A stretch of DNA of 64,000 nt from Candidatus Avelusimicrobium gallinaceum (GTDB taxonomy: Bacteria; Elusimicrobiota; Elusimicrobia; Elusimicrobiales; Elusimicrobiaceae), in assembly GCA_944324965.1 (NCBI GenBank), contig CALUYH010000003.1, positions 62,001 through 126,000 on the forward strand, read 5' to 3'. Both the position numbers and the translations under genes were made by a program. Below are positions 1-64,000 of this stretch, one piece after another (position 1 is the stretch's first letter; each line of letters begins with the position of its first letter). The notes beneath the pieces are model-generated. The model searched no databases. It saw only the letters and a program-made list of their open reading frames with translations, and had not been told where the DNA came from.

Positions 1-2
1 AC

Positions 3-1976
3 TTTGACTACAAACCCCAGGAAGCGTTGGACGCCTACATTGCCCTATCCAAAGACACGCAAAACCGCCAATCGTTTTTGAACGCAGCCTTTATTGCGCT
101 GGAACAAAACGACCCCAAACAAGCGGTGGACATTATGTCCGCCGCCTACAAAATTTACAACCAGGACCGCGAAACCATTGAAATGGCCGCCGAAGCCTAC
201 CTGGCGGACGGACAATACCGCGCGGCGGAAAAGATGCTTTCCATGCTGCCCGAAAACAAAAAACGGGCGGGGTTTTTCCACATCAACCTGGCCCGCGCCC
301 AAATGGGCCTTAACGAAAAACGCCTGGCCAAATACAACCTGAAAATGGCCGTGCGCGCCGGCACGCACCCCGCGCTGGCCAACTACCTGCTGGGCCTTTT
401 GTACGAAGAGGAAGAAGACTACAAACAAGCGGCCGAGGTATTCCGCAAGGCCACCGTGTACGACCACCAGTTTATAGAAGCCAAAAAGCACTACGCCGCC
501 GCCCTGGAAAAACTGGGCAATTACAACGAATCTTACCGCCAGTACCGGATGATTTACTCGTCCGAAAAAAGCAATAAAGACGTCAACGCCGCACTCGCCC
601 GCCTCAAGCCGCGCCTTTCGCGCCCGGAAAAAGAAATCGTGGGCGGCAAGGAATTGATCAAGCACACGTTTGTAAAACCCGTTGTCCTGCCGGACGGTGT
701 GAAAGCGCGCGAAATCAAAGTGGGCCTGGGTATGCGCCAAAACGGCCGCCCCTCCACGCGCACCACCGTGCATTTTATTCCGTCGCACGATTTTAAAATC
801 ACCGACGCCCAAACCGGCAAAGTGCTGGCCTCGGGCAAAGCCAAAGAAAGCTGGGTGGCTGTGTTAAAGGACCGCAGCACCTACCTGCTGACGCCCAAAA
901 ACAAACGAATTGCATTTAAAAAATCCGTCATCGTTACCCCCGTTTCCAAATCGCCCGACGAAGGAAGCACCATTATCGTAAAAAACGTGATGAGCGGCGC
1001 CGGGATGACCTGGGCCAGCGTGGACGATAAAGAATACCGCGGCAAACTGCAAATCACCTACAACGCCGCGCGCAACACGCTCGTCCCCATTAACATCGTA
1101 AATATAGAAGAATACATTATGGGCGTTATCGCGTCCGAAATGCCCACCCAGTTCCCCATGGACGCCCTGCGCGCCCAAGCCGTGCTGGCACGCACCTACG
1201 CCCTAAAACATTTGGGCAAACACAAATACTACGGCTACGATTTGTGTGACACGCAAAACTGCCAGGTGTACGGCGGCGTCAGCTCCGAAAGCGAGCGCGG
1301 CAACGCGGCCGTGGAAAGCACCATGGGCGAAATTATGCGCTACAAGAAAAAACCCATAGAAAGCGTATTTTCGGCCAACTGCGGCGGCGTTACGCAAAGC
1401 GCCAAAGAAGCCGGCTGGTACGAAACGCCCTACTTGCAGCCGGTATCGGACTATAAAGATTTTGATTTTGACACGTTGCAGCCCTACCACTTTAAAGAAC
1501 TGCTGCAATACCCGCACGACGCGTACAGCCGCTACGGCAAACACGTCAGCCTGGCGGCCTTCCGCTGGACGCGCGTCGTGGACGTGGAAGACGTCAGCCA
1601 GGTCATCAAACGCAAGAAAAAAGACATCGGCCGCGTGACGGGCATTATCCCCCTGCGCCGCGGGCGCTCGGGCTACGTCAGCCGGTTGCTCGTTAAAGGG
1701 ACCAAAGGCTCCGTCACGCTAAATAAAGAAAACGTCATCCGCAATAATTTAAGCCTGGGTATGCTGCGCAGCAGTTACTTTATTGTGGAGCCCAACTACC
1801 GCGACCACGAACTGGAGTTCTTTGTATTCTACGGCGGCGGCTGGGGGCACGGCGTAGGCTTTGACCAAACCGGCGCCGCCGGGCGGGCCGAAGCCGGGCA
1901 AGGCTACAAAGAAATTCTGCAGCACTATTTCCCGCTGGCGGAATTTTATTCCCCCGCCGAAGCAGCCAAAAAATAA
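3..1976 (+). CDS. TPR-SpoIID domain protein (5' end outside window)
   Basis: The reading frame is open from the first bases and the residues before the first possible start (TTG at 27) already look like a TPR helix, so the gene begins upstream. Tetratricopeptide-like repeats fill the first 200 codons (for example YLLGLLYEEEEDYKQAAEVF near 385-450). The C-terminal half is a SpoIID/LytB domain with its signature IEEYIMGVIASEMP near 1105-1146 and the closing GWGHGVGFDQTGAAG near 1840-1884. SpoIID of Bacillus is a lytic transglycosylase acting on denuded peptidoglycan; outside sporulating bacteria the domain occurs in envelope or division-associated proteins. The TPR part probably mediates protein contacts. 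Family assignment is firm; the cellular role is inferred. Confidence 0.85.
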   Translation, partial: FDYKPQEALDAYIALSKDTQNRQSFLNAAFIALEQNDPKQAVDIMSAAYKIYNQDRETIEMAAEAYLADGQYRAAEKMLSMLPENKKRAGFFHINLARAQMGLNEKRLAKYNLKMAVRAGTHPALANYLLGLLYEEEEDYKQAAEVFRKATVYDHQFIEAKKHYAAALEKLGNYNESYRQYRMIYSSEKSNKDVNAALARLKPRLSRPEKEIVGGKELIKHTFVKPVVLPDGVKAREIKVGLGMRQNGRPSTRTTVHFIPSHDFKITDAQTGKVLASGKAKESWVAVLKDRSTYLLTPKNKRIAFKKSVIVTPVSKSPDEGSTIIVKNVMSGAGMTWASVDDKEYRGKLQITYNAARNTLVPINIVNIEEYIMGVIASEMPTQFPMDALRAQAVLARTYALKHLGKHKYYGYDLCDTQNCQVYGGVSSESERGNAAVESTMGEIMRYKKKPIESVFSANCGGVTQSAKEAGWYETPYLQPVSDYKDFDFDTLQPYHFKELLQYPHDAYSRYGKHVSLAAFRWTRVVDVEDVSQVIKRKKKDIGRVTGIIPLRRGRSGYVSRLLVKGTKGSVTLNKENVIRNNLSLGMLRSSYFIVEPNYRDHELEFFVFYGGGWGHGVGFDQTGAAGRAEAGQGYKEILQHYFPLAEFYSPAEAAKK

Positions 1977-1990
1977 CCTTTGCCTGCCAC

Positions 1991-2021
1991 AAAAAAGCCC
2001 CGGTGTTTGCCGGGGCTTTTT
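1991..2021. terminator. Bidirectional intrinsic terminator
   Basis: An A-tract, a GC stem (GCCCCGG/CCGGGGC) with a 6-nt loop and a T-tract lie between the convergent SpoIID gene and the coiled-coil gene at 2038, so the hairpin can stop transcription from both sides. Confidence 0.85.
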
Positions 2022-2037
2022 GATGCATAAAATACGC

Positions 2038-3834
2038 TTATTGACCGGACAGTTTGCGCTGGGCCGTGGCCTGGATTTGCTGGATTTGCTTTTGTTTTTC
2101 CGCATCCGGCACGTCGGAAGCCATTACCTGGTTGACTTGTTCGTACATTTCGCGCAAGATGGGGCGGGCGTGCTGTTCCAACGCGGCCTGCTGTTCGGGC
2201 GTGGCTTGCTGCACGCTCGGGTCCTTCATAATTTGCGAGAGCGAACCTTCCACCTGGCGGTTGACGCGGGCTTCTTTTAACTGCGGGTCGTTTTGCAGTT
2301 GGTCCAGCTCTTTATTAACGCCTTGGCGCAGTTCCATAGAGGCCTTTTGTTTGTCGGTGCGGGAAGAGTCCGGGTCCTGCCAAATTTTCATATAATCGTC
2401 GTAGTATTTTTGATAAATGGCGTCAATGCGGCGGGCGCCTTCCTGGCCGTACACTTCGCCGGCGGTTTTCAGTTTTTCGTTGCGTTCCTGCCGCAGCGAA
2501 TTGTCAATCGCCGCCAATTCTTTTTCGCCGGTGCGATAGCTGCGGGCCAGCGTTTTGCCTTCTTCTTCGTCTTTCAGGCGCTGGGCCACTTCTTTGCGTT
2601 CCACATTGTCTTCAGCCGCAAACAATCCTTTGGTGGATTTGCCGTTTTTGGTAATAATATCTTCCAGCGCTTTGCGGCGTTCGCTTTGGTTAGCCATTTG
2701 TTGCTTGTAGTATTCTTCCGCCGGCAGGCCCTGCATAGCCAGCTTCATATCTTTTTCGCGCGCGGCGTCTATGGCCTGGTTGGCCTGGGCGGCAATTTCG
2801 GGGCCGTATTGTTTGCTGATTTCTTCTTTCAACAGATTGTCCTTATCTATGCGTTCCTGCTGGAATTTTTTAAAGCTGTTGTCATTAGACAGTTTTTGCA
2901 GTTTCTGTTCGTATTTCTGCGCCACCTGTTTTACTTTTTCGGCAATTTGCTGGGAACTCATATTGGGTGAATTGACGGCGGAAGACATTTCACTTTGGAA
3001 GTCGTCCATCACCTGGCCCGCTTCCTGCGCGGCTTCCTGCCCGAAAGCCTGGCCCATACTGTTGACTACCCCCGCTTTTTGCGAGGCCACCTGCTCCAGC
3101 ACCGGCGCAAACGGGCCCGACGAAACTCCGCCCGAAGAAGAATGACGCTGGAGGTATTTTTCTATATTGGCGTTTTTCTTATTTTTGGGGAGCATGGCTT
3201 TGGCGATGGCGCGGTCAATGTTGCTGGACAGGCCTTTTAACTGATTTTGCAACTGTTCCTGCTGCTTTTTATTCATACCCGTTAAGAAAGGCGAAAACGC
3301 GCGGGTGCGTTCGTTTTGCACGGCTTCCTGCACCGTGGGGCGGTACATGCCCGGCTGTTGGGCCGCCGGTGCCCCTTGCGCGGGGGCCGCATAGCCGCCG
3401 GCAGAAGCAGTGCCGTACTGCACGTAATTGGCGGGCGACAAGCCCTTGGGCTGATACGCGGGGGCATTGGACGGCAGAGAATGGCCCGTAGACACGGGCG
3501 GGAGCGCGGCATACGGTTGATACGCGCGCGGGGTTGAAAGCGTGTAATCCTGCGGGTTTACGGCCAGATTGGGCCGGCGGGCATAGCGCTGCACGGCCTG
3601 GGCGCGTTTTTCCTGCCGGGTCAGCGGGTCGGCGTCCGGCTGGGGAGGAATGCCCAAAATTTCTTCGTCCTTTAAATTTTCCAACAAACGGCGTTCGTGA
3701 TGTTGCTGCTGCTTGGCTTGCGCCTGCTGCTGGGAAGACGCATGATACGACATCACCCGCAGCAAAGCCAGGCCCATCGCCAACAGGACCACCACAAATA
3801 AAATAAATTTTAACCACCGTTTATTGTTTTCCAT
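2038..3834 (-). CDS. Membrane-anchored coiled-coil protein of unknown function (598 aa)
   Basis: I do not recognise a family. Residues about 9-29 form one hydrophobic helix (FILFVVVLLAMGLALL), so the protein is probably anchored in the inner membrane with the rest in the periplasm. Next come a Gln-rich stretch, a Pro/Ala/Tyr-rich linker (about 80-170) and a long charged, Gln/Glu/Lys-rich region to the C-terminus that reads as coiled coil. Its ATG lies one base after the stop of the lipoprotein gene at 3836, so the two are translationally coupled and probably work together at the envelope. The role is unknown. Confidence 0.75.
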   Translation of the reverse strand: MENNKRWLKFILFVVVLLAMGLALLRVMSYHASSQQQAQAKQQQHHERRLLENLKDEEILGIPPQPDADPLTRQEKRAQAVQRYARRPNLAVNPQDYTLSTPRAYQPYAALPPVSTGHSLPSNAPAYQPKGLSPANYVQYGTASAGGYAAPAQGAPAAQQPGMYRPTVQEAVQNERTRAFSPFLTGMNKKQQEQLQNQLKGLSSNIDRAIAKAMLPKNKKNANIEKYLQRHSSSGGVSSGPFAPVLEQVASQKAGVVNSMGQAFGQEAAQEAGQVMDDFQSEMSSAVNSPNMSSQQIAEKVKQVAQKYEQKLQKLSNDNSFKKFQQERIDKDNLLKEEISKQYGPEIAAQANQAIDAAREKDMKLAMQGLPAEEYYKQQMANQSERRKALEDIITKNGKSTKGLFAAEDNVERKEVAQRLKDEEEGKTLARSYRTGEKELAAIDNSLRQERNEKLKTAGEVYGQEGARRIDAIYQKYYDDYMKIWQDPDSSRTDKQKASMELRQGVNKELDQLQNDPQLKEARVNRQVEGSLSQIMKDPSVQQATPEQQAALEQHARPILREMYEQVNQVMASDVPDAEKQKQIQQIQATAQRKLSGQ

Positions 3835-3835
3835 A

Positions 3836-4894
3836 TTATTTTTTAGCCAGCGAAAGCGGCGTTCCGCGCACTTTGGCGGCGTTTATCTCCAATTTTTCGT
3901 TTAACTGCACCTGCAAGGCCGCCATTTCCCGGCGGTATTCTTCCCCCGCGCGGGCCAGGTCGGCCTGCATTTGGCTTAAGCGCGCCGGTTTGCGCACCAG
4001 GGCGTTGGCGGCGTCGCGGTATTTTTCAAAAATATCCCGCGTACGCAGGACGGCTTCTTTGCCGTATAATTGTTCAAATTGTTTTTCCACCTCTTGGTGG
4101 GCCGCAATCAGTTTGGCCCGAAGGGATATTGCCTGCTGTTCGGAAAGGGCCGCAATCGGGTCGCCAAATTCGGCCGCTACGGCGTCAAAGGCTTGGTCGG
4201 CCTCCTCTCCCACCCGTTTTAATTCGCGCTGCAAGGCGTCGCGGTCCTGCACCATAGAAAGGGCCAGGGCGTAATCGTCGGCCATTTTGTGCAGCACCGG
4301 CTCCATTTTTTGCGCACACGCGGCGCCGTAATCGTGCGAAATGCCGTCCAACATTTTAGCGGCGGCCTCTTGCAACGCTTGTTTGGACGCACGGCGCTGT
4401 GCCGCATCCGGCGCGGCCCAGGAAAGCGTTTTTTGCTTGGCGGAAAAATCGGCCAATTTTTGGGCATAAGCCGCCGTTTGTTCGTCCAATTTTGCCGCAA
4501 AGTCCTGCGGGGTGTGTGCGTCCAACGCCGCTTGCACGGCCTCGTCGCGAAATTGTGCCAACAGCGCGGCCGTTTCGTCCGCCGTCTGCTTGGCAAAATT
4601 TTCCCGCACGGAAGATTCCAGCGCGTTCTTTTGCGCAAACACCAAGGTGGACAGCCGCACATCCTGCACGGGCGGCACCAGCTCCTTCAGCACGTCCGCC
4701 TGCACCAAGCCGTCCTGCACGACGGGTTTGGAGCGCGCCTGCGCCAGCGCGCGGAATTTGCGCGCTTTGTGCATATAACGTTCCAAGTTGTCCGCCCGGG
4801 CGGAACGGCGTTTGGGGTAAACGTCTTCTTCAGGCGGCGTACAGGCACACACGCCCAAGCAAACCAAGCAAGCCAAAACGAGAGGTGTTTTCAT
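3836..4894 (-). CDS. Coiled-coil lipoprotein, first gene of a two-gene envelope operon
   Basis: I chose the start at 4894 because it gives a clean lipoprotein signal (MKTPLVLACLVCLGVCAC) with lipidated Cys at residue 18. An upstream in-frame ATG at 4912 would place a perfect TATAAT inside the coding region. The mature protein of about 335 residues is Ala/Gln/Glu/Lys-rich and predicted helical, with no recognised catalytic motif. It leads directly into the membrane-anchored coiled-coil gene at 2038, so a periplasmic structural partnership is the likely meaning. The promoter at 4901-4929 predicts an mRNA starting at or next to the ATG. No family recognised. Confidence 0.75.
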   Translation of the reverse strand: MKTPLVLACLVCLGVCACTPPEEDVYPKRRSARADNLERYMHKARKFRALAQARSKPVVQDGLVQADVLKELVPPVQDVRLSTLVFAQKNALESSVRENFAKQTADETAALLAQFRDEAVQAALDAHTPQDFAAKLDEQTAAYAQKLADFSAKQKTLSWAAPDAAQRRASKQALQEAAAKMLDGISHDYGAACAQKMEPVLHKMADDYALALSMVQDRDALQRELKRVGEEADQAFDAVAAEFGDPIAALSEQQAISLRAKLIAAHQEVEKQFEQLYGKEAVLRTRDIFEKYRDAANALVRKPARLSQMQADLARAGEEYRREMAALQVQLNEKLEINAAKVRGTPLSLAKK

Positions 4895-4900
4895 ATTTTC

Positions 4901-4929
4901 ATTATACCCCAAAAAGGGGCGTTTGTCAT
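4901..4929 (-). promoter_or_regulatory. Promoter of lipoprotein gene; predicted leaderless start
   Basis: On the minus strand ATGACA (4929-4924), a 17-nt spacer and TATAAT (4906-4901) precede the ATG at 4894 by only 6 nt. A start site 6-7 nt after the -10 box falls on the start codon, leaving no room for a ribosome binding site. Confidence 0.75.
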
Positions 4930-4969
4930 CCGTTATCCGAACGCGCGTGCGTAGGGAAATACTACTTGC

Positions 4970-4994
4970 AAAAAAGCCCCGCCGAAGCGGGGCT
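4970..4994 (-). terminator. Terminator of hisS-aspS
   Basis: A perfect stem AGCCCCGC/GCGGGGCT with a four-base loop is followed, on the minus strand, by six T residues just after the aspS stop codon. Confidence 0.85.
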
Positions 4995-5003
4995 GTGTTA
5001 AAA

Positions 5004-6752
5004 TTACTCTTTCGTAATTTGGATACCCAATTCTTTCAGTTGGATATCGTCCACCGTGTTGGGCGAGTCCGTCAACGGGCAGACCGCCTGGGCCGTCTTG
5101 GGGAAGGCGATAACCTCGCGGATGGAGTCTTCGCCGGCCAACAGCGCGGTGATGCGGTCCAACCCCAGGCCGATGCCTCCGTGGGGCGGCGCGCCGGCTT
5201 CCAGTGCGTTTAACAGCATGCCGAAGCGGCGGGAGGATTCTTCCTTGGAGTATTTCATCAGGGCCAAAATGCGTTCCTGCACTTCGCGGCGGCAGTTGCG
5301 CACGGAGCCGGAGGCCAGTTCGTTGCCGTTGAGCACCAGGTCAAACTGATACGAGCGGACGGAGCCGGGGTCCTTTTCCAGGTTGGGCAGGTCTTCTTCC
5401 ACCGGGGCCGTAAAGGGGTTGTGGGCGGCGTCCCAGCGGTTTTCTTCCGGGATGTATTCCAACAGCGGGAAGTTGGTAATCCACGCAAACGCCCATTCGC
5501 TTACGCGCGGGAGCTCTTTTACAAGTTCCTTGCGCAACGCACCCATAAACGTTTGGCAGGTGTGCAGGTTGGCGTCGCTGCCGATGAAGATAATGTCCCC
5601 GTCCTGCGCGCCTACGGCGGCTTTGACGGCGTTCATTTCCTGCGGTGTAAAGAATTTGGCCGACGGACCTTCAAACGCATCGCCTTTCACTTTCAGCCAC
5701 ACCAGGCCTTTGGCACCGTTTTTCTTGACGAGTTCGGTCAGTTTGTCCAGGTGGCCGCGGGAATACGCCGCGCCCTTTTCGCCGCGGATGGCGCGAATGG
5801 CGCCGCCGGCGGCCAGGATTTCTTTAAATACTTTAAAACCGGTATTTTGGAAAACGTCGTTGACGTTTTTCATTTCCAGCGTGTAGCGCAAATCCGGCTT
5901 GTCGGACCCGTATTTTTCCATGGCGTCGTGGTAGGAAAGTTTCGGGAACGGAACGGTGATTTCTTTGCCGGCCGTTTTAAATAATTCTTTCATCAGCCCT
6001 TCCACAATTTCGTGAATGTCGTTAATGGTGACGAACGACATTTCCATATCAATTTGCGTATGTTCGGGCTGGCGGTCGGCGCGGAGGTCTTCGTCGCGGA
6101 AGCAGCGCGCCAGCTGGAAGTAGCGGTCAATGCCGCTGGCCATCAGCGTTTGTTTGAACATCTGCGGGCTTTGCGGCAGGGCGTAAAATTCGCCGTGGTG
6201 CACGCGGGACGGAACCAAATAGTCGCGCGCGCCTTCGGGCGTGGAGCGCGTTAAGATAGGGGTTTCCACTTCCAAAAATCCGTTTGCGTCCAGGTAGCGG
6301 CGCGCGGCCTGCATCAGGCGGTGGCGCAACAGCAGGTTGGCAAACATATGCGGGTTGCGCAAATCCAGGTAGCGGTATTTCAGGCGGATTTCTTCGGCCA
6401 CGGAGCGGGATTTTTCCACGTCAAACGGAAGCGGGATAGAAGTGTTTAACACTCTAAATTCTTCCGCCACCACTTCCACTTCGCCGGTCTTCATATGCGT
6501 GTTGACCGCGCCTTCAATGCGGCGGTTGACGGTACCCGTCACTTCAATTACATATTCGTTGCGCACGGCGGAAGCCTCCGCAAAAAACGGTTTGGAAGGT
6601 TCTACCACCACTTGGCAGACGCCGCTGCGGTCGCGTAAATCAATAAACAGCACCCCCCCGTGGTTGCGGTAGCTGTTCACCCAACCGCACAGGGTTTGTT
6701 TGGTGCCTAGCAGGGAAGCGGTAATGTCCCCGCAGTAGTTTGTTCGTTTCAT
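5004..6752 (-). CDS. aspS: Aspartyl-tRNA synthetase
   Basis: Class II synthetase that charges tRNA-Asp. The 582-residue length and layout match bacterial AspRS: an N-terminal OB-fold anticodon-binding domain (CGWVNSYRNHGGVLFIDLRD near residue 22), motif 2 (FRDEDLRADRQPEHTQID), an inserted GAD-type domain in the middle, and motif 3 close to the C-terminus (GIGLGLDRITALL). The ATG overlaps the end of hisS by 4 nt, giving a hisS-aspS operon, a common bacterial pairing. Since asnS is also present at 10778, a separate route to Asn-tRNA exists and this enzyme need not be non-discriminating. Confidence 0.97.
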   Translation of the reverse strand: MKRTNYCGDITASLLGTKQTLCGWVNSYRNHGGVLFIDLRDRSGVCQVVVEPSKPFFAEASAVRNEYVIEVTGTVNRRIEGAVNTHMKTGEVEVVAEEFRVLNTSIPLPFDVEKSRSVAEEIRLKYRYLDLRNPHMFANLLLRHRLMQAARRYLDANGFLEVETPILTRSTPEGARDYLVPSRVHHGEFYALPQSPQMFKQTLMASGIDRYFQLARCFRDEDLRADRQPEHTQIDMEMSFVTINDIHEIVEGLMKELFKTAGKEITVPFPKLSYHDAMEKYGSDKPDLRYTLEMKNVNDVFQNTGFKVFKEILAAGGAIRAIRGEKGAAYSRGHLDKLTELVKKNGAKGLVWLKVKGDAFEGPSAKFFTPQEMNAVKAAVGAQDGDIIFIGSDANLHTCQTFMGALRKELVKELPRVSEWAFAWITNFPLLEYIPEENRWDAAHNPFTAPVEEDLPNLEKDPGSVRSYQFDLVLNGNELASGSVRNCRREVQERILALMKYSKEESSRRFGMLLNALEAGAPPHGGIGLGLDRITALLAGEDSIREVIAFPKTAQAVCPLTDSPNTVDDIQLKELGIQITKE

Positions 6753-7978
6753 AAAAGTTTTTTAACCTCGTCAATTAATGCTTCAAAAGGAATTTGCTTC
6801 TGCTCGCCGGTAGTTAAATCCTTAAGCGTCACGGCGCGCTGCGCAAGCTCGTTGCCGCCCAAGATGAGCGCATAGGCGGCGCCGCAGCGGTCGGCTTGCT
6901 TCATTTGGCCTTTGACGTTTTTGTCAAAAAGGCCGCCTTCCGTGCGGATGCCCGCCCGGCGCATATCCTGCATCAAATTAAAAGCCGTTTCGTTGCAGGT
7001 CTTTTCCAGCGACACGACATAAATGCTTTTTTCTTTGGCGTGTTCGGTTTCGCCGCGGGCCATAATCACCCGTTCGGCGCCCATCGCCCAGCCGATAGCC
7101 GGCGTAGCGGGGCCGCCCATATTTTTGACCAGCGTGTCATAGCGTCCGCCGGCGGCAATGGCGTTTTGGGAAACGTCCCCCGCCTGGAATTCAAACACGG
7201 TGCGGGAATAATAATCCAGCCCGCGCACGAGCATCGGGTCCACTTCAAAATCAATTTTGCCTTTCAGCAGGGCCTGCACTTCGTCAAAGTGGGCCTGACA
7301 TTCGGGGCAGAGTTTCATCGTGGGGACGCGGCCCGCAAAACGGGCGCCGTCAATTTTGCAATCCAGCACGCGCAGCGGATTTTTTTCCAAGCGCGTTTGG
7401 CAGTTTTCGCAAAGGGTGTCTTTTTCTTTGGACAGGAAATCAATCAGTTCCTGGCGGTAGAGCGGGCGGCATTTATCGCAGCCCAAGCTGTTGATTTTGA
7501 CTTTGTAGTTTTTGGCGCCGAATTTGGACACGATGTCTTTTAACATCAAAATCACTTCGGCGTCCGCCGCCGGGGCCGAGTTGCCGATATATTCCGCGCC
7601 GATTTGTTCAAACTCGCGGTAGCGGCCCGCCTGCGGGCGTTCCGCACGGAACATATTGCCGATGTAATAAAACTTTTGCACGGGCGCGTTTTGCGTAAAA
7701 TTATTTTCCAAATACGCACGCACCACGCCGGGAGTGCCTTCCGGGCGGATGGCCAGCTGGCGGTGGCCGGCGTCTTCAAAGGCGTACATTTCTTTTTGTA
7801 CGATGTCGGTCGTTTCGCCGGTGGATTTGATAAAAAGTTCTTTCAGCTCCACCGTGGGCAGGCGCAGCTCGCCAAACCCATAGAGGGAAAACACGCCGCG
7901 GGCGCAATTTTCCAGCTCGGTAAAATTTTTGGATTGGGGTTCAAAGATGTCTCTAAACCCGCGTACTAGTTTAGCCAT
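6749..7978 (-). CDS. hisS: Histidyl-tRNA synthetase
   Basis: Class II synthetase that charges tRNA-His; 409 residues, usual for bacterial HisRS. Visible signatures are GFRDIFEP at the N-terminus, RPEGTPGVVRAYLEN, motif 2 (FRAERPQAGRYREFEQIGAE), the HisA-type motif LVRGLDYYSRTVFEF and motif 3 (AIGWAMGAERVIMA), followed by the C-terminal anticodon-binding domain. A four-Cys cluster (CDKC ... CENC, with a further CPEC) lies in the middle and may bind zinc. It is the first gene of hisS-aspS and its start codon sits 8 nt after a -10 box. Confidence 0.97.
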   Translation of the reverse strand: MAKLVRGFRDIFEPQSKNFTELENCARGVFSLYGFGELRLPTVELKELFIKSTGETTDIVQKEMYAFEDAGHRQLAIRPEGTPGVVRAYLENNFTQNAPVQKFYYIGNMFRAERPQAGRYREFEQIGAEYIGNSAPAADAEVILMLKDIVSKFGAKNYKVKINSLGCDKCRPLYRQELIDFLSKEKDTLCENCQTRLEKNPLRVLDCKIDGARFAGRVPTMKLCPECQAHFDEVQALLKGKIDFEVDPMLVRGLDYYSRTVFEFQAGDVSQNAIAAGGRYDTLVKNMGGPATPAIGWAMGAERVIMARGETEHAKEKSIYVVSLEKTCNETAFNLMQDMRRAGIRTEGGLFDKNVKGQMKQADRCGAAYALILGGNELAQRAVTLKDLTTGEQKQIPFEALIDEVKKLL

Positions 7979-7986
7979 ATAGGTTT

Positions 7987-7992
7987 ATTTTA
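7987..7992 (-). promoter_or_regulatory. -10 box of hisS; predicted leaderless start
   Basis: The minus strand reads TGCTAAAAT, an extended -10, ending 8 nt before the hisS ATG at 7978. No Shine-Dalgarno site fits in the 8-nt interval (AAACCTAT). The -35 region is weak. Confidence 0.6.
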
Positions 7993-8055
7993 GCATTTTA
8001 GGACGACGCCCGCCACCCGTACGCGCGGGCGGAAAAGCGGAAAGAGGGGCGGCCG

Positions 8056-9126
8056 CTACCGTGCCGCAGCCGACGGGCCAGACAAAGAATCCTTGAGGGC
8101 GGTTTTAATCTGTTGCGTATCGGTACGACCGGAGAGCGGCACGCACACTTCCCGCCCGGCCCGCTGGTTGTAGTACCAGCACACCAGGGTGGCCAGGCGC
8201 AGCCCGTCCTGTGCGGAAGGATGCTCCACCGGTTTGCCGCCTTGCACGACGGGAGCCATAATGGACTGCGGCTCATCCGCATGCACCAGGCCAAACAGGT
8301 GGCCCATTTCGTGCGTAAAGATATACCGGTTATAAACGGCCCACGGGCCTTGTTTGTGCCACGTGTCGGGCGCGGATTGGGAAAGAGTTTGGATGTAGCT
8401 GCGGGCCGTGTCGGACAAGAGGTCCTCCCGGGCGTAGGCGCGCCCGTTGGAAGCGGCGTCATAAAATTCCCCCGCCAGCAGGGCCGCGGCGGCTTTTTGA
8501 TAATCCTGCGCCAAGGCGGCTTTGTTTGGCGAATCGTTGGGTTCGTTGAACCAGTTCATCCATTCCTGTTCCACCAAAAACTGGATACGGCCGATACCGC
8601 TGCCGGCCGGAGTAAACAGGGCTATTCCGTTGGCGCGGCTGTTACCGGCCAAACCGACTTTGCCCGATATCGCTTCCAGCACCAATGTTACGGCATTGGG
8701 CCGTATGCGGGGCTGGCGGGCCAAATCGGATTTATAACCGTCGGTAAGCGTAAACTGCACCTGCGGCAACTGATAGGCCTTGGGCAGCCAGGCATTGGCC
8801 GCCTGACGCCAAGCCTGCCACGCTTGGGGAATATAATCAAACAACGCTTGCAAAGCGGCCTGATAACCGGGATTTTGGACCGGGTATTGCGGGTCCTCGG
8901 TTACAAAATTGCGGAACGGAATGTTTACATATCCCAGTACATTTATTTGCTTTTTCTGCTTGGGATAAATGAGGTTGGACAATAAAAACTCCCGGCCTTG
9001 GGGACTGTGCAAACGTTGCACCTGCCGCGTGCCGGCCCTCAGCGTGTCATACGCGTCCGTTTTTTGCTGGCCCCAAGACTTGGCTGCAAGAAAAACCAAA
9101 ATAAATACAGATAAAATTTTTTTCAT
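8056..9126 (-). CDS. Secreted matrixin-like zinc metalloprotease
   Basis: The start at 9126 begins a good signal peptide (MKKILSVFILVFLAAKSWG); an ATG/ACG-rich extension upstream looks untranslated. Near the C-terminus HEMGHLFGLVH is a complete metzincin zinc motif HExxHxxGxxH, followed by a Met-turn candidate (SIMAP), as in the peptidase M10 (matrixin) group. The roughly 200 residues in between have no family motif I recognise. The protein is probably exported and acts on proteins outside the cytoplasm; substrate unknown. It is a single gene between hisS and a tRNA region. Confidence 0.8.
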   Translation of the reverse strand: MKKILSVFILVFLAAKSWGQQKTDAYDTLRAGTRQVQRLHSPQGREFLLSNLIYPKQKKQINVLGYVNIPFRNFVTEDPQYPVQNPGYQAALQALFDYIPQAWQAWRQAANAWLPKAYQLPQVQFTLTDGYKSDLARQPRIRPNAVTLVLEAISGKVGLAGNSRANGIALFTPAGSGIGRIQFLVEQEWMNWFNEPNDSPNKAALAQDYQKAAAALLAGEFYDAASNGRAYAREDLLSDTARSYIQTLSQSAPDTWHKQGPWAVYNRYIFTHEMGHLFGLVHADEPQSIMAPVVQGGKPVEHPSAQDGLRLATLVCWYYNQRAGREVCVPLSGRTDTQQIKTALKDSLSGPSAAAR

Positions 9127-9457
9127 ATTCAACTCTGTGGTCAATTGCCCCTAATCGTCTATATTAATATACTAAACAAGTAATAAAAAAACGAGAGCCG
9201 TTGGACCTATAAGCCAATAGGCCTTTTAAAAAATGATACACGGAAAAGGATAGCGTGCGAGCGGGACCCGCCCGACGACCTCCTCCGCTCACTTCGGAAG
9301 CAAAACGCGCCCCGTTCCCAATAAAAAACCACGCTTTCGCGTGGTTTCTAAATGGGGAACGCGAGCGGGACCCGCCCGACGGCTTCCTCCGCTCACGTTC
9401 GGAAGCCAAACGCGCCTCTTGGGCATTAAAAAACCACGCGCTGGCGTGGTTTCTAAA
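9127..9457. repeat. Gene-free region with two decayed tRNA-like tandem copies
   Basis: No gene is seen. Two units of about 104 bp (from about 9257 and 9361) each hold a sequence resembling the 3' half of the adjacent tRNA-Ala and then the same terminator-like hairpin (CCACGC...GCGTGG) and the tail TTTCTAAAT. The intact tRNA gene forms the third unit at the same spacing. In the decayed copies the T arm has become GCGGGTCCCGC and the anticodon arm is replaced, so they cannot make functional tRNA. Confidence 0.7.
9428..9453 (-). terminator. Terminator of tRNA-Ala
   Basis: Hairpin CCACGC/GCGTGG followed by six T residues on the minus strand, immediately after the tRNA 3' end. A close copy of this hairpin lies at 9327-9352. 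Confidence 0.75.
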
Positions 9458-9533
9458 TGGTGGACGTGATCGGGATCGAACCGACGACCTCCTCGTTGCG
9501 AACGAGGCGCTCTCCCAGCTGAGCTACACGCCC
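9458..9533 (-). tRNA. tRNA-Ala (anticodon CGC)
   Basis: A complete 76-nt cloverleaf on the minus strand. The acceptor stem GGGCGTG/CACGTCC contains the G3:U70 pair that marks alanine tRNAs, the anticodon stem CCTCG/CGAGG encloses loop TTCGCAA, and the T arm is GTCGG-TTCGATC-CCGAT. The 3' ACCA is encoded. An extended -10 box (TGCTATAAT, core 9581-9576) lies about 43 nt upstream. Confidence 0.95.
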
Positions 9534-9619
9534 AAAAATCGATTTTTACGTCTGGGGTTTACTTCTGACATATTTATTATAGCATATCCAAAATCAAAAA
9601 GGAAAATATTTTACGGTGT

Positions 9620-10594
9620 TTAATGATGTTTACCGATGATATTTTTCAACCTATCTACAATATCTTCTCCCGCTTGTTTATCTAAGGCCTGCTGCACTAG
9701 ATCCCGCCCGAAAACATCTTTTATTCCCGTATCAGCCCCCGCCGCCAACAGCATTTCTAAGCTCTTTTTACTTTTGTTGTTTAAGGCTACAGTTAAAGGC
9801 GCTTGCCCTAAGGTGTCTTTTGCATCTGGGTCTGCCCCTGCCGCCAATAATAATTTTGCATACTTTAAATACCCACGCCGCAAGCAAAAGAGTAAAAAAC
9901 TCTCTCCGAAAAAAATAAACATGGGGTCCTCCGCACCCAAAATTTCCTTAAGCGCAGGGATATCCCCGTGTTTAAGAAACGCTAGCGCACTCAATAGCGC
10001 ACGGGATTTAGAATCTGTAAATTTAGCGGTGTATTGCTGCAATAACTCTGCAAAAAAAAGATCCCCCGTACGCAAGGCCGCATACAATGCATTATAGGGT
10101 AAACTAAGGTTTTGCGGCCAGTTTACGTCCGCCCCCGCTTCAAGTAACATACTCATCAGCGGTGCGTTTTTCTTACTAATAGCCGCCCATAGAGCAAAAG
10201 AACCGTCCAGTACAGACAACCAAGTATCCTTGTCTGGTTCGTCATCCAGCTGCCCAGCTATGTTCACATCCGCCCCTTGCTGAATTAAAAAGCGCGCCTG
10301 CTCATTATTTCCCATAACACACGCCCGCAGCAAAGCGGTGGCGGTAGCGTGTGCAGAAACGCCGTAGTGGGGTTCCAAGTAACCCCATGCGGGGAAATTT
10401 GGAAGATTTCCCTCAAAACAAGGAGTGGCATTTACGTTAACACCGGCTTCCAACAATATTTTTTGTACAGGAACAGTTCCATACACAAAAGCACGCTGGC
10501 GCGTTAAATCGTCAGTATCTGGCAAATGGGTTTGAATATAGGCAGCATCCCCTTCTGTTGCTTTGCGGATAAATGCCAAATTTCTTTCTTCCAT
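9620..10594 (-). CDS. Ankyrin-repeat protein (324 aa)
   Basis: I chose the ATG at 10594 because an AGGAA ribosome site sits 8 nt before it. No signal peptide or membrane helix is visible. Repeated 33-residue ankyrin units occur through the protein, for example ANIAGQ-type turns, LLLAAGADPDAKDTLGQAPL and MLLAAGADTGIKDVFGRDLV near the C-terminus. Ankyrin repeats are protein-binding scaffolds; in bacteria they may be housekeeping or secreted effectors, and nothing here tells which. A second, larger ankyrin protein lies at 12433. Base composition here is somewhat more A+T-rich than the neighbours. Confidence 0.75.
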   Translation of the reverse strand: MEERNLAFIRKATEGDAAYIQTHLPDTDDLTRQRAFVYGTVPVQKILLEAGVNVNATPCFEGNLPNFPAWGYLEPHYGVSAHATATALLRACVMGNNEQARFLIQQGADVNIAGQLDDEPDKDTWLSVLDGSFALWAAISKKNAPLMSMLLEAGADVNWPQNLSLPYNALYAALRTGDLFFAELLQQYTAKFTDSKSRALLSALAFLKHGDIPALKEILGAEDPMFIFFGESFLLFCLRRGYLKYAKLLLAAGADPDAKDTLGQAPLTVALNNKSKKSLEMLLAAGADTGIKDVFGRDLVQQALDKQAGEDIVDRLKNIIGKHH

Positions 10595-10777
10595 AAAATT
10601 TCCTGTTGGACTATATTTCATTTTACACCAAAATACGTTTTTGCGCAAAATTTCTGTTTACATCTACAGATATAATAAGGCATAAAAAGATTTTTCTAAC
10701 CGGTTTCCACATTGAAACAACCTCTTAGAAAAGATACAATATACGGGTACTCCGTTTATTTTTTTATAGAGGGAATT

Positions 10778-12076
10778 ATGTCTAGCAAATATCGCGTGAA
10801 AGACGTGGGCCAATACCTGGGCCAAGAAATCACTTTAAAAGGCTGGCTGTATAACAAACGCTCCAGCGGCAAGCTGCACTTTTTGCAACTGCGCGACGGA
10901 AGCGGCATTATCCAGTGCGTTATGTTTAAAGGGGATGTTTCCCCTGAACAATTTGAAATGGGCGACAAAGTAACCCAGGAATCTTCTATCATCATCACCG
11001 GCACCGTGCGCGAAGATAAACGCTCGCCGCTGGGCTACGAACTGGGGGTCAAGAATTTGGAAGTCGTCCAAATGGCCAAAGATTACCCCATTTCCCCCAA
11101 GGAACACGGACCTGAATTTTTGATGCACTACCGCCATTTGTGGCTGCGCTCGGCCAAACAAACCGCCATTTTGCGTATCCGCGACGAAATCATTTTTGCC
11201 ATTCGCGAATACTTGCATAAAAACGGGTTTGTCCTGTCCGACTCGCCCATTTTAACCCCCGCCGCCTGCGAAGGCACCAGCACCCTGTTTGAAACCGATT
11301 ATTTCGGGCAAAAGGCTTTCCTCTCGCAAAGCGGGCAGCTCTATGGCGAAGCTTCGGCTATGGCGTTGGGCCGCACTTACTGCTTTGGCCCCACGTTCCG
11401 CGCCGAAAAAAGCAAAACCCGCCGCCACCTGACCGAATTTTGGATGGTGGAACCCGAAGTGGCCTACAACGATTTGGACGATAATATGGACTTGGCGGAA
11501 GATTTTATCAAATACATCGTGGGCCAAGTGCTCAAAAACCGCGCCGCGGACTTGAAAACGTTGGGACGCGATACGTCCAAACTCCAAGCCACCGTGGAAA
11601 AGAAATTCCCCCGCATTGACTACACCGACGCCATTGAAATTTTGCACAAAAAAGGCAACACCACCCCCTGGGGCGGCGACATCGGCGGCGACGAGGAAAC
11701 CCTGCTGGGCGAAGATTACGACACCCCCATTATGATTCACCGCTATCCGGCCGCCATCAAAGCCTTCTATATGAAACGCGACCCGAAAAACCCCAAAGTG
11801 GTGCTGGCCGTGGACGTGATTGGACCCGAAGGCGCGGGTGAAATCATCGGCGGCAGCGAAAGAGAGGCCGATTACGACGCCCTCTTGACCCGCATCAAAG
11901 AACAAGGCCTAGACCCTCAAGGCTACGATTGGTATTTGGATTTGCGCCGCTACGGCAGCGTGCCCCACTCCGGCTTTGGGATGGGCATTGAACGTATGGT
12001 CCGCTGGGTATGCGGTCTGCAACACGTGCGCGAAACGATTCCGTTCCCGCGTATGATGGACAAAATCCATCCGTAA
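10778..12076 (+). CDS. asnS: Asparaginyl-tRNA synthetase
   Basis: Class II synthetase that charges tRNA-Asn; 432 residues from the ATG at 10778, which follows a GAGGGA ribosome site. The N-terminal OB fold ([20 protein letters not shown]) is followed by motif 2 ([20 protein letters not shown]) and motif 3 ([17 protein letters not shown]). The acidic EPEV pairing after motif 2 and absence of a GAD insertion separate it from AspRS. A TACAAT -10 box lies about 40 nt before the start. It is a single-gene unit closed by the terminator at 12091. Confidence 0.95.
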
Positions 12077-12090
12077 GTTTTGTCTGTATC

Positions 12091-12126
12091 AAAAACCCCG
12101 GTTCGCTTTAGAACCGGGGTTTTTTA
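12091..12126 (+). terminator. Terminator of asnS
   Basis: Stem ACCCCGGTTC/GAACCGGGGT with a short loop and a run of six T residues follows the asnS stop codon; the preceding A-tract also permits minus-strand termination. Confidence 0.85.
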
Positions 12127-12381
12127 TGCAGCTGTAACCGAAATCCGATTCCGCCCGCCGCGCGCAAAAAATACCCCAAAGAAAGCAGCCCCCGGTGCGG
12201 TTTTTTGCGCAGGAACCGGATGAGGCGTGAGTTTCCCCAGCCAGGGCCCCACCCCGAGTGGCCACCGGTGAAAAATACACTACCACCTGCTACCTGTGCG
12301 TTTTTTCCCCCACTGCAAACGCCCCACCGAAGCGAAAAAGGAGACAAAACGGGCAAGCGGATTTAAACACAATTTTCCCAT
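12127..12381. other. Gene-free spacer with decayed direct repeats
   Basis: No gene is supported. On the minus strand two related stretches of about 40 nt, built around GGTGGGGC and GGGGAAA...CACGC, lie near 12310 and 12240, suggesting a worn direct repeat. Short frames across it have repetitive, low-quality translations. Confidence 0.4.
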
Positions 12382-12413
12382 AAAAAAACCCGGTGCTTGT
12401 TTTTGCACCGGGC
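12382..12413 (-). terminator. Terminator of the yceD-to-ankyrin operon
   Basis: Stem CCCGGTGC/GCACCGGG followed on the minus strand by seven T residues, 20 nt after the ankyrin stop codon. Confidence 0.8.
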
Positions 12414-12432
12414 CTTACAAAATCAGCTCTGT

Positions 12433-14184
12433 TTAACGGCTGCGCCGGGGGGCCGAGCGGGTGAGCGTTTTGGCCTGGGACACTTTCGTTTTGCACTGGG
12501 CCATAATGTCGGCCGGCGTTTTGTACCCCAGAATGTTGTCGTTCTTGCTGATACCGCCCGTTTTGGCGCCAATGGACACCAAATAATCGTAAATTTCCTT
12601 GTTGCACAGCAGGGCCGCAAACCCAAGCGGCGTCATCGGCTGGGCGTTCTTTTGCGGCGCCACACGGTATTCCAACATCATCGCCAGGCGGCCTTCCTGC
12701 CGCGCCAACGCTACCAGGTGTTTGAGCATATCCATATTCTGCGTGCGTACGGCAATGTGGAACACATTGCCCTTGGGCGACGACTCATAAAACCGCGCCA
12801 TATTGTTCACCAGGTACGTCACCATTTCTTTGTGGCCGTTTTCCACCGCCACCAACAGCGGCGTTTCGCCGGCTTTGTTCTTGTCAAACACGACGGCCTT
12901 GTTGGATTCCACCACCCGTTTGGCCAGGTCCATATCCCCGGTTTGGGCGGCGGTAAAAATATCCGCATCCGTGACGGGCTTTTCCTGCGGCTGCTGGTTC
13001 AGCTGCGGCAGTTCGCGCCCTTCGGCCTTGGCTTGGGCAACCAATGCGGCGTTGTCCTGCTCAATCACGCTGTTTTTCACTTGCGTCAAATCCATATCAA
13101 ACCATTTCAACACCTGGCCGCGGTTATTCTTGCGCGCAATCATATACGGGATGAGCCCGTCGTTGGCGGCAATCGTCGGGTCCGCGTCCGCCGCCAGCAA
13201 GCGGCGCACGACTTCTTCGTACCCTTTGGACGCCCCCCAATATAACGCCGTTTGACCGGCTTTGTTTTGCATATTCACATCCAGCGGGGCCTGCATGGTT
13301 TGCGGTTTTAACAGTTCGCGGATGATTTCGGGGTGGTTGTAGCGGGCCGCATAAATCAACGCGGTGTTGCCGTCGTTATTGGCGGCGTTTACATCGGCCC
13401 GATACGCCATCAGCGATTGCACGCTGGGTACGTCCCCCAGCGAAGCGGAAATAATCAGCGGGGTGTTGCCTTTTTCGTTCTTTACGTTGGGGTCAATGCC
13501 GCCCTTTAACATGGCCAGCACGCCCATGGGGTTCTTCTGCGCGCAGGCGCGGAACAGATAAGCGGAGTTGAGCCCTTCCCGCACGCCGCTGGACAAAAAC
13601 AAGTCAATAAATTCGGCCTGTTTCTTTTCCAGCGCTACATACATAGGCGAATGGTTGTAGTTGTTTTTGGCGTTGATATCCGCCCCGGAATAGACCAACA
13701 GGCGCGTGATTTGCGGGAAATTGCCGTACAGGCTGCGCAAGAGGGCGGTGTCTTTGGTAAACGAGTTGGTTTTGTTGACGTCCGCGCCGTTTAAAATCAG
13801 TTGCTGGACGGCTTCCAGATTGCCCATGGTAGCGGCCGCCACGATCAGCGGGTCGCCCTTGCTGTTGACGATGTTGGGATTGTTTTTGGCTTGCTCGTTT
13901 AAGATATTTAAAAACGTTTGGGTGTCTTTTTTCTGCAAAGCGGCGGTAGCTTCGTCGGCAATTTCGGTAGGAGTTTTTACGACGACGATTTTGTCGTACT
14001 CGCTGTTTTTGCTGCTGGGCGTGTAACCGCTTTTGAAGGTGAACGCCAGCATCAGCACAACGGGTATCGCCGCGATGACCGCCAGCGTGATGAGCGGTTT
14101 TTTGGTAAGCAAGGAAATTGCTTCCGACAGTTTACTCTCCGCCGGAACATTCACTTTCGTCGTGTTCTTGGGGTTCGGAAGCAT
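12433..14184 (-). CDS. Membrane-anchored ankyrin-repeat protein (583 aa)
   Basis: After about 30 polar residues one hydrophobic helix (LAVIAAIPVVLMLAF) suggests a type II membrane protein with its repeats outside the cytoplasm. The remaining roughly 500 residues are ankyrin repeats, such as LILNGADVNKTNSFTKDTAL and LLAADADPTIAANDGLIPYM. The ATG has a strong GGAGGAAAT ribosome site and follows the rnc stop by 11 nt, so it is the last gene of the yceD-rpmF-plsX-fabG-acpP-rnc unit. The function is unknown; location in a lipid operon may be incidental. Confidence 0.8.
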   Translation of the reverse strand: MLPNPKNTTKVNVPAESKLSEAISLLTKKPLITLAVIAAIPVVLMLAFTFKSGYTPSSKNSEYDKIVVVKTPTEIADEATAALQKKDTQTFLNILNEQAKNNPNIVNSKGDPLIVAAATMGNLEAVQQLILNGADVNKTNSFTKDTALLRSLYGNFPQITRLLVYSGADINAKNNYNHSPMYVALEKKQAEFIDLFLSSGVREGLNSAYLFRACAQKNPMGVLAMLKGGIDPNVKNEKGNTPLIISASLGDVPSVQSLMAYRADVNAANNDGNTALIYAARYNHPEIIRELLKPQTMQAPLDVNMQNKAGQTALYWGASKGYEEVVRRLLAADADPTIAANDGLIPYMIARKNNRGQVLKWFDMDLTQVKNSVIEQDNAALVAQAKAEGRELPQLNQQPQEKPVTDADIFTAAQTGDMDLAKRVVESNKAVVFDKNKAGETPLLVAVENGHKEMVTYLVNNMARFYESSPKGNVFHIAVRTQNMDMLKHLVALARQEGRLAMMLEYRVAPQKNAQPMTPLGFAALLCNKEIYDYLVSIGAKTGGISKNDNILGYKTPADIMAQCKTKVSQAKTLTRSAPRRSR

Positions 14185-14195
14185 ATTTCCTCCAC

Positions 14196-14861
14196 TTATT
14201 TTTTAAGTCGTTCAAAAGCCACTTGGGCGGCAGCTTGTTCGGCCAGCTTTTTGTTGCGGCCTTTGCCGATGCCCAGTTCTTTGCCGTCCAGGCTTACCCG
14301 CACGGTAAAGGTTTTGTTGTGTTCCGGGCCGACCGTCTGTATCACTTCGTACACAGGGGTATGCGGCCCGCGTTTTTGCAAAAATTCCTGCAATACGCTT
14401 TTGAAATCTTGCGCGTCCTGCGTAAGCGCCTGGGTTTTGACCCAAGGCAAAATAACCGCTTCCGCCGCCGCGTAGCCGCCGTCTATATAGACGGCGCCGA
14501 TAACAGCTTCCACCGCGTTGGAGATGATGCTGTCTCTCTCCCGGCCGCCGGTGGCCAGCTCGCCGTGGCCCAGGCTCATGTATTGGCCCAGGTTCAGCTG
14601 TTTGCCCCAAAGATACAGGTTGCGTCTGGAAACTAAGTTGGACTTAATTTTAGAAAGCACCCCCTCTTCTACATGAGGGCATTGGTTGTAGATGTAATCC
14701 GCAACAATGGCACCTAATATACTGTCCCCCAGGAATTCCAGGCGCTCGTTGTGTTTGGCGCTGCGGTGTTCCCCGGCGTAGGACTTGTGAGTGAGTGCTT
14801 CCTTTAAAACAGCCTTATCTTTAAAGCTATATCCGATGATACGCTCTATATCCGTGTACAC
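14196..14861 (-). CDS. rnc: Ribonuclease III
   Basis: Endonuclease that cuts double-stranded RNA, needed for rRNA and mRNA maturation. The N-terminal RNase III domain shows the signature NERLEFLGDSILGAIVAD, with the conserved acidic residues, and the C-terminal third is a double-stranded RNA-binding domain ending in GRNKKLAEQAAAQVAF. Length 221 is usual. The start is GTG two bases after the acpP stop, implying translational coupling. acpP-rnc adjacency is widespread in bacteria. Confidence 0.95.
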   Translation of the reverse strand: MYTDIERIIGYSFKDKAVLKEALTHKSYAGEHRSAKHNERLEFLGDSILGAIVADYIYNQCPHVEEGVLSKIKSNLVSRRNLYLWGKQLNLGQYMSLGHGELATGGRERDSIISNAVEAVIGAVYIDGGYAAAEAVILPWVKTQALTQDAQDFKSVLQEFLQKRGPHTPVYEVIQTVGPEHNKTFTVRVSLDGKELGIGKGRNKKLAEQAAAQVAFERLKK

Positions 14862-14863
14862 GT

Positions 14864-15109
14864 TTATTTTTTGGCGTTTTGTTCAATGTATTCGATGGTT
14901 TCGCCGACGGTTTTGATTTTTTCGGCTTTTTCATCCGGAATTTCAATACCGAATTCGTCTTCCAAAGCCATGATGAGTTCTACCGTGTCCAAGGAATCAG
15001 CGCCCAAATCGTTTACAAACTGCGCTTCGGGTTTCACCTGGTCGGGTTCCACACCCAATTGTTCCACGATGATATTTTTTACTCTTTCTTGCACATTTTC
15101 TACAGACAT
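14864..15109 (-). CDS. acpP: Acyl carrier protein
   Basis: An 81-residue acidic protein carrying fatty acyl chains on phosphopantetheine. The attachment site is Ser39 in [19 protein letters not shown] strong GGAGGACAAA ribosome site precedes the ATG, fitting the high expression ACP needs. It lies between fabG and rnc in the operon. Lipid A, phospholipid and the thioesterase at 34867 would all draw on it. Confidence 0.97.
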
Positions 15110-15153
15110 TTTGTCCTCCGATAATTAAAGGGCTTCCCCTTGTACGTATTTAA

Positions 15154-15897
15154 TCAAATATAAAGCCCGCCATTGACGGCGAGAATATGCCCCGTGATGT
15201 ACGAAGCATCTTCGCTGGCCAAAAACATTACTGCTTTGGCGATGTCCTGCGTCTTAGCAAATCGTTTCAGCGGTACGGCTTCCAGTGCCTTGGCTTTGAT
15301 GTCCTCGGGCAGGGCGTCGGTCATAGCGGTCTGCACAAAACCGGGCGCCACGGCGTTTACGCGCACGTTGCGGGAACCGAATTCCTTGGCGAAGGTTTTG
15401 GTCAGCCCGATTACGCCCGCCTTGCTGGCCACATAGTTGGCCTGGCCGGCGTTGCCCATTTCCCCCACGACGGAAGAAATGTTGACAATACTGCCGCTTC
15501 TTTTTTTGAACATCACTTTTAAAGCGGCTTTGGACATTAAAAACGTCCCTTTTAAATTGACGGCGATGACGTCGTCAAAATCCTGTTCGCTCATGCGGAT
15601 GGTCAGGTTGTCTTTGGTAATGCCGGCGTTGTTCACCAGCACATCCAAGGACCCCAGCTCCTTTACCGCATTGGCTACAAAGCTGTCGCAATCGGCTGCT
15701 TTGGCTACGTTTACGACCTGCGTGTACACCTTCCCGCCGAAGGCACCCAGCTTTTGGGCGGCCTCGGCCAGGGCGGCTTCGTGCGTGCCGCAAATGGCCA
15801 AATTGGCACCGGCTTTGGCAAATTCTTCGGCAATCGCAAGGCCGATGCCCCGCGTTGCCCCGGTAATCATTACGTTTTTGCCTTTAAAATCCGCCAT
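15154..15897 (-). CDS. fabG: 3-oxoacyl-ACP reductase
   Basis: Short-chain dehydrogenase that reduces 3-oxoacyl-ACP with NADPH in fatty acid elongation. Visible are the nucleotide-binding TGATRGIG near residue 13, NNAGIT near 88, the catalytic Ser of ISSVVGEMG, and YVASK (Tyr/Lys pair) near 152. Length 247 is standard. Its ATG shares a base with the plsX stop (TAATG), and acpP follows by 44 nt. Position between plsX and acpP makes FabG a better call than other SDR enzymes. Confidence 0.95.
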   Translation of the reverse strand: MADFKGKNVMITGATRGIGLAIAEEFAKAGANLAICGTHEAALAEAAQKLGAFGGKVYTQVVNVAKAADCDSFVANAVKELGSLDVLVNNAGITKDNLTIRMSEQDFDDVIAVNLKGTFLMSKAALKVMFKKRSGSIVNISSVVGEMGNAGQANYVASKAGVIGLTKTFAKEFGSRNVRVNAVAPGFVQTAMTDALPEDIKAKALEAVPLKRFAKTQDIAKAVMFLASEDASYITGHILAVNGGLYI

Positions 15898-16940
15898 TAG
15901 GCTTCCTCCTGGTGGATTTCCTTTTCAATCGCGTCAAATGTAGGCTGCAAGGCCGACATTTTGGCGGCAATATCGCCGATGAAATCCTTTTCCACCAACC
16001 GCGCCGCCGTTTTGATGGCGTTGTAGATGGCAAATTCGTTGGATTTCCCGTGCGAAATAATCGCCACGCCGTTTACCCCTACCAGCGGCGCACCGCCGTA
16101 GCAGTCCGGGTTGGTATGGTTTTTGACGGCTTTAAAAGCGCCTTTGGCCAGCAACGCACCCAAGATGGCCAGCGGACGTTTTTTGATTTCGCGTTTGATC
16201 ATTTGGATCATCGTTTTGGCCAAACCTTCGGCCATTTTCAGTACGATGTTTCCTACAAATCCGTCGCAAACAATCACGTCCGTATCGCCGGTGTTCACGT
16301 CACGCCCTTCCACGGTGCCTTTAAAGTTCACGCCGATTTCGCGCATATGCGGAATGGTGTGCTTGACCAAAAAGTTGCCTTTGGTTTCTTCCTCACCGAT
16401 GGACAGCACGCCTACCGACGGAGCAGGAATATCAAACACTTTCTGCATATAGGCCGAACCCATCACCGCAAACTGCAGCAGGTGGATGGGTTTGCAATCG
16501 GCATTGGCGCCGCCGTCCAAAAGCAGGCTGACGCCCTTTAGCGTAGGCATGGGCGTAGCGATAGCCGGCCGTTGGACGCCTTTAATGCGCCCCATACCGA
16601 ACAACGCCGCCACCATCGCCGCGCCGGAGTGACCGGCGGAAACGAATGCGTCGGCCTGGCCTTTGCGGACCAAGTTCGCGCATACGACAATGCTGGCGTC
16701 TTTTTTGTTACGGCATTCTTTGGCGGGTTCCGCGCCCATATCAATGGTTTGGGGAGCGTGGACGATGGAAATATGTTCAGGCACGTCCGCGTAGCCCAAC
16801 GCACGGAGTTCCCGGCGCAGCACAACTTCGTCGCCTACCAGGATAACCTCCAGGTTCAGATTCTTGGCGGCCTTCAAAGCGCCTAACACGTTGGGTGTTG
16901 CGCCAAAATCTCCGCCTAATGCGTCCAGGGCTATTTTCAT
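15897..16940 (-). CDS. plsX: Phosphate acyltransferase PlsX
   Basis: Converts acyl-ACP to acyl-phosphate for glycerol-3-phosphate acylation by PlsY. The N-terminus MKIALDALGGDFGATPNV and internal GHSGAAMVAALFGMGRIKG are typical PlsX signatures, and the length of 347 fits the family. It follows rpmF by 9 nt in the conserved yceD-rpmF-plsX order and overlaps fabG by one base. Confidence 0.96.
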   Translation of the reverse strand: MKIALDALGGDFGATPNVLGALKAAKNLNLEVILVGDEVVLRRELRALGYADVPEHISIVHAPQTIDMGAEPAKECRNKKDASIVVCANLVRKGQADAFVSAGHSGAAMVAALFGMGRIKGVQRPAIATPMPTLKGVSLLLDGGANADCKPIHLLQFAVMGSAYMQKVFDIPAPSVGVLSIGEEETKGNFLVKHTIPHMREIGVNFKGTVEGRDVNTGDTDVIVCDGFVGNIVLKMAEGLAKTMIQMIKREIKKRPLAILGALLAKGAFKAVKNHTNPDCYGGAPLVGVNGVAIISHGKSNEFAIYNAIKTAARLVEKDFIGDIAAKMSALQPTFDAIEKEIHQEEA

Positions 16941-16949
16941 AGTAAACCG

Positions 16950-17159
16950 TTATTTGGCTTCTTCAGTCTTTTCGGCTTTGGCTTTTTGGGCCACAACCAC
17001 TCTGTCTTTATAGAACCCGCAGGTCGGGCAGACGTTGTGCGGCAGTCTGGGAGAATGGCAATTCGGGCAGGCCACGAGCTGCGGCAATTCTACTCCGGAA
17101 TTGTGGGATCTTCTCATGTCCCGGCGGGAACGAGTGTGTTTTTTCTTTGGATTCGGCAT
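16950..17159 (-). CDS. rpmF: 50S ribosomal protein L32
   Basis: A 69-residue basic ribosomal protein with the L32 start MPNPKKKHTRSRRDMRRSH and a zinc-ribbon arrangement CPNCHS...CPTCGFY. The C-terminus is a short Lys/Glu/Ala tail. A GGAG site lies about 10 nt before the ATG. Linkage of yceD and rpmF to plsX is widely conserved. Confidence 0.96.
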   Translation of the reverse strand: MPNPKKKHTRSRRDMRRSHNSGVELPQLVACPNCHSPRLPHNVCPTCGFYKDRVVVAQKAKAEKTEEAK

Positions 17160-17201
17160 TGGTATAACTCCTATATTACTCTAGTAAATTCAACAAGAAT
17201 G

Positions 17202-17696
17202 TTACTTAAATTTCCCTTTCAATACGGCAAAAGGGGACAAATTCGCCGGCTTACACCCGCACGGAGCGACGTTTAAATCCTGTCCGCACTGGGGGCAAAG
17301 CCCCTTGCAATCGGGCTTACACAAAAAACGGATGTCATCCGTCAAAGCCAGCGTTTGCCTTACCAGTAACATTATATCAATTATTTCCGACTTGTTGCTA
17401 TATGTTTCCAAAAATTCTTCTGCAAAATTTTGTTCGGCCATTTTTAAGCAGCGGGCACACTGCACCTGGCGCAGGCCCGTTACTTTGCCCCGTACCAAAA
17501 TTTCGTTCGTAGCGACGGAAAACGACAGTTCCACCGTTACCTTGGTAATTTTATTGGGGGCTTCCAGCACGTCCGCAAAATACTTGGGGCTGATTTGGGC
17601 GGAACAATCCAAGCCTCCCATGCGGATGATGTCGGCCGTTTTAAATTGCAAATCCTGCGGGACGTCGTAATCCCGGTAAAACGAATGTTCGGTCAT
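17202..17696 (-). CDS. yceD: YceD/DUF177 family protein with extra zinc-binding tail
   Basis: DUF177 proteins lie upstream of rpmF in many bacteria and are linked to 23S rRNA or L32 accumulation. The family Cys pair is seen in QCARCLKMAEQNFAEEF. The C-terminus carries further Cys groups (CKPDCKGLCPQCGQDLN, then CGC), suggesting a bound zinc. It is the first gene of the lipid operon and its ATG is 6 nt after a TAAAAT box, so the mRNA is predicted to be leaderless. Confidence 0.88.
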   Translation of the reverse strand: MTEHSFYRDYDVPQDLQFKTADIIRMGGLDCSAQISPKYFADVLEAPNKITKVTVELSFSVATNEILVRGKVTGLRQVQCARCLKMAEQNFAEEFLETYSNKSEIIDIMLLVRQTLALTDDIRFLCKPDCKGLCPQCGQDLNVAPCGCKPANLSPFAVLKGKFK

Positions 17697-17702
17697 ACAG
17701 AT

Positions 17703-17708
17703 ATTTTA
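17703..17708 (-). promoter_or_regulatory. -10 box of yceD operon; predicted leaderless start
   Basis: The minus strand has TTGCTAAAAT followed by six bases (ATCTGT) and the yceD ATG at 17696. A CTGACG element 18 nt further upstream is a partial -35. The promoter lies in the short gap after the MATE gene. Confidence 0.65.
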
Positions 17709-17728
17709 GCAAATAACCTGCTTTTCCG

Positions 17729-19090
17729 TCAGGCGCGGCGGGTGAAACTTTTGTTCTCCCACTTGCGGCTTTTCCAGCGGCGTTCAAACACCACCGCGCG
17801 GATGTTTTCGTCCAGTGCCATGGCCAGCCAAATCCCGTTGAGTCCCCAGCCCCACCAAATGCCCAACACGTAGGAAAGCAGCGTGGCCACACCCCACATC
17901 ACAATCACGCCCGTGATGAACGGGTACATCACGTCCCCCGCCGCATTGAGCGAGTTGACCGATGTAATGTTGACGGCCCGGCCGATTTCCAACACTACGT
18001 CAATATACAGCACCGTCGCACCGATGGAAATGACCTCCGGGTTGGACGAAAGCAGTTTAAAAATGTCCGTGCCCACCAGCGCCGTCAGTACCGAAATGCA
18101 GACGCTGACCAACATTGCCAGTTTGATGGAATACTTTTCCACCGAGAAGGCCGCATTGTCGCGGTCCTCGCCAATCAAGTGGCCGATGGAAATGGCCGCC
18201 CCCTGCCCGATGGCCATGGCAAACACGTACGAAAACATCACAATGTTCATCGCATATGTACGTGCCGTCAGCGCGGCGGTGCCGAGCATCACGGAAAAAT
18301 ACGTAATCAATACCTGCGACAAGTTGTACGACACCTGTTCCCCCGCCGCCGGCAGACCAATGGTCAGCAGGTTTTTGATTTTGTCCCAAGGGAACGGCTT
18401 AAACAGTTTTAACGCCGGGAAAGGCGTTACGCGGGTGAACAGCAAATACGCCAGCAGGCAGATGGCCACCAACCGGCTGGCCGACGTGGAAATACCCGCC
18501 CCCGTAATGCCCAGGCGCGGCGCCCCGAAATGGCCGAAAATCAGCAGGTAGTTGCCAATCACGTTTAAGATGTTAATCATCAAGGTTACAAACATCGGGT
18601 AGTAGGCTTTGTTGTGGCTTCTTAAAATGGCGGAAAGCGTCATGGACAGGGCCTGCAAAAACGAGAACCCGCCCACGATTTTCATATACGACACGCCGTA
18701 GCCGATTAAATTATCGTCAAGCCCCATCAGCTGCAGTGACGGCTTGGCAAAAAAGAACAGCCCCGCGCTGACCAGCAACCCCATCAGCAGGTTGGCCAAC
18801 AGCGATACGCCAATAACCTGCGCGACGTTCTTTTTCTGCCGCGCGCCCAAATACTGCGAGCACAATACCGACGTGCCCAGCGTGGTAATGCCGTACAAAA
18901 TGAACACCAGGTTGAGCAGCTGGTTCACCACGCCGCCGGCGGCGACGGTTTCGTCCGAATAGCGGCTAAGCATAAACACGTCCACTGCACCGGTGAGCAT
19001 GATCAGCAGCGTTTCCACAAAAATGGGGCTGGTTAAATTAAACAGTTTACGGCGAATAATCTTGCGAGGCCTTTTTACGGCAGCAGTCAT
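17729..19090 (-). CDS. MATE family efflux transporter
   Basis: A 453-residue integral membrane protein with about twelve hydrophobic helices in two similar halves, as in the MATE/NorM superfamily of cation-coupled multidrug exporters. Family-like stretches include the N-terminal PIFVETLLIMLTGAVDVFML and ITGAGISTSASRLVAI. Its ATG overlaps the TGA of the subtilase gene by four bases (ATGA), so it is the last gene of nadE-subtilase-MATE. Substrate cannot be read from sequence. Confidence 0.93.
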   Translation of the reverse strand: MTAAVKRPRKIIRRKLFNLTSPIFVETLLIMLTGAVDVFMLSRYSDETVAAGGVVNQLLNLVFILYGITTLGTSVLCSQYLGARQKKNVAQVIGVSLLANLLMGLLVSAGLFFFAKPSLQLMGLDDNLIGYGVSYMKIVGGFSFLQALSMTLSAILRSHNKAYYPMFVTLMINILNVIGNYLLIFGHFGAPRLGITGAGISTSASRLVAICLLAYLLFTRVTPFPALKLFKPFPWDKIKNLLTIGLPAAGEQVSYNLSQVLITYFSVMLGTAALTARTYAMNIVMFSYVFAMAIGQGAAISIGHLIGEDRDNAAFSVEKYSIKLAMLVSVCISVLTALVGTDIFKLLSSNPEVISIGATVLYIDVVLEIGRAVNITSVNSLNAAGDVMYPFITGVIVMWGVATLLSYVLGIWWGWGLNGIWLAMALDENIRAVVFERRWKSRKWENKSFTRRA

Positions 19091-20094
19091 TTGGAAGCAC
19101 CTACTTGTTGTTCTAGTTTTTGAATGTCAATAAGCCCGTTTCCTTGGGCGATGTCCGGCAGGCCGGGCACTTTGGAAGCGGCCGCTTTCAGCGCGTCTTT
19201 CACTTCTTCGGCGGTGGGATAGCGGCCCAGTTTTTTAGTTAATCCTTCCACCGCCAGCGCCGCCGCGGCCGATACAAACGCCGCCGCGGCCGAAGTGCCG
19301 CTCATCAGCGTATAATCGCCGTCGGACGAGGCGGTGTACACCCGGTCGCCCGGGGCGGTAAAATCCACTTCCGGCCCGTAGGCGGAATTGACGTACAAAT
19401 GTTTTTCGTCCGCCGCCAGGGCACTTACGGAAAGCACGGTGGACAAATTGGCCGGATAAAACACACCCGGGTACCCGAAATTCCCCGCCGGCACGACCAC
19501 CGTCACACCCGAATCGTGCGCGCGGTTGATGGCGTTGGTCAGCGGCAGAGAGCCGCCGCCCGACACGCCGTAGCTTAAATTAATGACGGTAATTTTATCG
19601 TGGGGATTGGCTTCGTTGTAAGCCAGAATGGTATTTAAGGCATTGGCGGCGGCCTGGGGGCCGATTAAGCGGCTGCCGTCGTCTATTTTGTACACCCAGA
19701 TTTCAGCTTGCGGGGCCACGCCCGTAAAGCGCACGCCGCGCGCACCGATAATGCCCGCCACGCCCGTGCCGTGGTTTTTCACGTCCGCGAGCGAGCCGGA
19801 AAGCGTAAAATCCTGCCCTAAAATGTGTTTGCCGTTAAATTCGGGATGGGAAGAAATGCCGCTGTCCGCCACGGCCACTTTCACGCCTTTTCCGGTGAGC
19901 TTTTTGTCGGACGGGATATGGCGGTAGGCCCAAAAATTATCAAAGGCGGCGCCTTCGGGTTCTTTTTCCACGCGGGAAAAATTGCCGTTTTCGTCCACCT
20001 TCAGATACGTCGGGCCCAAAAACAGCGTTTCCCCTCCGCACACGCCGAGAGGCAAACCCACCAATACAACCAGCAAACAGACCAAGCGACGCAT
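19087..20094 (-). CDS. Secreted subtilisin-like serine protease (S8)
   Basis: The start at 20094 begins a signal peptide (MRRLVCLLVVLVGLPLGVCG). The complete S8 triad is visible: Asp in VAVADSGIS, His in NHGTGVAGI and Ser in MSGTSAAAAFVS, with the oxyanion Asn in VVPAGNFGYPG. There is little room for a long pro-domain, about 45 residues between signal and catalytic domain. At 335 residues it is a minimal subtilase. It starts 4 nt after the nadE stop (TAAACCTATG) and overlaps the MATE gene, so all three are cotranscribed, for no obvious metabolic reason. Substrate unknown. Confidence 0.92.
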   Translation of the reverse strand: MRRLVCLLVVLVGLPLGVCGGETLFLGPTYLKVDENGNFSRVEKEPEGAAFDNFWAYRHIPSDKKLTGKGVKVAVADSGISSHPEFNGKHILGQDFTLSGSLADVKNHGTGVAGIIGARGVRFTGVAPQAEIWVYKIDDGSRLIGPQAAANALNTILAYNEANPHDKITVINLSYGVSGGGSLPLTNAINRAHDSGVTVVVPAGNFGYPGVFYPANLSTVLSVSALAADEKHLYVNSAYGPEVDFTAPGDRVYTASSDGDYTLMSGTSAAAAFVSAAAALAVEGLTKKLGRYPTAEEVKDALKAAASKVPGLPDIAQGNGLIDIQKLEQQVGASK

Positions 20095-20098
20095 AGGT

Positions 20099-21601
20099 TT
20101 ATAAATTAATTTTTTTGATAATCGGCCGCAGCACGGAGGCAAACGGGTGCGCGCTCACCTGCAAGGCGGGCGCCGTTTGGCGGCGTTTCAAATCGGCCTG
20201 GTTCACGCGGTGCAGCACGTCCTGCACCACGGCCGCTTTGACGCGGTATTTTTTGGCAATGTCGGCGGCATTTAATCCTTCTTCCAGATAGGCCCGCAGG
20301 ATTTTGTCCAGCACCGAGTAGGGCGGGAGCTGGTCCTCGTCTTTTTGGTTCGGGCTCAGTTCCGAAGTCGGCGCGCGTTCAATAATGCCGCGCGGAATCA
20401 CTTCGCCCTGTTTGTTCAAATACTCCGCCAGCTCATAAATTTCGCTTTTGTACAAATCGCCAATCGGCTGCAGGCTGCCGCCCGCGTCCCCATACAGCAC
20501 AAAGGAGCCCACGGCGCATTCGCTTTTATCGTCGGTAGAAATCAGCATGGCTTTGTATTCGCTGGCAAGTGCGGCCAAAACGGTGGTGCGCAAACGCGAC
20601 TGGAGTTCCTGTTCGGTAGCGTCTTTGGGGTGCGACACGATATGCGACATCGCCTCTTTGACGCTGGAGAGCGCGGGCACGACGCCCACTTCTTCCAGGT
20701 TTACGCCCAACCGGCGCGCCAGCTGCCCGGCCAGCGTTTTGCTTAAATCGCTGGTGCAGTACGACGGGAGCGACACGCAGTACACGCTTTCGCCCCCCAG
20801 TGCTTTGGCGGCCAGAACGGCCGTAAAGGCCGAGTCTATCCCGCCGCTTAACCCAAACACCACTTTGTCCATTCCGCTTTTGTGCACGTAATCGCGCAAG
20901 CCGAAGGCCAGGGCGTCAATGAGTTCTTCCTGCACGGGTTTTTTGTACGAAACGGGCTCGTGTTTTTCGTCCGTGTCCAACGTCAGCACCTGCTCGCGGA
21001 AGGGTTCCCCCGCCAGCACCAGGGTGCCTTTTTTGTCGGCCGCGGCCACCAGCCCGTCAAAAATCATTCCGTCCCCGCCGCCCAACAGGTTGCACAGGCC
21101 CATCGGCACGGCATACTTTTTGGCCGCCTTTTTAAGCGCGTCCAACCGCGGAGCGATGTTGCCTTTCAGGTACGGGCGGGCCGTCAAAAACAGCACGGCG
21201 TCGGCGTCCGGGTCCGGGCGGGTTTCTTCGGGCGTGCCCAGCACCACCTGGAGCTGTTGGCCTTTAAAAGGCAGGGTTTGCGTATCAAAAATTTTGGTGA
21301 CTTTTCCTTTATATATATACGCGGCGGCCGTTACGCTCTGTCCGTCCTGGCGGTCCATATAGCCCAGCACGACGGCCGTTTCCTTGGTTTCTTTGGCAAG
21401 CTCTTTTAAAGCGGCCGCGTTTTGCGCAAGCAGCCGTTTGTCGTCAAACAAATCAAACAGCGGGCAGCCGCACAAAGCCGCCTCGGGCAGGACGAGTAAA
21501 TCCGCCTTGGGCGCAGGGGCGCGAAGCAGTTGGCGGACGGCGTCCGCATTGCCGGCAATGTCCGCCGATAAGGGGTTAAACGAAACCAAGTTTATTTTCA
21601 T
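20099..21601 (-). CDS. nadE: NAD+ synthetase with degenerate glutaminase domain
   Basis: The C-terminal half is the ATP-pyrophosphatase synthetase that amidates deamido-NAD+, with the P-loop FGLSGGIDSAFTAV near residue 247 and later ISTDDKSECAVGSF. The N-terminal half is a nitrilase-type glutaminase. It keeps the Glu of VLPEAALCG, but the usual Lys loop (KxxLPNYxVFDExRYF) is shortened to TLPFKG and the expected CEDLW Cys site reads VVLGTPEE. Length 500 is shorter than the usual 540-580 of glutamine-dependent forms. I infer that it uses free ammonia or a separate glutaminase. An RGGTG-type ribosome site precedes the ATG. It heads the operon with the subtilase and MATE genes. Confidence 0.9.
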   Translation of the reverse strand: MKINLVSFNPLSADIAGNADAVRQLLRAPAPKADLLVLPEAALCGCPLFDLFDDKRLLAQNAAALKELAKETKETAVVLGYMDRQDGQSVTAAAYIYKGKVTKIFDTQTLPFKGQQLQVVLGTPEETRPDPDADAVLFLTARPYLKGNIAPRLDALKKAAKKYAVPMGLCNLLGGGDGMIFDGLVAAADKKGTLVLAGEPFREQVLTLDTDEKHEPVSYKKPVQEELIDALAFGLRDYVHKSGMDKVVFGLSGGIDSAFTAVLAAKALGGESVYCVSLPSYCTSDLSKTLAGQLARRLGVNLEEVGVVPALSSVKEAMSHIVSHPKDATEQELQSRLRTTVLAALASEYKAMLISTDDKSECAVGSFVLYGDAGGSLQPIGDLYKSEIYELAEYLNKQGEVIPRGIIERAPTSELSPNQKDEDQLPPYSVLDKILRAYLEEGLNAADIAKKYRVKAAVVQDVLHRVNQADLKRRQTAPALQVSAHPFASVLRPIIKKINL

Positions 21602-21725
21602 AAGTCACCTCTTGTTACTATTTTACCACTTTCTAATCTTATTTTTGTATGAAAAAAACGGATTAAATTGCTACAATAAAAAACATCCAAGACACCTTGG
21701 CAACAAAACGGAGGAAAAAACACAT

Positions 21726-22244
21726 ATGAAAAAACTAGCTGTTTTAGCAGCCTTGCTGGTGGCGGCGGTATTGCCCGCCTCGGCGGAAACGGGAGTTTTA
21801 AAACTCTCCTTGTGGGATGATATTTCCATTGCGGTCCCGGCCAACAAGCAAGACATCACCGGCCTGGATTTCGGTATCGGTTCCAAAACGGCCACCGTTA
21901 CGGGTTTACAGTGGGATTTTCTGTTCGCGCAGACCGAATATGAACTCAAAGGCGTCAGCATGGCGTGGATTGTCAACCTGGCCAACCAGGTAAAAGGCGC
22001 GCAAATGGGGTTGCTGACCAAAAACGATGACCTGATCGGTGCCCAATTGGGGTTGGTCAACTTGTCTATGCACAGCGCGACCGGCTTGCAGTGGGGTTTC
22101 TTCAACCAGGCCGAATACATGCACGGCTTGCAGCTGGGGTTTGTGAACTATGCCAAAGCCATTGAAGGCTTGCAAATCGGTATTTTGAACATTGCCGAAA
22201 ACGGCTGGTTCCCGGCGATGGTGCTCGTCAACGGGCGCTTCTAA
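21726..22244 (+). CDS. Secreted LA_2272-type surface repeat protein
   Basis: The start at 21726 follows a strong CGGAGG site and begins a signal peptide (MKKLAVLAALLVAAVLPASA). The mature part of about 150 residues is built from repeats of the form xGLQxGxxNxA (GLQWGFFNQAEYMHGLQLGF, GLQIGILNIAEN), typical of the LA_2272 family of surface repeat proteins, probably an all-beta outer-surface fold. A TGCTACAAT promoter lies at about 21668-21676, giving a leader of about 45 nt. Function unknown. Single-gene unit closed by its own terminator. Confidence 0.75.
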   Translation: MKKLAVLAALLVAAVLPASAETGVLKLSLWDDISIAVPANKQDITGLDFGIGSKTATVTGLQWDFLFAQTEYELKGVSMAWIVNLANQVKGAQMGLLTKNDDLIGAQLGLVNLSMHSATGLQWGFFNQAEYMHGLQLGFVNYAKAIEGLQIGILNIAENGWFPAMVLVNGRF

Positions 22245-22261
22245 CGTCGGTTGGTTTTACG

Positions 22262-22290
22262 CCGCGGGAGTTTGCTCCCGCGGTTTTTTT
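22262..22290 (+). terminator. Terminator of the LA_2272-type gene
   Basis: Perfect stem CCGCGGGAG/CTCCCGCGG with a short loop and seven T residues, 17 nt after the stop codon. Confidence 0.88.
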
Positions 22291-22298
22291 ATGCGCAA

Positions 22299-22372
22299 TT
22301 AGGTATAATAGTTGTAAGACATACCTAAAAACACGCACCAAAACGGCAGGCAATTGGCTTGGCCGTTTTTTT
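22299..22372 (+). ncRNA. Orphan promoter-terminator unit upstream of rpsB (small RNA candidate)
   Basis: TATAAT (22304-22309) lies inside an 8-bp perfect inverted repeat (TTAGGTAT/ATACCTAA, 22299-22306 and 22321-22328). About 35 nt after the predicted start site a hairpin AACGGC/GCCGTT and seven T residues (22342-22372) end the transcript. No reading frame fits, so a transcript of about 55 nt is predicted. The inverted repeat could be an operator. Confidence 0.4.
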
Positions 22373-22382
22373 ATGCTATAAT
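22354..22382 (+). promoter_or_regulatory. rpsB-tsf promoter
   Basis: TTGGCT, a 17-nt spacer and TATAAT (with extended TGC) overlap the terminator hairpin of the preceding short unit. It predicts an rpsB leader of about 120 nt. Confidence 0.65.
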
Positions 22383-22388
22383 AGCCGT

Positions 22389-22512
22389 AAGGTGTAATAT
22401 GAGCGGGATAGCGAAACAAGTTCGTAAATCAAAGCCAGTCCCGACGACACCCCAGGCCAATGCCACCGGGGAAGCCCCTTCCCTAATTTAGGCTGCGGCC
22501 ACAGGAGAAAAC
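22389..22512 (+). promoter_or_regulatory. rpsB 5' leader, possible autoregulatory RNA
   Basis: This 124-nt leader is long for this genome and contains pairable segments such as GCGGGAT with GTCCCG. It also holds a 30-codon frame (22399-22491) ending just before the AGGAG site of rpsB. Ribosomal protein S2 controls rpsB-tsf through the leader in several bacteria; a link here is inferred from position and length only. Confidence 0.35.
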
Positions 22513-23559
22513 ATGAGCAACGTATCTATGAAAGCCATGCTGGAAGCCGGCGTGCACTTTGGGCACCAAACTTCCCGCTGGAACCCCAAAATGGGCCGCT
22601 TTATCTTCGGAGAAAGAAACGGCGTCCATATCTTAGACTTACAAAAAACCGCCAAGGAACTCAAAAAAGCCTGCGCTTTTATTAAAGAAGAAAGCAAAAA
22701 AGGCGCTAAATTTTTGTTCGTAGGCACCAAGAAACAAGCCCAGGAAGCCATCCAGGCCGAAGCCGCCCGCTGCGGTGCGTTCTGCATCCACGAAAAATGG
22801 CTCGGCGGGACGCTGACCAACTTCCAAACCGTCAAGAAATCTATTGAAAGATTGAACGAATTGGAAAAATGGGAAGCTTCCGGCGTGTTTAAAGCCATTT
22901 CCAAAAAAGAAGCCAGCCGCTTGACCAAAGAAATGAACCGCTTGCAGAAATTACTGGGCGGCATCCGCGATATGAAAGTATTGCCGGATGTGGTCTTTGT
23001 GATTGACCCGGTGGACACCGCCGGTGCGGTGCGCGAATCCCACGCGTTGGGCATTCCGGTGGTAGCCGTGTGCGACACCAACGCCGACCCGGATATGATC
23101 AGCGTACCGATACCCGGTAACGACGACGCCGCCCGCTCCATCAAATTGTTCTGCAGCGCGATTGCCGACTCCATCCTGGAAGGCAAAGCCGAGCTGGAAG
23201 CCGTCAAAGCCGCCGAAAACCAACCCGCCGAAAACCCGGTGATGGCCCAGGCCTTTGAATCCGCCATGCTCGCGGCCGAAAAAGCCGAACCGGCCAAAGC
23301 CGTCGTGGTGGAAGAAACGGTGAAGGTGGAAGAACCCGCCAAAGAACCGGCCAAAGAAGAAGCCCCGGCCGCTAAAGCGGAAGAAAAAGCCGAACCGGCC
23401 GAAGAAGCCGAAAAACCGGCCGCCAAAAAGAAAACGGCCGCCAAAAAGCCGGCTGCTTCCAAAGCCAAAAAAACCGTAAAAGCCAAAGCGAAAGCCGAAG
23501 GCGAAGCGGAACCCAAAGCCGAAGCCAAAGAAGAAGCTCCGGCCGAAGAAGCCAAATAA
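22513..23559 (+). CDS. rpsB: 30S ribosomal protein S2 with long Lys/Ala/Glu tail
   Basis: Residues 1 to about 235 are an ordinary S2 ([19 protein letters not shown] near the start, KCKK-free helical domain, and [20 protein letters not shown]). The protein then runs on to 348 residues, about 90-100 beyond the usual length, in a low-complexity tail of alternating Lys/Ala and Glu/Pro/Ala blocks ([20 protein letters not shown]). The tail keeps the reading frame to a clean stop. An AGGAG site is 7 nt before the ATG. rpsB-tsf is the conserved order. Confidence 0.95.
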
Positions 23560-23629
23560 CGATTGTGTGAAAGTTCCCGGCCCGTCCGGGAACTTTCCCC
23601 TCAGATTTAACCTTTTACAGGAGAAAAAA

Positions 23630-24454
23630 ATGTCTTTAGCCGAAAACATTAAAGCCCTTAGAGAAAAAACCGGTGCTGGCCTGATGGACTGCAAAAAAGC
23701 CCTGGTGGAATGCAAAGACGATATGGAACAAGCCATCGTATTTCTGCGCAAGAAAGGCTTGGCGGATATGGCCAAACGCTCCGACCGCGAAACCAAAGAA
23801 GGCCGCGTGTCCGTTAAGACCGACGGCAAAAACTTTGCGATGATTTACCTGGGCTGCGAAACCGACTTTGTAGCCAAGACCGACGCCTTCATTAAACTGG
23901 CCGACGAATTGGCCCAGTACGTGTTGGAACACCCCGGTTTGGACTACGCCAACGACGCGCACATCAAAGAAGTCATCACCGAACAAGCCCCCAAATTTGG
24001 CGAAAACACCACCTTCAAAGGCGGTTACAACTGGACGCCCGCCGAAGGCAACGTGATGGCTTACTACGTCCACTCCGACAACAAAAAAGCCTCTATCTTG
24101 GAATTGGCCATCGTGGGCAATTGCAAAGATATGGAAAAGGCCAAAGAAATCGCCCGCGGCCTGGCGATGCACACCGTAGGTATGCAGAGCGGCTGGGTGG
24201 ATGCCAAGGATATTCCGCAAGCCGTCATTGACCGCGAACTGGACATCTACAAAACCCAGGCGTTGAACGAAGGCAAACCCGCCGCCACCATTGAAAAAAT
24301 GCTGCCCGGCAAAGTTAAAAAGTTTGCCAAAGAAAACTGCCTCTTGGAACAGCCGACCATTAAAGACAACAAGAAAACCGTTGCCGATTACCTGGCCGAA
24401 GAATCCAAGAATTTGGGTTGCGAATTGAAAGTTGTCCGTTTCGTTCGCTTCTAG
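23630..24454 (+). CDS. tsf: Elongation factor Ts
   Basis: Guanine nucleotide exchange factor of EF-Tu. The start at 23630 follows an AGGAG site. The N-terminal UBA-like domain carries LREKTGAGLMDCKKALVECKDD, and the core motif YLGCETDFVAKTDAF is intact. Length 274 is within the family range. It follows rpsB by 70 nt, a stretch holding only a weak GTTCCCGG/CCGGGAAC hairpin. Confidence 0.97.
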   Translation: MSLAENIKALREKTGAGLMDCKKALVECKDDMEQAIVFLRKKGLADMAKRSDRETKEGRVSVKTDGKNFAMIYLGCETDFVAKTDAFIKLADELAQYVLEHPGLDYANDAHIKEVITEQAPKFGENTTFKGGYNWTPAEGNVMAYYVHSDNKKASILELAIVGNCKDMEKAKEIARGLAMHTVGMQSGWVDAKDIPQAVIDRELDIYKTQALNEGKPAATIEKMLPGKVKKFAKENCLLEQPTIKDNKKTVADYLAEESKNLGCELKVVRFVRF

Positions 24455-24458
24455 TTTT

Positions 24459-24489
24459 AAAAGCCCCTCCCCGCGAGGGGCTTCTTTTT
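24459..24489 (+). terminator. Terminator of rpsB-tsf
   Basis: Stem AAGCCCCTC/GAGGGGCTT and a T-rich tail just after the tsf stop codon. Its 3' side is also the left arm of a larger 19-bp inverted repeat. Confidence 0.85.
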
Positions 24490-24567
24490 ATGCTGCCGGA
24501 CGCCGGAGCGGGCGAATGCCCAATCCCTTCAAACGTTCCGCAGGCCGCGGCAGCATAAAAAGAAGCC
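24479..24567. repeat. 19-bp perfect inverted repeat spanning the tsf-pyrH spacer
   Basis: The sequence GGCTTCTTTTTATGCTGCC at 24479-24497 is repeated as its exact reverse complement at 24549-24567, separated by 51 bp of G+C-rich sequence. The left arm overlaps the 3' half of the tsf terminator, so on either strand the RNA could fold into a long stem. Confidence 0.85.
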
Positions 24568-24640
24568 AACCGCCCCCCGTAGCAGGGCCCGCGGTTATGT
24601 GCTACAATAATAAAAATATATCATCCAGAGAGGATACCAT

Positions 24641-25378
24641 ATGGAAACGTGCTGCCAACAACCTGCTTGCCCCCGCAAGAAAAGAGTTTTGCTGAAATTA
24701 TCCGGCGAGGCGCTCATCAACGAAGGGCACCGCGGGATTAATCCGCAAGCCTTAAAAGAAATCGCCGAAGAAATTGCCGACGCCTACCGCTGCGGCAATT
24801 GCGAACTGACCATCGTGCTGGGCGGCGGCAACATCTGGCGCGGCGTGCGCGACGGCGGCGGCGTAATTGACCGCGTCAATTCCGACAATATGGGTATGCT
24901 GGCCACCGTCATCAACGCGCTGGCCCTGCAATCCGCCCTGGAAGAAGCCGGCGTGCCTACCCGCGTACTGACTTCCATTAACATTTACCAACTGGCCGAA
25001 CCGTTCGTACGCCGCAAAGCCTTGCGCCACCTGGAAAAGGGCCGCATCGTCATTTTTGCGGGCGGCACGGGTAACCCGTTCTTCACTACCGACAGCGCGG
25101 CCGCCCTGCGCGCGTCGGAAATCAATGCCGACGTTCTTTTGAAGGCCACCCAAGTGGACGGCGTGTACGATTGCGACCCCAAAAAGAACCCCAACGCCAA
25201 GCTCATCCACAAAATCACGTACAAAGACGCCATCGCCCAACAGCTGCAATTTATGGACACCGCCGCCCTGGCCCTGTGCCTGGAAAACAAAGTGCCGGTA
25301 CAGGTGTTCAACCTGCACAAAAAAGGCAATATCAAAAAAGCCCTCTGCGGCGAAGACGTCGGTACGATTATCTACTAA
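24641..25378 (+). CDS. pyrH: UMP kinase
   Basis: Phosphorylates UMP to UDP for pyrimidine nucleotide supply. Amino-acid-kinase-fold motifs are LLKLSGEAL near residue 19, VLGGGNIWRG, and the C-terminal VDGVYDCDPKKNP. The N-terminus has an unusual Cys-rich leader (METCCQQPACPRKKR). A TACAAT -10 box at 24603-24608 and a GAGAGGA site lie upstream. Gene order rpsB-tsf-pyrH-frr is conserved in many bacteria. Confidence 0.96.
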   Translation: METCCQQPACPRKKRVLLKLSGEALINEGHRGINPQALKEIAEEIADAYRCGNCELTIVLGGGNIWRGVRDGGGVIDRVNSDNMGMLATVINALALQSALEEAGVPTRVLTSINIYQLAEPFVRRKALRHLEKGRIVIFAGGTGNPFFTTDSAAALRASEINADVLLKATQVDGVYDCDPKKNPNAKLIHKITYKDAIAQQLQFMDTAALALCLENKVPVQVFNLHKKGNIKKALCGEDVGTIIY

Positions 25379-25387
25379 CGTTTTTTC

Positions 25388-25417
25388 CCGCCCGTCCGGC
25401 AGGACGGGCGGATTTTT
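25388..25417 (+). terminator. Terminator of pyrH
   Basis: Ten-base-pair stem CCGCCCGTCC/GGACGGGCGG followed by ATTTTT. Confidence 0.8.
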
Positions 25418-25492
25418 GTGCTTTTCTGCCGCCACGCAAACCGCGCCAGAATTGCTATAATAGAAATACATTTCACTATACGAGGAATTATT

Positions 25493-26056
25493 ATGGAAGG
25501 CATTACCAACCTTTTAAACAAAGCCAAAACCAATATGGCCGAACACGTCTCCCACCTGGAGAGCGACTTGGCCACCATCCGCACCGGCCGCGCCAGTGCC
25601 GCCCTGCTGGAAAACATCCGTGTGGACTACTACGGTACCCAAACCCCTATCAAACAAATGGCCGTCATCAACGTACTGGACGCCAAAACCCTGGAAATCC
25701 AACCCTGGGATTTGAGCTCCATCAACGATATTGACAAAGCCCTCCAAAAGGCCGACCTCGGCGCCAGCCCGGTAAACGACGGCAAAGTCATCCGCATCAC
25801 GCTGCCTTCTATGACCGAAGAACGCCGCAAACAACTGGCCAAGAACATTGCCAAAATGAGCGAAGATTTTAAAGTAGCCGTGCGCAACGAACGCCGCGAC
25901 GTGTTGGAAAAACTCAAAAAAGCGCAAAAAGCGTCCGAAATTACCGAAGACGATTTGAAACGCTACGAAACCGACGTCCAAAAAGCAACGGACGCCAACA
26001 TCGTCAAGATTGACCAAGTCATCAAGGCCAAAGAAGCCGAAATTATGAAAATCTAA
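25493..26056 (+). CDS. frr: Ribosome recycling factor
   Basis: Splits post-termination ribosomes together with EF-G. The 187-residue length and the signature IRTGRASAALLENIRVDYYG near residue 28 are typical, as is the final coiled-coil arm. The start at 25493 follows a CGAGGA site; a TGCTATAAT box lies at about 25453-25461. It has its own promoter and terminator although it stays next to pyrH. Confidence 0.97.
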   Translation: MEGITNLLNKAKTNMAEHVSHLESDLATIRTGRASAALLENIRVDYYGTQTPIKQMAVINVLDAKTLEIQPWDLSSINDIDKALQKADLGASPVNDGKVIRITLPSMTEERRKQLAKNIAKMSEDFKVAVRNERRDVLEKLKKAQKASEITEDDLKRYETDVQKATDANIVKIDQVIKAKEAEIMKI

Positions 26057-26075
26057 CCGTTTGTCGGCAGATTTT

Positions 26076-26103
26076 AAAACCCCGGGCTGCCCCGGGGTTT
26101 TTT
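26076..26103 (+). terminator. Terminator of frr
   Basis: Stem ACCCCGGG/CCCGGGGT with six T residues following, 20 nt after the frr stop. Confidence 0.85.
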
Positions 26104-26135
26104 ATTTAGTTCTTTCCTGTAAAAAGCAAAAAAGG

Positions 26136-26141
26136 TACAAT
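26136..26141 (+). promoter_or_regulatory. -10 box of uppS; predicted leaderless start
   Basis: TACAAT is followed by six bases (AAACAT) and the uppS ATG at 26148. No ribosome site fits in between and the -35 region is weak. Confidence 0.65.
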
Positions 26142-26147
26142 AAACAT

Positions 26148-26846
26148 ATGTCTACCCCCGCTTTAAACCCCGTTCCCGCGCACGTGGCCATCATTATGGA
26201 CGGCAACGGCCGCTGGGCCAAAGAACGGCACCTGCCGCGCCTGGCCGGGCACAATGCCGGGGCCAAAGCGGTGGAACGCACCTTAAAAGCAGCCCAAAAA
26301 GCGGGTGTAAAAATTTTAACGCTTTACGCCTTCTCTACGGAAAACTGGTCCCGCCCGCAGGACGAAATCAACGGCCTTTTTAAACTGTTGGAACAAACAC
26401 TGGACCGCTACACGCAAGACGCCGCCAAACACGGCCTGCGCCTGCTGATAAGCGGCGCGCGCGAACCGTTGCCGCCGGCCATTTTGGCCAAGATGGACCA
26501 CGCCGTTTCTTCCACGCAAAACAACCGGGAACTTACCTTAAATTTAGCCTTAAATTACGGCGCCCGGCAGGAAATCGTCCACGCGGTAAACGCACTGCTG
26601 GCGGAAGGGAAAACGGCCGTTTCCATGCAGGATATTTCCGCCCGCCTCTATCAGCCCCAACTGCCGGACCCGGAACTCATCATCCGCACGTCGGGCGAGG
26701 AGCGGCTGTCCAACTTTTTGCTGTGGCAGGCCGCATACAGCGAATTTTATTTTACCCCCGTCTTGTGGCCGGATTTTGACGAAACGGAATTTGAAAAAGC
26801 CCTTTCGTCCTACCGCACCCGCAAACGCCGGTTTGGAGGCGTATGA
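26148..26846 (+). CDS. uppS: Undecaprenyl diphosphate synthase
   Basis: Adds isopentenyl units in cis to farnesyl diphosphate, making the C55 carrier for peptidoglycan and LPS. The catalytic signature IIMDGNGRWAKERHLPRLAGH starts near residue 15, with Asp18 as the key acid, and the C-terminal block ELIIRTSGEERLSNFLLWQ is intact. Length 232 is normal. The ATG at 26148 is 6 nt after a -10 box. It heads a run with the alkD-like and GNAT genes, each overlapping the next by 4 nt. Confidence 0.96.
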   Translation: MSTPALNPVPAHVAIIMDGNGRWAKERHLPRLAGHNAGAKAVERTLKAAQKAGVKILTLYAFSTENWSRPQDEINGLFKLLEQTLDRYTQDAAKHGLRLLISGAREPLPPAILAKMDHAVSSTQNNRELTLNLALNYGARQEIVHAVNALLAEGKTAVSMQDISARLYQPQLPDPELIIRTSGEERLSNFLLWQAAYSEFYFTPVLWPDFDETEFEKALSSYRTRKRRFGGV

Positions 26847-27559
26847 CCACCCCGCTTATTCGTTCCCGCGCCGAAGAAATGATCCGGCGGATTAAACGTT
26901 TTTCGTCCCCCGCTTTCAAAAAGCAAATGGCGGACCGCTTTGGCATTTGCACGGACAAAGCACTGGGCACGCCCGTCACCACGCTGCGGGTGCTGGTAAA
27001 AGGCCTGCCGCGGCCGGACCAGGAACTGGCCGACGCCCTGTGGGAAAGCGGCATACACGAAGCGCGGATTATGGCCTCTATGCTGGCCGACCCCGCGCAA
27101 ATGACGCGCCAGAAGCTAGACGCGTGGGCCCAAGACCTCAACTCCTGGGACATTTGCGACTTGTGCGCCGGCAACTTGTTTGCCAAAGTCAAAAACCCTT
27201 TTAAACTGGCCGAACATTGGATTAAACGCGAGGAAGAATTCATCCGCCGCGCGGGCTTTGCGGTCATCTGCTCGCTGGCGGCGCCCCGTGCCAAAACCAA
27301 GGACGAGGACCTCATCAAAATGTTCCCGCTGATTAAAAACCACGCCTGCGACCCGCGGCCCATGGTGCACAAAGCGGTCAACTGGGCCTTGCGCAACATC
27401 GGCAAAAAGAACCCCCGCCTGACGCCCAAAGCGGTGGCCGTGGCCGAGGAAATTTTGGATTTGTACGCCGATAATAAATCCGCCCGCTGGGTGGCCAACA
27501 ACGCCCTGTGGGAGCTGAAAAACCCTAAAATTAAAGCAATGGTGGCCAAACGCAAATGA
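26843..27559 (+). CDS. AlkD-like DNA alkylation repair protein
   Basis: A 238-residue HEAT-like repeat protein of the DNA glycosylase AlkC/AlkD group, which removes N3/N7-alkylated purines. Family-like stretches are DALWESGIHEARIMASML, LNSWDICDLCAGNLF and KAVNWALRNIGKKNP. It overlaps uppS by 4 nt (ATGA), sitting inside a series that is usually uppS-cdsA. Enzyme activity is assigned by family only. Confidence 0.88.
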   Translation: MTTPLIRSRAEEMIRRIKRFSSPAFKKQMADRFGICTDKALGTPVTTLRVLVKGLPRPDQELADALWESGIHEARIMASMLADPAQMTRQKLDAWAQDLNSWDICDLCAGNLFAKVKNPFKLAEHWIKREEEFIRRAGFAVICSLAAPRAKTKDEDLIKMFPLIKNHACDPRPMVHKAVNWALRNIGKKNPRLTPKAVAVAEEILDLYADNKSARWVANNALWELKNPKIKAMVAKRK

Positions 27560-28074
27560 ACAACTTTCAAATCCGCACCGCCCGGCCCAACGATTTGCCG
27601 CGCATCAAACAAATCATCCGCCAGGCCAAAACGCTTTTAAAAGTCCGCCAGGTGGACCAATGGCAGGACGGCTACCCCAACGAAGAAATTTTGCAGGACG
27701 ACCTGGCCCGCGGCAAAGGCTACGTATTGGAAACCCGGGGCGAAGTGCACGGCTATTTTGCCCTGTCGTTTGAGGACGAAATTCCATACAGACGCATTGA
27801 ACAGGGTGCCTGGCTTACGGACGGGGCCTACTGCGTGCTGCACCGCTTTGCCCTGACGGAAAAACTGCGCGGCACGGGCGCCGCTATCAAAGTGCTGGAA
27901 TTTTGGGAGCAGGCCGCCCTGGCGCAACACATCTTTTCGCTCCGGGCCGACACCCACCCCCAAAACATTCCCATGCAGCACCTGCTGGCCCGGCGCGGGT
28001 TCACCAACTGCGGGATTATTTTCGTCCGCGCGCACCAGGCGCGCCACGCGTTTGAAAAAGCCCTCTGCCGCTAG
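27556..28074 (+). CDS. GNAT family N-acetyltransferase
   Basis: A 172-residue protein with the GNAT layout: an N-terminal strand-helix (IRTARPNDLPRIKQIIRQAK), a central beta region (YVLETRGEVHGYFALSF), the acetyl-CoA-binding block (RFALTEKLRGTGAAIKVLEF) and an end-of-domain NIPMQHLLARRGF. The substrate cannot be told. It overlaps the AlkD-like gene by 4 nt, so it belongs to the uppS transcript, while cdsA downstream has its own promoter. Confidence 0.85.
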   Translation: MNNFQIRTARPNDLPRIKQIIRQAKTLLKVRQVDQWQDGYPNEEILQDDLARGKGYVLETRGEVHGYFALSFEDEIPYRRIEQGAWLTDGAYCVLHRFALTEKLRGTGAAIKVLEFWEQAALAQHIFSLRADTHPQNIPMQHLLARRGFTNCGIIFVRAHQARHAFEKALCR

Positions 28075-28119
28075 TTTTTCCCCCGTTGTTTTGCACGAGA
28101 TAAACCCGCCTAAATATAG

Positions 28120-28125
28120 TAAAAT
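28120..28125 (+). promoter_or_regulatory. -10 box of cdsA operon; predicted leaderless start
   Basis: TAAAAT is followed by six bases (AAAGAT) and the cdsA ATG at 28132. No ribosome site is available upstream of the ATG. Confidence 0.6.
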
Positions 28126-28131
28126 AAAGAT

Positions 28132-28950
28132 ATGCTATTACCTAGAATTTTAACCGCCCTGATTGGGATTCCCGTTGTATTGGCCGCCATCCACTTTGGC
28201 GGCGTGATTTACATGGCTTTTGTGGGCTGTGTAATTTTGCTGTGCCTGTACGAATACGGCCTGGTGCTTACCGCCGGCAAAAAACCGGTGCATATGTTCA
28301 GCCTGGTTTTCTTCGGGCTGCTGATGGCCGTGGTGGCCATTTTGGGCCGCACGCCGACGGAAATCGTCAGCCTGCCGGATAATTTGTATCCGTTTGCGAT
28401 GAGCGTGGTGATTTTTGGCGTTTTGCTGGTGGAAATTCTCACCCCCAAACGCTCCTGGGACCGCGTCTGCAACACCTTTACGGGCGTGTTTTTAATTCCG
28501 TGGTCGCTGGCGCACCTGGTCAACCTGCGCGACATCGCTACCTACGGCGAATACTTAACGCTGTTTATGATTATCACCGTCTGGGTAAGCGATACGGGCG
28601 CGTATTTCTGCGGCCGCTTTTTGGGGCGCCACAAACTCAACCAGGAAGTCAGCCCCAAGAAAACCTGGGAAGGCGCCGTCGGCGGTACGCTGTTGGCGGT
28701 GGGCGGTGCGGTGCTGATGCGGCATTTGTTCCTGTCCACGCTGTTTTCCGTCAAGGAAGCTGTTTTGATGGGTTTACTGGTGGCCGTGGTGGGCCAAGTG
28801 TCCGACCTGGCCGAATCCGTCATCAAACGCTCCACGGGCGTGAAAGATTCTTCCAACCTGCTCCCGGGCCACGGCGGCTTTTTGGACCGCTTTGATTCCT
28901 ACTTGCTGCTGACGCCGTTATTTTATTACGTGGTGCTCTATACGTTATGA
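28132..28950 (+). CDS. cdsA: Phosphatidate cytidylyltransferase
   Basis: Makes CDP-diacylglycerol from phosphatidate and CTP in the inner membrane. About seven to eight hydrophobic helices are visible and the C-terminal CDS signature is complete (KRSTGVKDSSNLLPGHGG then DRFDS), with SPKKTWEGAVGG before it. Length 272 is usual. The ATG lies 6 nt after a -10 box. dxr starts within its last codons (4-nt overlap). Confidence 0.96.
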   Translation: MLLPRILTALIGIPVVLAAIHFGGVIYMAFVGCVILLCLYEYGLVLTAGKKPVHMFSLVFFGLLMAVVAILGRTPTEIVSLPDNLYPFAMSVVIFGVLLVEILTPKRSWDRVCNTFTGVFLIPWSLAHLVNLRDIATYGEYLTLFMIITVWVSDTGAYFCGRFLGRHKLNQEVSPKKTWEGAVGGTLLAVGGAVLMRHLFLSTLFSVKEAVLMGLLVAVVGQVSDLAESVIKRSTGVKDSSNLLPGHGGFLDRFDSYLLLTPLFYYVVLYTL

Positions 28951-30146
28951 AAAACATCGTCATTTTGGGTTCCACGGGTTCTATCGGCACCTCGTCGCTG
29001 GACGTAATTGCCCGCCTGGGCAAAGACTACCGGGTGATGGGCCTTTCCGCCAACAACAATACCGAACTTTTTTTAAAACAGCTCCACACCTTTAAGCCGC
29101 GCTTTGCGGCCGTATTAAATCCGGCCAGTTACGAAAAAATCAAGAACCAGATTCCGCAAGGCACCCGTTTGCTGCCGCCGGAAATTGAAAGCCTGATGTT
29201 TATGGCCTCTTTGCCCACGGCCAATTTGATTATCAGCGGCGTGGTGGGCGCGGTCGGCTTTCAGCCGCTGGTCAGCGCCATCAAGGCCGGCAAAACCATT
29301 GCCCTGGCCAACAAAGAGCCCATGGTAATGGCCGGCAAAACCCTGATGAAAGAATGCGAACGCTGGGAAGCCGCCATCCTGCCGGTGGACAGCGAACCTT
29401 CGGCCATTTTCCAGTGCTTAAGCGGTATGGCCGACGAATACGAATACACCAAGCTGGAGCCTCAAATTTCCCGCGTATTTTTGACCGCCTCCGGCGGGCC
29501 GTTTGCCAAGCGCAAAGCTGCGCTTTCCACCGTCACCCCCGGCGAGGCGTTAAACCACCCGCGCTGGCGGATGGGCAAAAAAATCACCATAGACTCCGCC
29601 ACCCTGATGAACAAAGGGTTTGAGTCCATTGAAATTATGAATTTGTTCGGCCTGCCCGAAGAAAAGGTGCAAATCGTTATCCATCCGCAATCTATTGTGC
29701 ACTCGGCGGTGGAATTTAACGACGGGGCCATTTTGGCCCAACTGGGCGAGCCCGATATGCGCGTGCCGATTCAATACGCCATCACCTACCCGCACCGCGC
29801 GCCCGGCCCGGTGAAAAAACTCAACTTGTTTGAAGTCGCCAAGCTGGAATTTTTTGAACCGGATTTGGACCGTTTTCCGTGCCTGGATTTGGCGCTGGCG
29901 GCGGCACGCAAAGGCGGCATTCTGCCGGCCGTGTTAAGCGCGGCGGACGAAATTGCCGTGGACGCGTTTTTAAAGGAACAAATCAAATTTACCGATATCG
30001 CCAAACTGGTCTACACGGTGCTCAAAGCGGCCCCCGTCACCCGCGGGGACGCCACCTTGAACCAGGCCCTGGAGGCCGACCGCTGGGCGCGGGAAGCCGC
30101 CCAAGCCTGCCTGCAGGAAAAGACCTATAAAAAGGCCGTCATTTAG
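28947..30146 (+). CDS. dxr: 1-deoxy-D-xylulose 5-phosphate reductoisomerase
   Basis: Second step of the MEP isoprenoid pathway, NADPH-dependent. The nucleotide site LGSTGSIGTSSLDVI, ANKEPMVMAG and the metal/substrate motif PVDSE are present, and the 399-residue length is normal. In the usual PVDSEH motif the final His (His153 in E. coli) is replaced by Pro (PVDSEPSAIFQ, near 29385-29415). Later motifs (GKKITIDSATLMNKGFE, HPQSIVHS) are intact. Operon order cdsA-dxr-rseP-ispG-proS is common. IspG of the same pathway follows two genes later. Confidence 0.96.
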   Translation: MKNIVILGSTGSIGTSSLDVIARLGKDYRVMGLSANNNTELFLKQLHTFKPRFAAVLNPASYEKIKNQIPQGTRLLPPEIESLMFMASLPTANLIISGVVGAVGFQPLVSAIKAGKTIALANKEPMVMAGKTLMKECERWEAAILPVDSEPSAIFQCLSGMADEYEYTKLEPQISRVFLTASGGPFAKRKAALSTVTPGEALNHPRWRMGKKITIDSATLMNKGFESIEIMNLFGLPEEKVQIVIHPQSIVHSAVEFNDGAILAQLGEPDMRVPIQYAITYPHRAPGPVKKLNLFEVAKLEFFEPDLDRFPCLDLALAAARKGGILPAVLSAADEIAVDAFLKEQIKFTDIAKLVYTVLKAAPVTRGDATLNQALEADRWAREAAQACLQEKTYKKAVI

Positions 30147-30154
30147 GAGAAAAT

Positions 30155-31282
30155 ATGCTTTTATCCATTATTGCCGTTATCGTCGTGCTCAGCCCGATTG
30201 TCATCATCCACGAGTTCGGGCACTACCTGGCCTGCCGCTTAACGGGCATCCGCGTGCAGGAATTTGCCTTCGGGTTCGGCAAAATTCTGTGGCATAAAAA
30301 AGTGGGCGATACGGACTATCAAGTCCGCGCCATTCCGTTTGGCGGGTTTGTGGAACCCGCGGGCCCGATGTTCCACCCGCAGGACGCCCCGGAACCGCCC
30401 AAACCGTACGAGTTTGCGGCCAAGCCCTGGTATGCCAAGTTTTTTATGGTGGTCAACGGGGCGCTGTTTAACTATGTGCTGGCGGCGTTGATTTTCGGCG
30501 TGCTGATTTACATTCAGGGCATGCCGGAAACGGACCCCGTCAAACTCCCCGCCGCCGTAGGCGCCGTAGCCAAAGGCTATCCCGCCGAAAAATTGGATTT
30601 AAAAGAGGGTGATATCATCCGCCAAATTAACGGCACCGACATCGCCAACTGGAAAGACTTAACCTTGGCAATGGCTGCACGCAAAGGCGACGTAGTGCTG
30701 ACCTACGAACGTGACGGACAAACGCTGACGGCCACCGTAAAAGACGGCGATTTTAAAGAAAACGCCCCCACCGTGCTGGGCATTACGGTCAACCCCACCT
30801 TCAAAAAAGTCCCGCTGTGGAAGGCCGCCGGCCTGGGCGTGTATCAGTGCTACTACTGGACGAAATTTTCCCTCTCTTCGCTGGCCCAAAGTTTTACGCA
30901 AAAGAAAGCGCCCGAACTGGCCGGGCCCATTGGCATTGTGAACATCATCCACCAATCGGTGCACCGCAGTTTATTTGATTTCGTGTTTTTGATTGCCATG
31001 TTGTCCCTGGCGGTAGGGATGTTCAACCTGTTCCCGATTCCGATACTGGACGGCGGATACGCCCTGGTATTTTTGTGGGAAGGATTGACCAAAAAACTGC
31101 CGACGGAAAAAATGCTCAACCAGGCGGCCAATGTGGGGCTGTTTATCCTGCTGCTGCTGGTGGTGTATGCATCGTACTCGGACATCAAACGCATTTTCTT
31201 TACACCCAAAACGGCCGCCGCTGTAACCCAAACGCAGGACGGCGGAACCCAACCCGCGGAGGCGGAACATGTACAAGACTAG
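30155..31282 (+). CDS. rseP: RseP-type intramembrane zinc metalloprotease
   Basis: Site-2 protease family. The zinc motif HEFGH is at residues 19-23 in the first membrane helix, a PDZ domain occupies roughly residues 120-210 (DLKEGDIIRQINGTDIANWK), and the second metal-binding motif appears as FPIPILDGGYAL in a C-terminal helix. In E. coli RseP cleaves the anti-sigma factor RseA and leftover signal peptides; the target here is unknown. An AGGAG site precedes the ATG, and the end overlaps ispG by 14 nt. Confidence 0.95.
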   Translation: MLLSIIAVIVVLSPIVIIHEFGHYLACRLTGIRVQEFAFGFGKILWHKKVGDTDYQVRAIPFGGFVEPAGPMFHPQDAPEPPKPYEFAAKPWYAKFFMVVNGALFNYVLAALIFGVLIYIQGMPETDPVKLPAAVGAVAKGYPAEKLDLKEGDIIRQINGTDIANWKDLTLAMAARKGDVVLTYERDGQTLTATVKDGDFKENAPTVLGITVNPTFKKVPLWKAAGLGVYQCYYWTKFSLSSLAQSFTQKKAPELAGPIGIVNIIHQSVHRSLFDFVFLIAMLSLAVGMFNLFPIPILDGGYALVFLWEGLTKKLPTEKMLNQAANVGLFILLLLVVYASYSDIKRIFFTPKTAAAVTQTQDGGTQPAEAEHVQD

Positions 31283-32351
31283 AGAAGTAAAAGTAGGCCC
31301 GTATATTTTAGGCTCCGGCCACCCCGTACGCGTGCAAAGCATGTGCAATACCGACACGCGCGACGCCCTGGCCACGGCCGCCCAAATCAACCTGCTGGAG
31401 GACGCCGGCTGCGAAATCAACCGCGTGGCCGTGCCCGATATGCAGGCCGCACAAGCCATCGGCGAAATTAAAAAACGCATTCACTCCCCCCTGGTGGCGG
31501 ATATTCACTTTGATTATAAACTCGCCCTGGAAGCCATCAAACAAGGCGTGGACAAAGTACGCATCAACCCCGGCAACATCGGCGCGGTGGAAAACACCAA
31601 GGAAGTCGTAAAAGCCGCCAAGGACGCCGGCGTGGCCATCCGCATCGGCGTGAACGCGGGGAGCGTGAAGTACCTGAAAAGCGTGCAGGGCAAAATGGAT
31701 TTGTCCGACGAAAAATGGGCCGAAGTAATGGTGAACGAAGCCCTGGAACAAGCCAACATTTTGGAGCAGTTAAACTTTAAAGATGTGGTAGTGTCGCTTA
31801 AGTCGGATAATTTTAAACGCACGGTGCTGGCCAACGAATTATTCGCTAAACAAAGCGATATTCCGCTGCACATCGGGCTGACCGAAGCGGGCAGCTTTTT
31901 AAGCGGCACGGTAAAAAGCGCCGTGGCGCTGGGGACGCTCTTGCAAAAAGGCATTGGCGCCACGATACGCGTATCGCTGACGGAAGACCCGCGCATGCAG
32001 GTGCGCACCGCGTACGAAATTTTAAAAGCGCTCGGCCTGCGCGAATACGGCCCGAATTTGATTTCCTGCCCCACCTGCGGCCGCACGCAAGTGGACGTGA
32101 CGGGCACCGTGCACGTACTGGAAGACAAAATCTATTCCGACAAAGCGCTCCTGCAAAAAGCCACCGGGCTTAAAATTGCCGTGATGGGATGCGTGGTAAA
32201 CGGCCCGGGCGAAGCGCGCGACGCCGACTTCGGCATTGCCGGCGGCAAAGGCGAAGGCCTGTACTTTGAACACGGGCAGACGATGTTCAAACTCCCCCAG
32301 GAAAAATGGGTAGATTTTTTAATTCAAAAAATTAAAGACTGGAAAAAATAA
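31269..32351 (+). CDS. ispG: 4-hydroxy-3-methylbut-2-enyl diphosphate synthase
   Basis: MEP pathway iron-sulfur enzyme that makes HMBPP. The N-terminal barrel starts VKVGPYILGSGHPVRVQSMCNTDT-like (near residue 8) and the C-terminal cluster Cys residues appear in SCPTCGRTQVD and in MGCVVNGPGEARDADFGIAG. At 360 residues it is the short, two-domain bacterial form. It overlaps rseP by 14 nt. An AGGCGGAAC site lies before its ATG. Confidence 0.97.
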   Translation: MYKTREVKVGPYILGSGHPVRVQSMCNTDTRDALATAAQINLLEDAGCEINRVAVPDMQAAQAIGEIKKRIHSPLVADIHFDYKLALEAIKQGVDKVRINPGNIGAVENTKEVVKAAKDAGVAIRIGVNAGSVKYLKSVQGKMDLSDEKWAEVMVNEALEQANILEQLNFKDVVVSLKSDNFKRTVLANELFAKQSDIPLHIGLTEAGSFLSGTVKSAVALGTLLQKGIGATIRVSLTEDPRMQVRTAYEILKALGLREYGPNLISCPTCGRTQVDVTGTVHVLEDKIYSDKALLQKATGLKIAVMGCVVNGPGEARDADFGIAGGKGEGLYFEHGQTMFKLPQEKWVDFLIQKIKDWKK

Positions 32352-32366
32352 AAAGGATATTACAAA

Positions 32367-34091
32367 ATGAAACTCTCACAGTATTATTTGCCTACCTTAA
32401 AAGAAGCGCCAAAAGACGCCGATACGCTTTCGGCCAAATTAATGATTCGCGCGGGGCTCATCCGCAAAGTGGCCAGCGGCCTGTACGAATGGCTGCCGCT
32501 GGGGCTTAGAGTGCTTAAAAAAGTGGAAAACATCGTGCGCGAAGAAATGGACCGCGCCGGCGCGTGCGAAGTGTGGCTGCCGTTAGTACAGCCCAAAGAA
32601 CTCTGGGAAGAAAGCGGCCGCTGGACGTACTACGGCAAGGAACTGTTGCGCTTTGCCGACCGCAAAGACGCCGAATTCTGCTTTGCCCCCACCGCCGAAG
32701 AAGTGATGACGGACCTGGTGAAAAAGGACACGACTTCCTACAAGCAACTCCCCTTCTGCCTCTACCAGTTCGGCACCAAATTCCGCGACGAAATCCGCCC
32801 CCGCTTTGGCGTGATGCGCGCGCGCGAATTCTATATGAAGGACGCCTATTCCTTTGCTGCCAACGACGAAGGCGCCAACGAATGGTACCAAAAAATGTAC
32901 GACGCCTATCAGCGCATTTTTACGCGCTGCGGGTTTGAATTCAAAGCCGTAGAGGCCGACACCGGCGCCATCGGCGGGAACTTTTCGCACGAATTTATGG
33001 TATTGGCCGACACTGGCGAGGACGCCATTGCCAACTGCCCGTCCTGCGGCTACGCCGCCAATACGGAAAAGGCCGAAATCCAGGCCCCGGCGGAAATTAC
33101 CATCAACGAAGCCGATTTAAAACCGATGGAAAAGCGCTCCACCCCCAAGGCTTACACCATTGAAGACGTGGCCAATATGCTCCACGTGCCCACCTCGCAA
33201 TTAATCAAACTGTTGGTGTTCACCGCCGACGGTAAACCCGTGGTGGCGTTGGTGCGCGGGGACCACGAATTAAACGAATTTAAATTCAAAGCCCTCTTAA
33301 AATGCAACGAGCTGGAAAAAGCGTCCGAAGAAGTCTACACCCAGGTAACGGGTTCGTTTGTGGGCTTTGCGGGTGCGCAGGGGCTGAAAGAGAAAAACCC
33401 GTCTGTTATGATTTACGCCGATAACTACGTCAAAAACATCGTAAACGGCGTTTCCGGCGGGAACGAAAAAGACGTCCACACCATTAACGTCACCCCCCGC
33501 CGCGACATTACCGTAGACGTATATGCCGACCTGAAAATGGCCTCCGCCGGCGATAAATGCGCACGCTGCGGCCACGAATTTACCTTCACCCGCGGCATCG
33601 AAGCGGGGCACGTGTTCAAATTGGGCACCAAATACTCCGCCGCCATGGGAGCCACCTTCCTGGATGAAAACCAAACCGCCAAACCGATGATTATGGGTTG
33701 CTACGGCATTGGCATCAGCCGCGTGGTGGCCGCCGCCATTGAGCAATCCCACGACGAAAACGGCATCATTTGGCCCGCGCCGCTGGCCCCGTTTGATGTG
33801 GCGCTGGTTGCCATTGACTATGCGTCCAACCCCGAGGTCAAAAAACACGCGGACGAAATCACCGCCCAGCTGGAAAAAGCGGGCCTGTCCGTCCTGTTGG
33901 ACGACCGTGACGAACGCGCCGGCATTAAGTTTAAAGATATGGACTTAATCGGCCTGCCGCACCGCCTGGTGGTCAGCAGCCGCACCGTAAAAGACGGCCA
34001 GTGCGAATATAAGAAGCGTACTGATAAAGACGCCGTCCGCTGGAATTTGGACGAAGCCGCCGCCAAGCTGCTGCAAGTCGTCGGGAAATAA
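32367..34091 (+). CDS. proS: Prolyl-tRNA synthetase
   Basis: Class II synthetase of the bacterial type, 574 residues, with an inserted editing domain between motifs 2 and 3 (around residues 225-400). Seen are ASGLYEWLPLGLRVLKKV near the start, motif 2 (FRDEIRPRFGVMRAREFYMK) and motif 3 (MGCYGIGISRVVAAAIEQ), then the anticodon-binding domain. It ends the cdsA-dxr-rseP-ispG-proS series and follows ispG by 15 nt with an AAGGA site. Confidence 0.97.
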   Translation: MKLSQYYLPTLKEAPKDADTLSAKLMIRAGLIRKVASGLYEWLPLGLRVLKKVENIVREEMDRAGACEVWLPLVQPKELWEESGRWTYYGKELLRFADRKDAEFCFAPTAEEVMTDLVKKDTTSYKQLPFCLYQFGTKFRDEIRPRFGVMRAREFYMKDAYSFAANDEGANEWYQKMYDAYQRIFTRCGFEFKAVEADTGAIGGNFSHEFMVLADTGEDAIANCPSCGYAANTEKAEIQAPAEITINEADLKPMEKRSTPKAYTIEDVANMLHVPTSQLIKLLVFTADGKPVVALVRGDHELNEFKFKALLKCNELEKASEEVYTQVTGSFVGFAGAQGLKEKNPSVMIYADNYVKNIVNGVSGGNEKDVHTINVTPRRDITVDVYADLKMASAGDKCARCGHEFTFTRGIEAGHVFKLGTKYSAAMGATFLDENQTAKPMIMGCYGIGISRVVAAAIEQSHDENGIIWPAPLAPFDVALVAIDYASNPEVKKHADEITAQLEKAGLSVLLDDRDERAGIKFKDMDLIGLPHRLVVSSRTVKDGQCEYKKRTDKDAVRWNLDEAAAKLLQVVGK

Positions 34092-34106
34092 ATCTGCCGG
34101 ATAAAC

Positions 34107-34141
34107 AAAAAGGAACACGCGGTATGCGTGTTCCTTTTTTT
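34107..34141 (+). terminator. Terminator of the cdsA-proS operon
   Basis: Stem AGGAACACGC/GCGTGTTCCT followed by eight T residues and ATG. Confidence 0.88.
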
Positions 34142-34241
34142 ATGCCTCATGCATGCTGGCCCCGGGGTTACATTTCCGGTGTTTTGCCGCCCGCACGTCG
34201 GGTTCGTTGCCCCCGCAGCCGCGCCAAGTAAATTACCCAAT

Positions 34242-34272
34242 AAAAAACCCCGGACATGAGTCCGGGGTTTTT
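34242..34272. terminator. Terminator of the 34.3-kb pilin gene, symmetrical
   Basis: Stem ACCCCGGAC/GTCCGGGGT with A-tract and T-tract on either side, 20 nt after the pilin stop on the minus strand. Confidence 0.8.
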
Positions 34273-34291
34273 ATGTATTTACACAAAGCAA

Positions 34292-34762
34292 TTAATTGCT
34301 CACCGTCGTCCAGCCTTGCGCTTCCAAGCTGCTGCATACCGCACGGCCGACGCGGGTGCCCAGCGGATAGCAGTTGCGGACGTAGGTTCCGTCGTCGTTG
34401 CGGATCAGCATCCATTTATAAGTATTATCACCGGACCCCAGCCTTTCCCCGTAAGCAATCGTCACACTGCCCGGCACGCGCAGAGCGGCCAATTCGTACT
34501 TAAAATTTTTGGTTTGGCAGACCTTGCCCGAGCAGGTAGCATCGGGGATGGTATAGAGGTCTTTCCACGTGGAATACATTTGGTTGCGGTAAGTCAGCTT
34601 CCACATCTGGTCCCCCTGGATGATATTGCGCACGTTGGACACCATTTCCGCCGAGCGGGCTTTTTCAATCGCCACGGTATACTGCGGCAGCGCCACCGAA
34701 GACAAAATCCCGATAATCAATACGACCACCATTAATTCGATTAACGTAAAACCCTTCGTCAT
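34292..34762 (-). CDS. Type IV pilin-like protein (156 aa)
   Basis: The N-terminus MTKGFTLIELMVVVLIIGIL is a class III (type IV pilin/pseudopilin) signal: a short basic leader, Gly4 as the prepilin peptidase site, Phe as first mature residue and Glu5 of the mature protein, then a hydrophobic helix. The C-terminal head has paired Cys (CSGKVC and later NCYPLG...AVCSS) that may form disulfides. A GGAGG site precedes the ATG. No pilus assembly gene is nearby. Whether it is a major pilin, a minor pilin or a secretion pseudopilin cannot be told. Confidence 0.9.
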   Translation of the reverse strand: MTKGFTLIELMVVVLIIGILSSVALPQYTVAIEKARSAEMVSNVRNIIQGDQMWKLTYRNQMYSTWKDLYTIPDATCSGKVCQTKNFKYELAALRVPGSVTIAYGERLGSGDNTYKWMLIRNDDGTYVRNCYPLGTRVGRAVCSSLEAQGWTTVSN

Positions 34763-34779
34763 AAAAAACCTCCTAAAAG

Positions 34780-34796
34780 TTAGTTATAGTTTAAAT
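34780..34796 (-). promoter_or_regulatory. Pilin promoter element shared with the 42.1-kb pilin gene
   Basis: The minus strand carries ATTTAAACTATAACTAA, including a -10-like TATAAC, about 20-35 nt before the pilin start. Exactly the same 17 bases precede the pilin at 41647-42147 (at 42193-42209). Confidence 0.55.
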
Positions 34797-34854
34797 TTTT
34801 TCTGCCTAAAAATCAAGGGATTTGCCCGCCCCACACTTTTCCCCCGCAATAAGC

Positions 34855-34860
34855 TACAAT
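34855..34860 (+). promoter_or_regulatory. -10 box of thioesterase gene; predicted leaderless start
   Basis: TACAAT (context AAGCTACAAT) ends six bases before the ATG at 34867; the interval ACCTGT has no ribosome site. Confidence 0.65.
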
Positions 34861-34866
34861 ACCTGT

Positions 34867-35595
34867 ATGATAGAAATTCCTTTCCATGTGCGGTATGACG
34901 AACTGGACGCCCGCGCCCATATTCCCGCCGCCACGTTTTTAAAATACTTTCAGCAGGCTGCCGCGCAGGACAGCGCCCAGCTGGGCTTTGGCTGGGAAGA
35001 TTTGATACAAGACCGCCTGGCCTGGATTTTAACGCATATGCAGGCCCGCGCCCTGCAGGCGGATATCCCGCTGCAGGACGTTACGGTAAAAACCTGGCAC
35101 GTATTTTCGGACCGGCTGCTCAGCCGCCGCCAGTTTGTGGTGTACGGGCACAATAAAACCCCTTTGTTTGAAGGCTCCTCCTGGTGGGCGATTATGGACG
35201 TGCAAAAACGCCGCTTAACCCGCACGCCCCAACGCCTGTTGGACGGGCACGAAACCCTGCCGCCCGACTTGGAACCTGAAGAAAATTTTAAAGCGCCTCT
35301 CCCCGCGCCGGCCCCCGCTTTCGTGCGGGAAATCCTCACGCGCGAAGAAGACCTGGACCTCAACGGCCACATCAATAATACTCACTACGCCGCCTGGGCC
35401 ATCCAAAGCGTGCCGCTGCAAGCACGCGAAGGCAAGAAATTGGACCGTCTGTTGATTTCCTTTAAAAACGAATGCCGCGCAGACGAAAAAATGACCGTTG
35501 GCGTCTACCCGTGCGAACCGGGCGCCTTCTGGCTGACGCTTACGCGCCAATCGGACGGGAAAGAAGCCGCCCGCGTCTATACGCGCTGGGCTTGA
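34867..35595 (+). CDS. Acyl-ACP thioesterase
   Basis: A 242-residue double-hotdog protein of the FatA/FatB-like acyl-ACP thioesterase family, which releases free fatty acids from ACP. The first hotdog begins FHVRYDELDARAHIPAATFL and the second contains the conserved catalytic-region block DLDLNGHINNTHYAAW near residue 165. Bacterial members often occur in gut anaerobes. The chosen ATG lies 6 nt after a -10 box. It is a single-gene unit. Chain-length preference cannot be read from sequence. Confidence 0.87.
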   Translation: MIEIPFHVRYDELDARAHIPAATFLKYFQQAAAQDSAQLGFGWEDLIQDRLAWILTHMQARALQADIPLQDVTVKTWHVFSDRLLSRRQFVVYGHNKTPLFEGSSWWAIMDVQKRRLTRTPQRLLDGHETLPPDLEPEENFKAPLPAPAPAFVREILTREEDLDLNGHINNTHYAAWAIQSVPLQAREGKKLDRLLISFKNECRADEKMTVGVYPCEPGAFWLTLTRQSDGKEAARVYTRWA

Positions 35596-35615
35596 TTGTT
35601 TCAAACACAACGCCA

Positions 35616-35644
35616 TAAAAAAGGCCCTCTTGCGAGGGCCTTTT
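35616..35644 (+). terminator. Terminator of thioesterase gene
   Basis: Stem AAGGCCCTC/GAGGGCCTT with loop TTGC and a short T-run. Confidence 0.8.
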
Positions 35645-35761
35645 CCGTCTGCGGCACAATTACCTCTCGGATGAGCAACGCCACCGGATGACTTCTCGGC
35701 CTGCGGCTTGTGTTTTCCATTGTAAAACCGCAGGTTGCCCCGTACTTCATTTATTTTCCCC

Positions 35762-35809
35762 TTGACAAAACCCCTTTTTACTCGTATAATATGACTGACA
35801 GTCAGTCAT
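35762..35809 (+). promoter_or_regulatory. Consensus promoter with palindromic operator for the TetR-SMR operon
   Basis: A perfect sigma-70-type promoter (TTGACA at 35762, 17-nt spacer, TATAAT at 35785) is followed directly by a perfect palindrome ATGACTGACAGTCAGTCAT (35791-35809). The palindrome covers the expected start site, so a bound TetR-type dimer would block initiation. Autoregulation by the first gene is the natural reading. Confidence 0.9.
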
Positions 35810-35834
35810 TTTACCCTTTATTTAAAGAGGTTCA

Positions 35835-36398
35835 ATGGATACTAAGACAAAGCTGGTTTATGCCGCCTTGGCGGTATTTAAGAAAAAAGGTTTAGAACAA
35901 ACCAAGGTTTCAGACATTGTCAAACAAGCTGGCGTAGCACAGGGGACGTTTTACCTGTATTTTCCTTCCAAGCTGGCCGTTATGCCGGCCCTGGCCCAGT
36001 GTATGGTGGCCAAAATGGAAGCCAAGCTAAAAAGCAAGGTAAAGCCGGACGCGCCCCTGCCCGAACAGCTGGCCCAAATAGTGGAAAGCATTTTTGAAAC
36101 GGTTGAAAAATACCGCGACGTGCTGGCCTTCCTCTATACGGGGCTGACGCAAAGCGCCGATATTACCAAATGGGAAAGCCTCTACGCCCCCATTTACGAA
36201 TGGCTCAAACAATTCCTCACGCGCAACCGCCCTCTGCTGCGCCCGGGGATAGATGCGCCTGCTACGGCGCGCATTATGATAGGCTGTATTGAAGAAGCGG
36301 CCGAGCAAGTTTTTCTTTTCAGCAAAAGAGAGGTGCAGGATGCCGCTCGCCAACAGGAGGAAACCGTTGTATTTATTGAACACGCTCTAGGGGTCTAA
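35835..36398 (+). CDS. TetR family transcriptional repressor
   Basis: A 187-residue regulator with the TetR N-terminal helix-turn-helix (VSDIVKQAGVAQGTFYLYF, about residues 26-44) and a helical ligand-binding part without close known signature. It directly follows the palindromic operator at 35791-35809 and precedes two SMR transporter genes by 24 nt, so it most likely represses them until a substrate of the pump binds. An AGAGG site lies before the ATG. Confidence 0.93.
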   Translation: MDTKTKLVYAALAVFKKKGLEQTKVSDIVKQAGVAQGTFYLYFPSKLAVMPALAQCMVAKMEAKLKSKVKPDAPLPEQLAQIVESIFETVEKYRDVLAFLYTGLTQSADITKWESLYAPIYEWLKQFLTRNRPLLRPGIDAPATARIMIGCIEEAAEQVFLFSKREVQDAARQQEETVVFIEHALGV

Positions 36399-36422
36399 TG
36401 GCAGGCTCAAAAGAGGTGTCCT

Positions 36423-36767
36423 ATGAAGAAGTTCAATCCTTGGATGTTTGTCGCTCTTACCTGTTTGTTTGAGCTGTTGTGGGTATACGGCTTTAACACG
36501 GCAAGCAAAGGGTGGCAGTGGGGATTGGTGTTAGCCGGGATAGGGCTGGATTTTTATTTCCTGTTCCGGGCGTGCCAATCCTTGCCCACGGGCACGGTAT
36601 ACGCCGTATTTGCCGCCGTGGGAGCCGCAGGAACGGTGCTGATGGACCGCTTCCTGTTTCAAGAGCCGCTTTCCGCGGGCCAGGTGATATGCATGGCCAT
36701 ATTGGTAAGCGGAGTAGTGATATTAAAATTGTCGGACGAAAAACCTTCGTCGGGAGGTGCCTTATGA
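36423..36767 (+). CDS. SMR transporter subunit 1
   Basis: Four hydrophobic helices in 114 residues and the conserved membrane Glu (TCLFELLWVYGFNTA) identify a small multidrug resistance protein. The pattern FELLWVYG is nearest to the YkkC/EbrB-type half of paired SMR systems. It overlaps the next SMR gene by 4 nt, so the two probably form a heterodimer exporting cationic compounds or guanidinium-like molecules. A GAGGTG site precedes the ATG. Confidence 0.9.
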   Translation: MKKFNPWMFVALTCLFELLWVYGFNTASKGWQWGLVLAGIGLDFYFLFRACQSLPTGTVYAVFAAVGAAGTVLMDRFLFQEPLSAGQVICMAILVSGVVILKLSDEKPSSGGAL

Positions 36768-37078
36768 GCTGGTTATGGGTATTGGGCGCGGCCACGGCGG
36801 AGGTGTGCGGCGTAATCGGGCTAAAGTTGTTTAGCGCCGCCAAAGGCAAAGCCCACCTGTTGCTGTTTGTGGGCGGGTTTAGCTTATCGTTTGTATTGCT
36901 CTACGTTTCGTTTCAATTTTTAGCCGTCAGCACGGCATATGCGGTGTGGATCGGCCTGGGGACAACGGGAGCCGTACTGGTAAATATGCTCTTCTTTCAC
37001 GAAGGGCGCAGTGCCGGGCGTCTGGTGGGAATGATGTTAATCATCATCGGCGCGGCCGGCATAAAATGGCTGTCGTAA
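36764..37078 (+). CDS. SMR transporter subunit 2
   Basis: A 104-residue partner with four hydrophobic helices, the conserved Glu in TAEVCGVIGLKLF and the typical AVSTAYAVWIGLGTTGAVLV segment of SMR proteins. Its ATG overlaps the stop of the first subunit (ATGA). Paired SMR genes usually insert with opposite topologies. Regulation is through the TetR gene upstream. Confidence 0.9.
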   Translation: MSWLWVLGAATAEVCGVIGLKLFSAAKGKAHLLLFVGGFSLSFVLLYVSFQFLAVSTAYAVWIGLGTTGAVLVNMLFFHEGRSAGRLVGMMLIIIGAAGIKWLS

Positions 37079-37133
37079 TGGCACTAACCAAGCGTCCCCA
37101 GTGCTGGGCGTTTCGTTAAGGCTGTGATTGGGG

Positions 37134-37163
37134 TTGACAAGCCCCCCTTTAGAATGATATGAT
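37134..37163 (+). promoter_or_regulatory. Promoter of rimP-nusA-infB
   Basis: TTGACA (37134-37139), an 18-nt spacer and TATGAT give a good promoter about 75 nt before rimP. Confidence 0.65.
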
Positions 37164-37175
37164 AGAAATGTACTA

Positions 37176-37207
37176 GAAAGAGCGACTTGGCAACAAGTCG
37201 CTCTTTC
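37176..37207 (+). promoter_or_regulatory. 14-bp hairpin in the rimP-nusA-infB leader
   Basis: GAAAGAGCGACTTG and its exact complement enclose a GCAA (GNRA) tetraloop. There is no T-run after it, so it is not a simple terminator. Its place at the 5' end of the nusA transcript suggests an mRNA-stabilising, RNase III or feedback target. Confidence 0.75.
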
Positions 37208-37237
37208 CATAAATAAGGCGCTGTATAAGGAGTAGCC

Positions 37238-37696
37238 ATGAGAGATCCCAAAACCATAGAAGAAACCGTAGCCAAGGCATTAGAAGGCCAAGGCGTAGAA
37301 CTGGTGGATTTGGTCATCCAAAACCAAGGAAAGAAAAAACTTTTGCAGTTTTTCGTAGACAAAGTCGGCGGCGTAACGCTGGACGACTGCGGCGAATTGA
37401 CCGATAAAATTGACGCTGTATTGGAAATGGAAAACTTGATTGACGGCGCGTATATCCTGGAGGTTTCCTCCCCCGGGGTGCAGCGCGTGCTCAAAAAACC
37501 GGAACATTTTAAACGCTTTGTCGGCCAGCGTGCAAAAATTGTGCTCAAAGTACCGTTGGAAAACCGCGGTTCTTTTACCGGCGTAATCGCTTCGGCCGAT
37601 GACGACGCTTTCGTACTGGACGACGGAACCAACCAATTTCGCTTTTCATACGATAACATCAAGAAGGCCAATTTGGACCCTGTTCTTGAATTTTAA
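37238..37696 (+). CDS. rimP: Ribosome maturation factor RimP
   Basis: Needed for 30S subunit maturation. The 152-residue protein shows the family layout: an N-terminal alpha/beta domain (GVELVDLVIQNQGKKKLLQF), the conserved LTDKIDAVLEMENLI and the strong signature YILEVSSPGVQR near residue 72, then an SH3-like domain. It is the first gene of rimP-nusA-infB. A strong AAGGAGTA site precedes the ATG. Confidence 0.95.
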   Translation: MRDPKTIEETVAKALEGQGVELVDLVIQNQGKKKLLQFFVDKVGGVTLDDCGELTDKIDAVLEMENLIDGAYILEVSSPGVQRVLKKPEHFKRFVGQRAKIVLKVPLENRGSFTGVIASADDDAFVLDDGTNQFRFSYDNIKKANLDPVLEF

Positions 37697-37740
37697 CCCC
37701 GCCGCGGCCCCACGGCCCGGCACACAAGGAGACAATACAA

Positions 37741-39123
37741 ATGGAAGGAACTGCTAAAGATTTAGTAATGGCATTGGAAGGGCTGGAAAGAGAAAAAAAC
37801 ATCAAACGCGAAGATATTTTAAAAACCATTGAAGACGCGCTTGTTTCCGCCCTGCGCAAGAACCTGGGCAAAACGGCCCAAATCAGCGCCAAGATTGACG
37901 TGGAAAACGGCTCCATCAAAGCATTCCAAACGTTAAACGTGGTGGACGTGGTGACCAACCCGGAAATGGAAATTGACGTGGAAGGCGCCAAAAAGCACCT
38001 CAAAAACCCCAAAGTGGGCGACGTGGTGACCATCACCCTGGAAGTGGACGATTTTTCCCGCATTGCGGCGCAAATTGCCAAACAGGTGTTAATCCAAAAG
38101 GTGCGCGGCATTGAACGCGACAACTTTTACAAAGAATTTAAACCCCGCGAAGGCGAAGTGGTAACGGGTTCCGTGCGCCGCTTCTCCGACCGCGACATCA
38201 TCGTGGACCTGGGCAACATTGAAGCCATTTTGCCCTACTGCGAACAAATCAAAAAGGAACGCTACGTCAACGGTTCGCGCGTCAAAGCCGTCATCGCCAA
38301 AGTGATGAACCAGAACGACCTGGCCGCCGTCGGCGACGACCCGGTGCTCTCGCGCTACAAATCCGCCGCGTACAAAATGGACAAAGGCCAACGCGGGCCG
38401 TACGTCATTTTGTCCCGCGCCAACGCCAAATTCCTGGAAGAATTGTTCAAAGTGGAAGTGCCGGAAATCAACGAAGGCATCGTAGAAATTAAAAACATCC
38501 AGCGCGACCCGGGCTTCCGCGCCAAAGTGATGGTGTCCAGCATTGACAGCAAAATTGACCCCATCGGCACCTGCGTGGGTATGCGCGGCATCCGCATCCG
38601 GGCGGTCATGAACGAGCTGTCCGGCGAACGCATTGACCTGATTAACTATTCGGATGATATTTCCACCGTTATTATGAACTCCCTGGCCCCGGCCAAAGCG
38701 GACTTTGTAAAAATTGACAGCCTGAGCGAAAAGAAAGCCACCGTCATCGTGCCGGACGACCAGCTGGCCATTGCCATCGGCAAAGATTGGCAGAACATCA
38801 AGCTGGCTTCCAAACTGACGGGCTGGAACCTGGAAGTAAAGAGCGAATCGCAAAAAGCGCAGGAAGGCAAAGAAGCCTCCGACGCCGTACAGGCCGCCTT
38901 GGCGGACGTGGAAGGCATCGGCCCCAAAATGGCGGAAGTGCTGCAAAAATCCGGTTTTACCAGTGTGGAACAAATTGCCGGCCTGGACGTAGAACACTTG
39001 TCTACGGTGCAGGGCATCGGCGAGAAAACGGCCGCCAAAATTATTGAAGGCGCCAAAAAATACTTGGCCGATAAAGAAGCCGAAAAGACGGAGGTAGTCA
39101 ATGACGACAAAGAAAACAACTAA
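37741..39123 (+). CDS. nusA: Transcription termination/antitermination factor NusA
   Basis: Binds RNA polymerase and RNA to modulate pausing and termination. Domains in order: N-terminal polymerase-binding domain, S1 domain (GEVVTGSVRRFSDRDIIVDLG near residue 137), two KH domains (RDPGFRAKVMVSS and IAIGKDWQNIKLASKLTG), and a C-terminal helix-hairpin-helix repeat (GIGPKMAEVLQKSGF, GIGEKTAAKIIEGAKKY). The HhH tail resembles one acidic-repeat unit. Length 460. infB begins 23 nt before its stop. Confidence 0.97.
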   Translation: MEGTAKDLVMALEGLEREKNIKREDILKTIEDALVSALRKNLGKTAQISAKIDVENGSIKAFQTLNVVDVVTNPEMEIDVEGAKKHLKNPKVGDVVTITLEVDDFSRIAAQIAKQVLIQKVRGIERDNFYKEFKPREGEVVTGSVRRFSDRDIIVDLGNIEAILPYCEQIKKERYVNGSRVKAVIAKVMNQNDLAAVGDDPVLSRYKSAAYKMDKGQRGPYVILSRANAKFLEELFKVEVPEINEGIVEIKNIQRDPGFRAKVMVSSIDSKIDPIGTCVGMRGIRIRAVMNELSGERIDLINYSDDISTVIMNSLAPAKADFVKIDSLSEKKATVIVPDDQLAIAIGKDWQNIKLASKLTGWNLEVKSESQKAQEGKEASDAVQAALADVEGIGPKMAEVLQKSGFTSVEQIAGLDVEHLSTVQGIGEKTAAKIIEGAKKYLADKEAEKTEVVNDDKENN

Positions 39124-41395
39124 TACCGAAGACGAATCCTCCGCCAAGAAGAAACCCGCGGCCAAAAAAACGGCCGCTAAAACCACGGCCGCCAAAAAGC
39201 CCGCGGCCAAAAAAACGGCGGCCAAAACGGCTGCCAAAAAAACAACCGCCAAAAAAACCGCAACCAAAACGACGGCCAAAAAAACAACCGCCAAAAAAGC
39301 AACGACTAAAAAAGCGACCGCTCCGGCGGAAGAAGTAACCGAAAAGGCGGTGCAACAACCGGCCGAAGCGCCGGCAGTAAAAGCGGAACCCGCGGTGCAA
39401 CAACCGGTTGAAAAGCCGGCCCCGGCTCCGCAGGCGGCCCCGGTGGAGCAGCCGAAACCGCAACAGCCGGTTCAGCAACCGCGCCCGCAGCAGCCGGTTC
39501 AGCAGCCGCGCCCGCAAGCGGCCCCGGTGGAGCAGCCGAAAGCGCAACAGCCGGCCCAACAACACCCGCAAGGCCCGCGCCACGGGCATCACCACGGCGA
39601 ACGCCCGGCCCAACAGCCGGTGCAAGACCCCAAAGTCATCCGCATTGTGGGCCAGCCGACCGTGAAAGAATTGGCCGAAAAGATGAACATCAAAACCAAC
39701 GATTTCATCAAAAAGCTGATGATGATGGGCATTTTCGCTACGATTAACCAGCGCCTGGACAAGGACATGGTGGAATTAATCGTGGACGAATGCGGATTCA
39801 AGGCGCAAATGGAAGAAGAAGATTTAGCCAAAGAAACGGTGGCGCTGATGGAAACGCCGGACGACCCCTCCTCTTTGAAGCCCAGAAGCCCGGTAATTAC
39901 CATTATGGGTCACGTGGACCACGGCAAGACGAGCCTGTTGGACGCTATCCGCAAATCCAACGTTGCGGCCGGAGAAGAAGGCGCCATTACCCAGCACATC
40001 GGTGCTTACCGCGTAACGACGCCGCGCGGCATGCTGACGTTTTTGGATACGCCCGGCCACGAAGCCTTCACCGCTATGCGTGCCCGCGGGGCGCAAGCCA
40101 CGGATATCGTAGTGCTGGTGGTGTCGGCTACCGACGGTATTATGCCGCAGACCATTGAAGCTATGGAACACGCCAAAGCCGCCGGCGCGCCGATTATTGT
40201 GGCCATCAACAAGATTGACCTTCCCGGCGCCAACCCGGAACGCGTCAAGCAGGACCTGGCCGCCCGCGGCCTGGTGCCCGAAGAATGGCAAGGCTCCACG
40301 ATTTTTGTGGAAATTTCGGCCAAGAAACACATCAACATTGATAAACTGCTGGAAATGATTTCCCTCCAGGCGGAAATGATGGAACTGAAAGCCAATCCGG
40401 ACCGCCCGGGTGTGGGCGTCATTCTGGAAAGTAAGCGCGACAGCAAACGCGGCGTAGTGGCCACGGTGCTGGTGCAAAAAGGCACGATGAAAGTGGGCGA
40501 TCCGTTTTTGGTGGGAACCAACTACGGGCGCATCCGCGCGCTGATTGACGAAAACTCCCAGCGGTACCAAAAAATCGGCCCCAGCACGCCGGCTGAAATT
40601 TTGGGCATCAACGGCGAACCGCCCCAGGTAGGCGATACGCTCTACATTATGCCCAGCGAAAAAGAAGCCCGCTACGCGGCCGAAAAACGCAAACTGGCCC
40701 AGAAGGAAGACTCGCAAGCTCACCGCAAGCAAGTATCCCTGATGAACCTGGGAAAAAGCGACGAAAACGGCAACCGCGTCAAAAAACTGCAGCTTATTTT
40801 GAAAGCGGACGTGCAGGGCTCCATTGAAGCCATCAAGGACGCGCTGTTGCGTATTCCGTCGGACGAAGTGGAATTGGACATCATCCTTTCCGCTCCGGGC
40901 AACATCAACGAGTCCGACATCCTGCTCGCCAAAGCCAGCAACGCCGTCGTCATCGGCTTCCACGTGGACGTGGAAAACAAAGCCCAGGCCGAAGCCGAAC
41001 GCGAAGGCATTGAAATCCGCCGCTACACGATTATCTTTGAACTCTTGGAAGATATCAAAGCCGCTATGGAAGGCCTGTTGGAACCGGACGTGGTGGAAAC
41101 GGTCGTAGGTACGGCCACCATCAAGAAAGTGATGAAGTTAAGCTCCGGCTTGATTTCCGGTTCGTACGTGGACAGCGGCACGATTATCCGCGGCTACGAA
41201 GTGCGCATTAAACGCAACGGCCAGGAAATCGGGCACGGCAAAATTGGCGGCTTAAAACGCTTCAAAGACGACGTGAAAGAAGTGGAAAAAGGCTATGAAT
41301 GCGGCATCCTGGTGGAAGGATTCAAAGGCGTGGCCGAAGGCGACGTGATTGAATGTTTCCGAAAGGATAACGTAACGAGAAGAATTAAAATGTAA
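39101..41395 (+). CDS. infB: Translation initiation factor IF-2 with Lys/Ala and Gln/Pro-rich leader
   Basis: GTPase that brings initiator tRNA to the 30S subunit. The G domain has [14 protein letters not shown] near residue 270, DTPGHEAF and NKIDLP, followed by the domain II-IV core to RRIKM at the end. Before it are about 65 residues of Lys/Ala/Thr repeats and about 90 of Pro/Gln/Val repeats, a variable leader. The ATG lies inside nusA and has a GGAGGTAG site, so translation is coupled. Leaderless mRNAs elsewhere in this window make IF-2 particularly relevant, since IF-2 favours them in E. coli. Confidence 0.97.
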
Positions 41396-41431
41396 GTTTT
41401 AATTCTTCACTGAAAAACTTGCAATAAACAT

Positions 41432-41461
41432 AAAGCCCTGGGCGCAAGCCCGGGGCTTTTT
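41432..41461 (+). terminator. Terminator of rimP-nusA-infB
   Basis: Stem AAGCCCTGGG/CCCGGGGCTT (one G.T pair) and five T residues followed by ATG. Confidence 0.85.
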
Positions 41462-41599
41462 ATGTAACGTTTGCGGAAAACGCTCACCCATACTGTCTGC
41501 CGGGCCTGTCTTTTTTAAAAAGCATACTCCAGGGCCTATGGGGCGCCACCATCCCCCCAACAGACGGAAGCCAAGTATAACATTCGGGTAAACGGGCAA

Positions 41600-41631
41600 T
41601 AAAAAACCCCGCCTGTTGGGGCGGGGTTTTT
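41600..41631. terminator. Terminator of the 42.1-kb pilin gene, symmetrical
   Basis: Stem ACCCCGCC/GGCGGGGT flanked by A- and T-tracts, 15 nt after the pilin stop on the minus strand. Confidence 0.82.
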
Positions 41632-41646
41632 GTCAAAAACAAAGCA

Positions 41647-42147
41647 TTAAGAACCTTTGTAGCACCAATCTTTGTTGGTGGAAGATGTACCGTTGCAGGT
41701 AGCGCCGTTAGCAATAGACTTGCAGGTATTGGCAGAACCCGAGCAGGTGCGCGTAATGGTACCGTTGTTATCAATGCTCAAATTCAGCGTATAGGCCAAA
41801 TCACCCTGTCCGGCGGCACCGTTCACCCAGCGTTGGGCCGTACCGGTAAAAGTAGTGCCATTTACCGCCGCAGTCACTTTATAGTTCTTGGTGGTAATAG
41901 TAGACACCGAATTCGCGCCCGATACACCCGGCAACTGCAAATCCAGCAAGGTCATATCAGTGGTGAAAGCACCCGTGCTCATCTTGTAGATTTGCTCAGC
42001 CGTAGACAAATTTCCTAACAAAGACATAGCTTCCGTCGCGCGAGATTTTTCCACAGCTTTCGTATACTGCGGCAGCGCCACAGCGGAGAGAATACCGATA
42101 ATCAACACGACTACCAGCAACTCAATTAACGTAAAACCTTTATTCAT
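41647..42147 (-). CDS. Type IV pilin-like protein (166 aa)
   Basis: The start at 42147 gives a canonical short prepilin leader MNKG followed by FTLIELLVVVLIIGIL and the ALPQYTKAVEKSRATEA helix continuation. The C-terminal domain is Thr/Asn/Ser-rich with paired Cys (TCSGSANTC, TCNG...DWCYKGS) suggesting disulfide loops. A CAGGAG site lies before the ATG. It is inserted, on the opposite strand, between infB and rbfA, genes that are otherwise neighbours in many bacteria. No assembly machinery nearby. Confidence 0.92.
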   Translation of the reverse strand: MNKGFTLIELLVVVLIIGILSAVALPQYTKAVEKSRATEAMSLLGNLSTAEQIYKMSTGAFTTDMTLLDLQLPGVSGANSVSTITTKNYKVTAAVNGTTFTGTAQRWVNGAAGQGDLAYTLNLSIDNNGTITRTCSGSANTCKSIANGATCNGTSSTNKDWCYKGS

Positions 42148-42192
42148 AGTGTAATCTCCTGTTTTTTTAATCGGCACGCCCAAACGTGCCCA

Positions 42193-42209
42193 TTAGTTAT
42201 AGTTTAAAT
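42193..42209 (-). promoter_or_regulatory. Pilin promoter element, identical to 34780-34796
   Basis: The 17-base element ATTTAAACTATAACTAA recurs here about 46-62 nt before the pilin start; a TTGAAAA tract lies about 20 nt further upstream as a possible -35. Confidence 0.55.
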
Positions 42210-42274
42210 ATATTTAAAAATTTTTTCAAGTATTTTTATCCGATTTCGGCTGTGGTTTGTATGGGGCAAAATGC

Positions 42275-42280
42275 TATAAT
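42275..42280 (+). promoter_or_regulatory. -10 box of rbfA operon; predicted leaderless start
   Basis: TGCTATAAT (core TATAAT) ends seven bases before the rbfA ATG at 42288, with TAAGTAT between and no ribosome site. Confidence 0.7.
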
Positions 42281-42287
42281 TAAGTAT

Positions 42288-42647
42288 ATGATTGACAGAA
42301 TTAAACGCTTAGAAACCCTTTTTTTAGAAGAAATTAACACGCTTATCACCAAAATGGCCGCCAATGGCGATTTTGGCGGTTTTGTAACCATCACCGCGGT
42401 GCGCTTATCCAAGGATTTAAGCCACGCCAAAGTGTATTTTTCGGTATTTGGCAGCCCCGAGGATAAGAAAAAAACCCAGGACGCCCTGGCCATCCTGCGC
42501 AAAGAAATCGGCGCCAAGCTGCGCGGCCGCCTGCATTTAAAGCGCATTCCGTCCTTTAGTTTTGAATTTGACGACACGCCCGAAAAAGCCTCGCGCGTGG
42601 AATCCATTTTCCAAATTATAGAAAAGGAAAAATCCGATGGAAAATAG
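42288..42647 (+). CDS. rbfA: Ribosome-binding factor A
   Basis: Small KH-like protein (119 residues) for late 30S maturation. The family pattern is seen in the N-terminal RIKRLETLFLEEINTLIT helix, the VRLSKDLSHAKVYFSVFG strand pair near residue 45 and the closing FEFDDTPEKASRVESIF. The start at 42288 leaves the -10 box just upstream. It leads the rbfA-nrnA-truB-ribF operon, overlapping nrnA by 11 nt. Confidence 0.94.
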   Translation: MIDRIKRLETLFLEEINTLITKMAANGDFGGFVTITAVRLSKDLSHAKVYFSVFGSPEDKKKTQDALAILRKEIGAKLRGRLHLKRIPSFSFEFDDTPEKASRVESIFQIIEKEKSDGK

Positions 42648-43632
42648 AGAAGAAAGCCTGCAAGCCATTTGGAAAGCGCTGCACGCCGGGAAAAAATTTT
42701 TTATTGCCGGGCACTTAAACCCGGACGGGGACTCGCTGGGCTGCACGCTGACGATGACCTCGCTGCTAGAGCGCCTGGGCAAAACCGTCTACGCCTATGC
42801 GGCGCCAGCCGTGGGGAACGATTTAAAATTCCTGCCGGGGCTGGAAAAAATCCATGTGGGCGTCCTGCCCGAACACCCGGATTTTGACACCGTGCTCCTG
42901 CTGGAATGCTCCGACCGCAAACGCGGCGGCGATTTGGAAAGCGTCCTCACCCAAGCCAAAACGCTTATTAACATAGACCACCATTTGGTAAGCGACGCCT
43001 ACGGAAACGTCAATCATATTGATTCCGCGGCCTCGTCCACGGCGGAAATCATTTTCCAATTATTTGAAGCCTCGGGAGAAGCAAACCTCCTCCCCACCCC
43101 CTCCGAGGCCACCTGCCTCTACACCGGGCTGGTGACGGACACGGGGCGCTTTGTGCACTCCAACACCACCGCCGAAGCCTTGCGCGTGGGCTCTGCGCTG
43201 GTAGCGCTGGGGGCGGACGTAAACCAAATCAACCAAGTCATCTATTTTACCAAGTCGTATATTGAGCTCAAGCTGTTGGGCCGCGCCTTGGAAAAAATGG
43301 AAATGCGCTTTGACAATAAATACAGCCAAATTATTTTAACCCGGCGCGATTTTGAAGCCTTCGGCGCGACGCCCGCCCAAACGCAGGGTATCGTCAGCCA
43401 ACCCACGATGATTCCCGGGGTGGAAGTATCGGCCTTGATTAAGGAAGAACCGGACAAAGTGTCCGTCAACCTCCGCTCCCGCGGCGGCGTGGACGTAAGC
43501 CGCATCGCGCAGACGTTTGGCGGCGGCGGGCACGCGCGTGCTTCCGGGTTTAAAGTAACCGGCAAATCCGCAGACGAAGTGGCCGACGCTTTGGCCCAAG
43601 TAGTGTATGACGTCGTTAAAAACATCGCCTGA
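42637..43632 (+). CDS. nrnA: DHH-DHHA1 phosphoesterase (NrnA-like nanoRNase/pAp phosphatase)
   Basis: Degrades short RNA oligonucleotides and 3'-phosphoadenosine 5'-phosphate. Metal-binding motifs of the DHH family are GHLNPDGDSLGC, then IDHHLVSDAYGNVN and GLVTDTGRF, and the DHHA1 substrate domain ends in FGGGGHARASGF. Length 331 is typical. Location between rbfA and truB is common. It overlaps truB by 26 nt. Confidence 0.93.
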   Translation: MENREESLQAIWKALHAGKKFFIAGHLNPDGDSLGCTLTMTSLLERLGKTVYAYAAPAVGNDLKFLPGLEKIHVGVLPEHPDFDTVLLLECSDRKRGGDLESVLTQAKTLINIDHHLVSDAYGNVNHIDSAASSTAEIIFQLFEASGEANLLPTPSEATCLYTGLVTDTGRFVHSNTTAEALRVGSALVALGADVNQINQVIYFTKSYIELKLLGRALEKMEMRFDNKYSQIILTRRDFEAFGATPAQTQGIVSQPTMIPGVEVSALIKEEPDKVSVNLRSRGGVDVSRIAQTFGGGGHARASGFKVTGKSADEVADALAQVVYDVVKNIA

Positions 43633-44326
43633 ACCGCAAAAGAGCGGGCTGCTGCTGATAGACAAACCGGCGGATTTTTCATCGCACGACATTATCGCCA
43701 TTTGCCGGCGGATTTTAAAAACAAAAAAAATCGGCCACAGCGGCACGCTGGACCCGATGGCCACGGGGCTTCTTATTTTGCTGGTCGGGCGGGAAGCCAC
43801 CCGCCGGCAGGACGCTTTTTTGAAACTGTCCAAAACCTATTCGGCCCGGCTGAAGTTGGGCACGGAAACGGACACCTGGGACGCTTACGGCACGACGATT
43901 GGCAGCCGCCCGGTCCCCCCGCTTACGCCGGCCGACGTACAAGCCGCCGCGCAAGCCTTGAGCGGCGTGATTTCCCAACCCATTCCCTTTTTTAGCGCCA
44001 AGCGTATTGGCGGCCAACATATGTACGACCTGGCCCGGCAAGGCGCCGAAATGGAGCGGAAATACAACGAGGTCACCGTCCAATGGACGCAGCTGTCTTT
44101 GGCGGCCCCGCACGAAATTGACTTTACGGTGCACTGCTCCTGCGGTACCTATGTGCGCGCGCTGGGGTATCTGCTGGCGCAAAAATTGCACACGGCCGGC
44201 CATTTGACGGCCCTAAGAAGGCTGGAAATCGGGCCGTACCGCGTGGCACAGGCGTTTGACGGGAACCTGCTTAAAAATTGCCCGACGGACGTGCTATACA
44301 AGCGCGTGGAGCCCATTTGCTTATGA
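43607..44326 (+). CDS. truB: tRNA pseudouridine-55 synthase
   Basis: Makes pseudouridine 55 in the tRNA T loop. The conserved KPADFSSHD, and the catalytic Asp region KIGHSGTLDPMATGLL near residue 42, are intact, followed by TYSARLKLGTETDTWDAYG. At 239 residues the protein is shorter than E. coli TruB (314) and has no full PUA domain. It overlaps nrnA at the start and ribF at the end (ATGA). Confidence 0.95.
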   Translation: MTSLKTSPEPQKSGLLLIDKPADFSSHDIIAICRRILKTKKIGHSGTLDPMATGLLILLVGREATRRQDAFLKLSKTYSARLKLGTETDTWDAYGTTIGSRPVPPLTPADVQAAAQALSGVISQPIPFFSAKRIGGQHMYDLARQGAEMERKYNEVTVQWTQLSLAAPHEIDFTVHCSCGTYVRALGYLLAQKLHTAGHLTALRRLEIGPYRVAQAFDGNLLKNCPTDVLYKRVEPICL

Positions 44327-45249
44327 AACGCAAAAATTTTATTACACTCGGCACCTTTGACGGCCTGCACATCGGCCACCGCTACTTGTTCGGCCGGTTG
44401 GAAACGCTGGCCGTACGCTACCTGCAAAAACCGCTGGCGCTGTATTTCCCGCTGCCGCCCAAAACCCTTTTAAGCACGCACCCGGAAATGACCGTTCTAT
44501 CCACCCCCGCCGAAAAAAAGCACCTATTTAAAACCGTGGGGCTGGATGCGCAACCGCTGGATTTTGCCCAATGCCGAAACCAGCAGCCGCAGGATTTTTT
44601 TGAAAACGTCCTCCTGCAAAAGTACCAAATGGGCGGGCTGATTGTGGGGCAGGATTTTGCCTTCGGCAAGGACCGCCGGGGCGATACGGACTTTCTGCGC
44701 CGGGCGTGCGAACAACACGCCATTCCGTTTGAAGTGGCCGGGTTTTATCAATTTGCGGGGCAGAAGGTATCCTCGTCGCTGATTCGCAAAACGCTGGCCA
44801 TGGGCGATATTGAACGCGTGAACGAAATGCTGGGCCGCCCGTACGAACTGACGGGGACGGTCGTCCCCGGGCACAAACTGGGGCGCAAGCTCGGCTTTCC
44901 GACCGCCAATTTGGACACCGGCATTTTTAAAATTCTTCCCCTGGGCGTGTTTGCCGTAAAAGTGCGCGTCGGCCGGCGGTATTACGACGGGTTTTGCAAC
45001 ATCGGTTTCCGCCCCACGGTAAACACCATTCATTCGTGCCTGCCGCTGGTGGAAGTGAACATTTTTGACTTTCACCAAAGCATCTACGGGCGCAAAATCA
45101 CCATTTGGTTTGCCGGCAAACTGCGCGATGAAACCAAATTTAACGGTTTGGACGCGCTGGTAGCCCAGCTGAAAAAGGACCGTACGGAAGCCCGCGCCTT
45201 GCTGAAAGACACGCCGGGCATGCCGCCGCAAAACGGAATTTACCCATAA
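44323..45249 (+). CDS. ribF: Bifunctional riboflavin kinase/FMN adenylyltransferase
   Basis: Makes FMN and then FAD. The N-terminal adenylyltransferase domain has the nucleotide-binding FITLGTFDGLHIGHRYLF at residues 5-22, and the C-terminal kinase domain shows GHKLGRKLGFPTANL and FNIGFRPTVN-type strands. Length 308 is usual. It ends the rbfA-nrnA-truB-ribF operon; truB-ribF adjacency is widely conserved. The ATG overlaps the truB stop. Confidence 0.95.
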   Translation: MKRKNFITLGTFDGLHIGHRYLFGRLETLAVRYLQKPLALYFPLPPKTLLSTHPEMTVLSTPAEKKHLFKTVGLDAQPLDFAQCRNQQPQDFFENVLLQKYQMGGLIVGQDFAFGKDRRGDTDFLRRACEQHAIPFEVAGFYQFAGQKVSSSLIRKTLAMGDIERVNEMLGRPYELTGTVVPGHKLGRKLGFPTANLDTGIFKILPLGVFAVKVRVGRRYYDGFCNIGFRPTVNTIHSCLPLVEVNIFDFHQSIYGRKITIWFAGKLRDETKFNGLDALVAQLKKDRTEARALLKDTPGMPPQNGIYP

Positions 45250-45280
45250 AAAAAGCCCTCCTGAACGGAGGGCTTTTTAT
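45249..45280 (+). terminator. Terminator of rbfA-ribF
   Basis: Stem AGCCCTCC/GGAGGGCT followed by five T residues, immediately downstream of the ribF stop codon. Confidence 0.85.
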
Positions 45281-45291
45281 TGCAAAATCGG

Positions 45292-45567
45292 TTACTCGTC
45301 CGGGTCGCCGTAGTAATCGCGCACGAACAGCACGATGTACGCCAGCCAGGTGGCCCCGAAGAAAATTAAGAAACAATACGAAAACCACCACAGCTTATTC
45401 AGCGGATTGTAATCCGTCAGCAAAGAATCAAAAAACAGCGAGCACAAAATTACCGTAATATACCCCCACACCACTACCGTCAGGAGTTTTAACAGCAAAT
45501 CCAGCGTGCCGATGATTAAACCCTTTTCTTCATACGGTCTTTTTAAATAAGAAAGTAACATTTGCAT
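45292..45567 (-). CDS. Small two-helix membrane protein (91 aa)
   Basis: I recognise no family. Two hydrophobic segments (about residues 22-48, LLLKLLTVVVWGYITVILCS, and 57-80, WWFSYCFLIFFGATWLAYIV) predict a small inner-membrane protein with a basic, polar N-terminus. The ATG lies 6 nt after a strong promoter with perfect TTGACA, so expression looks deliberate rather than spurious. A second ATG two codons later is possible. The T-rich plus-strand terminator at 45249 also ends this convergent gene. Confidence 0.65.
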   Translation of the reverse strand: MQMLLSYLKRPYEEKGLIIGTLDLLLKLLTVVVWGYITVILCSLFFDSLLTDYNPLNKLWWFSYCFLIFFGATWLAYIVLFVRDYYGDPDE

Positions 45568-45573
45568 AAAATT

Positions 45574-45602
45574 ATTTTATTCTCCCTGGGGGTATTTGTC
45601 AA
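45574..45602 (-). promoter_or_regulatory. Strong promoter placing the start site on the ATG of the 91-aa gene
   Basis: On the minus strand TTGACA (45602-45597), exactly 17 bp, TAAAAT (45579-45574) and then AATTTT-ATG. It is the clearest leaderless promoter in the window because both hexamers and their spacing are near consensus. Confidence 0.8.
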
Positions 45603-45605
45603 GCA

Positions 45606-46517
45606 TTAGGGCTGCATAGCCGGGTCGGTGGCGTTATTGCCGAAAGATTGCTGGCCCGCCACTAAATTGTTGTCCAAGTACCCGTTTGGTGCCGCGCCCC
45701 CTGCATTGCCAGAAGGCTGGCCCAGCGGATTATTTTCCAACGCGTAGGCTTGCTGCACCTCGCTCTGCGGCGTACCCGTGGGCACTGCCGGTTGGGTCGG
45801 CTGGGCGGCATACGGATTGGCCGCGGCCGGCTGGGCGGCATAGGCCCCCGTTTGCGCCGTTCCATAGGCGGCGTTCGGATTTGCCTGATAGGCCGCCGCA
45901 TAGGGGTCGTTATAGCCGCTTAAATCCGTAGCATTGTAGCCCGTGTTGCCATAGGCGGTATTACCCGCAGCGTAGGGGTCCGCCGCATAGGTTTCCGCCG
46001 CGGGAGTTTCCTTCATAAAGCGGCGGGGCTTGGTTTGGCGGGCTTCGCGGCCGGCGGCCGTTTCGTTATTAAAAATTTCGTTCCAAGCGTCGTTCTGGGC
46101 CGAAGCCAGCATATTGTCTTCGCAGCAGCTGGTGCTTTTGGCGGCTTCTTCTTTCCCCATTTCGCGCGCGGCCAAACGGTCCTGCACGCTCAAGCGGTCG
46201 TTTTCAAACGGCGGGAAATTATCGCTGTCTACAAATTGTTGGGTCACCGCTACGCCGTTTTTATCAAAGTAAACCGGTTCGCGTTCTTCTTCTTTCTGTT
46301 TGGGTTCTTCGGCCGGTTTGCTGCCGGAAACGCCATAATACACCAAGGCCGGCCCGGGGGCGGCAGGCGCCTCGGCTTCGGGCGTCAAACAATAGGCCAC
46401 GCGCTGTTTGGTGGTGGCGTCCTGGTGGCTGTCCACGCGGGTTTCACAGGTGGAAGCAGCCAAAGCCGGCAACGCGGCTAACGAAAACATAAAAAAAGTA
46501 ACGAAAGTTTTTTTCAT
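45606..46517 (-). CDS. Secreted Ala/Tyr/Pro-rich protein of unknown function (303 aa)
   Basis: The start at 46517 follows a CGGAG site and begins a signal peptide (MKKTFVTFFMFSLAALPALA). The first half of the mature protein is charged with Cys at TCETR and SCCED. The second half is low complexity, with irregular repeats of the type DPYAAGNTAYGN, NPYAAQPTQPA and AYGTAQTGAYAAQPA. No family recognised. It may be an envelope or surface-exposed protein. A TAAAAT box lies about 23-28 nt upstream of the start. Confidence 0.7.
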   Translation of the reverse strand: MKKTFVTFFMFSLAALPALAASTCETRVDSHQDATTKQRVAYCLTPEAEAPAAPGPALVYYGVSGSKPAEEPKQKEEEREPVYFDKNGVAVTQQFVDSDNFPPFENDRLSVQDRLAAREMGKEEAAKSTSCCEDNMLASAQNDAWNEIFNNETAAGREARQTKPRRFMKETPAAETYAADPYAAGNTAYGNTGYNATDLSGYNDPYAAAYQANPNAAYGTAQTGAYAAQPAAANPYAAQPTQPAVPTGTPQSEVQQAYALENNPLGQPSGNAGGAAPNGYLDNNLVAGQQSFGNNATDPAMQP

Positions 46518-46586
46518 AAATAACTCCGTAATTTTATCATAGTACATTTTTGACGGTTTTTCCACAAAAAACAAGTGGTTGCTCAC

Positions 46587-46617
46587 AAAAAATGCCCGTT
46601 GGCGGACGCCAAGGGCA
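46587..46617 (-). terminator. Terminator of tRNA-Met
   Basis: Stem TGCCCTTGGC/GCCAACGGGCA (one bulge) and six T residues on the minus strand directly after the tRNA. Confidence 0.75.
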
Positions 46618-46625
46618 TAAAAAAA

Positions 46626-46699
46626 TGTCACCGGGTGGGATCGAACCACCGACCTAGCGCTTATGAAACGCTCGCTCTAACCAGCTGAGCTACGGTGAC
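46626..46699 (-). tRNA. tRNA-Met, elongator type (anticodon CAT)
   Basis: A 74-nt cloverleaf with acceptor stem GTCACCG/CGGTGAC, D arm GCTC/GAGC, anticodon stem AGCGT/GCGCT around TTCATAA and T arm GGTGG-TTCGATC-CCACC. The paired G1:C72 excludes initiator tRNA. A CAT anticodon may also be tRNA-Ile2 after lysidine modification; elongator Met is the better guess. CCA is not encoded. Confidence 0.9.
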
Positions 46700-46772
46700 G
46701 TAAATCTTGTACATTTATTATAACAAAAGAACCGTGCCGCGTGCAAATTTTTCCGTTCTCCGACGGAAAAAT

Positions 46773-47369
46773 TTAATCAATCATAGAGTACACGTTTAAC
46801 TTTTCGGGCATGCGGCCGGATTTGGCTGTTTCAAAATCTTTTTGTGCCAAATCCTTTTTGCCCATCCGTTCATACGCGGCGCCGCGGGCGTTGTACACTT
46901 CGGCCGCCGGGCTCAAATTGATGACGGACGTATAGTCCCGCACGGCGTTTTCAAACTGGCCGAGCATAAAGAACACGCCCGCGCGGGAAAAGAAAATCTC
47001 CGGCTTGGACGGCCGCAGCTGCAAAGCCAAATTGAGCACCGTCAGCGCGTTTTGAAAATCGCCCTTGGCGGCCAGCGTGCTGGCGTAGGCCGTGTAGGCA
47101 TCCACCTGATAGGGGTTTTTGGACAGCACGTGCAGGAAATCTTTTTCCGCGTTGTCGTAATCGCCGGTAAAATAGTACACCGCCCCGCGCGAAGCGTAGC
47201 CTTCCAAATTTTCGGGGTTCAGCTCCAGCGCGCGGTTGTAGGCTTCCAGCGCTTTTTGGGGTTTCCCGTCCTGAAAGTATCCGTCCCCCCGCAGCAGATA
47301 TTCCGAAGACGTGGGCAGCGTCGTGCACGCCGCAAGCAATACAGGCAATAAAATAAAAAGTTTTTTCAT
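46773..47369 (-). CDS. TPR-repeat lipoprotein
   Basis: The signal MKKLFILLPVLLAACTT has a lipobox LLAAC with lipidated Cys15. The mature part holds four to five tetratricopeptide repeats, for example ALEAYNRALELNPENLEGYA and NALTVLNLALQLRPSKPEIF, ending near residue 185. TPR lipoproteins of this size occur in pilus (PilF/PilW-like) and envelope assembly, which would suit a pilin-rich genome, but nothing nearby supports that. A GGGAGG site and a TATAAT box (47401-47396) precede the start. Confidence 0.85.
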   Translation of the reverse strand: MKKLFILLPVLLAACTTLPTSSEYLLRGDGYFQDGKPQKALEAYNRALELNPENLEGYASRGAVYYFTGDYDNAEKDFLHVLSKNPYQVDAYTAYASTLAAKGDFQNALTVLNLALQLRPSKPEIFFSRAGVFFMLGQFENAVRDYTSVINLSPAAEVYNARGAAYERMGKKDLAQKDFETAKSGRMPEKLNVYSMID

Positions 47370-47483
47370 AATAAACCTCCCCTAAAGACCTAAAAATTAT
47401 ACAACATAAGACCTATTTTTTTCTAGGCACATAAATTTTTTAAAATAGGCCCAAAGGCCCTGTTATAAACGTGCCCGGAATGT

Positions 47484-47566
47484 TATAGTAGAAGTATAGA
47501 AAAACCCATTCCCTTTCATCCAAACCGCTGTAGTCCCAAACCCTGCTACAGCGGTTCCCCTTTTTA
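47484..47566 (+). ncRNA. Orphan promoter-terminator unit (small RNA candidate)
   Basis: An extended -10 (TGTTATAGT, core 47484-47489) is followed after about 33 nt by a perfect 11-bp hairpin, AACCGCTGTAG (47523-47533) with CTACAGCGGTT (47546-47556), and a T-run to 47565. No gene fits between, so a transcript of about 70 nt is predicted. The -35 is weak. The next gene has its own promoter at 47604. Confidence 0.45.
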
Positions 47567-47603
47567 TATCAGATTTTGCTTTCGCTCTATCCCCGCTAAA
47601 TGC

Positions 47604-47609
47604 TACAAT
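47604..47609 (+). promoter_or_regulatory. -10 box of glycosyltransferase gene; predicted leaderless start
   Basis: TGCTACAAT ends six bases (ACCCCT) before the ATG at 47616; no ribosome site is present. Confidence 0.65.
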
Positions 47610-47615
47610 ACCCCT

Positions 47616-48377
47616 ATGAAGACCCCGCGAATCACCCTTTTTATTATTGCCCATAACGAAGAATCCAAAATTGCCAAGTGCATTTTGAGCGCCCGCGGGC
47701 TGGTGCACGAAGTCGTGGTAGTGAACGGATTTTCCAAGGATAAAACGGCCCTGGTCTGCCGCGAGCTGGGCGCGCAAGTGTACGACCGCGCCTTTGACGG
47801 TTTTACCAACCAAAAGAATTTTGCGCTTTCCAAAGTCACTTCCGACTGGGCGCTGAATTTAGACGCCGACGAAACCTTGTCCCCCGCTTTAAAGGACGAA
47901 ATCGCCCGCGTGGTGCAAACCACCGATTGCGCCGGGTTTAACATTCCGTTCTGCAACTATTTTTTGGGCAAAAAAATGCGCTTTAGCGGCCTGAATAAAG
48001 AAAAACACCTCCGCCTGGTGCGCACGCATAACGCCAAATACGTGGGCGGCCTGGTGCACGAAGGCTTGCAGGTGGACGGCAAAATCGGCCGGTTGCACCA
48101 CCCCATCAACCATTATTCCTACGATACGATAGAAACGTATTTCAACAAATTTAACAAATACACCTCCCTCGCGGCCGAACAACTGTACAAAAACGGGCGG
48201 CGGTTCTCGCTGGCGTTTGTGCTGGTGACGATTCCGTTTGAATTTATCAAACGCTACCTGCTAAAGCTGGGCGTGCTGGACGGAATGCGCGGGCTGTTGT
48301 GGGCGGCGTTTTCGGCGTTTTACGTATTTGTAAAATACGCCAAACTTTGGCAAATACAGGAGCAAAAAGAAAAATGA
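47616..48377 (+). CDS. Family 2 glycosyltransferase (LPS core WaaE/KdtX-like)
   Basis: The GT-A fold nucleotide-sugar site is seen in ITLFIIAHNEESKIAKCILS at the start, VVVNGFSKDKTA near residue 37, and the metal site LNLDADETLS near residue 86. Length 253 and layout match the LPS-core beta-glycosyltransferases of the WaaE group. It overlaps the deacetylase gene (ATGA), suggesting a role in modifying an envelope glycan. The exact sugar and acceptor are unknown. Confidence 0.88.
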   Translation: MKTPRITLFIIAHNEESKIAKCILSARGLVHEVVVVNGFSKDKTALVCRELGAQVYDRAFDGFTNQKNFALSKVTSDWALNLDADETLSPALKDEIARVVQTTDCAGFNIPFCNYFLGKKMRFSGLNKEKHLRLVRTHNAKYVGGLVHEGLQVDGKIGRLHHPINHYSYDTIETYFNKFNKYTSLAAEQLYKNGRRFSLAFVLVTIPFEFIKRYLLKLGVLDGMRGLLWAAFSAFYVFVKYAKLWQIQEQKEK

Positions 48378-49162
48378 CCTGGTGCATAGCGGCCCTGGCG
48401 GTGCTGGCAGTATATTTATTTTGGCGCTTTCCGGCGCTGCGCAAAACGTGGTATTTGCCCAAACGCAAAGGTTTTGTGGCGCTGATGTACCACCACGTAG
48501 GCATTTTGGACGACCCGCAGGCGGAACAGTTCCCGTTTACCATGCGGCCGGATATGCTGGAGCGGCAAATTCTGTTTTTAAAAGCCAACGGCTATACGCC
48601 CATTTCGCTGGAGGAACTGACCACGGCTTACCGCGCGGGCAAATCCTCCATTCAAAAACCCGTTATGCTGACGTTTGACGACGGATACCTGGACAATTAC
48701 CAAAATCTTTTCCCCTTGCTTAAAAAATACAATGTGCCGGCTTTGATCTTTTTGATTACGGACCGCGTCGGCACGCCGGAATATATGAGCTGGGACCAAA
48801 TTAAGGAAATGCAGGACAGCGGCCTGGTGAGCTTCGGTTCGCACTCACTTTCCCACCGCCGCCTGCGCAGCCTGCCCGACGAAGAAATCGTGCGCGAAAT
48901 CACCGAAAGCAAACGCGTGCTGGAAGAAAAACTGGGCCGCCCCGTAACGGCTTTTTGCTATCCGTTCGGCGCCGGCGGGTTTGACAAGCGCGTCCGCCCG
49001 CAAGTATTCAAAGCAGGCTATTTGTTTGATTTCAGCACCAAAAAAGGCGTAAACCCCTGGCCCTGGAAAGGCAAATCCACCCTGCGCCGCGCATTCCCGC
49101 GCGGGGGCGAAACAATGTTTGATTATCATTTGCAGCTTACCCGCGGGCAAAGCAAATTGTAA
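48374..49162 (+). CDS. Polysaccharide deacetylase (NodB domain)
   Basis: An N-terminal hydrophobic helix (residues 2-19) anchors a carbohydrate esterase family 4 domain. Metal and catalytic motifs are complete: MLTFDDGYLDNYQNLFPLL (Asp pair) and FGSHSLSHRRLRSL (His pair), with YHHVG upstream and FCYPFGAGG later. Such enzymes remove acetyl groups from N-acetylated sugars in peptidoglycan or surface polysaccharide. It follows the GT2 gene with a 4-nt overlap and precedes its degenerate paralogue by 3 nt. Confidence 0.92.
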   Translation: MTWCIAALAVLAVYLFWRFPALRKTWYLPKRKGFVALMYHHVGILDDPQAEQFPFTMRPDMLERQILFLKANGYTPISLEELTTAYRAGKSSIQKPVMLTFDDGYLDNYQNLFPLLKKYNVPALIFLITDRVGTPEYMSWDQIKEMQDSGLVSFGSHSLSHRRLRSLPDEEIVREITESKRVLEEKLGRPVTAFCYPFGAGGFDKRVRPQVFKAGYLFDFSTKKGVNPWPWKGKSTLRRAFPRGGETMFDYHLQLTRGQSKL

Positions 49163-49165
49163 TTT

Positions 49166-49936
49166 ATGGCTTATATTCTTCTTTCTGCTGCCGTATTGGC
49201 GGCGGCTTTGTGTGTGTACTTTTTCCTGCGGCGGCGGCCGCACGCGCTGTTTGTGCTGGCCTATCAAAAAGCCGGCCGCGCCCCCCGACAATCCCGCTTG
49301 AAAGACGAATGGATTACCCCCCAAGCGTTTGAAAAAACGCTTTTGTGGCTGCGCGCCAACGGATTTACCGCGGTTTCGCTGCAAAAACTATCCGAAGGCA
49401 AACTGCCGCAAAAACCCGTTCTGTTGGCGTTTATCGGCGGGTATCAATCGTTTGTCACGGATATTTTCCCGCTGCTGGAAAAATACCAAATGCAAGCGGC
49501 CGTGTTTATCGCGCCGGACCTGGCGGGAACCTACAACGCCTGGCAGGACCCGCACGCCGAACCCTGGCAAAACCTGCTGACGGAAAAAGAATTAAAAACC
49601 CTGCAAAAAAGCGGGCTTGTTTCGCTGGGCGCGTTGGGCCTGTCCGCCCAAGACGTAACGCGCCTGCCCGAGCAAGACGCCGCCGTAGCGGTGCGGGAAA
49701 GCCTGTTCCGCCTGAAAGACCAGCTTGGGCTGAAACCCGAGGGGTTTGCCTTTTGGCCGGCCGAACAGTTTGACCCCAAACAAGCCGCCAGCCTGCTGCC
49801 GGACGGATTTACGGCGCCGCTGCTTACCCCCCGCCGCGGGCTCAACAAACGCACGGGCAAACGCCGCCTGCTGAAAATGTTCTTCCCCGCCAAGCAACCG
49901 CTGGCCGTACGCTACCTCCTTTGGAAGCACCGCTAA
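49166..49936 (+). CDS. Deacetylase-fold paralogue lacking catalytic residues
   Basis: This 256-residue protein parallels its upstream neighbour in length, N-terminal membrane helix and motif order. The metal motif TFDDGY has become AFIGGY, and SHSLSH has become LGALGLSAQD, so the metal-binding Asp and both His are gone. The surrounding scaffold (VTDIFPLLEKYQMQAAVFIA) is kept, and the frame is intact over its full length, which argues against a dead gene. It may be a non-catalytic partner or lectin-like module. The assignment rests on parallels with the adjacent gene. Confidence 0.75.
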   Translation: MAYILLSAAVLAAALCVYFFLRRRPHALFVLAYQKAGRAPRQSRLKDEWITPQAFEKTLLWLRANGFTAVSLQKLSEGKLPQKPVLLAFIGGYQSFVTDIFPLLEKYQMQAAVFIAPDLAGTYNAWQDPHAEPWQNLLTEKELKTLQKSGLVSLGALGLSAQDVTRLPEQDAAVAVRESLFRLKDQLGLKPEGFAFWPAEQFDPKQAASLLPDGFTAPLLTPRRGLNKRTGKRRLLKMFFPAKQPLAVRYLLWKHR

Positions 49937-50564
49937 CCCTTCCAGGCCCTGGAGCTCTGCCTCGGACAGGGTTTTGCCACATACGGTACTTATGCAATAA
50001 GGAACAACCCGTTGTGGAGGCTCACGTAAAGATTGAGCCCGGGGCACCGAGCCGGTGCGCCCCACTCTGTGCCCGTTCACACGATTAGGACAGCCATACT
50101 CTTTCCGCTCTGTCGCGCTCTTGCGTAACGGCACCGAGCCGGTGCTCCTTACTCTATGCCCGTTCACGCAATTAGGGAACCTATACCGCTGCCACCCTGT
50201 CGCACGGTCAAAACAGGAAGCCGTTTCTGCCCTGCCGCACTATTCTAAAAAGTAAGCCGTTTCCGCTTTTTGCCGTTGCCGTTTTGTCGTGGAATGTTGG
50301 GGGCCGCGGCCGTTTATCCGGCCCTTTTGCCCCACCTATAAAAAGCCTTCCAAGCGGAACAGAAATTTTATTGTTTGAGCGCGGGGCGCGCGCGAGTTAT
50401 AAAATTTCCCGCTTGGAAGTGATTTTTATGGGGCTCCGGGCCGGGCGTTTTTGGGTACTTTTTTGCGCCCCAAAAAGTACAAATAAAAGCCTGTCCTTTT
50501 GAGTACCCTGCTTTTGACATGTCGCCCCCCATCCGCCGCCCGCACGCGGCGGGCCGCAACCCAT
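49937..50564. repeat. Gene-free region with direct and inverted repeats
   Basis: No gene is supported. Two copies of an approximately 80-bp element start at 50043 and 50130 (period 87), each opening with GGCACCGAGCCGGTGC, itself a hairpin, and sharing TGCCCGTTCAC. Further on, an imperfect 22-bp inverted repeat built on CTTCCAAGCGG lies at 50338-50359 and 50406-50429, and a GTACTTTTT/AAAAAGTAC hairpin at about 50455-50480. These look like extragenic repeat elements. Confidence 0.6.
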
Positions 50565-50590
50565 AAAAAATCCCCGGCTTGCACCGGGGA
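50565..50590 (-). terminator. Terminator of lpxK
   Basis: Stem TCCCCGG/CCGGGGA followed by six T residues on the minus strand, 24 nt after the lpxK stop. Confidence 0.82.
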
Positions 50591-50613
50591 TAGGTCTACG
50601 AACCAAACGAAAA

Positions 50614-51717
50614 CTATTTTCCTCTTATTTTGGAAAATTTCGGATACAGCACATCGGTAAACTTATTAAATTCCTTTTCGCCGCCGCGGATTTTTAAATT
50701 GACCGACAGAACGTAAACGTCTTTGGTCAAAATTTCGCGCCAGTTATCGGGGAATTTTACAAAGTCTTTAAATGTGGTCACCAACGGCAAATTGCCGCGG
50801 GTTTCTTCAAAGGTGCGCAAATTCTGCTCGGTATAGAATTGGTGGTCCGGGAAGCGCCACTTTTGTTTGAGGTCCAACCCCAAATTTTCCAGCGTTTTTT
50901 CAAACGTTTCGGGGTGCCCCAGCGCGCAAAAGCACGCCGCCGGCCCTTTGAGCGCGCCCAAATCCACTTTTTGGCTTTTGCAGATGTCAAAGTAGTATTC
51001 CGGCTCGTGGATACTTTCCAAAATTTCCACCGTATCGTTGTACAAGCGCACTTCGTCGCGCACGTCTTCCAGTTGGCGTTCGGTCACCTGGTCGCAGTGC
51101 GTCAGCACCACCAAAGACGCCCGCTTAAGCGCTTCCATCGGTTCACGCAGAATGCCGTACGGCAGCAAATGTTTGTTGCCAAAGGGGTTTTTGGCGTCCA
51201 CCAAAATAATGTTGGCATCGCGGCGGAGGCGGTGGTGCTGCAAGCCGTCATCCAGTAGGATGATTTGGCTTTTAAAGCGTCTTAACGCCTCTTTGGCGGC
51301 TTCGGCGCGGTCCGGGCTGATGACGATGGGCACTTTGTATTGGCTGAGTACGCGGCTCATCATAAAAGGTTCATCGCCGGCCAAGCGCCAATCGGCGTCC
51401 GGGTTGTCAAACAACACCACCGGTTCGTCCGCTTTTTGCTGGCGTTTGTATCCGCGCGAAACAATCGCCACGCGGATGCCTTCTTTGGCCAGTGTGGTGG
51501 CCGCCAGCAATACGGCCGTCGTTTTGCCGGTGCCGCCCGCCGTAATGTTGCCGATGCACACCACGCGGGAATTAACGCTTTTGGACGTTTTCCACCCGTT
51601 GTCGTACGCGGCCTTGTTCAGCCAAGCGCCTAATCCGTATAGTTTAGAGGCGCCCAGCAGAATCCCGCGCCCCAGGGCGGATTGCTGCAAATCTTCTTTT
51701 AGCTGTAATAAATCCAT
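50614..51717 (-). CDS. lpxK: Tetraacyldisaccharide 4'-kinase
   Basis: Phosphorylates the lipid A precursor at the 4' position on the inner face of the inner membrane. The Walker A region IGNITAGGTGKTTAVLLAA and the following IVSRGYKRQ are hallmark LpxK sequences, and DDGLQHHRLRRDANIILVDA is also typical. I chose the ATG at 51717 because a GAGGAG site sits 5 nt before it. The protein has 367 residues. It is divergent from the acyltransferase gene and gives direct evidence of an LPS outer membrane. Confidence 0.94.
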   Translation of the reverse strand: MDLLQLKEDLQQSALGRGILLGASKLYGLGAWLNKAAYDNGWKTSKSVNSRVVCIGNITAGGTGKTTAVLLAATTLAKEGIRVAIVSRGYKRQQKADEPVVLFDNPDADWRLAGDEPFMMSRVLSQYKVPIVISPDRAEAAKEALRRFKSQIILLDDGLQHHRLRRDANIILVDAKNPFGNKHLLPYGILREPMEALKRASLVVLTHCDQVTERQLEDVRDEVRLYNDTVEILESIHEPEYYFDICKSQKVDLGALKGPAACFCALGHPETFEKTLENLGLDLKQKWRFPDHQFYTEQNLRTFEETRGNLPLVTTFKDFVKFPDNWREILTKDVYVLSVNLKIRGGEKEFNKFTDVLYPKFSKIRGK

Positions 51718-51800
51718 ACACTCCTCAAAAATCTGTTTTATATATTTTACCATTTCCGGGGCACTTTCAAAACCGGCCGGGTTTTAAGGCGAAAACTTGG

Positions 51801-51806
51801 TATAAT
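51801..51806 (+). promoter_or_regulatory. -10 box of the acyltransferase operon; predicted leaderless start
   Basis: TATAAT ends eight bases (GGGTATAT) before the ATG at 51815; no ribosome site is present. Confidence 0.65.
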
Positions 51807-51814
51807 GGGTATAT

Positions 51815-52759
51815 ATGGCAAATGACCGCTTTAAAAAGACTCCTTGGCATTTTATCCAATACGCGGCGCTCAAAACTTTTTGCGCGCTGTTTGGCCTTTT
51901 ACCTTACAAAACAGCCGTTTGGCTGGGCCGCAAAGCTACCGGCGCCGTGCGCTTTGTAATGAAAAAGCGCTTCAACCGCTCCGTCTACGACATTCAGCGC
52001 GCCTTCCCCGATATGTCCCACGAACAGGCCCGCGCCGTGGCCCTGGAATCCTGGCGCAATATGGGCGGCATTTTGGCAGAATTTATTAAACTGACCCAAA
52101 TGAACCCGGAAGAGTTCAAAAAACACAGCCGCATTATCGGTGCGGAAAAAATGCTCAACGCCCAAAACCACACGGGCGGCATTATTCACATCGGGCACTT
52201 TACCAACTGGGAAGCCTTCGGCCTGGCGGGCGCCGTGTACGGCGTGGACAAAGCCGTGCTGGCCCAACGCGTGGACAACCCGTACGTAGACGAAGAAACC
52301 AACCGCCTGCGCAACATCTTCACCGGGCGCACCTTTTACAGCAATAACGAAGACAAACCCTTTTTTGCCTGTATGCGCTGGCTGAAAAAGAAAAAAATGC
52401 TCGGCATTTTGATTGACCAAAACGCCGGCTCAAGTGAAGTGTGGCTTCCGTTCATGGGGCGCATTGCGGCGTTTTCCCCCATTACGGCGCTTTTGTCTAT
52501 CAAAATGCAGGTGCCGGTGTTCCCGGTGCGCGTGTGGAGAGAAAAAGACGGCACCATTATGTCCGAAGTGATGGACCCCGTTTATCCCCCCAAAGAATTC
52601 AGTATGCAAAACGTCCGCCAATTTACCAAAGTATTAGTCGGCTATTACGAAGACTGGCTGCGCGCCAACCCGGCCTCGTGGCTGTGGGCGCACAACCGCT
52701 GGAAACGCGAGGCCGAAGGCGAGGCCTATTTAAAACAGCACCCGGAGGAACGCGTATGA
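51815..52759 (+). CDS. Lipid A late acyltransferase, LpxL/HtrB family
   Basis: A 314-residue membrane-associated acyltransferase. The HxxxxE motif of the family is IGHFTNWEAFG near residue 127, with the later block DQNAGSSEVWLPFMGR and the C-terminal PASWLWAHNRWK characteristic of LpxL/LpxM proteins. It adds a secondary acyl chain to lipid A. It leads a run of LPS genes, overlapping gmhB by 4 nt, and lies opposite lpxK. Confidence 0.92.
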   Translation: MANDRFKKTPWHFIQYAALKTFCALFGLLPYKTAVWLGRKATGAVRFVMKKRFNRSVYDIQRAFPDMSHEQARAVALESWRNMGGILAEFIKLTQMNPEEFKKHSRIIGAEKMLNAQNHTGGIIHIGHFTNWEAFGLAGAVYGVDKAVLAQRVDNPYVDEETNRLRNIFTGRTFYSNNEDKPFFACMRWLKKKKMLGILIDQNAGSSEVWLPFMGRIAAFSPITALLSIKMQVPVFPVRVWREKDGTIMSEVMDPVYPPKEFSMQNVRQFTKVLVGYYEDWLRANPASWLWAHNRWKREAEGEAYLKQHPEERV

Positions 52760-53319
52760 GCGGCCTAAAGGCTGTGTTTCTGGACCGGGACGGCACCGTC
52801 ATCCACGAAAAGCCGGGCACCTATTTAAGCGACCCGGCCAAAGTCCGCCCCTACCAAAGCGCAAAAGCCGCTTTTAAACTGCTTCAAAAGTGCGGATTTA
52901 AATTTTTTATCGTTTCCAACCAATCCGGCATCGGCCGCGGATACTTTACCGAAAAAGAAGTAAACGCCGTACACAAACGAATGCTGGAATTGTTAAAACC
53001 CGCCGTCATAGAAGAAATCGTTTTCTGCCCCCACTCCCCCGACCAACATTGCGATTGCCGCAAACCCAAGCCCAAACTGGGCCTGGAACTCATTCAAAAA
53101 TACCACATAGATCCAACCCAATCCTATATGATCGGCGACAAAAAGGCCGACGTGGAATTCGGCCGCGCCATCGGCTTTAAAACCGTGCTCGTCACCACGG
53201 CCAACGGCAAAAACCACCTGAAAAAATACCCGGATTTACACCCGGACAAAGTAGCCTCCAACCTGCTTAACGCCGCGCGTTTTATTGCCAAGGACAGCGG
53301 AGCCGCGTATGAAAAATAA
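52756..53319 (+). CDS. gmhB: D-glycero-D-manno-heptose 1,7-bisphosphate phosphatase
   Basis: HAD-superfamily phosphatase of the heptose pathway for the LPS core. Motif I is FLDRDGTVI at residues 8-16; motif II Ser/Thr lies in FIVSNQSGIGRG; the zinc loop CPHSPDQHCDCRKPKP is the GmhB hallmark; motif IV is MIGDKKADVEF. Length 187 fits. It overlaps both neighbours, and the heptose kinase at 54532 supplies the preceding step. Confidence 0.94.
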   Translation: MSGLKAVFLDRDGTVIHEKPGTYLSDPAKVRPYQSAKAAFKLLQKCGFKFFIVSNQSGIGRGYFTEKEVNAVHKRMLELLKPAVIEEIVFCPHSPDQHCDCRKPKPKLGLELIQKYHIDPTQSYMIGDKKADVEFGRAIGFKTVLVTTANGKNHLKKYPDLHPDKVASNLLNAARFIAKDSGAAYEK

Positions 53320-54496
53320 GTTTTTTGTCTTGAGCCTGGCCGCCCTGCTAACGGCCGCCTGCGCAACGACCCGCCCCGCGGATACGCCGCCGGTGCAAAA
53401 CCTGCCGGCGGAAGAGCAATCCGCCAAAGCGCAATATACAGGCGCACAAACGCCGCAAGCCGTTGCTCGGCCCGCAACCGACTTCGCTCCGAGTCAACCG
53501 GATGAGCCCGCTTTGACCGCCAAACAGCCGGCCGAACCCGCCGAAAAATTGGTGCAATCCGCCACAGCGTCTGCCCAGGTAACCCAAGAACCGGTGCCGC
53601 CTGCCGAAGAACCGGCCCAGGCTTCTTCCCAGCCGCAACCCGCGCCCGATTTAGCCACACAGGCCCAGACACTCATCGGCCAGGCCCGTGCGGCGCAGAC
53701 GTTACCCGCCCCGCAGGCCGACCATATTTCGTTTGAAGACGAAGAATTAATCCCGCTGGAAGGCCGCCGGCTAAGCCCGCTGGCCTACGAGCCCGCCGTG
53801 CAAGCCGCGGCCCAAGTGCCCTGGAGCGGCGAAGAACTAAAATACGGCGTGTACTATACTTTTATCAAAGCAGGCACTGCCTACATCAAAAACCGCGGTT
53901 TAACCACGGTCAACGGCCGCCCGGCTTATTTGCTGCAAACCACGGCTTTTTCCGCTTCCGTCATTGACGCATTTTTTAAAGTGCGCGACGTAAACTATTC
54001 CTGGATTGACGCCGAAAACTTCTACTCGCTGGGCTACACCCAAAGCGTGCGCGAAGGCAGCTACATACGCGACGAATGGCTGACGTTTGACTATCCCCGC
54101 GGCCTTTTCTACGGCGAAATCCAGAAGAAAGAAGAACCGCGCGTCATTTCCGGCCCGCTTTCCATCCGGGTGCTGGATATGCTCTCGTCGCTTTACTTTG
54201 TGCGGGCCCAAAAGCTGCAAATCGGCCAAGACATCGTGTTTGACATCATCAACCGCGAGCGCCAATACCCGCTGGTGGTAAAAGTGCTGGGCAAGGAAAC
54301 CGTCAAAACCAAAGCCGGCAAATTTGATTGTATTGTGGTAGAGCCGCAGTTTAGAGGCGAAGGAATTTTTGTAAGCAAAGGCAAAAGTTTAAAGGTTTGG
54401 CTGACGGACGACGAATACAAAATGCCCGTTAAAATGAAGGCGGAAGTATTCATCGGCAGTGTGTCGGCCGAGCTACTGGAATACAAACGAAATTAA
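53309..54496 (+). CDS. DUF3108 lipoprotein
   Basis: The lipoprotein signal MKNKFFVLSLAALLTAACATT places lipid on Cys18. Residues about 25-170 are a Pro/Ala/Gln-rich linker, and the C-terminal 225 residues match DUF3108 (VPWSGEELKYGVYYTFIKAG, RDEWLTFDYPRGLFYGEI, VWLTDDEYKMPVKMKAEVFI). The domain is predicted to be mainly beta and is found in envelope proteins of LPS-bearing bacteria, with no agreed function. It overlaps gmhB by 11 nt, hinting at a role linked to LPS or outer membrane assembly. Confidence 0.85.
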   Translation: MKNKFFVLSLAALLTAACATTRPADTPPVQNLPAEEQSAKAQYTGAQTPQAVARPATDFAPSQPDEPALTAKQPAEPAEKLVQSATASAQVTQEPVPPAEEPAQASSQPQPAPDLATQAQTLIGQARAAQTLPAPQADHISFEDEELIPLEGRRLSPLAYEPAVQAAAQVPWSGEELKYGVYYTFIKAGTAYIKNRGLTTVNGRPAYLLQTTAFSASVIDAFFKVRDVNYSWIDAENFYSLGYTQSVREGSYIRDEWLTFDYPRGLFYGEIQKKEEPRVISGPLSIRVLDMLSSLYFVRAQKLQIGQDIVFDIINRERQYPLVVKVLGKETVKTKAGKFDCIVVEPQFRGEGIFVSKGKSLKVWLTDDEYKMPVKMKAEVFIGSVSAELLEYKRN

Positions 54497-54531
54497 AGCT
54501 ATAATGGTGTAATAATACAGCAGGAGAAACT

Positions 54532-55521
54532 ATGCACGCGATACCAACCAAACGCTTGAAAGAAATTTTAAAACATTTTGAAGGGCAGGAAATCATCGTC
54601 GTGGGCGATATTATGCTGGACCATTTCATCAAAGGGACGGTCAGCCGTATCTCGCCGGAAGCGCCGGTGCCGGTGGTAGACGTAAAAAAAGAATTTTTTG
54701 TAGCCGGCGGCGCAGGAAACGTAGCCGTGAACCTGGCGGCCCTGGGGGCGCGCCCGGTGATGATTTCCGTTGTAGGGCAGGACTTGGGCGGCGAAATGCT
54801 CAAAGGATTCCTGCGCGACAGACACGTCAACATCTACGGCGTAGCCGAAGACCCGGACCGCCCGACCACCCAAAAGATCCGCGTCATGGCCGAACAACAG
54901 CAAATCGTCCGCTTTGACCGCGAAAGCAAAAAAACCATTTCCCCCTCGGTGGCCAACCTGTGCATGAAAAGTTTTGAGCTGGCCGTAAAAACCGCCAAGG
55001 GCGTCATTTTGTCCGACTACGGCAAGGGTATGCTCAGCGACCATAACATCAAAACCATCATTGAAACCTGCCGCAAGCACAAAATCCCCGTGTGCGTGGA
55101 CCCGAAAATTGATAACTTTAAAAAATACAAAAACATCACTTGTATGACCCCCAACACCAAAGAAGCCTGGGAAGGCGTGGGCGAAACGCCGAAATCCGGC
55201 GAAGAAGCCATCACCGCCTTGGGGAACAAAATTTTGAAAATGCTGGACGCCGACTCCATTTTAATCACGCGCGGCGCCGACGGAATGAGCTTGTTTGAAA
55301 AAGGCAAAAAAGAGCCCATCACCGTGCGGGCTACGGCGCGTGAAGTGTACGACGTCACCGGCGCGGGCGATACGGTCATTTCCGTACTGACGCTTGCGCT
55401 TTCCACGGGCGCCACGCTGCAAGAATCGGCGGTGCTTTCCAACTATGCGGCCGGAATCGTAGTAGAAAAATCCGGCACCGCCACCGCCACCCGCGAAGAA
55501 ATTGAAGGAGTATTGCCGTGA
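54532..55521 (+). CDS. rfaE1: D-glycero-beta-D-manno-heptose-7-phosphate kinase
   Basis: PfkB/ribokinase-family enzyme of the heptose pathway. Motifs are VVGDIMLDHFIKGTVSRISP near the start, VAGGAGNVAVNLAALGA near residue 60, and the catalytic DVTGAGDTVISVL near residue 275. At 329 residues it corresponds only to the kinase half of E. coli HldE; the adenylyltransferase half must be encoded elsewhere. It has a TATAAT box (about 54502) and a CAGGAG site of its own and overlaps kdsB by 4 nt. Confidence 0.93.
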   Translation: MHAIPTKRLKEILKHFEGQEIIVVGDIMLDHFIKGTVSRISPEAPVPVVDVKKEFFVAGGAGNVAVNLAALGARPVMISVVGQDLGGEMLKGFLRDRHVNIYGVAEDPDRPTTQKIRVMAEQQQIVRFDRESKKTISPSVANLCMKSFELAVKTAKGVILSDYGKGMLSDHNIKTIIETCRKHKIPVCVDPKIDNFKKYKNITCMTPNTKEAWEGVGETPKSGEEAITALGNKILKMLDADSILITRGADGMSLFEKGKKEPITVRATAREVYDVTGAGDTVISVLTLALSTGATLQESAVLSNYAAGIVVEKSGTATATREEIEGVLP

Positions 55522-56261
55522 GTGATATTTTAATTGCTATTCCCGCGCGCTACGGTTCGTCGCGCCTGCCGGGCAAAATTTTGAAAGATTTGAACGGGAA
55601 ACCCGTCATCCAGCACGTGTACGAAGCGTGCAAACGCACCGGGTTAGGCGATGTGATTATCGCCACCGAATCGCCTTTGGTGGTGGAAGCCGTGGCCAAG
55701 TTCGGCGCGCAGGCCGTGCTGACCAGCGAAGCCTGCCAAAGCGGCACGGACCGCATTTTTGAAGCGGCCGAAAACCGCCCGGAACAATACATCATCAACG
55801 TCCAGGGCGACGAGCCGTTTATCTCTACGGAAACGGTAACGGCCGTAGCCGAACTCTTGAAAAGCGACCCGTCCTGCGATATTGCCACCGCCGTGTTTGC
55901 CACGCTGGACGACGCCAAGATTGACAACCCCAACTGCGTAAAAGCCGTCATCGCCAAAGACGGCCGCGCGCTGTATTTTTCGCGCTCGCGCATTCCCTAC
56001 AAACGGGAACTGACCGAAGAAAACAAAAAAGCCCCCTATTGGCAGCACTGCGGCATTTACGGCTACCGCCGCGAAGCGCTGGCGCGCTTTGTGTCGCTGC
56101 CGCCCAGCCCGCTGGAACAGCTGGAACGCTTGGAACAGCTCCGCGCGCTGGAAGACGGACTAACCATCAAGTGCGTGGAAACCCACCCCACGGGCCCCGC
56201 CATTGACACCGCGGCCGACTTGGAAGCCGCCGAAAAGTATTCTAAAGAACATCAAAAATAG
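55518..56261 (+). CDS. kdsB: 3-deoxy-manno-octulosonate cytidylyltransferase
   Basis: Activates Kdo as CMP-Kdo for LPS inner core synthesis. The nucleotide site IPARYGSSRLPGKILKDLNG at the start, VQGDEPFIS near residue 95 and HCGIYGYRREALARF are typical. Length 247 is usual. It follows the heptose kinase with an ATGA-like overlap, and CTP for it is made by the next gene, pyrG. Confidence 0.96.
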   Translation: MSDILIAIPARYGSSRLPGKILKDLNGKPVIQHVYEACKRTGLGDVIIATESPLVVEAVAKFGAQAVLTSEACQSGTDRIFEAAENRPEQYIINVQGDEPFISTETVTAVAELLKSDPSCDIATAVFATLDDAKIDNPNCVKAVIAKDGRALYFSRSRIPYKRELTEENKKAPYWQHCGIYGYRREALARFVSLPPSPLEQLERLEQLRALEDGLTIKCVETHPTGPAIDTAADLEAAEKYSKEHQK

Positions 56262-56265
56262 CGAA

Positions 56266-56298
56266 GAACTCCCGCTGCGGCGGGAGTTCCTCTTTTTT
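56266..56298 (+). terminator. Terminator of rfaE1-kdsB
   Basis: Ten-base-pair stem GAACTCCCGC/GCGGGAGTTC, then CTCTTTTTT. Confidence 0.85.
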
Positions 56299-56340
56299 AG
56301 GCGGGCTTGTGCGGGGACGCAGGCAAACAACCGATTTTAA

Positions 56341-57948
<1,608 letters not shown>

Positions 57949-57950
57949 GC

Positions 57951-57981
57951 AAATCCCCGGGCCAATTCCCCGGGGATTTTT
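57951..57981 (+). terminator. Terminator of pyrG
   Basis: Stem AATCCCCGGG/CCCCGGGGATT region followed by five T residues and ATG. Confidence 0.85.
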
Positions 57982-58042
57982 ATGCCCAAAAATTATCCGC
58001 CCCGGCGGAACCTTCTCGCCGGGGCAATTTAGTTACAGGCAC

Positions 58043-58077
58043 AAAAAAACGCCGGGCGGAAAATCCGTCCGGCGTTT
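58043..58077 (-). terminator. Terminator of nadB
   Basis: Stem CGCCGGACGGA/TCCGCCCGGCG (one mismatch) and seven T residues on the minus strand after the nadB stop. Confidence 0.8.
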
Positions 58078-58093
58078 GAAAGTCTGCTGCGTA

Positions 58094-59653
58094 TCAGGCG
58101 GACTTTTTTTCGTCCGACAGGTAATGGCACCCCACCGAGTGGTGGTTCTTCAACGCGGCGTACGTAATAAGCAACGCCGTCTGCGTGCCGTTGCGCAAGT
58201 CCAAGAGTTCCTGGCACAGCGCCGCCCCTTTGTAGAAGGCGTCAATTTCGTTGTGCAGGTGACGCAGGATTTTTTCCGCGCGGTCCAAGTGTTTCTGGCT
58301 GCGGATTAAGCCCACGTAGTTCCACATCGTGTTGCGCAGGGTGGCCAAGTCCTGCTTGACCAGGTTCAAATCCGGCTTTTCTTCCGGGATGACCCACGGC
58401 TTCGGTTCCGGAATGTGGAAGGAGCCCGCGGCAATTTCTTTGGCGTCCGATTCCGCGCACAAATAGCCCATGGCCACCGCTTCCAACAGCGAAGTGCTGG
58501 CCAAGCGGTTGGCACCGTGGTAGCCGGTGCAGGCCGTTTCGCCGATGGCGTTTAAGTGCGTGATGTTGGTGCGCCCGTCCGGCGTGGCATACACCCCGCC
58601 GCAGAAGTAGTGCGCCGCCGGCACCACCGGCACGGGCACTTTGGTCATATCAAAGCCTTCTTCCAGGCATTTTTTGTAAATCGCCGGGAAGCGTTCCTTG
58701 GTTTCTTCGGCCGGGTTGGCGGTGATGTCCAAATACACGCAATCGTGCGACGTTTTCAAGCGTTCTTCTTCAATGGCGCGGGCGACAATGTCGCGCGGGG
58801 CCAAGTCTTTTAACGGGTGGTATTTGGCCATAAAGGCTTCCCCGTTGCAGTTGCGCAAAATGGCGCCTTCGCCGCGCAGCGCTTCGGAAAGCAGGAAACT
58901 TTTGCCTTTGGCAAACACCGTGGGGTGGAACTGCAAAAATTCCATATTCATCACACGCGCGCCCACACGGTAGGCCATGGCAATCCCGTGGCCGTAGGCG
59001 TGTTCGGCGTTGGTGGTGTGGCGATACACCTGCCCCACGCCGCCGGTGGCCAAAATCGTTTTTTTGGCGGTGACGGCAAACACTTCGCCCGTTTTGTTGT
59101 CCAACACGTACGCGCCGAACACCGTCAGCGGGTAGTAGCGGTCCATCGGATCGGGCGAGCTGTGGGAAAGGGTCAACAAATCAATGGCCGAGGCAAATTC
59201 CCGCACGGTAATCAGCGGGTTGTTGCGCACCGCCTGCTGGATGGCGTTAAGCATGGCGTGGCCGGTGGTATCCTTGGAATAGATAATGCGGTTTTTGCGG
59301 TGAGCGCCTTCGCGCGTAAAGCGCAGGTGATGGTTCTCATCGCGGTCAAAAGGGACGGATAAATCTTTCAAAAAAACTTCTTCCACCGCTTTGCAGCCGG
59401 CGGCCGAAATTTCTTTTACCGCTTTGGTATTGCACATGCCGGCAGTGGCCATTTTTACGTCGGCCAGCAAATCGTCCATATTCAGGTGGGGTTCGTAAAC
59501 AATCCCGCCCTGGGCCAAATCGCTGTTGGCTTGGGGCATTTCCCCGCAGCACAAGAGCATGGTTTTCAAGCCTTTTTTGGCGGCCTGATGCGCGTATACG
59601 CACCCGGCAATGCCGGCGCCGATGACTAAACAATCAGTATGCAGTACTTTCAT
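58094..59653 (-). CDS. nadB: L-aspartate oxidase
   Basis: FAD enzyme that oxidises aspartate to iminoaspartate, the first step of de novo NAD synthesis; nadE at 20099 is the last. The start at 59653 gives the FAD-binding LVIGAGIAGCVYAHQAAK at residues 9-26. Other signatures are SDLAQGGIVY, the HRKNRIIYSKDTTGHAM block, and CGGVYATPDGRTNITHLNAIGE-like catalytic sequence. Length 519 is normal. The ATG lies 6 nt after TATAAT. Confidence 0.94.
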   Translation of the reverse strand: MKVLHTDCLVIGAGIAGCVYAHQAAKKGLKTMLLCCGEMPQANSDLAQGGIVYEPHLNMDDLLADVKMATAGMCNTKAVKEISAAGCKAVEEVFLKDLSVPFDRDENHHLRFTREGAHRKNRIIYSKDTTGHAMLNAIQQAVRNNPLITVREFASAIDLLTLSHSSPDPMDRYYPLTVFGAYVLDNKTGEVFAVTAKKTILATGGVGQVYRHTTNAEHAYGHGIAMAYRVGARVMNMEFLQFHPTVFAKGKSFLLSEALRGEGAILRNCNGEAFMAKYHPLKDLAPRDIVARAIEEERLKTSHDCVYLDITANPAEETKERFPAIYKKCLEEGFDMTKVPVPVVPAAHYFCGGVYATPDGRTNITHLNAIGETACTGYHGANRLASTSLLEAVAMGYLCAESDAKEIAAGSFHIPEPKPWVIPEEKPDLNLVKQDLATLRNTMWNYVGLIRSQKHLDRAEKILRHLHNEIDAFYKGAALCQELLDLRNGTQTALLITYAALKNHHSVGCHYLSDEKKSA

Positions 59654-59659
59654 ATATAT

Positions 59660-59665
59660 ATTATA
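59660..59665 (-). promoter_or_regulatory. -10 box of nadB; predicted leaderless start
   Basis: On the minus strand TATAAT is followed by ATATAT and the nadB ATG at 59653. A CTGACC element 18 nt upstream is a partial -35. No ribosome site is available. Confidence 0.7.
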
Positions 59666-59751
59666 TAAAAGGCCGGGGCTCCCGGTCAGGGCGAAAAGCG
59701 CAAAAAATACTTGCAAATAATTTTTATATTTGTTATTATATATCCCGTTAA

Positions 59752-59780
59752 TTTACAACCATACACAAAATTTGTATAAT
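59752..59780 (+). promoter_or_regulatory. Strong promoter of the 29-aa peptide gene, with possible operator
   Basis: TTTACA, exactly 17 bp, and TATAAT. An inverted repeat ACACAAA/TTTGTGT (about 59763-59787) encloses the -10 box and could bind a regulator. Confidence 0.75.
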
Positions 59781-59837
59781 ATTTGTGTAAAGAAAAACCG
59801 GGGCTTGCCCCAAACAAAATTTAAACAGGAGGATAAA

Positions 59838-59927
59838 ATGACCAAGATTCTGGAAAAGATGGCTGAAGCGTTGGCTAAAGTTGGCGAAAACGTCAGCGGC
59901 GCTCACTACATGATCAGCAAGAAATAA
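59838..59927 (+). CDS. 29-residue peptide gene with structured 3' region
   Basis: The ATG follows a perfect AGGAGG site at the usual spacing. The frame encodes a 29-residue peptide (MTKILEKMAEALAKVGENVS up to residue 20) whose first 20 residues form an amphipathic helix; the last nine are GAHYMISKK. It has no Cys and no signal peptide. A near-consensus promoter, a leader hairpin (GGGGC-TTG-CCCC) and a terminator at 60034 make it an independent unit. The N-terminal pattern loosely recalls AgrD-type prepeptides but the Cys/Ser ring and C-terminal recognition part are missing. Function unknown. Confidence 0.55.
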   Translation: MTKILEKMAEALAKVGENVSGAHYMISKK

Positions 59928-60033
59928 CCGGGCAGCCGTAAAGACTACCCAATGTGCAGTTTGCAGCCGGCCAGACGTTCGCCGGCGAACAGGGGAAGAA
60001 AATTTCTTCCGCCTGTCTAAAACGGCCAAGCGG
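59928..60033 (+). ncRNA. Structured 3' region of the small peptide transcript
   Basis: About 105 nt between the peptide stop and the terminator hold several pairable segments: GCCGG/CCGGC near 59967-59990, and a nested hairpin ACAGG...CCTGT enclosing GGAAGAAA...TTTCTTCC near 59989-60015. No gene is present. It could be a functional RNA with the peptide as leader or a dual-function RNA. Confidence 0.4.
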
Positions 60034-60062
60034 ACCATAAAGTAAAACTTTATGGTTTTTTT
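60034..60062 (+). terminator. Terminator of the small peptide unit
   Basis: Ten-base-pair stem ACCATAAAGT/ACTTTATGGT with an AAA loop and a run of T residues followed by ATG. Confidence 0.85.
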
Positions 60063-60078
60063 ATGCCCTTTTTCCCCA

Positions 60079-60112
60079 TAAAAAAACGCCCGCCAAGTTA
60101 CCCCGGCGGACG
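60079..60112 (-). terminator. Terminator of the 60.1-kb pilin gene
   Basis: On the minus strand stem CGTCCGCC/GGCGGGCG (one G.T pair), then six T residues and ATG. Confidence 0.75.
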
Positions 60113-60130
60113 TATAGCAAAAACAATCTG

Positions 60131-60643
60131 TTAAGGCTTTTTGCACACCAAGTTGCTGCCGCTGCCCGAGCAGGAAGTGTAGCCCATACTTTTGCACAAA
60201 TCCCCCCCGGCCACCGATATAGAACCGCACGTTTCCGTTTTCACACCCACCGGATAGTAGTAGAAGTAATAGTCTTTGGCTCGGTTCCCCTGCACGCGGG
60301 TGACTTTGATGGAACCGTCGCTTTGAATTTCCACTTCAAAATACTTGGTGCGGAAGCAATAGTCTTTTTGGCTGGATACGGTGCAGGCACGGTTATTGGC
60401 AAAGCCTACATCCAAATAGGCCGCTTTGGGGCGGTCTTCTTCGTAAGACGTATCCATATTGTCGTAATAATAGCGGGCAACCGCCTCCGCCACCGTAGCG
60501 CCGGCCACCTGCCCTTCGGCAAAGTGGCTGCGTTCTACGGCTTTTTTGTAGGAGCCAAAGGCAATCCCGGCCAAAATGGCTACAATGATGACTACCGCCA
60601 TTAATTCGGTAAGCGTAAAACCGGTGCTGAATTTTTTATACAT
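60131..60643 (-). CDS. Type IV pilin-like protein (170 aa)
   Basis: The prepilin signal is MYKKFSTGFTLTELMAVVII with Gly8 before the mature Phe and Glu at mature position 5. The helix continues to a head domain with several Cys (RACTVSSQKDYCF, TCGSISVAGGDLC, TSCSG...VCKKP), probably in disulfides. A GAGG site and a TATAAT box (60682-60677) precede the gene. It is divergent from another pilin-like gene at 60780; the two share the 136-bp promoter region. Confidence 0.9.
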   Translation of the reverse strand: MYKKFSTGFTLTELMAVVIIVAILAGIAFGSYKKAVERSHFAEGQVAGATVAEAVARYYYDNMDTSYEEDRPKAAYLDVGFANNRACTVSSQKDYCFRTKYFEVEIQSDGSIKVTRVQGNRAKDYYFYYYPVGVKTETCGSISVAGGDLCKSMGYTSCSGSGSNLVCKKP

Positions 60644-60727
60644 AAAAACCTCGTTATAAAATGGAATACTATATTTATTATAACCTTTTTTCCGGGTGTT
60701 GCAAGGAGTTTTCGTGCGGTTTTCATA

Positions 60728-60756
60728 TTGAAAAAACTTCCAAAAACCGATATACT
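60728..60756 (+). promoter_or_regulatory. Promoter of the 60.8-kb pilin gene
   Basis: TTGAAA, exactly 17 bp, TATACT, about 24 nt before the start codon; a ribosome site AAGGAG lies between. Confidence 0.7.
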
Positions 60757-60779
60757 GTACAAAGAAAAGGAGAAATTTT

Positions 60780-61268
60780 ATGAACTATACCAAATCCGGC
60801 TTTACGTTGATTGAACTGCTGGCCGTAGTGCTGATTATTGCTATTTTAACCTCTATTGCCGTGCCGCAGTACCGCCGTTCGGTGCAGCGGGCGGAATCTA
60901 TGGAAGCGCTGACCAACCTGCGCACGATTTTTGATTCGGCCAAACGCTACCGCGCGGCCAATTCCGAAGCGCCTTTAAAATTGCACGGGTTAGACGTGTC
61001 GTTCTTTGACGCGGACACCCCCGGCAATTCGTCTTTCAACATCGGCAAATTTCATTACACGTTTACAACCAACGGCGTTTCCGCCTGCCGCATCAGTGCC
61101 GGAAGCTATGCCAACACCTACTGCTTTACCATGTACTACAACTACAAATCCGGCTCCGCCCAATACAAAGACCTGTTAGCCTGCACCAGCTCCACCTCCA
61201 AATACAGCTGGCTGTGCGAAGCACTGAGTACTTCTAAATTGGGCAGCATGTACGTAATCGGCTCCTGA
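60780..61268 (+). CDS. Type IV pilin-like protein (162 aa)
   Basis: The prepilin leader MNYTKSG precedes FTLIELLAVVLIIAILTSIA with Glu at mature position 5. The head domain has Cys at ACRISAGSYANTYCF and ACTSSTSKYSWLCEAL. Compared with the neighbour at 60131 the heads differ, so these are not recent duplicates. An AAGGAG site precedes the ATG. No pilus assembly genes are in the window. Confidence 0.92.
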   Translation: MNYTKSGFTLIELLAVVLIIAILTSIAVPQYRRSVQRAESMEALTNLRTIFDSAKRYRAANSEAPLKLHGLDVSFFDADTPGNSSFNIGKFHYTFTTNGVSACRISAGSYANTYCFTMYYNYKSGSAQYKDLLACTSSTSKYSWLCEALSTSKLGSMYVIGS

Positions 61269-61283
61269 TTTGCTGCAACCGTT

Positions 61284-61314
61284 AAAAACCCCGCTTGCAA
61301 AAGCGGGGTTTTTT
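61284..61314. terminator. Bidirectional terminator between pilin and helicase genes
   Basis: Stem AACCCCGCTT/AAGCGGGGTT flanked by A- and T-tracts, between convergent genes. Confidence 0.85.
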
Positions 61315-61333
61315 ATGGTCGGATTGTGTAAAA

Positions 61334-62821
61334 CTAGCGGCGCTTGCGTTTGAAAAATTTGGCAAACGCATTTTTGCCGGGTTTGCCGCGGCGGACGGGC
61401 TTGCTATCGGCTTTTTCCCGGCGGGCCAAGGCCTTTTTGCTGGCGCCCACTTTTACCGTACGAAACGGATTTTTATGCTCCGGGGTCGTCGGCGCCACGG
61501 GCCGCGGGGCAAGCGGTTTTGCCTTTCCTGGGTTTAACGTGTTAGCCTTCGGCTTGCTCGGCTGGGGCGTGGCCGCGTGAGGGGTTGGGTTGGCGCGGTT
61601 CATGGCCGTTTCGGGCGTTTGGGGCGCGGACGGGCGCGGGACGCGCTCTTTATGGCGGTTCTTGGCGTGCGCGGCGCCTTCTTCCTGTGCGACAAATTTG
61701 GGTTTGGGCAAGGGTTCTATGGTTTTTTGAATGGTTTTGACGGGGATAGAAAAACGGGTGACTTTGCAAATGTCTTTCCATTTTTGTCCGTCGTCCGAAA
61801 TCAGCGACAGCGCCGCCCCCACCGAGCCCGCGCGGCCGGTGCGGCCAATGCGGTGGATGTAATCTTCGGGGCATTGGGGCAGGTCGTAATTAATCACGTG
61901 GGCGATGTGCGGCACGTCTATGCCGCGGGCGGCCAAATCGGTGGCGACCAAAATGCGCACGGTGCCGTTACGGAAAAATTCCAATACCTGGCGGCGGCGG
62001 TTTTGGCGCAGTTCGCCGTGCAGGGCGTTGGCTTTTTGACCGTAGAGTTTTAACTGTTTGGCCAAGCGTTCCGCGCCGTGTTTGGTGCGGGTGAAAATGA
62101 GGATAGACCCTTGGCGCGTTTTCAGCTCGTGCAGCAGCTGGGGCAATTTTTCGCGCACGTCCACATACACGATTTCCTGCACCACCAAATCGGCCGGCGT
62201 AACGACCGAACCGATTTTTACGCGCACCGGGTTTTGCAAAAACTCGTTGGCCAACGCTTCAATTTCCTTGGGCAGCGTGGCCGAAAAAAGCAGCGTCTGG
62301 CGCGGGGCGGGCAGGGCGGAAATAATCTGCCGCATATCGTCAATAAATCCCATATCCAGCATACGGTCCGTTTCGTCCAGCACCAGCAAATGCGTATTTT
62401 TTAAATTAACGCTCTTGCGCCCCATATGGTCCAACAACCGCCCGGGCGTGGCGATGATAACGCGCGGTTTATCGCGCAAGTCGGCGTATTGTTTGTGGAT
62501 GTTGTCCCCGCCCACAATAAGCGCCGTTTGGAGCGAAAATTCGTCCGAGAACAGCTTTTTCAGTTCGTCGCGCGTCTGTTGTGCCAGTTCGCGCGTGGGC
62601 GACAAAATAAGCGCGTTTTCGGCCGGGTTTTGCACCAGCCGCACGGCCAGCGGCAGCAGGAAGGCAAACGTTTTGCCCGTGCCCGTTTGGGCCGTAGCCA
62701 GCACGTCGCGCCCCTGCAAAGCGGGCTCAATGGCGCCGGCCTGCACGGGGGTCGGCTCCGTAATATCCAACCGCTTGAGAGCGGTCTGCAAAAATTCAGG
62801 CAAGACAGAAAAATCGTTCAT
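61334..62821 (-). CDS. rhlE: DEAD-box RNA helicase, RhlE-like, with basic tail
   Basis: RNA helicase of the DEAD family acting on RNA duplexes or ribosome assembly. Motifs in order: Q-motif (PTPVQAGAI), I (AQTGTGKTFAFLLP), Ia (PTRELAQQ), II (VLDETDRMLDMGF), III (SATLP) and VI (HRIGRTGRAG). Motif II reads DETD rather than DEAD. After about residue 365 a Lys/Pro/Ala-rich basic tail of 130 residues ends in KFFKRKRR, likely for RNA binding. I chose the ATG at 62821, four bases after the ABC-F stop; a GTG at 62836 overlapping that gene is also possible. Confidence 0.92.
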   Translation of the reverse strand: MNDFSVLPEFLQTALKRLDITEPTPVQAGAIEPALQGRDVLATAQTGTGKTFAFLLPLAVRLVQNPAENALILSPTRELAQQTRDELKKLFSDEFSLQTALIVGGDNIHKQYADLRDKPRVIIATPGRLLDHMGRKSVNLKNTHLLVLDETDRMLDMGFIDDMRQIISALPAPRQTLLFSATLPKEIEALANEFLQNPVRVKIGSVVTPADLVVQEIVYVDVREKLPQLLHELKTRQGSILIFTRTKHGAERLAKQLKLYGQKANALHGELRQNRRRQVLEFFRNGTVRILVATDLAARGIDVPHIAHVINYDLPQCPEDYIHRIGRTGRAGSVGAALSLISDDGQKWKDICKVTRFSIPVKTIQKTIEPLPKPKFVAQEEGAAHAKNRHKERVPRPSAPQTPETAMNRANPTPHAATPQPSKPKANTLNPGKAKPLAPRPVAPTTPEHKNPFRTVKVGASKKALARREKADSKPVRRGKPGKNAFAKFFKRKRR

Positions 62822-62825
62822 AGGG

Positions 62826-64000
62826 TTATGCGGCACTGGCCTGTTCGTATTCTTCGCTCAATCGTACCCAATCGTCTTCGGCTTTTTTCAGCTGGTCGGT
62901 CAGCAGGGCCAGTTCAATGCTGCTGTCGGCCGAGTACTGCACCGTCAGTTGTTCTTCCAGCGCTTTTTTGCGCGCGGAAAGTTTTTCAATTTTCTCGTCC
63001 AGCGCGCGGATTTCCTTTTTCAGCGGCGCCATACGCGCCCGCCGCTGTGCGGCGGCTTTGCGCTGGGCCTCTTTGCTGGTCATCTTGTCGCTGGCGAGGT
63101 CGTTGCGGTCGTTGTTTTTTAACAGCTGGGCTTTGTAATCTTCCAAATCGCCGGTGAAGGTTTGGCACGTGCCGTGGCGCACAATCCACAGTGTGTCGCA
63201 CGTGTATTCAATCACGTGCAAATCGTGCGTGATGAGCACCACCGCGCCTTCGTAATTGTTCAACGCCTCCAAGAGTGCCTGGCGGGATTGAATATCCAGG
63301 TGGTTGGTGGGTTCGTCCAAAATCAGCAGGTGCGGCGCGTCCTTGGTAATCAGCGCCAACAGCAGGCGGGACTTTTCCCCCCCGGACAGCTTGCCGATTT
63401 CCGTGTCCGACTTGGCTTTGTTTAACCCAAACGCTCCCAGCTGGGCGCGGATTTGCGTTTCCGTGGCCAGGGGCATTACGGCGGAAAGTTGCTCGTAGGG
63501 TGTTTTTTCCACGTCCAGTTCTTCCGTTTGGTGCTGGGAGAAATAGGCGATTTTCATTTTTTTGGCCATCGTCATTTTGCCCGACATCAACAGCAGCCGG
63601 TGCGACAAAATTTTGGCCAGCGTGGATTTCCCGTTGCCGTTGGCGCCCAACAGGGCGATGCGGTCATCGGGTTCAATGCGCAAATTTAAATTTTGCAAAA
63701 CGGGTTTATCGTCGTAGCCGGCCACGCCGTTTTCAATGGTGATAAGCGTGTTCTGCAGCCGCTCCGGCGACGGGAACTGAAAGTGGACTTCCGGGTCCTT
63801 GGGGATGGCGGGCGCGTCGCCCAATTTTTCAATCATTTTAATGCGGCTTTGCGCCTGCTTGGCCTTGGTGGCCTTGTAGCGGAAGCGATCCACAAACGAT
63901 TGCAAATGCGCCACCACGCGTTCGTGCTTGGCGGCGGCCAGGCGGGCGCCTTCTATGGCGGCGGCACGGGTACGTTCGTACGTATCGTAATTGCCGTTGT
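62826..64000 (-). CDS. ABC-F family ATPase (N-terminal part outside window)
   Basis: The frame runs off the right edge of the window. Visible are the linker between the two ATPase domains (HLQSFVDRFRYKATKAKQAQ), the second ATPase domain with Walker A LLGANGNGKSTLAKIL, signature LSGGEKSRLLLAL and Walker B LLILDEPTNHLD, and a C-terminal coiled coil (about 63050-62840). These features and the absence of membrane helices mark an ABC-F protein of the Uup/EttA/YheS kind, which acts on ribosomes. Which subgroup cannot be decided from this part. It is followed by the helicase gene with a 4-nt gap. Confidence 0.92.
   Translation of the reverse strand, partial: NGNYDTYERTRAAAIEGARLAAAKHERVVAHLQSFVDRFRYKATKAKQAQSRIKMIEKLGDAPAIPKDPEVHFQFPSPERLQNTLITIENGVAGYDDKPVLQNLNLRIEPDDRIALLGANGNGKSTLAKILSHRLLLMSGKMTMAKKMKIAYFSQHQTEELDVEKTPYEQLSAVMPLATETQIRAQLGAFGLNKAKSDTEIGKLSGGEKSRLLLALITKDAPHLLILDEPTNHLDIQSRQALLEALNNYEGAVVLITHDLHVIEYTCDTLWIVRHGTCQTFTGDLEDYKAQLLKNNDRNDLASDKMTSKEAQRKAAAQRRARMAPLKKEIRALDEKIEKLSARKKALEEQLTVQYSADSSIELALLTDQLKKAEDDWVRLSEEYEQASAA

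Follow-up and report, generated by a model that had tools for sequence, protein, structure and literature searches.

The question raised by this locus is whether a 300-base stretch, for which an independent unit, made up of a genuine peptide and a structured RNA, had been predicted from the DNA letters alone, is a gene, and how such a gene would work. The window (that is, the whole 64,000-nucleotide stretch of DNA that was analysed) is part of contig C3 in a genome (1.49 Mb) of Ca. Avelusimicrobium, a genus of gut Elusimicrobiota formerly named UBA1436. The stretch is a genuine, previously undescribed tiny gene of this genus; both the peptide and the structured RNA were borne out, and neither is described in any of the libraries searched. 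A new and well-supported family of microproteins, whose RNA architecture is conserved, is thereby added to the Elusimicrobiota, a gut phylum for which a literature search found no RNA-biology work.

The promoter, the inverted repeat around its −10 element, the leader hairpin, the AGGAGG Shine–Dalgarno (SD) sequence, the 29-codon open reading frame (ORF), the ~100 nt of hairpins that follow it and the terminator were all found at the positions originally predicted (Table 1). The transcript as a whole folds better than its shuffled versions (z = −2.7), and terminator-like hairpins, differing in sequence, are located at the equivalent place in relatives. The TTTACA-17/18-TATAAT arrangement is retained by most relatives within the window's clade. 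The inverted repeat exceeds shuffles in the window copy (fraction 0.01) and is common only to the window genome and its nearest relative (L016); it was therefore rejected as a conserved operator. It could be a recent one.

Table 1. Features of the unit, in window positions; the transcript start is inferred, being placed 7 nt past the −10 element.
Feature	Position	Strand	Remarks
Promoter	59752-59780	+	−35 TTTACA, 17-nt spacer, −10 TATAAT; consensus matches 11/12
Inverted repeat TACACAAA / TTTGTGTA flanking the −10	59762-59769 / 59782-59789		8-bp arms
5′ leader with hairpin and SD	59787-59837	+	about 51 nt
GGGG/CCCC leader hairpin GGGGCTTGCCCC	59800-59811	+	
SD AGGAGG	59827-59832	+	
Microprotein ORF MTKILEKMAEALAKVGENVSGAHYMISKK	59838-59927	+	29 aa; ATG at 59838 to stop at 59927; homologues in 38/66 genus genomes
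3′ three-way-junction RNA	59956-60026	+	fold kept in 35/38 copies
P1 of 3′ RNA	59956-59962/60020-60026	+	
P2 of 3′ RNA	59966-59971/59981-59986	+	
P3 of 3′ RNA	59987-59999/60005-60018	+	bulged G at 60011
Intrinsic terminator	60032-60064	+	stem CCATAAAG/CTTTATGG at 60032-60058, then T run

An absence of conservation in close relatives had been named in the original prediction as the result that would tell against it. In a tblastn-type search, homologues of the peptide were found in 38 of 66 congeneric genomes, with the RNA fold retained in 35 of these 38 copies, and the unit thus survives; elsewhere in the phylum (341 genomes), across which such a search had been proposed, no homologue was apparent. 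The homologues are from 28 to 33 aa long. Profile A1 recovers the same 38 among the 66 congeners at E ≤ 2e-15, the next match being at E 0.09. Five residues (A9, G16, N18, G21 and Y24) are invariant among 32 sequences, and the dN/dS of the peptide is from 0.08 to 0.17 within four clades. By its pattern of substitution, the ORF encodes a bona fide small protein under purifying selection.

When ~85,000 species were scanned with a sequence pattern, no homologue emerged beyond Elusimicrobia (29 of the 30 matches were confirmed, and those with informative titles were all from Elusimicrobia). As judged from these searches, the gene is restricted to the genus Ca. Avelusimicrobium. A mobile or viral origin of the unit was rejected, since no homologue was found in the viral contigs, phages and plasmids searched. 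No credible match of the peptide was present in Pfam, NCBIfam, PHROGs, PADLOC or PDB, the best one in Pfam being at E 0.02 and in 4 of 32 members. A 15-residue local likeness, of the peptide to IAEALVKVGDNVxGA (E from 0.001 to 0.01 per genome), concerns the N-terminal Rossmann helix of MurC (IAEVLINLGHNVSGSD). This likeness comes from distant Elusimicrobiota genera (L138 and L140), is absent within the genus and is no stronger than a search of such size would be expected to yield; kinship with the first Rossmann helix of MurC is probably a matter of chance.

The window peptide is predicted to form an amphipathic helix (μH 0.64, above 99.9% of shuffles), with a net charge of +2 and a GRAVY of −0.11. 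Among the peptides tested, GRAVY is from −0.05 to −0.29 and the best 19-mer Kyte–Doolittle value from 0.38 to 0.99; no transmembrane segment was found by hydropathy, nor was any signal sequence for secretion. The AlphaFold2 model of a 33-aa homologue, built from a single sequence, consists of a single helix (residues 7–32; mean pLDDT 88). L5, A9, L12, G16 and V19 share one face of the helix, and the small residues on this conserved face suggest, if the modelled helix is taken as a guide, tight helix packing.

In the carriers, the unit is located at one site, almost always between the divergent nadB and a pilin gene that is usually convergent; in one carrier (L091), nadB is not adjacent to it. 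Among the 28 peptide-less genomes, nadB was located in 24 (the match in G064 being weak and partial). In most of the peptide-less loci read (L108–L130, region upstream of nadB; flanks judged by eye), nadB adjoins a pilin gene of the same type and the whole unit is gone. On a nadB tree rooted at its midpoint, the carriers form clusters in each of the two deep clades; the carrier label requires four changes, three of them forced by well-supported branches. Since nadB mostly lies directly beside the pilin gene where the unit is missing, the unit was probably ancestral to the genus and then lost cleanly several times, as gene order and tree suggest; a transfer into this one site could also account for the pattern, less simply than ancestral presence followed by losses. 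The repeated loss indicates that the unit is dispensable. Several clean losses at one site also constitute a natural experiment, in which function is testable by comparing carriers with non-carriers. No neighbouring gene covaries with the unit. Gene order on the right side varies by clade: past the pilin gene there are PTS-like genes (IIA-type and IIC-type) in the clade of group B (L094, L096, L097, L099-L101, L103, L105 and L106), and a second pilin gene plus a helicase gene at the window.

A CUCC anti-SD, forming at least six Watson–Crick pairs with the SD region, is present in 31 of 38 leaders, versus a comparable anti-SD in 0 of 25 GGAG-type genes of the window that served as control. Partition-function folding predicts the SD to be largely paired with the leader and largely free once the leader is taken away. 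Many of the individual anti-SD shuffle fractions range from 0.002 to 0.1 and the copies are mutually related, thus the strength of the anti-SD rests on its retention in both deep clades. The window copy and its closest relatives have no anti-SD and carry AGGAGG instead, so that, on comparison of the leaders, the anti-SD is lost in this part of the genus. This SD-sequestering leader and its loss here, like the genus restriction, the syntenic site and the clean losses, had formed no part of the original prediction. The leaders of L019, L022-L031, L036 and L044-L046 share a conserved motif, GATAAGAAG...CTCCTTATC, with two mutually exclusive predicted folds, one being a hairpin of its own and the other leaving the CUCC freed for the SD. 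By eye, 12 of 14 pairs are formed in the window between the 3′ arm of P3 and the ribosome-binding site; as a general mechanism such pairing was rejected, since group B does not retain it and has the leader anti-SD in that role instead.

The three-way junction is positioned right behind the ORF, with P2 abutting P3 and with a one-base bulge on the 3′ side of P3. Model R1 matches at 89.3 bits at G000:C3:121956-122026, where the window copy is a member by construction. Among the 11 sequences of group B, 95% of the cells pair, both-side changes are seen in 19 cells versus 6.3 in shuffles, and all five pairs of P1 show a both-side change somewhere. In group A (23 sequences), there are 9 both-side-changed cells versus 3.0 in shuffles, a less telling result because the sequences are too conserved. 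Compensatory changes in the hairpins, proposed beforehand as a check, are thus clear in P1, the outer helix, of group B and weaker in group A. A common family of the two groups by model score alone was rejected: R2 matches the group A copies at 20–34 bits, and antisense hairpins of group B score as high (22–41 bits). Their kinship is therefore argued from what they have in common, namely where they lie, how they are laid out and an A-U/G-C change in P3 that is compensatory. When RNAalifold was run on the joint alignment, P3 alone was recovered, since P1 and P2 of the two groups are not aligned with each other. At gathering score, Rfam 15 has no match in the window or in seven relatives, and its near-match Mahella-1 scores 20 bits versus the 70.7 required. 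A CsrA-sponge RNA was considered and set aside, the window genome (~90% complete) being without CsrA.

Whether this RNA would act on its own mRNA or on others is the point at which the main alternative has to be weighed. No RNA at a comparable score was found away from the peptide among the 66 genomes, 28 of them peptide-less, and three species (G063, G076 and G081) retain the peptide without the 3′ RNA; a role in cis is therefore favoured. (An R2 match of 31 bits in a peptide-less genome, G022:C27:325-392, occurs on both strands, falls inside the range of the antisense artefacts and is probably an unrelated hairpin.) The same observations count against a dual-function RNA, in which the peptide would act as a protein and the 3′ junction, whole or clipped, would regulate other mRNAs in trans. 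Moreover, neither Hfq (PF17209) nor ProQ (PF04352) is recognisable in any of the 66 genomes of the genus, thus any RNA regulation must use other means. What speaks for a dual-function RNA is the retention of the fold in nearly all copies, an architecture resembling that of VcdRP, and P3, whose stems are nearly invariant in sequence. Such conservation exceeds what structure alone requires, so that P3 may base-pair in trans or bind a protein. On balance we regard a dual-function RNA as rather unlikely. A fuller version, in which a helix-binding microprotein is joined to a trans-acting 3′ sRNA and the leader anti-SD switches between the two outputs without Hfq or ProQ, appears distinctly unlikely.

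The leader brings a second alternative into view, as type I toxin mRNAs are typically folded and have their SD sequestered (PMC6733600, PMC11228461). The unit would then be a translation-silent mRNA, with a leader that sequesters the SD and a structured 3′ end, for a small membrane-active helix, silenced by an antisense RNA, with which the sequestered SD of 31 of 38 relatives, the positively charged amphipathic helix and the patchy loss of the unit are consistent. Like aapA3, timP, zorO and tisB, it combines an SD-sequestering structure with a peptide of ~30 aa. Unlike them, it encodes a peptide that is neither hydrophobic nor transmembrane, whereas membrane-associated type I toxins are hydrophobic (PMC8309996), and no antisense RNA promoter is conserved at the locus (6 of 38 copies have weak, chance-like matches at scattered positions). 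Furthermore, the gene is single-copy, its G/N/G/Y pattern is invariant and the SD lock is gone from the window copy. A type I toxin, judged the less likely option from the outset, is improbable for the reason then given, the peptide not being hydrophobic, as well as for the missing antisense promoter.

A secreted peptide signal or cyclic autoinducer of the AgrD type is very improbable. With AgrD precursors the peptide shares its shortness, an amphipathic N-terminal helix and a short charged tail, a likeness in layout only; however, AgrB was found in 0 of 66 genomes (by a search whose sensitivity is partly shown, the control set having few Agr carriers), the thiolactone/lactone residue is not conserved (neither a Cys nor a tail Ser), and there is no signal sequence, no match in NCBIfam or Pfam and no exporter among the neighbours. 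A leader peptide or attenuator acting on a downstream gene, as the nested hairpins and the terminator behind a small ORF might suggest, is barely credible, since in nearly all carriers the next gene is the convergent pilin on the minus strand, which together with the terminator leaves nothing downstream to attenuate, and the strongly selected peptide sequence has no regulatory codon run. Among the options first listed, the dual-function RNA thus retains some probability, and the leader peptide and the Agr-kind signal are not supported.

The explanation we prefer, and hold with modest confidence to be probable, is a microprotein gene that stands alone and is specific to the genus, its mRNA being riboregulated and the 3′ RNA of that mRNA acting mainly in cis. 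A strong sigma-70-type promoter would start the transcript and its own terminator would end it, yielding an RNA of ~275 nt, from which a non-secreted, mostly helical peptide of 28–33 residues would be translated. The conserved stripe of L5, A9, L12, G16 and V19, followed by N18, G21 and Y24, resembles a close helix-packing surface, so the peptide probably functions through binding to itself or to a single partner protein, perhaps on the surface of the membrane. The leader CUCC would, in most species, pair with the SD and keep translation low, until this lock is opened by a signal, a processing event or a partner RNA; in the window's clade, the lock would have been swapped for the open, stronger AGGAGG. 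The 3′ three-way junction would most likely act in cis on its own mRNA, in protection or processing of the 3′ end.

Among known systems, SgrS/SgrT, RNAIII/hld and SR1 are dual-function RNAs that, like the present unit, harbour a small ORF within a structured small transcript; the unit is absent from Rfam and has no sequence, targets or regulators in common with them. VcdRP of Vibrio cholerae is a dual-function RNA that encodes the 29-aa VcdP, which binds citrate synthase, and carries a base-pairing 3′ part (PMC8672173). Unlike VcdRP, to which it is unrelated in sequence, the unit belongs to a genus without Hfq or ProQ and its RNA is not seen without the ORF; the likeness is one of architecture only, consisting of a short stand-alone transcript, a 29-aa soluble small protein, a structured 3′ part and a terminator.
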